Shown: positions 1 to 32,819 of the stretch, one piece after another | How positions within the stretch are numbered: the stretch's first letter is position 1 | Layout of the letters: each line of letters starts with the position of its first letter | NCBI GenBank assembly: GCA_015234045.1 | Contig: JADFWU010000036.1 | Coordinates: forward strand, 1 to 32,819 | Source: Magnetococcales bacterium | Lineage (GTDB): Bacteria > Pseudomonadota > Magnetococcia > Magnetococcales > JADFWU01 | Direction: 5' to 3' | DNA length: 32,819 bases | Position numbers and translations under genes: made by a program | The notes under the pieces: generated by a model | The model's database searches: none | Told to the model about the DNA's origin: nothing | Seen by the model: the letters and a program-made list of their open reading frames with translations, nothing else

Positions 1-309
1 TTTATCAGCATTCAAGATTGATAGTGTAAAGTATCTGTTTTGCATAACATATTGATTATGTTTATCTTTATTAAACATTAAATAAAGTGTTGTTATGATT
101 TTTTTTCTGAGGAAAATTTTTCCGCTAGGCATGGATGGACTATGTTCAATGCGGCAATAATTGCCTAGCAATAGAATGGTAAAAAAATAAGGTATTGATT
201 TTAAAATAAAATAATTGAATGTTAAATTTGGCACATCCCCTGAAGAGACTTCTGTAATAGATCAGGGCATGAATTGCATGCCTGACGTGAAAGATAGGGA
301 TGGGTATTG
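1..309. other. AT-rich gene-free stretch with two inverted repeats
   Basis: No credible gene is seen. The first roughly 230 bases are visibly AT-rich with A and T runs. An 8-bp inverted repeat, GCTAGGCA at 124-131 and TGCCTAGC at 162-169, encloses a 30-nt loop. A second imperfect inverted repeat around GGCATG/CATGCC lies at about 263-284, just before the ribosome binding site of the next gene, and could be an operator or a leader hairpin. TGGCAC at 229-234 resembles the -24 half of a sigma-54 promoter, but the expected GC of the -12 half is absent. Confidence 0.5.
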
Positions 310-873
310 ATGTCAATTACTGGGCCACAAGATGCCCGAAGTGTTGGTTGGAATGTGTCTCCAGCAACGCGGGTGGATGGATCGGGCGTGCGAAACAGGG
401 CATATGCTCATCAGGGCGGTCAAAATGACGCTGATGATCTGCGCCATCGGCACAGCTTTTCTGCCTGGGCGCGTCGCGCGTACGATCTCTACTTTTCCGA
501 TGGTGTTCAGCAGGCACGTGTGGCACTGAAACGGGCTTCCAAAGAGGTTTCTCGTGCAGTGGTACGTGGTGGTGTGGAGTTGGTCCGGCTCTACTCATCC
601 CATGGCAGCATACGTTCATTTGGTGAGGATAGTTTACCACGGGTTGTCCGTTCTCCATCCTCATCAGGCAGTGATTCCCGTTGGTCTCAGACAGCGTATC
701 GGGTTTCGCTATCGCGACCGATGGATTTGGTGCAACGATTGAGACAGGATGCCGGTGGTGATTGGTTGAAAGTTCAAAAAGAATTGGATTATGCGGCGGA
801 AGAGGGTATCCAACCGCCGGGGGTTATCGCTTCCGCACGGCGGTTGGTTGATAAGATGTCCGATCTTTCGTAG
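310..873 (+). CDS. hypothetical protein, 187 aa
   Basis: I do not recognise this protein. The start is the ATG at 310, chosen over a TTG one codon upstream because a purine-rich AGGGA lies about 10 nt before it. The N-terminal half is rich in Ser, Arg and Gly and looks poorly ordered. The last 50 residues (from about PMDLVQRLRQDAGGDW) look like amphipathic helices and form the most protein-like part. No signal peptide or membrane segment is visible. It converges with the minus-strand gene ending at 898, leaving 24 nt between the stops. It could be a lineage-specific regulator or an adaptor, but nothing in the sequence assigns a function. Confidence 0.6.
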   Translation: MSITGPQDARSVGWNVSPATRVDGSGVRNRAYAHQGGQNDADDLRHRHSFSAWARRAYDLYFSDGVQQARVALKRASKEVSRAVVRGGVELVRLYSSHGSIRSFGEDSLPRVVRSPSSSGSDSRWSQTAYRVSLSRPMDLVQRLRQDAGGDWLKVQKELDYAAEEGIQPPGVIASARRLVDKMSDLS

Positions 874-897
874 ATCAATTACCTGTGTGAATATTTG

Positions 898-1491
898 TTA
901 TTTATTGGCCAAAATCTGTGTTAATGGCGCATTCATAACCAACCCTGCTTCACGCATAATCTGTGAGATAGCTTCCATGGAAAGTTTATTGCCGCGCTCG
1001 ATCAACAATAAACGATCCCATCGGTTTAACGGTTTGCTGGACATCAAGTGGAAATACCACGATTGCTGTTTCCAGAAATGAACCCGAGGCAGTGGGCCTT
1101 CGATCATATCCCATGCTGTATGCAACAGAGCGTTACGTTCCTGATAGGGCGAATTGCACACTACTGCATTGCGCCGTAACCGAGGATTCCAGTAGGTCAC
1201 CAACTGTACATCCACCAACTGATCCATCCAAAGTGTAAAGGCTTCCATCAACGCGCTGAGCGTGGAACAATCCTCTAGCAGATAGCGAAGTTCACCCAAT
1301 TGATAACTGCGTTCAGTATCTGATAGGGCTGTCGGATGATTCTCCGAAGTGAGTCTGCCTTCAAGTGGTGGTCTGGAACGCGGTGCTGTTCCAAGACGGG
1401 TGTTGTATCTCATGAGCGATCCTTGGCTAGGGTCGGAAAGTTTGTATTCGTGTTGCATTGTTCGGTAAAGCGAATAGCGTGCCAGTCTCAT
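898..1491 (-). CDS. hypothetical protein, 197 aa
   Basis: No family is recognised with confidence. The first 60 residues are polar and Arg-rich. From about residue 62 (YQLGELRYLLEDCSTLSAL) a folded domain seems to follow, with alternating hydrophobic strands and helices and many Trp residues. This pattern, with a helix feeding into a strand such as VQLVTYWNPRL, loosely recalls GAF-type sensor domains; that is inference only. No output domain, signal peptide or membrane span is seen. The ATG at 1491 gives the longest form; ATG at 1458 is an alternative. It is divergent from lolA, with 162 nt between the starts, and converges on the gene at 310-873. Confidence 0.6.
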   Translation of the reverse strand: MRLARYSLYRTMQHEYKLSDPSQGSLMRYNTRLGTAPRSRPPLEGRLTSENHPTALSDTERSYQLGELRYLLEDCSTLSALMEAFTLWMDQLVDVQLVTYWNPRLRRNAVVCNSPYQERNALLHTAWDMIEGPLPRVHFWKQQSWYFHLMSSKPLNRWDRLLLIERGNKLSMEAISQIMREAGLVMNAPLTQILANK

Positions 1492-1653
1492 TTATCGTTG
1501 AGCGGTTCTGTTTTTGGAGATGTTTAGGGAATTTTATTGAGTGATCACACCTTTTTGGTTGTCACACTCTGGAATATCTGAAACCCTCTGAGCCACAGTA
1601 GGTTCAGTGTAAAGTCAACTATTTGACGATATGGGCCGGCAACAGGTGGAAAA

Positions 1654-2373
1654 ATGAATATTAAGGTATGTTTTAGTGACGCAGGGTGTCGTGTTTTCGG
1701 ACCTTATGTTGCGCTATTGATCGTAATCTGCATGGCTTTTCCTGGTGTGCTTCAGGCTCAAGATCAGGATATTGTTTCGGAAGATAAAGAGGTTGTAGCG
1801 CCATCGCATCCAGCGGTTATGCGGCTTCAACGCTTTATTTATGATCTGAAAAGCATGGATGCCACGTTTGTTCAGAAGACCGATAATGCCGACAGTGGTG
1901 TGCCAACGATCAGTCATGGTCGATTTCAGGCCGAGCGGCCTTATCGATTTCGTTGGGACTATACCGATCCCTATCCTCAGTTGATCCTCTCTGACAGTAC
2001 GATGGTTTGGTACTATGAAGAGGATCTTAAACAGGTGACACGTACGCCTGCCGAACGGTTGAATAGTTCACCAGCCGCATTTCTCATTGCAGGGCGGCCT
2101 CTTGGTGAATTGTTTCGCTGGGAAGTGTTGGCAGGACCGAAAGCCGGTACTGAGACGGTACGACTCCATTCGCTCAATGAAGAAGAGAGCAGTTTTGATG
2201 AAATTCGTGTCACGCTGCATCCAGAACGCGATGAGCTATACATGCTTGAGGTGATGGATAATCTGGGTAACTTTTCCCGCTTTACCTTTGATAATATGAA
2301 AATGAATCAACCGATCCCTCAAGATCGGTTTCACTTTACCGTGCCTGAGGGTGTGGATGTACTGGATGGCTAG
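1654..2373 (+). CDS. lolA: outer-membrane lipoprotein carrier protein LolA
   Basis: Periplasmic chaperone that takes lipoproteins released by the LolCDE ABC transporter and carries them to the outer membrane. The 239-aa product has an N-terminal signal peptide with a hydrophobic core (about residues 18-30) and a likely cleavage site after VLQA (residue 35). The mature part shows the LolA pattern: a helix with 'FVQK', then HGRFQAERPYRFRWDYTDPY, the strand 'LILSDSTMVWYYEEDLKQV', and 'RFHFTVPEGVDVLD' at the end. Length fits the family. AGGTGG sits about 7 nt before the ATG. It is the first gene of a compact plus-strand group; yajQ starts 11 nt after its stop. Confidence 0.9.
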   Translation: MNIKVCFSDAGCRVFGPYVALLIVICMAFPGVLQAQDQDIVSEDKEVVAPSHPAVMRLQRFIYDLKSMDATFVQKTDNADSGVPTISHGRFQAERPYRFRWDYTDPYPQLILSDSTMVWYYEEDLKQVTRTPAERLNSSPAAFLIAGRPLGELFRWEVLAGPKAGTETVRLHSLNEEESSFDEIRVTLHPERDELYMLEVMDNLGNFSRFTFDNMKMNQPIPQDRFHFTVPEGVDVLDG

Positions 2374-2384
2374 GAGAAAAAATC

Positions 2385-2870
2385 ATGCCTTCATTTGATA
2401 TCGTTTCAGAAGTAGACCTTCAAGAGGTGGATAATGCAGTCAATCAGGCGGCTAAAGAGATTCGTACGCGCTATGATTTTCGTGGATCAGAGAGCAAACT
2501 GAGCCGTGATGAAGCGGTGATAACCATTGTTTCCGATGATGAATATAAATTGGAACAGGTTATTGATGTACTGAAGACCAAAATGGTCAGGCGCAAAATT
2601 GATCCTGAAACACTTGATTATGCGGATATTGAACCCGCTTCTGGCAGTTTGGTTCGTCAGTTGGTGACTGTGCGTCAGGGTGTTGAACGGGATATGGCAC
2701 GCAAAATCGTTAAGGATATCAAAAACAGTAAGATCAAAGTGCAAGCCGCTATCCAGGGAGAGCAGATTCGAGTAACCGGCAAAAAGCGTGATGATCTTCA
2801 ACAAGTGATCGCTCTGATTAAAACAAAGAGTTACGGCTTGCCACTCCAATATATTAATTTTCGGAATTGA
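2385..2870 (+). CDS. yajQ: YajQ family nucleotide-binding protein
   Basis: Small cytosolic protein of the YajQ/UPF0234 family (161 aa, the usual length). Members have two ferredoxin-like domains and bind nucleotides; some, such as Xanthomonas XC_3703, bind cyclic di-GMP and act as effectors. Typical family features are MPSFDIVSEVDLQEVDNAVNQ at the start, 'TRYDFRG' at about residues 28-34 and 'LPLQYINFRN' at the C-terminus. A strong AGGAG lies 8 nt before the ATG. It is packed between lolA and rimO (3-nt gap), so probably co-transcribed. Whether this member binds c-di-GMP cannot be told from the sequence. Confidence 0.93.
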   Translation: MPSFDIVSEVDLQEVDNAVNQAAKEIRTRYDFRGSESKLSRDEAVITIVSDDEYKLEQVIDVLKTKMVRRKIDPETLDYADIEPASGSLVRQLVTVRQGVERDMARKIVKDIKNSKIKVQAAIQGEQIRVTGKKRDDLQQVIALIKTKSYGLPLQYINFRN

Positions 2871-2873
2871 TCT

Positions 2874-4244
2874 ATGACTCCTCAAGCGGATGGTCCGCTG
2901 AAAGTGGGTGTGATCTCCTTGGGATGCCCAAAAAACCAAGTGGATACCGAGCGGATGCTTGGACGCTTCATTCAACAGGGCTATGAACTGACTTCAGACC
3001 CTGAGGTTGCCGATCTTCTGGTGGTGAATACCTGTGGGTTTGTTGCCGATGCTGAGGCGGAGTCCAGAGAAGCCATTGAAGAGATGGCGGCCATTAAGGC
3101 GCGTCATCCGGGTAAGCGGCTACTGGTGACGGGATGCCTTTCTCAACGCTATGGCGATGATCTGATAAAGGATCATCCGTCGATTGATCTTTCTGTTGGT
3201 GCCAACACCTATGAGACGTTGATCCCACTTATCCAGCAGAGTGTTCAGACCGAAACATGGTCAGGTAATCAGGTAACGCCGGTTACTGATTTTACCCAAG
3301 AAGAGACTGTGGCACGGGTGTTGACTACCCATCCACAGAGCGCTTATTTGAAAATTGCTGAAGGGTGTAACAATCCCTGTGCGTTTTGTATTATTCCGCA
3401 ACTGCGCGGGCCGTTTCGTTCGCGCACGCCTGAGGATTTGCGTGCTGAAGTCCAGATGCTGGTTTCAGGCAGTGTCCGTGAGTTGAATCTGGTCTCACAG
3501 GATACCACGCTCTATGGTCGTGACCTGAATCCGCGTACCGATCTGGCCGCTTTGGTCAGAGATCTGGATACCGTGGATGAATTGGCCTGGATTCGTCTAC
3601 TTTATCTCTATCCTACCTTGATGAATGAGGCGTTGATTCAAACAGTTGCTCAGTCGGAACGGGTGGTGCCTTATTTCGATATTCCACTTCAGCACAGTCA
3701 CTCGGATGTGCTCAAACGGATGAAGCGGGCAGAGCGTTATGATGATTTGGTCAAACTGATCCAGCTGATTCGAAAATATATGCCGGAGGCTGTGATCAGG
3801 ACGACATTTATTGTCGGTTTTCCTGGCGAAACTCAAGAAGAGTTTGATCATCTCTATCAATTCGTAGAACAGACCGGCTTTGACCATATGGGTGTGTTTA
3901 CCTATTCCGATGAACCAGGCACCACCGCCTTTGACATGGCTGATAAAGTGCCTCAAGAGGTCGCAGAGCAGCGCATGGATCGGTTGATGACTCTGCAACA
4001 AGGGATCAGTGCCCAACGATTGGCAGGATGGGTTGGTGAGACTGTGCCGGTTCTGGTAGAAGGCATTCAGGAAGATGAACAGGGTGCCATGTTGGTGGGA
4101 CGTTCCTGGTTTCAAGCGCCTGAGGTGGATGGTCAGGTGTTCATTACTGATGGTGAGGCCGCGTCCGGTGATATCGTGGCGGTAACCATTACTGAATCTT
4201 TGGATTATGATTTAGTCGGCATTATTGCCGAGGCAGCAGAGTGA
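2874..4244 (+). CDS. rimO: ribosomal protein S12 methylthiotransferase RimO
   Basis: Radical-SAM enzyme that adds a methylthio group to an aspartate of ribosomal protein S12 (Asp88 in E. coli). The 456-aa product has the three-domain layout: an N-terminal UPF0004 domain with cluster cysteines C18, C54 and C88; a radical-SAM domain with CxxxCxxC at C165, C169 and C172 in the sequence EGCNNPCAFCIIPQLRGPFRSR-like context; and a C-terminal TRAM domain from about residue 380. 'ISLGCPKNQVDTE' near the start distinguishes RimO from MiaB. Its TGA overlaps the GTG start of rarA by 4 nt, which suggests translational coupling. Confidence 0.96.
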   Translation: MTPQADGPLKVGVISLGCPKNQVDTERMLGRFIQQGYELTSDPEVADLLVVNTCGFVADAEAESREAIEEMAAIKARHPGKRLLVTGCLSQRYGDDLIKDHPSIDLSVGANTYETLIPLIQQSVQTETWSGNQVTPVTDFTQEETVARVLTTHPQSAYLKIAEGCNNPCAFCIIPQLRGPFRSRTPEDLRAEVQMLVSGSVRELNLVSQDTTLYGRDLNPRTDLAALVRDLDTVDELAWIRLLYLYPTLMNEALIQTVAQSERVVPYFDIPLQHSHSDVLKRMKRAERYDDLVKLIQLIRKYMPEAVIRTTFIVGFPGETQEEFDHLYQFVEQTGFDHMGVFTYSDEPGTTAFDMADKVPQEVAEQRMDRLMTLQQGISAQRLAGWVGETVPVLVEGIQEDEQGAMLVGRSWFQAPEVDGQVFITDGEAASGDIVAVTITESLDYDLVGIIAEAAE

Positions 4245-5572
4245 AACAAGACGGACTGTTTGACACCGAAGAGAGCGGATCAGCGCCGCTGGCAGATAGA
4301 ATGCGTCCTCAGACCCTTGAAGAGGTGGTCGGACAGGAGAAATGGACCGAGAAAGGCCGTTTATTGCATCAAGCGCTGTCGGTAGGCAAGGTACCTTCAT
4401 TGATTTTCTGGGGTCCGCCGGGTTGCGGGAAAACCACTCTGGCGCGGGTGATGGCCCAGCAGAGCGGTTATCGGTTTGAGGCGCTATCAGCGGTTTTTTC
4501 CGGGGTAAAAGAGTTACGTCAGGTCGTGGCGCGTGCTCAGGACGCGCGCACGGCGACATTGTTGTTTGTAGATGAAATTCACCGGTTTAATAAAAGTCAG
4601 CAGGATGCCTTTTTACCGTTTGTTGAAGATGGCACACTCACCTTGATTGGTGCCACCACTGAAAATCCATCCTTTGAACTCAATAATGCACTGTTATCTC
4701 GCTGTCGGGTGGTGGTATTGCAGCCGCTGACTCCTGAGCATGTGGCCATCTTGCTTGAACGGGCTTTGCACGATGATAAGCGCGGCTATGGTGGTCAGGG
4801 TATCTCTATTGAAAAAGAGGTGGTCCAAGCCATTAGTCAACAGGCCGCCGGTGATGCGCGGTATGGTCTGAATGTGTTGGAAACGCTGTTGGCTTTGTCT
4901 AAAGCTGCAATAGACGCTGGAACACCCTTGGGCCTGGAACAGCTTTCAACAGCGTTGGACCAGCGTGCAGCGCTCTATGATCGGGCAGGTGAGGAACACT
5001 ATAATTTAATCTCTGCGCTGCATAAATCGTTGCGTGGCTCGGATGTGGATGCTGCGCTTTATTGGTTGGCGCGGATGTTGGCCGGTGGCGAAGATGGGTT
5101 GTACATTGCCCGGCGCTTGGTGCGTTTTGCCAGTGAGGATGTTGGCAATGCCGATCCTCAAGCATTGGCTGTGACGCTTCAAGCGCGTGATTCATTTCAT
5201 TTTCTTGGATCACCGGAAGGGGATCTGGCTCTGGCGCAGGCCGTGGTCTATCTGGCCACAGCACCGAAAAGCAACTCGGTATATATGGCTTTCAAAGCGG
5301 TTCAAAAGGTCGCAAAGAAGACCGGTAATCTCCCGCCACCAGCCCATATCCTCAATGCACCCACCCAGTTGATGAAATCCCTCGGCTATGGAAAAAACTA
5401 TCGCTACGCTCATGATTATGAAGGCGGTTATGTAGCACAGGAGTATCTGCCTGACGCTTTGGCAGGCTCTCAGTTTTATCAACCGGTTGCCCGTGGGTTT
5501 GAACGTGAGATTCAACGGCGTATGGCATGGTGGAAAAAGATGAAACAGCAGCAGGAAGAGGAGGACCAATGA
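4241..5572 (+). CDS. rarA: replication-associated recombination protein A (RarA/MgsA)
   Basis: AAA+ ATPase related to clamp loaders that acts at stalled replication forks (MgsA in E. coli, WRNIP1 in eukaryotes). In the 443-aa product the Walker A motif GPPGCGKTT is at about residues 58-66, Walker B 'LLFVDEIHRFNKSQQD' begins at about 107, sensor 1 'GATTENPSFELN' follows, and the C-terminal tetramerisation domain contains 'YDRAGEEHYNLISALHKS' and 'AVQKVAKKTGNLPPP'. The start is GTG at 4241, overlapping the rimO stop as GTGA. Its own stop overlaps the crcB ATG as ATGA. A rimO-rarA-crcB operon is therefore likely. Confidence 0.95.
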   Translation: MKQDGLFDTEESGSAPLADRMRPQTLEEVVGQEKWTEKGRLLHQALSVGKVPSLIFWGPPGCGKTTLARVMAQQSGYRFEALSAVFSGVKELRQVVARAQDARTATLLFVDEIHRFNKSQQDAFLPFVEDGTLTLIGATTENPSFELNNALLSRCRVVVLQPLTPEHVAILLERALHDDKRGYGGQGISIEKEVVQAISQQAAGDARYGLNVLETLLALSKAAIDAGTPLGLEQLSTALDQRAALYDRAGEEHYNLISALHKSLRGSDVDAALYWLARMLAGGEDGLYIARRLVRFASEDVGNADPQALAVTLQARDSFHFLGSPEGDLALAQAVVYLATAPKSNSVYMAFKAVQKVAKKTGNLPPPAHILNAPTQLMKSLGYGKNYRYAHDYEGGYVAQEYLPDALAGSQFYQPVARGFEREIQRRMAWWKKMKQQQEEEDQ

Positions 5573-5949
5573 ATACGCTATTGTGGATTGCCGGTGGTGG
5601 TGCCATTGGAGCGGTGAGTCGGTATCTGATCTCTAATGCCGTTTATGATTGGCTGGGCAAAGGATTTCCCTGGGGTACCTTGGTGGTCAATGTGTTGGGG
5701 TCATTTTTGATGGGATTGCTCAGTTATCTGTTCATATCAGGAAAAATCCCGGTGTCGGTCGAGGTGCGTTCGGCAATTCTGGTGGGCATGTTGGGTGCTT
5801 TGACCACGTTTTCCACATTTGCCAATGATAATTGGTTGTTGCTGGACGATGGTCAGTTGGGGTTGGCCCTGTTCAATATGATCATCAGTGTGGTGTTATG
5901 CGTATTGGCGGTCTGGTTGGGTGGTCTCACAGCGCGTGGGTTTGGTTGA
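5569..5949 (+). CDS. crcB: fluoride ion channel CrcB/Fluc
   Basis: Small inner-membrane fluoride exporter that works as an antiparallel dimer. The 126-aa product has four hydrophobic helices and the family signatures 'GGAIGAVSRYLIS' (about residues 9-21), 'GTLVVNVLGSFLMG' (about 35-48) and 'GMLGALTTFSTFAND' (about 74-88); the TTFSTF segment includes the phenylalanine and threonine residues that line the pore. The ATG at 5569 is chosen because AGGAGG lies 5-8 nt upstream and family members start at this point; an in-frame ATG at 5527 would add 14 polar residues inside rarA. No fluoride riboswitch was recognised, as expected for a gene inside an operon. Confidence 0.95.
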   Translation: MNTLLWIAGGGAIGAVSRYLISNAVYDWLGKGFPWGTLVVNVLGSFLMGLLSYLFISGKIPVSVEVRSAILVGMLGALTTFSTFANDNWLLLDDGQLGLALFNMIISVVLCVLAVWLGGLTARGFG

Positions 5950-6062
5950 TTCTGTATAAAAATGGACATAAAAGGCCAATAATGTTCGAATTGATACATC
6001 TTGATACACTCTTTTTTGAAATGGGGATATGGAAGATACATTGAAATGGCATTCTCCCTCCC

Positions 6063-6169
6063 GAGCTAAGCGTTGGGGCGCTTCTCAAGCAGGTGTGAAC
6101 ACCTGGGACCGTATGATGCCTCCTTGTATTAAGGTGGTCTCCCCCCCCCTGAACACCTTTATTTCAGGG
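6063..6169 (+). ncRNA. possible structured RNA: four consecutive hairpins
   Basis: Four stems follow one another on the plus strand. First, GAG/AAGCG at 6063-6072 pairs with CGCTT/CTC at 6079-6086, with a 2-nt bulge and a 6-nt loop. Second, CAGGTG at 6090-6095 pairs with CACCTG at 6100-6105 around a TGAA tetraloop. Third, CCTCCTT at 6119-6125 pairs with AAGGTGG at 6131-6137 with one mismatch. Fourth, CCCTGAA at 6147-6153 pairs with TTCAGGG at 6163-6169. I do not recognise 6S, SRP, RNase P or tmRNA in it. Transcription is unproven; direction and boundaries are guesses. Confidence 0.3.
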
Positions 6170-6203
6170 AGGCTTTGTACAGTCTCAGGTAGTCTCACCT
6201 CAT

Positions 6204-6233
6204 GGATGGAAACAGTACCCCTTGTTTCCATCC
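6204..6233. terminator. strong stem-loop, possible terminator downstream of crcB
   Basis: A perfect 11-bp stem, GGATGGAAACA at 6204-6214 with TGTTTCCATCC at 6223-6233, closes an 8-nt loop. The bases after it are pyrimidine-rich (TCTTCCCCACCTTTCC, then a T run at about 6252-6257) rather than an immediate T tract, so intrinsic termination is plausible but not clear-cut. It lies 254 nt after crcB and 169 nt before the kinase gene. Confidence 0.4.
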
Positions 6234-6326
6234 TCTTCCCCACCTTTCCTGTTTTTTCCGCTGTTTCTGATTTATCTCATTTTGTTCTTGCTTGTACAGT
6301 GTCTACTGTTGTGTCAAATTTCGGCT

Positions 6327-6350
6327 CTTTTGTATGTTTGGTTACAAAAG
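6327..6350. other. inverted repeat upstream of the hybrid kinase gene
   Basis: CTTTTGTA at 6327-6334 and TACAAAAG at 6343-6350 form a perfect 8-bp inverted repeat around an 8-nt spacer, ending 52 nt before the kinase start codon. The symmetry would suit a dimeric regulator or a leader hairpin. No promoter hexamers were assigned with confidence. Confidence 0.35.
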
Positions 6351-6402
6351 GATACATTGCATTGCGTCCCCGATTAATCTGCCTGTGTGGTGAGGTGTGT
6401 CC

Positions 6403-8565
6403 ATGTGGAGTGTGACTTTTTTGACTGGGCTGATGGTGGCATTGGTGCTCAGTGTTCGTTACCTTCTGATACAACTATATGAAGTGGAAAAAGGGCTTTC
6501 TGAGCCTGGTGAGTGGATTCCTGATCATTGGCATTTTGCTGGACGTATGAAGCGGATTAAGCACTATCTGACGGCGCAAGAGGGTAAAGGCGCATCTGGA
6601 GGCACTCTGAAATATACAGAAAAAGAGTATTGGCGGGATCTGTTGTTGGAAGTACCTGTTTTGGTGTGTCGTGTGGATGAAAAGGGCTATTTTACCTGGG
6701 TAAATAACACCACCTGTCGATGGCTGGGCCTGGACCGGATGAAGGTGACACAGACCCGATATTGGCCGCGTTTCCAAAGAACACCCATTGATGAACCGGT
6801 TGAATACGACACGCCAGATCAACTTGCTGTAACCGTGGTGGATGCGCCCGGCGAGCCAAAAATGATTGTTTGGCAAATCAAACCACTGCCTGGATCACAG
6901 AAACAGGGGGGTGGTTACCTGATGGCTGGTTGGGAAGTGACAGACTGGGAGTTGTCACACAGATCCATGCGGTATGGCAAAGAGATGGCAGAAGCGTCCA
7001 ACCGGGCTAAATCGCTTTTTCTGGCACATATGGGCCATGAAATCAGAACACCGATGCATGTTGTCATGGGTATGGCAGATCTGCTATTGGATGAGAAGCC
7101 GTCATCACGTCAGGTACACTATCTGGGTGTGATGCAACGCAATATTCAATCATTGCTTGAATTAATTGAACATACATTAGAGTTATCACGCATTGAAGCG
7201 GGTGAGCTGAAAGTTGAATCTGCGCCTTTTTCATTGGATCGTCTATTGAGTGTATTGGTCCACAGCTTCCAAGAAGAGCATAAAAACGGCGGGCAGCAGT
7301 TGGAAGTAAAGGTGGAAGAGGGCGTAGCCCGATGGTTGATCGGCGATGCGATTCGATTGCGTCAGGCATTGGAATATCTGTTAGGGCTGACTGTTCGTGT
7401 GGGTGGCGGTAAAGAGATTCAGCTGGTGGTCGCGCCTGATCCTGATAAAAAGGGCAGTATACGTTTTTCGGTCTGGCATGCGGTTGAAGATCAGACGGGG
7501 TTTAGTCTGGGCGAATGGTTTGAATCTTTTGTCAATACCGATGATGCCATGCCGCGATTGGAGGGTGGTTTAGGACTCTCCTGGGTGATCAGTAAACGGC
7601 TGGTTACATTGATGGGTGGTGGATTTTGGGTAGAGACGCAATTTGGCAAAGGCAGTGGTCTTCATTTAACCATGCCGCTTGCCGTAGCCGGATCTTCAGA
7701 ACGTGCCGAAGGTGTTCAATCCGATAAGGAGACCGAAGACCTAACGCCAGATATTTCATTTGAACTGGCTGGTCTTGATATTCTTCTGGTAGAGGATTTT
7801 CAGGATAATATCATGATGGTTCAAGCCTTTCTCAATAAGACCAAACACCGTTTACAGATCGCTCGAAATGGTGTTGAGGCGGTTGAGCAGTATGTGGACA
7901 AGCGTTTTGATTTGGTATTAATGGATATCCAAATGCCCGTGATGGATGGCTATACCGCCACCCGACAGATTCGTGGTTGGGAACGAGACCAAGAACGTAA
8001 ACAAACGCCTATTCTTGCTCTGACCGCCTTTGGTATGACTGGTGATGAGCGGATTAGTTTGGAAGCGGGTTGTGATGCCCATCTTTCCAAGCCCATCACA
8101 AAGACAGAGTTGTTGGCGGCTATTGAGCGTTACGGTTACTCTGGCAATGATGCGGGAAGAGAGTTGGTTTCAGATAGTGTAGAAAAGAAAAATACCAAGG
8201 ATGATCAGGAGATTGTAGAAGTTGGTGATGAGGCGATTAACTGGTCGGTATTCAAACAGATGTCCATGGAGATGCCGGCTAAATTCGAGAGCTTGGCCGA
8301 TGAGTTCTGCCGAACTTTGCCGAATCGACTGACAACGATGGTGCAAGCCCGAGAAAATGGAAAAGTGGCAGATTTCTGCAACGAAGCGCACCGATTGAAA
8401 GGTGCAGCCGGCTTTATTGGTGCAGAAACGCTGGCCGAATGGTCGCGGTTGGTGGAGATTCAAATGAAAGAGCAAGGGCGTGTTGCTGAGGATAAGTTTT
8501 TGATCTTGGTGCAGGAAGCGGAGAAGGTGCAACGGGCGCTTGGTCGGAAGGGGATTGGCGTGTAG
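6403..8565 (+). CDS. hybrid sensor histidine kinase with REC and Hpt domains and degenerate ATPase domain
   Basis: A 720-aa membrane-anchored hybrid kinase. Order: one N-terminal membrane segment (about residues 4-26), a PAS-like domain (about 75-185), a HisKA domain with H box 'HMGHEIRTPM' (phospho-acceptor His212), a HATPase_c-like domain (about 300-425), a receiver with acidic pair 'VED' and Asp508 in 'LMDIQMPVMDGYT', and a C-terminal Hpt domain with 'AHRLKGAAGF' (His663). The ATPase domain keeps only a G2-like 'EGGLGLSWVISKRL': the N box reads LEYLLGLTVRV, with Leu where the Mg-binding Asn is expected, and the G1 box reads 'HAVEDQTGFS' instead of DxGxG. It may not autophosphorylate. The ATG at 6403 is chosen over GTG at 6397 because GAGGTG sits about 5 nt upstream. 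No partner regulator is adjacent. Confidence 0.9.
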   Translation: MWSVTFLTGLMVALVLSVRYLLIQLYEVEKGLSEPGEWIPDHWHFAGRMKRIKHYLTAQEGKGASGGTLKYTEKEYWRDLLLEVPVLVCRVDEKGYFTWVNNTTCRWLGLDRMKVTQTRYWPRFQRTPIDEPVEYDTPDQLAVTVVDAPGEPKMIVWQIKPLPGSQKQGGGYLMAGWEVTDWELSHRSMRYGKEMAEASNRAKSLFLAHMGHEIRTPMHVVMGMADLLLDEKPSSRQVHYLGVMQRNIQSLLELIEHTLELSRIEAGELKVESAPFSLDRLLSVLVHSFQEEHKNGGQQLEVKVEEGVARWLIGDAIRLRQALEYLLGLTVRVGGGKEIQLVVAPDPDKKGSIRFSVWHAVEDQTGFSLGEWFESFVNTDDAMPRLEGGLGLSWVISKRLVTLMGGGFWVETQFGKGSGLHLTMPLAVAGSSERAEGVQSDKETEDLTPDISFELAGLDILLVEDFQDNIMMVQAFLNKTKHRLQIARNGVEAVEQYVDKRFDLVLMDIQMPVMDGYTATRQIRGWERDQERKQTPILALTAFGMTGDERISLEAGCDAHLSKPITKTELLAAIERYGYSGNDAGRELVSDSVEKKNTKDDQEIVEVGDEAINWSVFKQMSMEMPAKFESLADEFCRTLPNRLTTMVQARENGKVADFCNEAHRLKGAAGFIGAETLAEWSRLVEIQMKEQGRVAEDKFLILVQEAEKVQRALGRKGIGV

Positions 8566-8695
8566 TAGACGAACCAATATCCAGCGCGATAGGGATAATT
8601 TATTTTTTCCGCGACCCTGAAGTTAAAATGCTTTGGGATAGTGTAAACAGTCGTAGAAATAGAGCGCATGAAATGGCGCAATGGAAAGAAAAGCG

Positions 8696-9727
8696 ATGCG
8701 GGTTTTGGGTATTGAAAGCAGTTGTGATGAAACAGCCGCCGCTGTAGTTGAGGGGCAGAAGGTGCTGTCTAACACGGTGTTGGCTCAAATAGATATCCAT
8801 GCCGAGTATGGTGGTGTGGTGCCGGAGTTAGCCAGTCGGGCGCATATTCAGAACATTATGCCGGTGATTGATCAGGCATTGCGTGAGGCGGATACCACGC
8901 CGCAGCAGTTGGATGCTATTGCTGTTACTACCGGGCCGGGTTTGATCGGTGGGTTATTGGTGGGTGTTTCTGTGGCTAAGGGGCTGGCCATGGGGTTGGG
9001 CTGTCCTTTGATCGGCGTGCATCATATGGAAGGTCATTTGATGAGTCCATTTTTAGTGGATCAAGGTGCGGGGCATGACTATCCATTTGTCGCGCTGTTG
9101 GTGTCTGGTGGGCATACCCAGTTGTTGCATGTAAAAGCTTTTGGGAACTATGTTTTACTGGGACAGACACGGGATGATGCGGTTGGTGAGGCGTTTGATA
9201 AAGGGGCGCGGCTGATGGGACTGGGATATCCGGGTGGACCGGCGATTTCAGCACAGGCAGAGGGTGGAGATCGGGCTAAATTCCGTTTTCCTCGGGTGTT
9301 GTTGGATCGGGATAAGTTTGATTTTTCATTTTCGGGGTTGAAGACATCCGTGCGTTCTTTTGTGTTGAAAAATGAGGATGTTGTTGCTGATCCTCAAGGG
9401 TGTAAGGATCTGGCGGCTTCCTATCAAGAGGCATTGGTTGAGACGTTGGTTATCAAATCATTGAGCGCTTGTGAGAAAACCGGAAGTCAGCGTTTAGTGG
9501 TCGCGGGCGGTGTTGGTGCGAATGCACGGTTGAGGGAAATGTTGAGTAAGCGGGCGAAAAGGTGGGGCGTAGAGGTGTTTTTTCCACCATTGAATATGTG
9601 TACGGACAATGGTGCGATGATCGCTTATGCGGGTGCCTGTCGGTTAGCGCGTGGTGAGGTGAGTGATCCTGTTGAGTTGAATGCACGGGCGCGATGGCCT
9701 ATTCCTGAGCTGGTGGCGGCTGGCTGA
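8696..9727 (+). CDS. tsaD: tRNA N6-adenosine threonylcarbamoyltransferase TsaD
   Basis: Catalytic subunit that transfers threonylcarbamoyl from threonylcarbamoyl-AMP to A37 of ANN-decoding tRNAs, working with TsaB and TsaE. The 343-aa product starts 'MRVLGIESSCDETAAAVV', the family's usual N-terminus. Metal-binding His110 and His114 lie in 'GVHHMEGHL', the ASKHA-fold loop 'VSGGHTQLLHV' follows, and 'NGAMIAYAG' is near the end with its conserved Asp in 'CTDNGAM'. ATG at 8696 was chosen over the in-frame ATG at 8681 because it matches the family start and has GGAAAG 7-12 nt upstream. The 130 nt before it hold no recognised promoter. Confidence 0.96.
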   Translation: MRVLGIESSCDETAAAVVEGQKVLSNTVLAQIDIHAEYGGVVPELASRAHIQNIMPVIDQALREADTTPQQLDAIAVTTGPGLIGGLLVGVSVAKGLAMGLGCPLIGVHHMEGHLMSPFLVDQGAGHDYPFVALLVSGGHTQLLHVKAFGNYVLLGQTRDDAVGEAFDKGARLMGLGYPGGPAISAQAEGGDRAKFRFPRVLLDRDKFDFSFSGLKTSVRSFVLKNEDVVADPQGCKDLAASYQEALVETLVIKSLSACEKTGSQRLVVAGGVGANARLREMLSKRAKRWGVEVFFPPLNMCTDNGAMIAYAGACRLARGEVSDPVELNARARWPIPELVAAG

Positions 9728-9809
9728 TTGGGGCGATGGATGTTATTTTATTCACTGATGGCGTTACGCAATTGCCGGTTGAAACAGGCAGTAAAGCGTG
9801 TCATATGGT

Positions 9810-9887
9810 AGTTTCGTCTAAAATTTGAACAGTCAGCCGTTCCAGCTCTGGTTGTGATCCATTGTCAAACTTTGGATCGAAATTACT
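9810..9887. repeat. short (78-bp) copy of the dispersed repeat element
   Basis: This intergenic segment between tsaD and gpsA matches both flanks of the 155-bp elements at 11543-11856 but lacks their central palindrome. The left arm shares TCGTCTAAAATTTGAACA and 'TCAGCCGTTCCAG'; the right arm shares 'GGTTGTGAT', 'CATTGTC' and 'GGATCGAA'. The ends read TAGTTTCG and CGAAATTACTA, so the imperfect terminal repeats are bounded by TA on each side. It looks like a non-autonomous miniature element or its remnant. No coding sequence lies inside. Confidence 0.8.
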
Positions 9888-9943
9888 ATGCGCTGTATTG
9901 AATTGTTTATGTCAACCTGTATGAAATTATGTCTGGAAACGAT

Positions 9944-10966
9944 ATGACACACCTAAGTGATACGCCCTCTATTGCCGTTATCGGTGCTGGATCATGGGGT
10001 ACTGCGTTAGCGAATTTGCTGGCAGATAAATATCCAACGGTGACGCTTTGGTGTCGGGAACAGGAAGTGGCTGATGGCATCACTGCCACGCATCGGAATC
10101 CACTCTACATGCCTGATTCACCATTGAATAAAAATCTGATTGCCGAGACGGATCTGCAAGCGGTTGCCAGTAGTCATGATGTATTGGTCATGGTCGTACC
10201 AACGCAGTTTACTCGGGCTGTATTGAAACAGATAAAAGAGCATGTTTCGGACTCAGTGACCTATGTTTCGGCCAGTAAAGGCGTTGAAGTAGAGACATTG
10301 ACGCTGATTTCTCAGATGTATGAATCAATACTTGGCAAAGATCGGCTGAATCAGGTTTGTTATCTGTCCGGCCCTTCCTTTGCGCGTGATGTGCTGGATC
10401 GAAAACCAATTGCCGTTTCCATTGCCGGACATGATTCTGACCGAGTAAAAATGGTTCAGACACTGTTTCATACGCGATATTTTCGAACCTATGGTTCTGA
10501 TGATGTGGTTGGTGTCGAGTTAGGTGGTGCGTTGAAAAATGTCATCGCCCTGGCAGCGGGAATCAGTGATGGTCTAGGTTTTGGACATAGTGCCCGTGCT
10601 GCATTGATTACACGCGGATTGGCAGAGATCAATCGGCTCGGACGATTGCTGGGCGCGCATTCTGAGACCTTTTCAGGGTTGTCTGGCATGGGTGATCTTT
10701 TGTTAACGGCAACGTCGGATCTGTCGAGAAATCGGCGTGTTGGACTGGGGCTTGGTTCTGGTAAAACGCTGGAGGAGATCCAAGGCGGCAGCAAAGAGGT
10801 TGCAGAGGGCGTAAAAACAACGCTCAGCGTCTACCGTCTATCTGAAAAGTTGAAAGTAGAGATGCCGATCACACGAGCGGTCTATCAGATTATTTATGAA
10901 AACCGGAAGCCAAAATCAGTAGTTACTGAACTTATGGAGCGGGATCTGAAGATCGAAACAGAATAA
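9944..10966 (+). CDS. gpsA: glycerol-3-phosphate dehydrogenase [NAD(P)+]
   Basis: Reduces dihydroxyacetone phosphate to sn-glycerol 3-phosphate, the backbone for phospholipids. The 340-aa product has the N-terminal Rossmann motif 'AVIGAGSWGTALA' (glycines at about residues 14-19), 'KGVEVETLTLISQMYESILG', 'YLSGPSFARDV' and the catalytic lysine in 'ELGGALKNVIALAAGI'. 'TFSGLSGMGDLLLTATS' and 'RNRRVGLGLG' mark the C-terminal substrate domain. The ATG at 9944 has a weak GGAA upstream; ATG at 9929 is an alternative that adds five residues. It stands alone between two repeat-bearing spacers, with the amphi-Trp gene 85 nt downstream on the same strand. Confidence 0.96.
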   Translation: MTHLSDTPSIAVIGAGSWGTALANLLADKYPTVTLWCREQEVADGITATHRNPLYMPDSPLNKNLIAETDLQAVASSHDVLVMVVPTQFTRAVLKQIKEHVSDSVTYVSASKGVEVETLTLISQMYESILGKDRLNQVCYLSGPSFARDVLDRKPIAVSIAGHDSDRVKMVQTLFHTRYFRTYGSDDVVGVELGGALKNVIALAAGISDGLGFGHSARAALITRGLAEINRLGRLLGAHSETFSGLSGMGDLLLTATSDLSRNRRVGLGLGSGKTLEEIQGGSKEVAEGVKTTLSVYRLSEKLKVEMPITRAVYQIIYENRKPKSVVTELMERDLKIETE

Positions 10967-11051
10967 GGATCATAAAGCAGAATGAAGTGGAAAAATTTGG
11001 CCAAAATTGATACTATTTTCCATAGTTCACTCTGGCCGAAAGGATAGAACG

Positions 11052-11330
11052 ATGGATAAACGTCTTTTTATCGACAAGGGCACCAAGACACGCCAAGAAA
11101 TGGCCGCCTTTTTGAGAACTGTAGCTGACCGGGTAGAATCCGGTGCAATGACACTGAGTCGAGGTGATGAGTCATTACAGCTGGATATTCCTCAAGAGTT
11201 GGGCTTCCGGTTCAATGTCAAAGATGATATTAGTCGGACAAAAACGCAGAGAAAGGTCCAGATCGGATTTCGTTGGGTTCTGGGTGAAACAAAGAAGCCT
11301 GATGTCTTGAATGACATGGTTATATCCTGA
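11052..11330 (+). CDS. amphi-Trp domain-containing protein, 92 aa
   Basis: Small protein matching the amphi-Trp domain pattern (a family of unknown function): a helix 'TRQEMAAFLRTVADRVESGAM', then 'LSRGDESLQLDIP', then amphipathic strands ending in 'QIGFRW' with the terminal Trp that names the family. No signal peptide. ATG at 11052 is chosen because AAAGGA lies about 8 nt upstream; an earlier in-frame ATG at 11007 would add 15 residues with no ribosome binding site. It lies between gpsA and the tandem repeats and may be read from the gpsA transcript. The assignment is from pattern recall, not a search. Confidence 0.75.
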   Translation: MDKRLFIDKGTKTRQEMAAFLRTVADRVESGAMTLSRGDESLQLDIPQELGFRFNVKDDISRTKTQRKVQIGFRWVLGETKKPDVLNDMVIS

Positions 11331-11365
11331 TTTCTGAACCCTTTTTCCATGCAGCAACACTAAGG

Positions 11366-11386
11366 CGCTAAAAAATCTGTTTAGCG
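11366..11386 (+). terminator. possible terminator after the amphi-Trp gene
   Basis: CGCTAAA at 11366-11372 pairs with TTTAGCG at 11380-11386 (7-bp stem, 7-nt loop). TTTCGCATCTCCC and then TTTTTT follow, so the T tract is delayed. It is 35 nt after the stop codon of the amphi-Trp gene. Confidence 0.35.
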
Positions 11387-11471
11387 TTTCGCATCTCCCT
11401 TTTTTCAAATTTTAGCAGCTGCGGAACTCTTCCTAACCCTGCATCTCTGCCGGAATTTTCCACTTATTTCT

Positions 11472-11503
11472 CAGCTTGTTTCCGCTTTACTGGAAACGAG
11501 CTG
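11472..11503. other. strong stem-loop of unknown role
   Basis: CAGCTTGTTTCC at 11472-11483 pairs with GGAAACGAGCTG at 11492-11503: 12 pairs, one of them a G-U wobble, around an 8-nt loop. No T tract follows on either strand, so it is not a standard intrinsic terminator. It lies just upstream of the tandem repeats and could be a Rho-dependent or processing-associated stem, or part of another small repeat. Confidence 0.4.
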
Positions 11504-11542
11504 GCCAGCACACACCATTCCAACTATCGCGTCCAATTGTAT

Positions 11543-11697
11543 AGTGATTTCGTCTAAAATTTGAACATTCAGCCGTTCCAGCCCTGGTAATATTTTTGCT
11601 CTGATGATCTGCTTCGCATATCAAAAGCGGCGCAAAAATATCACCAGGGCTTCCACTCAGGTTGTGATTCATTGTCTAATTTCGGATCGAAGTCACT
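11543..11697. repeat. 155-bp repeat element, copy 1 of a tandem pair, with internal palindrome
   Basis: The outer arms are imperfect inverted repeats: AGTGATTTCG at the left end and CGAAGTCACT at the right, flanked by TA. Inside lies a second palindrome: a 20-nt arm at 11580-11599 (starting AGCCCTGG) pairs with 11632-11651 (ending CCAGGGCT) with one mismatch, and a smaller imperfect hairpin (TGATCTGC/GCATATCA) fills the centre. Positions 11549-11691 are identical to the next copy. The structure is typical of a non-autonomous miniature transposable element. The TA flanks suggest an IS630/Tc1-mariner-type parent, but no transposase is present. Confidence 0.85.
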
Positions 11698-11701
11698 ATG
11701 T

Positions 11702-11856
11702 AGTAAATTCGTCTAAAATTTGAACATTCAGCCGTTCCAGCCCTGGTAATATTTTTGCTCTGATGATCTGCTTCGCATATCAAAAGCGGCGCAAAAATAT
11801 CACCAGGGCTTCCACTCAGGTTGTGATTCATTGTCTAATTTCGGATCGAAATCACT
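11702..11856. repeat. 155-bp repeat element, copy 2 of a tandem pair, with internal palindrome
   Basis: Copy 2 begins 159 nt after copy 1 in the same orientation, with only 4 nt between them. Its internal palindrome occupies 11739-11758 and 11791-11810. It differs from copy 1 only at the extreme ends (AGTAAATTCG at the left, CGAAATCACT at the right), and TC replaces the TA after the right end. About 143 consecutive bases are identical between the copies, which indicates a recent duplication or active homogenisation. Confidence 0.85.
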
Positions 11857-11877
11857 CCACGACTTGGCAAATAATGA

Positions 11878-11912
11878 TGCGTCTCTTGCCGTGAACAAAT
11901 CACAGAGACGCA
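11878..11912 (-). terminator. possible terminator after ntrX
   Basis: TGCGTCTC at 11878-11885 and GAGACGCA at 11905-11912 form a perfect 8-bp stem with a 19-nt loop, 37 nt beyond the ntrX stop in the direction of its transcription. On the minus strand the bases after the stem are TCATTATTTG, a weak T tract. Confidence 0.4.
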
Positions 11913-11949
11913 AATTTTGAAATTATTTTGCGCTACCGAGAGAATGGGA

Positions 11950-13350
11950 TTAATTCACACCAAGGCTTTTCAACTTCCGATGCAATGCCGAACGTTCCAT
12001 ATGGACGACTTCAGCAGTGCGGGAAATATTGCCGTTATTGCGTTCCAAGTGGATGGCAAGATAGGCCCGTTCAAAGGCTTCGCGTGCTTCTCGCAGGCTG
12101 CCGGATTCGATCAGGGTGTTCCATAGGTCACAATCTGGTTCTTCACCATTGTTTTGTTGTCCACTGAGTATGCCGTCCAGATCTTCCGGTTGAATGATTG
12201 GGCCGGAAGCCATGATGAGTAGGCGTTCTACCAGGTTTTTCAACTCACGGACGTTGCCAGGCCAAGTGAATGTTTTTAGCTTTTTGATCGCTTCTGGTGA
12301 GAAGCTGTGTTGCGGAAGATTGCCTTTGTGAAGTTGCACAAAGTGGGTGACAAGTGGTTCGATGTCGTCCAGCCGGTCTAATAATGGTGGCATGTGTAGT
12401 GGGACAACATTTAATCTGAAGAAAAGATCCTGCCGGAAGCGTCCTTCGGCGATCTCCTCTTTCAACTCCTTGTTGGATGCAGCAATCACGCGCACATTGA
12501 CGTGGATTTGTTCACTTCCGCCAACCCGTTCAAAGCGCTGTTCTTGTAGGATTCTTAGAATTTTAGCTTGAGTGGTCAATGACATGTCACCGATTTCATC
12601 AAGAAACAGGGTGCCATTGTTGGCCCGTTCAAAATGGCCGATGCGGACCGATTGGGTGCCGGGTAGGGCACCTTTTTCATGGCCGAACAGTTCACTCTCA
12701 ATCAGTGCTTCAGGAATGGCCGCTGAATTGACCGGAATAAATGGTTTGTCAGACCGATTGGAAAGAGAGTGGATCCGTCGTGCAGCCACCTCTTTACCTG
12801 TCCCATTTTCACCGGTGATCAATACCCAACTGTTGGTTGGTGCAACCCGTGCAATCTGTCCATCCAACGCAGTCATGATTGGTGTCTTACCAACCAAAGT
12901 ATGAGATACCGCCATCTGTGCTTTGAGGTTGCGGTTTTCTCGGGTTAACGCAAGTTGCTGAATGGCACGTTCCAAAAGGATCAAAACACGATCCAGTGAA
13001 AGCGGTTTTTCAAGGAAATCGTAAGCACCAATTTTTGTAGCAGAAACAGCTGTCTCAACCGTACCATGTCCAGACATGATAATGACTGGAATATCACGCA
13101 TGGCCGACACTTCACCATTATCTTCTTTAGATTGAGGTGTATGTTTGATGCGACTCAGCGTTTCGATACCATCCATGCCTTCCATCCAGATATCCAACAG
13201 GATGGTAGAAACGGCCTTGTGTTTGAGAATTTCCAGTGCTTCTTCACCGGAAGAGGCTTCAAGAACCTCATAGGATTCATCTTCCAAAATACCGCGTAAA
13301 CTTATGCGGATGGAGTCTTCATCATCAACGATTAAAATGGTATGAGGCAT
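11950..13350 (-). CDS. ntrX: NtrX-like response regulator with AAA+ and Fis-type domains, non-canonical GAFTGA loop
   Basis: Response regulator paired with the NtrY homologue just upstream. The 466-aa product has a receiver (about 1-125; acidic pair Asp10/Glu11, phospho-acceptor Asp53, Lys115), an AAA+ domain (about 150-385) with Walker A GENGTGKE at 180-187 and Walker B 'GTLFLDEIGD' at 246-255, and a C-terminal Fis-type helix-turn-helix ('NGNISRTAEVVHMERSALHRKL'). The sigma-54-contacting loop reads GALPGT (residues 227-232, bases 12655-12672) instead of GAFTGA, so it probably does not activate sigma-54 promoters. An acidic insertion (about 71-85) lies before receiver strand 4. ATG at 13350 fits the family start 'MPHTILIVDDE'; longer in-frame starts run into ntrY. 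Confidence 0.92.
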   Translation of the reverse strand: MPHTILIVDDEDSIRISLRGILEDESYEVLEASSGEEALEILKHKAVSTILLDIWMEGMDGIETLSRIKHTPQSKEDNGEVSAMRDIPVIIMSGHGTVETAVSATKIGAYDFLEKPLSLDRVLILLERAIQQLALTRENRNLKAQMAVSHTLVGKTPIMTALDGQIARVAPTNSWVLITGENGTGKEVAARRIHSLSNRSDKPFIPVNSAAIPEALIESELFGHEKGALPGTQSVRIGHFERANNGTLFLDEIGDMSLTTQAKILRILQEQRFERVGGSEQIHVNVRVIAASNKELKEEIAEGRFRQDLFFRLNVVPLHMPPLLDRLDDIEPLVTHFVQLHKGNLPQHSFSPEAIKKLKTFTWPGNVRELKNLVERLLIMASGPIIQPEDLDGILSGQQNNGEEPDCDLWNTLIESGSLREAREAFERAYLAIHLERNNGNISRTAEVVHMERSALHRKLKSLGVN

Positions 13351-13360
13351 AGTACCGTTC

Positions 13361-15613
13361 TCAAACGATGTCGGGTTGATGTGTCTGTACGGCAATAACA
13401 GGCAGTTGAATCTTAACAGCAACGCCATCCCATGAGGATGAACGAATACGGATACTACCGCCATGGTCTTCAACAATCTTTTTCACAATTGCCAGTCCAA
13501 GGCCGGTGCCTTTCTTTTTAGTGGTAAAGTAAGGCTCAAACGCACGGTCTCGTTCAGAGGGCGGAATGCCGGGACCGTTGTCGGACACAGTAATCTTAAC
13601 CCATTGATTATTTTCTGATATGGAAGTGTTAATGGCAAGTCGTCCGGCAGAAATACCATCCTCATGATCGGCGAATTTCTCGCGGATAGCTGCAACAGCA
13701 TTGGCAATCAAATTGGTAAATACCTGTTTCATCTGACTGCGATCATAGGGAAACTCCGGCAGACTGTCAGAAAGAACAGTCTGAAGTTGTAGCTGTCTCA
13801 ATTCGGCTTTATGCAGCACCATAACCTCTTCAAGGGCAGAATTGATATCGCCTTGTCTGAGCGAAGGGCGCGGTAGTCGGGCAAAGGTTGAGAATTCATT
13901 AACGAGAATCCGTAACTCTTCCACCTGATTGATAATAGCGTTTGTTCCTTCATCCAACACATGCCAGTCGCGCCGCTCTTCCTCTCCGTGTCGGAGATAT
14001 TTACGCCGCATACGCTGAGACCAGAGTTGAATCGGAGTCAGTGGATTTTTGATCTCATGGGCAATACGGCGGGCAACCTCACTCCAAGCCCGTGTTCTCT
14101 GAGCGACCAGCACTTCACTAAGATCATCAAATGTTGCGATAAATCCACGGCTATGGCCATGGTCATCAGCAAGCAGTGTGATTCTGGTCAGCAAGGTCAG
14201 TGGTTTTTCTTCGCCTTGGATCTGGATCTGAATGGACAGATTGGAGTCCATGGAGGATGCACCAATGGCTCCGCGTTTTGTACGGGAAAGAGCGGTGTTC
14301 AGCAGGTTGCGCAGCGGCAGCAATACCGAGTCTGGCAGAATTTGGGTATACGGATGACCGGAGGCGCGGACATTTTGGGAAATGCCCAAGAGCGTATTCG
14401 CAGCAGGATTGATCAAGGTGATATTGTTGTGCTGATTGACTGCCAAAACGCCGGAGGAGATGTTACGAACTACAGCAGCCATGAACTGACGGCGTTCCTC
14501 CAACAGATCATTAGAGCTTTGAAGTTCCTCCTGGTTCTCTTTGAGTTTGCGGATCATGGCATTAAACGATGCCATCAAAATTGCCAACTCATCATCACCG
14601 GTCACATGCAATTTCACTGACAAATCGCCAGCGGCTACCTTACGTGTACCAATCACAAGACTGGTGATCGGGCTGGTAATATTATCGGCAATTCGAAATC
14701 CAGACCACACCGCACCGAGCAGCAGAAGCAGTGTGATAAGAATGAGAGTGACCGTATGGTTCGTCTTTAGAAGTCCATGAGCCGCTCTCAGCTGATTATA
14801 ATCCACGAAAGCGGTTTCAATGGTCTCCATTTGGGCAAGAATCTGTTGATCAATCCAACGTCCAGTAGAGAGGTACAGATCACTACCCAGTCGCACAACA
14901 GCACGAACCCGTTCACCATTGTCATTGGAAAACATCAACGCCCGGTTCGAACCGGTCTCAAGTGCGGACAGATCCGGCATGGGATCAACTGGTAGATCTC
15001 CAGCAGATGCGATACGCGTACCATCCACACGAAAGATGGCAATTTCATCCAATCCTCTGGCTTTGCGTTCAATCTCCAAAGCGGTACTGGCTTCATCACC
15101 ACCTTGAATCAGCAGGGCTGTACTTAAAGTGCGGTTGCGGGCGATATCTTCGGCATCATGTCGAATTGTTTGTTGATTTTCCAGATAATAAGCGCGTGCA
15201 ACTTCAAGAGAATGAGACAGTGCATGTGAAATACGCTCCGAAAACCAGGAGTCCACACCACGGTTCAACAGCTCAACAGAAAGGATGGTGATCACCAGTG
15301 TCGGCAACAGAGAGAGGGCGACAAACAGAATCACCATTCGGGTCCGAAGTTGGGAGCCTGCCCTTCTTCTCCGACGCTCCAACCAGAGCCGTGAAAAGTT
15401 GCGGATCACCAGAAAGCCCAATGCCAATACTAAAAATAGATTGACATAGAGTAGAACCAAAAAGATCAAACTATAGTCACCGCCACTTACTGTGGACGGA
15501 TCATAGAGGCTTCGGCCTGTCTGAAAGGTGATGATAACGATGGCCAATAACAACAGACGCATCAGCCATCGACGAACCGGTTTTGAAAACGCTATACGCG
15601 GAATAGAGAACAT
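13361..15613 (-). CDS. ntrY: NtrY-like membrane sensor histidine kinase
   Basis: Sensor kinase of the NtrY family, 750 aa. Hydrophobic segments lie at about residues 17-32, 46-70, 93-115 and 287-303, with an extracytoplasmic region from about 116 to 285. A HAMP domain (about 304-360), a PAS domain (about 375-500), a HisKA domain with His519 in 'ARRIAHEIKNPLTPIQL', and an intact HATPase_c domain follow; the N box is 'NLIANAVAAI' (Asn638) and the G1 box 'DNGPGI' (678-683), with 'GTGLGLAIV' after it. All catalytic residues are present, unlike the kinase at 6403-8565. ATG at 15613 begins 2 nt after the stop of the DUF4390 gene; ntrX starts 10 nt downstream. This implies one transcript with lpxC. 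Confidence 0.93.
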   Translation of the reverse strand: MFSIPRIAFSKPVRRWLMRLLLLAIVIITFQTGRSLYDPSTVSGGDYSLIFLVLLYVNLFLVLALGFLVIRNFSRLWLERRRRRAGSQLRTRMVILFVALSLLPTLVITILSVELLNRGVDSWFSERISHALSHSLEVARAYYLENQQTIRHDAEDIARNRTLSTALLIQGGDEASTALEIERKARGLDEIAIFRVDGTRIASAGDLPVDPMPDLSALETGSNRALMFSNDNGERVRAVVRLGSDLYLSTGRWIDQQILAQMETIETAFVDYNQLRAAHGLLKTNHTVTLILITLLLLLGAVWSGFRIADNITSPITSLVIGTRKVAAGDLSVKLHVTGDDELAILMASFNAMIRKLKENQEELQSSNDLLEERRQFMAAVVRNISSGVLAVNQHNNITLINPAANTLLGISQNVRASGHPYTQILPDSVLLPLRNLLNTALSRTKRGAIGASSMDSNLSIQIQIQGEEKPLTLLTRITLLADDHGHSRGFIATFDDLSEVLVAQRTRAWSEVARRIAHEIKNPLTPIQLWSQRMRRKYLRHGEEERRDWHVLDEGTNAIINQVEELRILVNEFSTFARLPRPSLRQGDINSALEEVMVLHKAELRQLQLQTVLSDSLPEFPYDRSQMKQVFTNLIANAVAAIREKFADHEDGISAGRLAINTSISENNQWVKITVSDNGPGIPPSERDRAFEPYFTTKKKGTGLGLAIVKKIVEDHGGSIRIRSSSWDGVAVKIQLPVIAVQTHQPDIV

Positions 15614-15615
15614 GA

Positions 15616-16305
15616 TCAACGGTGCCGGAATCGAACCTGAAAGCTGTGGTCTACCGGCTTCCAAAAGGTCAGCCAGCGGTTAAGAACCTGAAACATGCGT
15701 GATGCGCCATCCTGTTCCAGGTGAAAATGTACATTGAGATGGTATTTGCTGCCGAGCTCCAATTCTGAGCTGTCCAGTAATGGAATGAAGCGGAGGTGCC
15801 CAAGCCATTTCAACGCCTCTTCAGGATCATCACTAAATTTGACCTGATTATTGATGATATCGCGCATCTCAAATTTTTGGGTAATAAGATGAAGTTGGAT
15901 GCGCCGTTGTAACTCAATATGCGCGATTTCAAGATTGGGCAGAACCGGATGAATAGCACGCAGACCAAACCGATAGGTAAATAGAATCGGTTCACCCTGT
16001 TTCAGTTTATCCATCAATTGGTTAAGAAATGTGTCGCTCAGGTGTCCTTCCACATAGACGCGCTTATCCTGTGTGGTCATGCGGGCGGAACGAATCACCT
16101 GGGGTGTTTCAGAATCGTCCAGGAAAGGCAGACATCCTGCAATAAGCAGAGGCAACAGCAGTAGAGTAGGGCGAAAGAAACGAAAGAGATCCCGAAGGCA
16201 TGCCCTGAATCGCCCATTCGATCCGCTATTTTGGACAGGACGACGATTCAGAGCGGAGAGTCTATTATGAGAGTGCGGCAGCGACTTGTGGTTCAGCTGA
16301 AGCAT
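15616..16305 (-). CDS. DUF4390 family protein, putative lipoprotein
   Basis: The C-terminal 170 residues show the DUF4390 pattern often found next to ntrY in proteobacteria: '[30 protein letters not shown]', '[11 protein letters not shown]' and '[18 protein letters not shown]'. A hydrophobic stretch ending in LIAGC (about residues 45-57) looks like a lipoprotein signal with a lipobox cysteine. With ATG at 16305 (229 aa) there is an unusually long N-region of about 40 residues, and the gene overlaps the lpxC 3' end by 41 nt; ATG at 16356 would overlap further. No closer in-frame ATG, GTG or TTG precedes the hydrophobic segment, so the start is uncertain. Function unknown; the context suggests a role beside the NtrYX sensor. 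Confidence 0.8.
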
Positions 16306-17185
16306 GGGCAACACCAGACTGATTAGCCATTTCTCCTTCACTGAATTCCCAGGCATCTTCCTGCACCATAAGTTGGCGAAGGAGTAGATTGTTCATGGCA
16401 TGACCGGTGCGTTCTCCCTCAAATCGTCCGATTACCGGATGACCGAGTAGGTATAGGTCACCAATGGCATCCATGATTTTATGGCGGACAAACTCATCCT
16501 CATAACGCAGACCACCCTCATTACGGATACGAAAATCATCAATAACAATGGCATTATCAAGAGATCCACCGCGTGCCAAACCTCTGGATTGCAGCATTTC
16601 GAGATCTTTGAGAAAACCAAACGTTCGTGCACGACTGACCTCTTTGATGAACGAGGTCTCAGTCACATCCAGCTCGATTTTCTGTTCGGAAACCAGGGGA
16701 TGGTTGAAGTCGATTTTCAGACTGACACTGAAGTGGTTATCCGGGTAAAAAGCAGCCCGTTTGCCTTCATGGTTTACTTCAACCGGTTTGGTAATACGAA
16801 TCCATTTTTTTGCGACATTCTGATCGACAATGCCAGCGCATTGAATCAAAAACACAAACGGTGCAGCACTGCCATCCATGATGGGTACTTCAGCACCATC
16901 AAGATCCACATAGGCGTTGTCCACACCCAACCCGGCAAACGCAGCCAGGAGATGTTCAACTGTGGATACTTTTACACCATCACTGTTTGCCAATGTGGTA
17001 CATAAGCTGGTATCCGCCACGTTGCTCACTTTGGCTGGAATCAGTGCGCCATCACGATCTGTGCGATGGAAAACAATCCCGGTATTTTCCGGGGCTGGTC
17101 TAAGGGAAAGATAGATCTTATCACCACCATGCAGGCCGATCCCGGTGCATCGAATGGTGTTTTTTAACGTTTTTTGCAAGAGCAT
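16265..17185 (-). CDS. lpxC: UDP-3-O-acyl-N-acetylglucosamine deacetylase LpxC
   Basis: Zinc enzyme for the first committed step of lipid A synthesis; it removes the acetyl group from UDP-3-O-acyl-GlcNAc in the cytosol. The 306-aa product matches the family length. '[11 protein letters not shown]' lies near the N-terminus, zinc-ligand His78 in '[17 protein letters not shown]', then '[13 protein letters not shown]', and '[19 protein letters not shown]' with the other zinc ligands (His and Asp), then '[13 protein letters not shown]' with the catalytic His region. A candidate promoter lies just upstream. It follows ftsZ as in E. coli, but the 346-bp gap suggests its own transcription start. Confidence 0.96.
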
Positions 17186-17199
17186 TCGGAACGATCCGT

Positions 17200-17228
17200 A
17201 TAAAAAGCCGCGCTGTCCAAAATGTCAG
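17200..17228 (-). promoter_or_regulatory. candidate promoter of the lpxC unit
   Basis: On the minus strand a -35-like CTGACA (17228-17223) is followed after 17 nt by a -10-like TTTTAT (17205-17200). Matches to the sigma-70 consensus are 5/6 and 4/6. The -10 lies 15 nt before the lpxC ATG, giving a very short leader. This is a visual match only. Confidence 0.35.
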
Positions 17229-17470
17229 TTCCATAAACCATCTATCCGATTACAATCGGCCAAGACAGCAGCAGCGATGATCCCAAACCGTGCAACGCTC
17301 CATTGTTGAATCACGATCGGAATGAACCATTCAGAACGAAATAGTGTTCTGAATCAAAATGATGTAAATATCCTTCAACCGCTTGGGACTGTGTCCCCTC
17401 AAAGCGTTATAAGCTCACTATTTGTCTACAAAGAAATATTGTGCCTGTGTTATTCCTGAAAGGCAAGTAA

Positions 17471-17508
17471 ACGTTCCGAGCGGAAGGGGGATCAACCACC
17501 CGGAACGT
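17471..17508 (-). terminator. possible terminator after ftsZ
   Basis: ACGTTCCG at 17471-17478 and CGGAACGT at 17501-17508 form an 8-bp stem with a 22-nt intervening sequence, starting 23 nt beyond the ftsZ stop. On the minus strand the bases after it are TTACTTGCC, so the T tract is weak and termination may be partial. Confidence 0.4.
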
Positions 17509-17531
17509 ACTTGATCAGTATTGATAAAGCG

Positions 17532-18773
17532 TCAGTCCATTTGACGCCGTAGGAACGTGGGAACATCGAAATTATCTTCGTTATTCACTTGTTCCAGTGT
17601 GCGACCGAGGTCCTCAAGATCCATGGGACGGGTGGGGCGTTTAAAGCCCGGAATATCCGTGCGAACCCGAGACTGTTGCAAAGTATCAGCGGTATCATAA
17701 TCCGCAGAGACTTCAGTTTGAGCGTTGATTGCAGCGTTTTGTGCTGCAACCGGATTTTGACTGGCTGCCAGCGGGGACACCAATGCCTGATCTTTGCTGA
17801 AAGCGACCTGATCTGCGGTGCCAATACCGGTAGCCACCACAGTGACCCGAACGGTCTCTTCCATGGTTTCGTCAAGAACGGCACCAAAGACGATAATGGC
17901 GTCTTCGTGAGCCATATCCCGAACCACTGTTGCCGCTTCATCCACTTCCTGGAGAGCCAAGTTATAGCCGCCGGTGATGTTGATGAGAACACCCCGAGCG
18001 CCGTGAATGGAGACATCATCAAGCAGTGGGCTTGAAATCGCGTTGGTGGCGGCTTCAATAGCGCGGGTATCACCCCCGGCTTCAGCAGCACCCATCATCG
18101 CTTGTCCCATTTCGTCCATCACAGTGCGGACATCGGCAAAGTCAACATTGATCAGACCGGATACGGTGATCAAGTCGGTAATACCACGAACCGCCTGGTG
18201 GAGCACATCATCAGCCTTGCGAAAGGCATCAAGGATGGTGGTGTTTTTGCCAACCACACCCAGAAGTTTCTGGTTGGGAATGGTGATGACAGTATCCACG
18301 GCTTTCCGAAGTTCTTCCAGGCCTTCTTCGGCGAATTTCATCCGCCGCCGTCCTTCAAAGGAAAAAGGCTTGGTCACTACGGCAACGGTGAGAATTTCCA
18401 TTTCCCGTGCGATATTGGCGATCACCGGTGCAGCACCGGTTCCCGTTCCACCACCCATACCAGCGGTGATGAACACCATATCAGCGCCATCCAGAGCGGA
18501 ACGGATTTCGTCCATGCTCTCTTCAGCGGCATCATGTCCTACCTGTGGTTTAGCACCAGCGCCAAGACCACGTGTTACGTTGCGACCGATCTGAATTCTC
18601 GTTGGCGCGAGATTTCTGGCAAGCGCCTGAGAGTCGGTGTTGGCTACAATGAATTCAACGCCATCCAGTTGAGACTGGATCATGTTATTGATGGCATTAC
18701 CGCCACCACCGCCGACACCTATAACTTTAATGCGGGCTTCAAGGTCGTCCGCACTTTCGAACTCGATATTCAT
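17532..18773 (-). CDS. ftsZ: cell division protein FtsZ
   Basis: Tubulin-like GTPase that forms the Z-ring at midcell. The 413-aa product has '[15 protein letters not shown]' (about 17-31), the tubulin signature GGGTGTG at residues 107-113, the T7 loop '[12 protein letters not shown]' and, after a linker of about 60 residues, the C-terminal peptide '[12 protein letters not shown]' that binds FtsA and other partners. The start at 18773 gives the usual short N-terminal extension. It is the last gene of the dcw run, 41 nt after ftsA, and probably shares its transcript. Confidence 0.98.
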
Positions 18774-18814
18774 TCAAGTCCCCCTATTAACTTTAGATAA
18801 TCCGTCCATGGTAA

Positions 18815-20056
18815 CTAAAAAATATCTCCTATCCAATCACGCATACGCTGGAGAATTTTCTTAAACCCCCCGTCATCTTCCGGTGCAAAATGGTGTGGTG
18901 TCGTCTCCTTTTCGTTACGTGCTGCAAACTGTACCAAACCAACCGCAGTGGCAAAAACTGGACTGGCAACAACATCTGTCAGTCCGCCAATACCTTGAGG
19001 AGGTCCGCGTCGCACCGGTTTGTTGAATACTTCTTCCGCCAGTTCAACCATACCTTCGGTAATGGATGAACCACCGGTCAGAACGATACCCGCTGCGATT
19101 TGTTCATCGAAGCCGGATCGAACAATTTCTCTATTTACGAGTGTAAACAGCTCTTCAACCCGTGGCTCTATGATCTCTGCCAAAATATGACGAGCCAGAG
19201 AACGGGGTTGGCGGTCGCCAATGCTGGGCACTTCAATGGTCTCTTCGGGATTAACCATAGATGCCAGGGCGCAGCCAAATTCACGTTTTAGTTGTTCTGC
19301 TTCGCGGGTGGGTGTGCGTAGACCAACAGCAATATCATTGGTGATATGGTCGCCGCCAATAGCCAGAACAGCAGTATGTTTTAGATGACCTTCTGAAAAA
19401 ATTGCGATGTCAGTTGTGCCGCCACCGATATCCAGCAAGCAAACTCCCAGCTCTTTCTCATCCGGTGTAAGCACGGCCTCTGAGGAAGCCAGTTGCTCCA
19501 GAATGATATCACCAACATCCAAACCACACCGGTTCGCACATTTAATGATATTTTGAGCGGACGCTACTGCGCCGGTAATAATGTGCACTTTGGCTTCCAA
19601 GCGCACGCCGGACATGCCCAGCGGCTCCTTAATGCCATCCTGACCATCCAGGATATACTCTTGAGCGATAATGTGCAGAATTTCCCGATCCATAGGGATA
19701 TTCTGTGCTCGAGCCGCATCCAACACTCTTTGGATATCGCCTTCGGTCACTTCACCATTTTTGGTGGCCACCACGCCGTGAGAGTTACCACTTTTAATAT
19801 GTGCGCCAGCAATACCCGCGTAGACCATATTGATCTCAACGCCGGCCATCATTTCGGCCTCTTCCACCGCCATTCGCATGCTTTCGACGGTAGAATCAAT
19901 ATCAATAACGACCCCCTTTCGCAATCCGCGCGAGGGGTGGGTGCCGATACCGATTACATCCAACCGTCCATCGGGTTGTTGATCTGCCACAATACAGCAG
20001 AGCTTGGTGGTACCGATATCCAATCCGATAATAAGATTTTGGTCCTGTCTAGACAT
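18815..20056 (-). CDS. ftsA: cell division protein FtsA
   Basis: Actin-like ATPase that tethers FtsZ to the membrane. The 413-aa product begins 'MSRQDQNLIIGLDIGTTKLCCIVAD', with the phosphate-1 loop at about residues 9-20. The SHS2/1C insertion follows, then the phosphate-2 motif 'VCLLDIGGGTTDIAIF' and the adenosine motif 'GIVLTGGSSITEGM'. The C-terminus 'GFKKILQRMRDWIGDIF' is an amphipathic membrane-targeting helix. ATG at 20056 is preferred; ATG at 20065 and GTG at 20083 are in-frame alternatives. The 150-nt gap to ftsQ is large for this cluster and may hold a promoter, but none was assigned. Confidence 0.96.
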   Translation of the reverse strand: MSRQDQNLIIGLDIGTTKLCCIVADQQPDGRLDVIGIGTHPSRGLRKGVVIDIDSTVESMRMAVEEAEMMAGVEINMVYAGIAGAHIKSGNSHGVVATKNGEVTEGDIQRVLDAARAQNIPMDREILHIIAQEYILDGQDGIKEPLGMSGVRLEAKVHIITGAVASAQNIIKCANRCGLDVGDIILEQLASSEAVLTPDEKELGVCLLDIGGGTTDIAIFSEGHLKHTAVLAIGGDHITNDIAVGLRTPTREAEQLKREFGCALASMVNPEETIEVPSIGDRQPRSLARHILAEIIEPRVEELFTLVNREIVRSGFDEQIAAGIVLTGGSSITEGMVELAEEVFNKPVRRGPPQGIGGLTDVVASPVFATAVGLVQFAARNEKETTPHHFAPEDDGGFKKILQRMRDWIGDIF

Positions 20057-20206
20057 ATCAACCATCCGGGCGTCGCAATTCACTGCGGACGGGAAAGAGG
20101 GGCACTTTTAGCTGGGATGCACAAAGATTCCACAACCGCTATAATTTCATGGAAGAAGGAAAGCCTAGGCCTCCCCCGACCTGATCACTCAATCAACTTC
20201 TTGATA

Positions 20207-20929
20207 CTACTTTTTGTTACGTTTTTTTTTCCCGGGTCGAACCGCTGCCTGGCCTGCCACTCGCATGTCAACCTGGCTAATGAGTCGATCCAAAATTCTA
20301 TACCGCTTCTGGAGTTGTTTCAGCAGCTCCAGTTCTTCTTCAAGCCGTTGTGAGAACAACAGTTTGATACCATTATGAGTATAGATTGTCCAGCGTCCGC
20401 TGGAGCGGCCTTTGGCTTCTGATACTCGTTTTTTCAGCCAACTATGGCGCGAAAGAACATTGAGAATTGACACCATGCTTGCGGTGGCGCTCTCTTCTTC
20501 CGGTGCGGGTGATACCACTGGTAAAACCAGAGGATCTTCCCGTTCCAACGGCTTGATGGTTGAGCCATACTCATCCATCAGCATCAGCCGATCACCATCC
20601 CGACTTAACCCAACTGCGGTTTTCTCGGTCAAAGTGGCTCTCAACGTACCTGTAGTAAGCAGTCGTTCCACCTGGGCATTCCGCACCCAGGGCAGCGACA
20701 ATAGACGTTTACGAACGCCTTCGAGGTCTACCAGCAACAGGTTGGTGCCACGGGGTACACCAAGTACCCGTTGTACGCGTCCGATATCTGTGTGCTCCAC
20801 TCCCTGGAGCTGAATATGCTCCAATGGAAACCGCCCGGGTTGGTGGGCAAAGGACCAAGTCCAGCCAGCCAATCCAATCAGGATCAGCACCACCATAAAT
20901 CCATTTCCCAGAAGTTTCCGTAACATCAC
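20207..20929 (-). CDS. ftsQ: cell division protein FtsQ
   Basis: Bitopic divisome protein linking early and late division proteins. The 240-aa product has a short cytoplasmic N-terminus, one membrane segment (about residues 10-27), a POTRA domain starting 'PLEHIQLQGVEHTDIGRVQRVL', and a beta domain with 'LPWVRNAQVERLLTTGTLRATLTEKTAVG' and 'LMDEYGSTIKPL'. The C-terminus is very basic (RPGKKKRNKK). The start is GTG at 20929, directly followed by ATG at 20926; it overlaps the ddl stop by 4 nt (GTGA), so translation is likely coupled. Confidence 0.92.
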   Translation of the reverse strand: MMLRKLLGNGFMVVLILIGLAGWTWSFAHQPGRFPLEHIQLQGVEHTDIGRVQRVLGVPRGTNLLLVDLEGVRKRLLSLPWVRNAQVERLLTTGTLRATLTEKTAVGLSRDGDRLMLMDEYGSTIKPLEREDPLVLPVVSPAPEEESATASMVSILNVLSRHSWLKKRVSEAKGRSSGRWTIYTHNGIKLLFSQRLEEELELLKQLQKRYRILDRLISQVDMRVAGQAAVRPGKKKRNKK

Positions 20930-21864
20930 CCCAACGCCGCACTTTGTAGAATTCGCTCAACCAGATCATCAAACCCCATACCAGCCGCTGCGGCTGCTTT
21001 TGGAACCAGACTGGTTTCGGTCATGCCGGGGATGGTGTTCACCTCCAGCACCCAGGGTTGATCATCAGCATCCACCAGAACATCCACCCGAGAGAGTCCT
21101 CGGCAACCGGTGACCTTATAAGCGGCCAGTGCGGCATCAGATGCGGCCTGAATGGTCGATTGTGACATGTCAGGCGGTGGTATTAAATAGTCAGTTCGAC
21201 CTGCGGTGTATTTATTTTCGTAGTCATAAATACCGTCTTTGGGTCGAATCTCAATCAGTGGTAATACCTCTCCACTGAGCACTGCACAGGCCAGTTCTGC
21301 GCCACGAACCTCTTGTTCAACCAACACATGAGAGGAGACTTCAGCTGCGCTCTCAAGGGCCGATTGAAGCATACCTCGATCCTCAACACGTGTTACACCG
21401 ACACTAGAGCCAGAGCCGCACGGTTTAACGAACCAAGGCGCGGGCAATGCATCGCATGCCGCGAGGGCTTGATTCAATGAGGTCGAATTGTCAATCTCCA
21501 GAGTGATCCAGGCGGGGGTTTTGATACCACCATCCCGAAACAAGCGTTTGGCCATGGGTTTGTCCATACATACCGCCGATGCCGTAACACCGGGGCTGGT
21601 ATAGGGGATACCCATGATTTCCAGAAGGCCTTGAACGGTTCCATCTTCTCCCAAGGGGCCGTGAAGAGCAAGGACCGCCACATCAATAGGCGTATTAATT
21701 AATGTCTGGGCCAGATTTCGGTCCACGTCAATGGATACGACATCATAACCCTGACGTACTAGAGCAGCCGCCATGGCGCGTCCGCTATTCAGGCTTACCG
21801 GGCGTTCTTCGGAAACCCCACCCATGAGGACACCGATTTTTTTAGAGGTATTGTTCAATGTCAT
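20926..21864 (-). CDS. ddl: D-alanine--D-alanine ligase
   Basis: ATP-grasp enzyme making D-Ala-D-Ala for the peptidoglycan pentapeptide. The 312-aa product has 'KIGVLMGGVSEERPVSLNSG' near the start, 'ALHGPLGEDGTVQGLLEIMGIPYTSPGV', 'PWFVKPCGSGSSVGVTRV' in the ATP-grasp domain, and the C-terminal signature 'VLEVNTIPGMTETSLVPKAA'. ATG at 21864 matches the family N-terminus and has GGAG just upstream; ATG at 21879 and GTG at 21885 are alternatives adding 5 or 7 residues. It lies between murB (72-nt gap) and ftsQ (4-nt overlap). Confidence 0.96.
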   Translation of the reverse strand: MTLNNTSKKIGVLMGGVSEERPVSLNSGRAMAAALVRQGYDVVSIDVDRNLAQTLINTPIDVAVLALHGPLGEDGTVQGLLEIMGIPYTSPGVTASAVCMDKPMAKRLFRDGGIKTPAWITLEIDNSTSLNQALAACDALPAPWFVKPCGSGSSVGVTRVEDRGMLQSALESAAEVSSHVLVEQEVRGAELACAVLSGEVLPLIEIRPKDGIYDYENKYTAGRTDYLIPPPDMSQSTIQAASDAALAAYKVTGCRGLSRVDVLVDADDQPWVLEVNTIPGMTETSLVPKAAAAAGMGFDDLVERILQSAALG

Positions 21865-21936
21865 AATCTCCGCTGACATGCTCACTGTCGAGAATGAGTA
21901 TTAAAAAAACACGCATTCAATCGTGTTGCGGCAGGG

Positions 21937-22959
21937 TCAGTTTTCCGTTCGGAGCCCGATTTTATCAACAATGCCCACCTCAAGTTTCAGGTGGAACCCT
22001 GTGGATTGTGCGACGGCATGACGTGTTTGGTCAATGAGTAACATCATGTCATGGGCACTACATCCACCCAAATTAATCAGAAAATTACTATGTTTTTCGG
22101 ATACCTGGGCTTGTCCAACTTTTTTGCCTCGGTATCCAGCCTGATCAATCAACTGCCATGCCAATGGTCCTTGGTCGGGATTCTTGAAGGTACTCCCGGC
22201 TGAAGGATAGCCCAATGGCTGACTTGAGGACCGTTTTTTATTGAGAATTCGAATTTGATTCCGAATCGCTTCAGGATTTCCAGGCGGTAATTTCAGTCGA
22301 ACCGAAGCCACCATCCATCCCGCTGGGATTTGGCTGGACCGATACGTCATTTCCAAATCACTGGGGATCAGTATATGAGGATTTCCAGATTTGTCCAGCA
22401 AGGTTAATTCAGAAATGACATCTACCATCTCTTTACCGTATGCCCCAGCGTTCATTTTTACAGCACCACCAAGGGTTCCCGGGATTCCAGCAAGAAATGA
22501 AATTCCATCAATTCCTTGTTTCCGGCAAAAATGAGCCAGAGCGCGTGTGGATACGCCAGCATCTGCCTCGATGATAAAAAAACTTTTATCAGGATGCGTT
22601 GGGGTGTCGATTATTTTGATGTTGTCAAGATAGCTGACCAGATCAACTACAATACCATCAAACCCATCGTCATTGATGAGCAGATTACTGCCGCCACCTA
22701 GTAACAAGATAGGTAAATCGGCTGGCAGATTTTTCCAAAGGTGTTGAAGGCCGGTTTGGCTGGTTGGTTGTACAAGCCAGCGAGCTGGACCGCCTATGCG
22801 CCAGGTGGTTCGCGTTGCTAAGGGCGCATTGGCGATGACATGGCAGTGTGGAAAAGTCAATTCCTGCTTGTTGACCATCAAAGTTGTACAGCGGGTTTCC
22901 GAATCGGAAAATTCAGGACGTGTTTCCAGTTTTACGGATGTTTTTGATGCCAGGTTCAT
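21937..22959 (-). CDS. murB: UDP-N-acetylenolpyruvoylglucosamine reductase MurB
   Basis: FAD enzyme that reduces enolpyruvyl-UDP-GlcNAc to UDP-MurNAc. The 340-aa product shows 'TTWRIGGPARWLVQP', 'ILLLGGGSNLLINDDGFDGIVV' (FAD binding), 'FLAGIPGTLGGAVKMNAGAYG', 'YRSSQIP' and 'GYPSAGSTFKNP', where the Ser is the catalytic proton donor, ending near 'NLGGCSAHDMM'. This is the type II (short) MurB layout. About 45 residues precede the first conserved motif; ATG at 22878 inside the gene could be an alternative start. ATG at 22959 overlaps the murC stop (TGATG), supporting the longer form. Confidence 0.95.
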   Translation of the reverse strand: MNLASKTSVKLETRPEFSDSETRCTTLMVNKQELTFPHCHVIANAPLATRTTWRIGGPARWLVQPTSQTGLQHLWKNLPADLPILLLGGGSNLLINDDGFDGIVVDLVSYLDNIKIIDTPTHPDKSFFIIEADAGVSTRALAHFCRKQGIDGISFLAGIPGTLGGAVKMNAGAYGKEMVDVISELTLLDKSGNPHILIPSDLEMTYRSSQIPAGWMVASVRLKLPPGNPEAIRNQIRILNKKRSSSQPLGYPSAGSTFKNPDQGPLAWQLIDQAGYRGKKVGQAQVSEKHSNFLINLGGCSAHDMMLLIDQTRHAVAQSTGFHLKLEVGIVDKIGLRTEN

Positions 22960-24371
22960 CAGTCTGCGTGTCCATATTTTTTTGCAAATGCATGTCCTTT
23001 GGCGGAGATGTCGCCAGCGCCTAGAAACAGTGCCACATCACCGGGTTCCAACTGGTCATTCAGTTGCTCCATCCAATCATCACTGCGTGGCAATGGGAAC
23101 GCCGGGATGCCGCTTTCACGGGCAACACCTTCGGTTAAGAACGCCTGTCCACCTTGATCCAAAGGGCCTGGTGGTGGCGTTTCTCCAGCGGGATAGATCG
23201 CATCGACAAAGACCCTGTCTGAACTTGAAAAACAGCGTAGAAAGGCATCCAGGCTGTTTCTGACCCGGCTGAAGCGATGGGGTTGGAAAATGGCAACGAT
23301 CCGGCGTCCTTGATAGGCGGCTCGTGCTGCTTCCAAAGTGGCGCGTATCTCTTCCGGGTGGTGGGCGTAATCATCAATCAGAGTGCGTTTAGGGCTATCC
23401 GTCATGAGGGTGAAGCGTCGTTGTACGCCAGTAAAGCCCTGAAGTGCAGTGCCGATCACCTCCCAGGAGATGCCGAGTTCACGGGCCACGGCAATAGCGG
23501 CCAGAGCGTTGGCAACGTTGTGTTTGCCAGGCAGAGAGAGTGACAGTGCCATCTCATGGTCAACTGTACCCCGATAGCGATTGCGATATCTGAGAGTAAA
23601 ATGGGTCAACGGTCCTTCCTGACGGATATCCAGGGCTTGATAGTCTACATCTTGACCAAATCCGTAGAGTACGACCCGTTTATCTTCCAGATCTGGCACC
23701 AAAGCGGCTACCTCGGGATGATCCTGGAAAAGCACAGCCAGACCATAGAAAGGCAGGCGGCCAACGAATGTTTTAAACGCGGCACGGACTGCATCGAAAT
23801 CACCGTAATGGTCCATATGTTCAGGGTCCATGTTGGTGACCACACCGATGGTGGCAGGTAGCTTGAGAAAAGAGCCATCACTCTCATCAGCTTCAGTGAC
23901 CATGAACTCACCTTCACCAATACGCGCGTTGCTGGCGAAGGCGTTAACAATGCCGCCATTGATCACGGTTGGATCAAGGCCCGCATCACCTAAAATGGTT
24001 GCAGTCAGAGAAGTAGTGGTTGTTTTGCCATGGGTGCCGGCAATGGCAATACCATATTTCAGGCGCATCAACTCTGCCAACATCTCGGCCCGTGGCACCA
24101 CTGGAATTCTCAGCCTGCGTGCCATCTCAACTTCCGGGTTATCCCGTTTGATGGCAGAGGAGCACACCACGGCATCCGCTCCGTTTACATGCTCGGCTTT
24201 ATGGCCTTTGTGGACCACTACACCCTGAGAGCGCAAGCGCTGTACATTGGCATTTTCAGACAGGTCACTACCGGAGACCGTGTAACCCAAATTGACTAGA
24301 ATTTCGGCAATACCACTCATCCCAATGCCGCCGATACCTACAAAATGAAGGAGTTTGATTGAGCTATACAT
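22959..24371 (-). CDS. murC: UDP-N-acetylmuramate--L-alanine ligase MurC
   Basis: Adds L-Ala to UDP-MurNAc, the first amino acid of the stem peptide. The 470-aa product begins 'LLHFVGIGGIGMSGIAEIL' (Rossmann-like UDP-binding motif), has the ATP loop 'AGTHGKTTTT' at residues 111-120, 'EADESDGSFL', 'NMDPEHMDHYG' and 'IDDYAHHPEEI' in the C-terminal domain. It starts 38 nt after the murG stop and overlaps murB by one base. Confidence 0.97.
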   Translation of the reverse strand: MYSSIKLLHFVGIGGIGMSGIAEILVNLGYTVSGSDLSENANVQRLRSQGVVVHKGHKAEHVNGADAVVCSSAIKRDNPEVEMARRLRIPVVPRAEMLAELMRLKYGIAIAGTHGKTTTTSLTATILGDAGLDPTVINGGIVNAFASNARIGEGEFMVTEADESDGSFLKLPATIGVVTNMDPEHMDHYGDFDAVRAAFKTFVGRLPFYGLAVLFQDHPEVAALVPDLEDKRVVLYGFGQDVDYQALDIRQEGPLTHFTLRYRNRYRGTVDHEMALSLSLPGKHNVANALAAIAVARELGISWEVIGTALQGFTGVQRRFTLMTDSPKRTLIDDYAHHPEEIRATLEAARAAYQGRRIVAIFQPHRFSRVRNSLDAFLRCFSSSDRVFVDAIYPAGETPPPGPLDQGGQAFLTEGVARESGIPAFPLPRSDDWMEQLNDQLEPGDVALFLGAGDISAKGHAFAKKYGHAD

Positions 24372-24409
24372 GGTTGTTCGGCCTCATGAGGAGAGTGTTT
24401 TTTTATCTA

Positions 24410-25516
24410 TCAGGAGATCATATCCGATAGATGCTGTGCGATATCGCGTGCAGCTTGTGGGCGGCCCATTTTTTTGGCCTGTTTGCCAACCTCTAACAAT
24501 TTGTCAGGGTGTGCGAGATGGGTGGCGAGCAGTTGGGTCAGCCATTCGGTGGTGAGCGTGCTCTGCTGTTGCATCCATCCACCACCAGCATCAACCAGAG
24601 ACTGTGCATTGGCTGTTTGATGGTCATCGGTGGCATAGGGATAGGGAATCAGTAACGCAGGCTTGGCCATGGCGGTAATCTCGGCCACACTGGTGGCACC
24701 TGCTCGACAAATGACCAGATCAGCCCACTGATAGGCTGTGGCCATATCGTTGATAAAATCACTGACACGCGCTGTAATACCGCTTTGTTGATAGCGCAGG
24801 CTCAGGGCTTCCACTTCTGGTTTACGGGCTTGTTGACGCACTTCAACAGAGCTGGCCTTTTCACCAAGACCATCAATTGCATCAGGAATAATCTCACTGA
24901 AGATACTGGCTCCCTGACTGCCACCGAATACCAGTAGGCGCAGTGGTCGCATTGTGTTGAAATGGTCTGGATAGGGTGTGTTTGGTGTCTGGATACGCTC
25001 TAGAAATGCAGCGCGAACCGGATTGCCGGTCAGTATGGTACGTTCTGGGATAAAGGCGCTTTTTGCCTCGGGAAAACTGATAAAAATCCGATGCGCCCAA
25101 CGGCCCAATTTACGATTGGCCAGACCGGGTAGGGCATTTTGTTCATGTAAAGCCGTTGGCCGACCACTCAGACGCGCCGCTGCAACAGCCGGAGCGGATG
25201 CATAACCACCAACACCCATTACCACATGAGGATCAAATTGTTTCACAATCCGTTGGGCCTGCAACAGGGCACGCGGAAGGCCCATCACGGTATGCAAACG
25301 CCGTATGATGCCGCCGCCTTTGAGTTGGCCAACCTTGAGGGTTTTCAGATTGCGTCCCATCTTTGGAAGAATGCGTGCTTCCAACCCGCGTTCTGTGCCA
25401 ACAAACAGCGTTTCACCACCACGTGCTTCCCAGGCTTCAGCCACTGCCAAAGCGGGAAAAAGATGACCGCCGGTGCCACCACCGGCAATGAGTAAGCGCT
25501 GTGGTGCGTTATTCAA
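24410..25516 (-). CDS. murG: lipid II synthase, UDP-GlcNAc transferase MurG
   Basis: Membrane-associated GT28 glycosyltransferase that adds GlcNAc to lipid I to form lipid II. The 368-aa product has 'LLIAGGGTGGHLFPALAVAE' at the N-terminus, 'GVGGYASAPAVAAARLSGRPTALHEQNALPG', 'LLVFGGSQGASIFSEIIP' and 'DLVICRAGATSVAEITAMAKPALLIPYPYATDDHQ', the donor-binding region. It starts at 25516, overlapping the ftsW stop by 4 nt (ATGA). Confidence 0.97.
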   Translation of the reverse strand: MNNAPQRLLIAGGGTGGHLFPALAVAEAWEARGGETLFVGTERGLEARILPKMGRNLKTLKVGQLKGGGIIRRLHTVMGLPRALLQAQRIVKQFDPHVVMGVGGYASAPAVAAARLSGRPTALHEQNALPGLANRKLGRWAHRIFISFPEAKSAFIPERTILTGNPVRAAFLERIQTPNTPYPDHFNTMRPLRLLVFGGSQGASIFSEIIPDAIDGLGEKASSVEVRQQARKPEVEALSLRYQQSGITARVSDFINDMATAYQWADLVICRAGATSVAEITAMAKPALLIPYPYATDDHQTANAQSLVDAGGGWMQQQSTLTTEWLTQLLATHLAHPDKLLEVGKQAKKMGRPQAARDIAQHLSDMIS

Positions 25517-26775
25517 TGGCCATCACCTTTTTTTAGCATGCTGCGTACTTTGTCAGATTCCGCTTTGGGCTTGGTGCGTTTTTTTGCCTCTTTGAGTTCA
25601 GGGTCTATGCTGCCAGCAACCGGAACAGTGCGTGAAAAAGAGAGCAAAAGGCCAACGATCAGCATGGTGATAATGAGGGAAGAACCACCATAACTCACCA
25701 AGGGCAGGGTCAACCCTTTAGGCGGTAATAGACCCATGACCACGCCCATATTGGCTAATGATTGTGTGCCGATTAAAATGGCAAATCCAGCGGATGAGAG
25801 TTGAGCAAACCGGTTGTTGCTGAATCGGGCAATCCGAAATGCACGCCATGTCAATAAAGCGAACAGGCCGATGATCAGCAGTACCACAAATAGCCCAAGC
25901 TCTTCACCGATCACTGCCAGAATGAAATCGGTATGTGATTCTGGTAGGTAGAACTGTTTTTGTTGGCCTTCACCAAGTCCGGTGCCGCTTATGCCGCCAT
26001 TGCCAAATGCCAACAGGGACTGCACCAGTTGGAAATCACTGCCCAGCGGGTCATCCCACGGATCGAGAAACGAGGTGATACGCTGAACACGATACGGTGC
26101 CATCAATACGCCAATAGCCGCTGCCGGAACAGCGGCCAGAATGAGGGTGGCAATCCAACCAAATGGAATGCCAGCGACAAACACCATGCCCAATACCACT
26201 GAGCCGGTAATCAGGGTAGTGCCGAAGTCCGGCTCATTCATTAAAAGCGATGCTGCGATTATATAGAGAATCAGAATCGGAGCCAGACCACCTTTGAATC
26301 GGGTGACCCGTTCCGGTTGTAACGTCATCAGATGTGCCAGAAACAGTACCAATGTAACCTTGAACAGCTCAGAGGGTTGCATGGTGGTGAAACGAAAATT
26401 GATCCAACGCCGCGCACCACCGCCTTCAATTCCTACTCCCGGAATCAAAACCAACGCCAGCATGAGCAGTGAGACCCAGAAGCCAATGCGGCCCAACTGT
26501 TGGATGGTTGGTATGGGCATTTTGCTTACATAGGCCAATACCATGGTGCCCAGAAGGGCAAAAAAGCCATTGCGTAGGGCATAGTGTGCCGGGTCGTCAA
26601 ATTTCTTCAATGCAATGGGTGATGAAGCTGAGTAGACCATCACCAAACCGATCACTACCAAGACAAAAGCAATACCTGCGATCCAAAGATCGGGTGGACC
26701 GATGTGACCATCGTTAGGTGCTTTGCTGTCTTGTTGATTGGTTTTACTGTTGTTAAAAAGTTCACTCAAGCGCAT
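25513..26775 (-). CDS. ftsW: peptidoglycan glycosyltransferase FtsW
   Basis: SEDS-family integral membrane polymerase of septal peptidoglycan, working with FtsI. The 420-aa product has about ten hydrophobic helices and the SEDS signatures 'VMVYSASSPIA', 'GGARRWINF', 'LLMNEPDFGTTLI', 'FGNGGISGTGLGEGQQKQFYLPESHTDFILAVIGEELG' and 'GLLPPKGLTLPLVSYGGSS'. The conserved Asp of 'ESHTDFI' lies in the catalytic extracytoplasmic loop. ATG at 26775 overlaps the murD 3' end by 14 nt; longer starts would lie deep in murD. The basic C-terminal tail of about 40 residues is cytoplasmic. Confidence 0.96.
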   Translation of the reverse strand: MRLSELFNNSKTNQQDSKAPNDGHIGPPDLWIAGIAFVLVVIGLVMVYSASSPIALKKFDDPAHYALRNGFFALLGTMVLAYVSKMPIPTIQQLGRIGFWVSLLMLALVLIPGVGIEGGGARRWINFRFTTMQPSELFKVTLVLFLAHLMTLQPERVTRFKGGLAPILILYIIAASLLMNEPDFGTTLITGSVVLGMVFVAGIPFGWIATLILAAVPAAAIGVLMAPYRVQRITSFLDPWDDPLGSDFQLVQSLLAFGNGGISGTGLGEGQQKQFYLPESHTDFILAVIGEELGLFVVLLIIGLFALLTWRAFRIARFSNNRFAQLSSAGFAILIGTQSLANMGVVMGLLPPKGLTLPLVSYGGSSLIITMLIVGLLLSFSRTVPVAGSIDPELKEAKKRTKPKAESDKVRSMLKKGDGH

Positions 26776-28177
26776 GAACTGCCTCCCGGAATCGGTCGCC
26801 CCGATCTTCAAAACTTTTGAACATGTCAAAGGAGGTGCAGGCAGGAGAGAGCAATACTGCGCCACCTGGTTGAGCTGCTGCACGGGCTTTTTCTATCGCT
26901 TCATGAAGTGATGAAGCGTGATGCAGTGTTGTGGCATCGTGCCAGATTTGAGCCATTTTTTTGCTGGCTTCACCGATTAGAATGACCGCATCACACCGCT
27001 GTTGGATCAATGAGGTCAGTGGTGAGAAATCACTGTTTTTATCTCGTCCACCGGCAATCAATACCACCGCGTTGTCAAACGAGCTGAGAGACTCGATTAC
27101 CGCGCCAACATTGGTGCCTTTGGAATCATTGTAGTAGTTCACACCATCCAGAGCGCGTATCCATTCCATGCGATGAGGCAGGCCTGGGAATGTTTTTAAT
27201 ACCAGGCGGATCGCCTCAATTGATGCACCCATGGTCAGTGCTGCGGCTGCGGCTGCGGCTGCATTAGCGCGGTTGTGACCGCCGGTCATGAGAATCTCAT
27301 CCAGGTTGATCACGATGATGGGATCAGCACCACGATGATCAATCAGCTGATTGTCTTTGGTGTAGAGACCACCAACAACCGTTTTTTGGTTGGAAAAAGG
27401 CACAATCCGCACGCCTTTTTTGCTGAGTTGTTCAATCCATGTCTCAGTAAAGGCCGGATCATCGGCATTGATCACCGCGATATCACCGGCACCTTGAGAT
27501 CTGAACAGATTCTGCTTTGCAGTCAGATAGGCATCCAAGCCTGAATAGCGATCCAAATGGTCTTGGCTCACGTTGAGTAAGACACCGACTTTAGGCCGAA
27601 AATGGAGCGTGCTTTCCAGTTGAAAAGAGGAGAGTTCCAGCACATAGCCCGGTGTGTTTTGATCCCAGAGCGAGAGTGCAGCCTGTCCGAGGTTGCCGCC
27701 CACTTTGACCGGAATATCCGATTGCTGAAGCATCTCACCGATCAAGGTGGTTACTGTTGATTTACCATTGGTTCCGGTGATACCAATGAAAAAAGGTTCA
27801 CGCCCGGCCATATTGCGGTTTCGGCTATGACGATACATCCATTCAACGTCATTGATAACCGGTGTGCCGTGCTGTAATGCTGGTTGAAGGCCCGGATGGG
27901 TTTTGGCGATACCCGGCGAAAGGAGTACGGCTGAGGCATGTGCCAATTGTTGTTCAGGCAATGGACCTGAAAAACAGGTGACCAGCGGATCAGACCAGAG
28001 TGCGGAAAGTTGGGCCGCATCCATGCGTTCATCACATGCCAGAACCGGGATATTCTGTTGAATCAGAAAATCAACCGCCGCACGACCTGAAATACCGAGT
28101 CCAACCACCGCAACTGGTGGGTGTTCAGTTGTTCGTTTTGATGCCGCTTTCTGTGCCGTGTCTGCACTATTCTCCAT
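26762..28177 (-). CDS. murD: UDP-N-acetylmuramoylalanine--D-glutamate ligase MurD
   Basis: Adds D-Glu to UDP-MurNAc-L-Ala. The 471-aa product carries 'VAVVGLGISGRAAVDFL' (UDP-binding), the ATP loop 'GITGTNGKSTVTTL' at about 132-145, 'VLELSSFQLES', 'NVSQDHLDRY' and 'YYNDSKGTNVGAVIESL'. The first 20 residues are extra and polar. After the domain junction at 'GGHNRANA' comes a run of eight alanines encoded by an imperfectly extended CTGCGG hexamer repeat (27241-27262). It begins 1 nt after the mraY stop and overlaps ftsW. Confidence 0.96.
   Translation of the reverse strand: MENSADTAQKAASKRTTEHPPVAVVGLGISGRAAVDFLIQQNIPVLACDERMDAAQLSALWSDPLVTCFSGPLPEQQLAHASAVLLSPGIAKTHPGLQPALQHGTPVINDVEWMYRHSRNRNMAGREPFFIGITGTNGKSTVTTLIGEMLQQSDIPVKVGGNLGQAALSLWDQNTPGYVLELSSFQLESTLHFRPKVGVLLNVSQDHLDRYSGLDAYLTAKQNLFRSQGAGDIAVINADDPAFTETWIEQLSKKGVRIVPFSNQKTVVGGLYTKDNQLIDHRGADPIIVINLDEILMTGGHNRANAAAAAAAALTMGASIEAIRLVLKTFPGLPHRMEWIRALDGVNYYNDSKGTNVGAVIESLSSFDNAVVLIAGGRDKNSDFSPLTSLIQQRCDAVILIGEASKKMAQIWHDATTLHHASSLHEAIEKARAAAQPGGAVLLSPACTSFDMFKSFEDRGDRFREAVHALE
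27241..27262. repeat. CTGCGG hexanucleotide repeat inside murD
   Basis: Three full CTGCGG units plus CTGC run without interruption. On the coding strand they read as GCC/GCA-type alanine codons and make the poly-Ala run after 'HNRANA'. Because the unit is six bases, changes in copy number would keep the reading frame. Confidence 0.8.
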
Positions 28178-28178
28178 A

Positions 28179-29264
28179 TTAGCGCACCTTCAATGTGGCC
28201 AGGCCAATCAAGGCCAAGATGATGGAGATGATCCAGAAACGGACAATCACTTTGGGTTCAGGCCAGCCTTTGAGTTCAAAATGGTGGTGGATTGGTGCCA
28301 TTCGAAAGACCCGTTTGCCGACCAGTTTGAATGAGGCAACCTGGATAATCACCGAAAGGGTTTCCATGACAAATACGCCGCCGACAATGGCCAGAACAAT
28401 TTCATGTTTGGTCATCAAAGCCACACCACCGAGTGCCGCACCCAGAGAGAGAGAGCCGACATCACCCATGAATACTTGAGCAGGATAGGTGTTAAACCAC
28501 AAAAAGCCCAACGCTGCACCGACCATGGCACCGCAAAAAATGGAGAGTTCGCCAGCGCCAGCGATAAAGGGAATACCCAGATAGGTGGAGAAATGATAGT
28601 GACCAGCCAGATAGGCAATGATCATAAAGCTGGCAGCTGAGAGCATTGCCGGTCCGATGGCCAGACCATCCAAACCATCCGTCAGATTGACTGCATTGCC
28701 AGCACCAACAATGACCAGAATCGAAAAGGGAAAAAAGAGCCAGCCCAGTTCAATCAAGGCATCTTTAAACAGTGGCAATGCCAGATCACCAAATGAGGCA
28801 CCGGAATAGTGTTGCAACGCATAAGCCGCACCGATGGCAATAGCCGACTGCATGGCAAAACGCAGTTTACCCGGGACACCACGTGTATTGCGGCGCACCA
28901 CTTTCAACATATCGTCCCAAAAACCGATCGCACCAAATCCTATGGTCACTGCCAGAATAATCAGGATAAACGGATTGGTAAGATTGGCCCAAAGCAGGGT
29001 CGGAACGATCAAGGCAAGCAGAATCAGTGTGCCGCCCATGGTAGGCGTGCCGGTTTTTTCCAGAATATGGCGCTCAGGTCCATCCTCACGGATGGGCTGA
29101 CCGGTTTTTTGGAGGCGTTGCAGGGTGCGAATCATCCATGGTCCGATCACAAACGAAAGGATCAGCGCGGTAAGCATGGCACCGATGGTTCTAAAGGTGA
29201 TGTATTTGAATATATTCAGTGCGGAAAACTGATCCGCCATGGGATAGAGCAGATGGTATAGCAT
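28179..29264 (-). CDS. mraY: phospho-N-acetylmuramoyl-pentapeptide-transferase MraY
   Basis: Integral membrane enzyme that moves phospho-MurNAc-pentapeptide to undecaprenyl phosphate, forming lipid I. The 361-aa product has about ten hydrophobic helices and the family motifs '[11 protein letters not shown]', 'FWDDMLKV' (catalytic Asp pair), '[16 protein letters not shown]', '[11 protein letters not shown]' and '[23 protein letters not shown]'. Length equals the family norm (E. coli 360 aa). It starts 2 nt after the murF stop. Confidence 0.98.
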
Positions 29265-29266
29265 GG

Positions 29267-30685
29267 TTACGCCTTCCTCGCCCTGAGGGCTTCAACGATT
29301 CGTTCCATCCGCATGCCACGGGAGCCTTTGACCAGGATGACATCACCGGGTTGGAGCTGTTTCAGTAGACTGCCATCAAGCCATTGTGCTGGATCATCAT
29401 GATGACCGGTAATCAAACCGGGCAGGTTTTGTGCTTCGTGATGCAGGGCCGCCATGCATTTTCCAGCAGTAAACAGGCCTTGGATACGGCTGTCTTGTAT
29501 CACATTGGTGAGTCTTGCGTGGCGTTTATCTTCTTCTTCACCCAGTTCCAACATATCGCCAAGGATAGCAATGCGACGGCCAGAGCCAGAAGGTGTCAGA
29601 TAGCGATCCAACAACCGCAGTGCCGAACGCATGGAGCCGGGATTGGCATTATAGGTATCATCCACCACAGTCCAACCACCAAGGCAGCTGTGCATTTCAC
29701 CACGACCGGCAGGTAGTTTGAAATCGCTTAGTCCATCAATGATCTCTTGGGCGGTCAGATCCATCTGAAAGCCCACTTCAGCAGCGGCCAGGGCGTTGGC
29801 AACCATGTGACTGCCGGGATAGCTCAGACTGATCGGCAGGATTTTATCCTGTCTCTGCATGGAAAAGCAAAAGCGACCGTTTTCCAAAACCGGTGTGCCG
29901 ATCAAGACAATCTGATCGGCTGGATTTCTGCTATCATCGCGGGGTTTGACATCGAACCAGCGAATCGGTGCTTGAGAGACCATTTCCAGAAGATCAGCAA
30001 ATCGATCCCGAGCCGGAAGAATAGCTATGCCATCATCGGGAAGAGCGGCGGGCAGTTCACTTTTAGCGCGGGCAATATCTTCCAGTGACTCAAAAGCCGC
30101 CATGTGTGCAGGCATGATATTGGTTACTACGCCGATATCCGGGCGGGCCAGTTTGGTGAGATGATCGATTTCTCCAGCAGCGCTCATGCCCATTTCAACC
30201 ACCAGAACTTCGGTCTCGGTGGGCATATTCAACAGCGTTAATGGTACGCCAATATGATTGTTAAAATTGCCTTGGGTTGCGTGAGTCTTATAGCGCTGTT
30301 TCAGGCAGGCGGTGACCATCTCTTTTACGGTGGTTTTACCGGATGAACCGGTGATTGCAATCACACGCGGTGCGATGCGTTCACGCCAAGCATGGCCCAA
30401 CCGGGAAAGAGCGTCCAAAGTATCCGGCACCAAAAACACAGGAATATCGACCGGTTGATCCGGTTGTCGCTCGGCAATAATGGCACTGCATCCCGCTTCT
30501 ATTGCGTGCGGAATAAAGCGATGACCATCCAGTCGATCACCACGCAGAGCCGCATAGATCTCACCGGGTTTCAATGTTCGTGTGTCGATGGATAGACCGG
30601 TAAAGGGTATGTTTTGTTGTCCAGAGTGATCACCTGTCAATGTGGGATTGAGTGCCTCTTTTATGAAAGTGGCATCGAAAATCAT
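29267..30685 (-). CDS. murF: UDP-MurNAc-tripeptide--D-alanyl-D-alanine ligase MurF
   Basis: Adds the D-Ala-D-Ala dipeptide to finish the pentapeptide precursor. The 472-aa product has '[17 protein letters not shown]' in the substrate domain, the ATP loop '[14 protein letters not shown]' at about 110-123, '[13 protein letters not shown]', '[12 protein letters not shown]' and '[17 protein letters not shown]' in the C-terminal domain, ending '[18 protein letters not shown]'. It overlaps the murE stop by 4 nt and uses the product of ddl from the same cluster. Confidence 0.97.
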
Positions 30686-32274
30686 AGACTGCCCTCCGGT
30701 CGGGCTAGATATTCCATTCGTTGCAGGCTGGCCAGGGCAATACCACAGTCGTCAAAGGGAATCTTCCTATCTGCGACAATCTGGTATTGCTCATGACCTT
30801 TTCCGGCAATCAATACCGTATCATTTGGTCCTGCCACACTCAGAGCCCAGTCAATGGCGCGATGTCGGTCTCCGATCATTTCACAACGGCTACCGGGATA
30901 GCGGTCTTTTTCGGCGACTGCGGCATAGCCGCTCTGAATCTCCATGCGGATCGCAGCTGGATCTTCACTGCGTGGGTTATCATCGGTAATGACGCTAATA
31001 TCACCAAAACGGGCGGCCACTTCGCCCATGAGAGCGCGTTTGCCTTTATCTCGATCACCGCCACAACCAAATACTGTAATGATTCGGTTACGGGTGAATT
31101 CACGCGCAGTGGTCAACAGGCGTTCCAACGCTTCTGGTGTATGGGCGTAATCCACAAAGACATTACAGGGTTGACCGGCCCGAATTGGCTGAAGTCGTCC
31201 ACCGGCGGGATTGAATCGGTTCAATCCGGTTTGAATTGGTGTATCCGTTACGCCTAATTGTCGTGCCAGAGCCGCGGCAGTGAGGGCGTTGGCAACGTTG
31301 AACAGGCCAGGGCTGGGGAGCTGAACCTCCAGACGGGAATCCGAGGTTATCAGCGTAAAGTGGGTTCCTTGTGGTGATAGAGAGATGTCCGCCACACCGA
31401 TGACATTATCCTGTTTTGGTTCATTCAAAGTGGTGCCGATCCAGGGTGTGTCTTTAGGGAGTTGATCAACCAGCTTTTGACCATGGTCATCATCCAGATT
31501 GATCACCGCACCTTTGGGAGGTGGCTCGGTGAATAGACGGCTTTTTGCTTTGAAATAGTGTTCCAAATCGCCGTGATAATCCAGATGATCCCGGCTCAGA
31601 TTGGTAAAAGCCGCACTCTGAAAGCCAAGACCTGCCGTGCGCTTCTGTTCAAGAGCGTGGGATGAGACTTCCATAATTGCCACGGTGCATTCGGCGTTGA
31701 CCATTTCGGCCAAAATAGGATGTAGGGCGATGGGATCGGGTGTGGTCAGTGGATTATCCATTTTCACTGAGCCAAAAAAAATCCCCGTAGTGCCGATAAT
31801 ACCCGGTTTAAAGCCGGCGCAATTGAGAATTGAGCCCAGCATGGCGGCAACAGTGGTTTTACCATTGGTGCCGGTGATGCCGATGATTTTTAGATGTTTA
31901 TCCGGGTATCCACTGAAGGCTGCGGCGATATGGGCCAGCGCTTCACGGGGGTTGGGGTGGATCAGCCGTCCAATGTTTTCATGGGTTTGCAGGGCACCAT
32001 CAGAACGCAGAACCGTGCCTTTACCCAGCTTGGCAGAACCATCATCCAAAATAGCTGTTGCGCCATTGATCAGCGCTTGTGGGATAAAATCTGAACCACG
32101 ATGGTTGAGACCATCCAGGGCGGCAAAGAGATTGCCGGAAAAGATATCATCAGTATGCACTGCCAGGCCGGTGAGTGTGTGGTCTGGTCCTTCGGCACGC
32201 GCACCGGGAATGGCTTTAGCCAATCCATAAAGTGTACGAATGGCCTCACCGTTTCTTACAGAAATGGCCGTCAT
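30682..32274 (-). CDS. murE: UDP-MurNAc-tripeptide synthetase MurE (meso-DAP type)
   Basis: Adds meso-diaminopimelate to UDP-MurNAc-L-Ala-D-Glu. The 530-aa product contains the ATP loop 'GITGTNGKTTVAAML' (about 132-146), 'TTPDPIALHPILAEM', 'MEVSSHALEQKR', 'FTNLSRDHLDYHGD' and 'VDYAHTPEALERLL'. DNPR at residues 432-435 is the motif that selects meso-DAP over lysine, which predicts DAP-type peptidoglycan. It overlaps the end of ftsI by 4 nt. Confidence 0.97.
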   Translation of the reverse strand: MTAISVRNGEAIRTLYGLAKAIPGARAEGPDHTLTGLAVHTDDIFSGNLFAALDGLNHRGSDFIPQALINGATAILDDGSAKLGKGTVLRSDGALQTHENIGRLIHPNPREALAHIAAAFSGYPDKHLKIIGITGTNGKTTVAAMLGSILNCAGFKPGIIGTTGIFFGSVKMDNPLTTPDPIALHPILAEMVNAECTVAIMEVSSHALEQKRTAGLGFQSAAFTNLSRDHLDYHGDLEHYFKAKSRLFTEPPPKGAVINLDDDHGQKLVDQLPKDTPWIGTTLNEPKQDNVIGVADISLSPQGTHFTLITSDSRLEVQLPSPGLFNVANALTAAALARQLGVTDTPIQTGLNRFNPAGGRLQPIRAGQPCNVFVDYAHTPEALERLLTTAREFTRNRIITVFGCGGDRDKGKRALMGEVAARFGDISVITDDNPRSEDPAAIRMEIQSGYAAVAEKDRYPGSRCEMIGDRHRAIDWALSVAGPNDTVLIAGKGHEQYQIVADRKIPFDDCGIALASLQRMEYLARPEGSL

Positions 32275-32819
32275 TTCAAATAGAGCCGCAGGCGGCCTCC
32301 CGGAGTTTGATCTTGTTGATAGATGAGTCCGGAACCGCGTGCCAGAGGCACGATTCCTCGGCTGTGCAGCAGTTGTAGAGACTCACCCAGAGAAAGATCA
32401 TAGAATCCTTCGGGACCATCATCCAAACGGTCAGGATCAAAGACATAACCGGAAATAGGAGGCAGATTTGATTTTTTTGGTCGCTCGGGCAGGATGGAGA
32501 GCAGTGGTAGAACTTCTTCAGCAATCTCTTTGAAAATCGGTGCGGCCACCTGACCACCGTAATATTTACCTTCTGGTTCATCCACGCCAATAAAGATTGC
32601 CAATTGTGGGTCATGGGCCGGAATGAATCCAACAAATGAGGCAAAATAGCGCCCTTTGGCATAGCCACCCTGTTTGGACACTTTCCGGGCAGTACCGGTT
32701 TTTCCGCCTACCACATACCCTTCAACACTGGCACGTTTTGCGGTGCCTTCCGGGCTGACCACATCTACCATCATGTCACGCAATTTTTTGGATGTATCTT
32801 CTTTCAGGACACGGACGGG
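32271..32819 (-). CDS. ftsI: penicillin-binding protein FtsI (PBP3-like), C-terminal part, cut by window edge
   Basis: Only the last 182 residues lie in the window; the frame stays open to the right edge and reads PVRVLKEDTSKKLRDMM at its start. The KTGTA box of the transpeptidase domain ('GYVVGGKTGTARKVS') and the following 'YFASFVGFIPAHDPQLAIFIGVDEPEG' are clear. A C-terminal PASTA-like domain, about 60 residues long and ending 'GGRLRLYLK', follows. PASTA domains are absent from E. coli FtsI but occur in the PBPs of several other proteobacteria and Gram-positive bacteria. The position before murE supports septal FtsI rather than an elongation PBP2. Confidence 0.92.
   Translation of the reverse strand, partial: PVRVLKEDTSKKLRDMMVDVVSPEGTAKRASVEGYVVGGKTGTARKVSKQGGYAKGRYFASFVGFIPAHDPQLAIFIGVDEPEGKYYGGQVAAPIFKEIAEEVLPLLSILPERPKKSNLPPISGYVFDPDRLDDGPEGFYDLSLGESLQLLHSRGIVPLARGSGLIYQQDQTPGGRLRLYLK

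Follow-up and report, generated by a model that had tools for sequence, protein, structure and literature searches.

A high-copy MITE family of two size classes in a Magnetococcales genome, with a probable IS630-type parent

The two palindromic repeats near position 11,700 of the window (the whole stretch of 32,819 nucleotides analysed here) are members of a high-copy MITE family that occurs in two size classes, and a probable IS630-type parent was identified for it in the same genome. According to our analysis, it is very probable that the element is a MITE that arose by internal deletion from an IS of the IS630/Tc1-mariner family and that has been moved in trans by the transposase of that IS. 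The features of the window on which the description is based are listed in Table 1.

A repeat search of the window recovered 156-nt repeats at 11542-11697 and 11701-11856, in the same orientation, with 98% identity and a period of 159. This is the pair that the sequence-only reading had described as two near-identical palindromic copies in the same orientation, 159 nt apart. The unit length of 161 nt was set from the family consensus and includes the flanking TA. The palindrome with 20-bp arms that had been seen nested inside was recovered as well, the arms of copy 1 being 20 nt each and 95% complementary with a spacer of 32 nt. The bases common to copies 1 and 2 are TG where TA is expected. 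The pair is located between two convergent genes, one for an Amphi-Trp-domain protein (11007-11330, + strand) and one for a sigma-54 response regulator (11950-13476, - strand). Upstream of copy 1, at 11404-11415, lies TTCAAATTTTAG, a lone exact reverse complement of 12 left-end bases, which is either a chance match or a decayed end. The window also holds a short family member, at 9803-9891, that had been overlooked in the earlier reading.

Table 1. Coordinates of the family members in the window and of their parts.
Feature	Position	Strand	Remarks
MITE copy 1, long form (161 bp)	11540..11700	+	flanks TA / TG
Left terminal inverted repeat, copy 1	11540..11567	+	TATAGTGATTTCGTCTAAAATTTGAACA; matches resident IS630-type element ends, ungapped
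Right terminal inverted repeat, copy 1	11673..11700	-	from alignment with IS ends
Nested inner palindrome, copy 1	11580..11651	.	arms 11580-11599 and 11632-11651
MITE copy 2	11699..11859	+	head-to-tail with copy 1, two bases in common; left tip TAGTAAATTCG, right tip CACTCCA (decayed)
Nested inner palindrome, copy 2	11739..11810	.	arms 11739-11758 and 11791-11810
Third family member, short form (about 86 bp)	9803..9891	+	without inner palindrome; between TsaD and glycerol-3-phosphate dehydrogenase (gpsA-like) genes

In order to define the family, the search was extended to the 117 contigs (3.65 Mb) of the genome from which the window comes. At least 45 full-length places were found among the scored candidates, and pattern searches that allowed up to three mismatches returned 108 matches to the left half and 93 to the right half, with 0 matches for the reversed control. 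A profile search of 113 fetched stretches yielded 81 complete copies, of which 68 are long and 13 short (86 bp), as well as about 60 partial or truncated ones; these counts are lower bounds, as copies were collected by pattern and region and many contigs end within a copy. Because the same sequence is present more than 100 times in the genome, the palindrome pair cannot be a product of chance. The repeats also call for caution, as they are points at which assemblies of this lineage break. Outside this genome, the family was not matched in 47 genomes of the same order, nor in phages or plasmids, and the exact core patterns gave 0 matches in GTDB contigs and 0 in IMG/VR contigs. The family itself is new and belongs to a well-known kind; it has so far been found in this genome only.

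The consensus measures 161 bp with the TA at each end included (TATAGTGGTTTCGTCTAAAATTTGAACAG...TTTCGGATCGAAATCACTATA), and its ends read TATAGTGnTTTCG / CGAAATnACTATA. Imperfect outer repeats next to TA had been noted before and are borne out across the family. The outer inverted repeat is strong over 13 bp and extends to about 28-30 bp in the alignment with the IS ends, which is longer than was first seen. Of 78 complete copies, only 48 (60-65%) have a perfect TA on both sides, and at one locus (L045) a copy is nested at the internal TA of another, with the TA duplicated (GGTGATA / TAGTG...GACTA / TACTTTTGC). Six-frame translation of the consensus gave no long reading frame; open stretches reach about 45 codons at most, with nothing recognisable in them. 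The elements thus combine short multi-copy dispersal, terminal inverted repeats and target-site duplication with the lack of an encoded transposase, in agreement with the earlier proposal of a non-autonomous miniature family.

The inner palindrome sets the two size classes apart. Imperfect direct repeats (TTCCAGCCCTGG / TTCCACTCAGG) lie on both sides of it in the long form, and the junction in short copies is CCCTGG or CCCAGG, as expected from a slipped deletion. The short copies are not more divergent than the long copies (p = 0.68), which favours neither direction of change between the forms. Most simply, the 86-bp form would have lost the inner palindrome between the direct repeats and then spread. 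A pattern of hypervariable tips and constant interior, suggested by the 45 best copies, weakened at 68 copies (interior 95%, tips 84-88%), and the variability of the tips probably combines subfamily and end-tolerance effects with ordinary decay. Of 50 truncated copies, about 14 end close to the apex of the inner hairpin, at model positions 77-99 by an approximate placement of the ends, possibly owing to palindrome-linked breakage or to an assembly effect. Smaller tandem repeats within copies were observed at L033 (1311-1434), L084 (2139-2309) and L111 (1354-1485) and comprise 60-bp right-half, 12-bp (CCACCAGGGCTT) and 35-39-bp left-end repeats.

The IS630-type transposase that had been postulated elsewhere in the genome was found there as remnants whose terminal repeat of 28-30 bp matches that of the MITE in register and is located where the transposase gene ends. 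The remnant on contig C90 (G000:C90, L047) encodes a DDE_3 domain (PF13358, E 5.7e-18), and its transposase frame stops about 10 bp inside AGAAATGACTATA, which is the MITE right end with one mismatch. The IS end on this contig agrees with the left and right ends of the MITE at 20-21 of 28 positions without gaps. A second remnant, an N-terminal IS fragment at C77:14083-14304 (L159) with an open frame cut by the contig end, starts with TATAGTCATTCCAATCTAAAATCTAACAGT and agrees with the MITE ends at 19-22 of 30 positions; for most unrelated TATAG sites, only 5-10 of the 25 bases that follow TATAG agree. IS relatives in genomes of the same order share this layout of the ends, TATAG[TC]...ACA with ACA at positions 26-28. 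Compared by eye, the bases just inside the ends correspond side for side (ACAGT on the left, ACATT/ACAAT on the right), and the MITE may thus have retained both the left and the right end of an IS. A further IS630-type fragment was noted on contig C20 (L160).

No intact transposase was found in the assembly, where every IS piece recovered is frameshifted, broken or cut by a contig end. As the C77 piece is open up to the contig end, the assembly may lack an intact IS that is present in several copies. No counterpart of the MITE interior was recognised within the IS. We infer that the MITE copies were moved by this transposase or by one closely related to it, and the family is probably mobilised by a resident IS630-family element. 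We posit that a non-coding derivative would have kept the left and right ends of the IS, and that the DDE transposase of the IS would cut and paste it in trans into TA, thereby duplicating the TA. More than 100 copies and matching IS630-type ends were found, the two observations on which the sequence-only reading had made its element family depend.

With respect to the origin of the window pair, both copies hold GGTAATATTTTTGCTC, a variant absent from all other fetched copies, which implies that one was derived from the other. This supports the recent duplication that had been proposed from their near-identity, and the pair would represent a local event. Most likely, copy 1 would have given rise to it through insertion into the flanking TA or through unequal crossing-over or slippage. 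A five-copy head-to-tail array with a period of 161 was observed at C29:108817-109623 (L046). Its later copies have one set of odd tips in common (TATGGTTATTTTG), and the array therefore grew through duplication from within. Both the window pair and this array fit local duplication or insertion beside an existing copy. The private variants common to the window copies would equally be expected if nothing except a local tandem duplication had taken place and no mobile family existed, and to this explanation we assign practically no probability, as it is ruled out by the genome search with its more than 100 copies dispersed across contigs. Very improbable, too, is the reading of the element as a palindrome of the REP/REPIN type that owes its spread to a single-strand (HUH) transposase instead of an IS630 element. 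Such palindromes share with the family their intergenic position, high copy number and occasional arrays, but the long terminal inverted repeats starting with TA, the TA target duplication and the matching ends of a DDE_3 IS are not REPIN traits.

A different kind of alternative concerns function, namely that the host has recruited the MITE as a transcript element whose long RNA hairpin blocks read-through, or is cleaved by an RNase III-like enzyme, at the 3' ends of convergent genes. The element folds very stably on both strands (+ strand -60.1 kcal/mol versus -31.5 +/- 3.6 for shuffled sequences, z = -8.0; - strand z = -7.0). With genes called crudely, 80 of the 81 complete copies fall between genes. 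Among gaps of 20-700 bp in the same stretches, 20 of the 41 that hold an element are convergent, compared with 8 of the 55 that do not (Fisher p = 0.0005), an excess that fits such a role; the comparison is limited by the crude gene calls and the few control gaps. We nevertheless consider this alternative unlikely. In the complete long copies, the inner stem displays no compensatory changes; substitutions are one-sided and pair-breaking, and positions 53 and 100 vary independently (A-C 29, G-C 27, A-T 6, G-T 5), which argues against a maintained RNA structure. The element also lacks a U-run terminator, and no Rfam match at gathering score was obtained in the window. Nothing in these alignments points to a selected RNA. 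The intergenic and convergent bias is most simply explained by survival where insertion harms least, which accounts for the location as well. Less probable again is the broader view that the inner palindrome was kept for a gene-end role, as transcript punctuation or a protein-binding site, so that an IS would have spread the family through the genome as a regulatory part for 3' ends. If the elements do shape transcript ends, one mobile part would be common to dozens of convergent gene pairs.

Read as an IS630-derived MITE, the family can be compared with several known systems. RUP, the repeat unit of pneumococcus, measures 107 bp, has 108 intergenic copies, IS630-Spn1-like ends and a TA target, and has been proposed to be mobilised by IS630-Spn1 (PMC2229807, PMC3049150). 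In both cases a short intergenic MITE of about 100 copies has a TA target and terminal repeats that resemble those of a resident IS630-family element; no shared sequence is claimed. RUP differs in its 107 bp and 9-bp terminal repeats, compared with 161 or 86 bp, repeats of about 28 bp and a nested palindrome here. Like the ends described here, those of Correia elements start with TATAGTGG. These elements, also called NEMIS, occur in Neisseria and are about 107-155 bp long, with 24-bp terminal repeats, a terminal TA and strong stem-loops (PMC2229807); RNase III processing and promoters have been reported for them (PMC2229807, PMC3049150). Compared by description, they are similar to the present family in size, TA-ended terminal repeats and strong stem-loops, but differ in host and interior. 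The MITEs of Thiomargarita nelsonii, from a genome rich in mobile elements, are likewise TATA-ended and hairpin-forming, but their parental IS was not identified (PMC4853749), whereas a matching IS630-type end is present here. Such a link is missing for many bacterial MITEs. RUP and the Correia elements are the closest known kinds.
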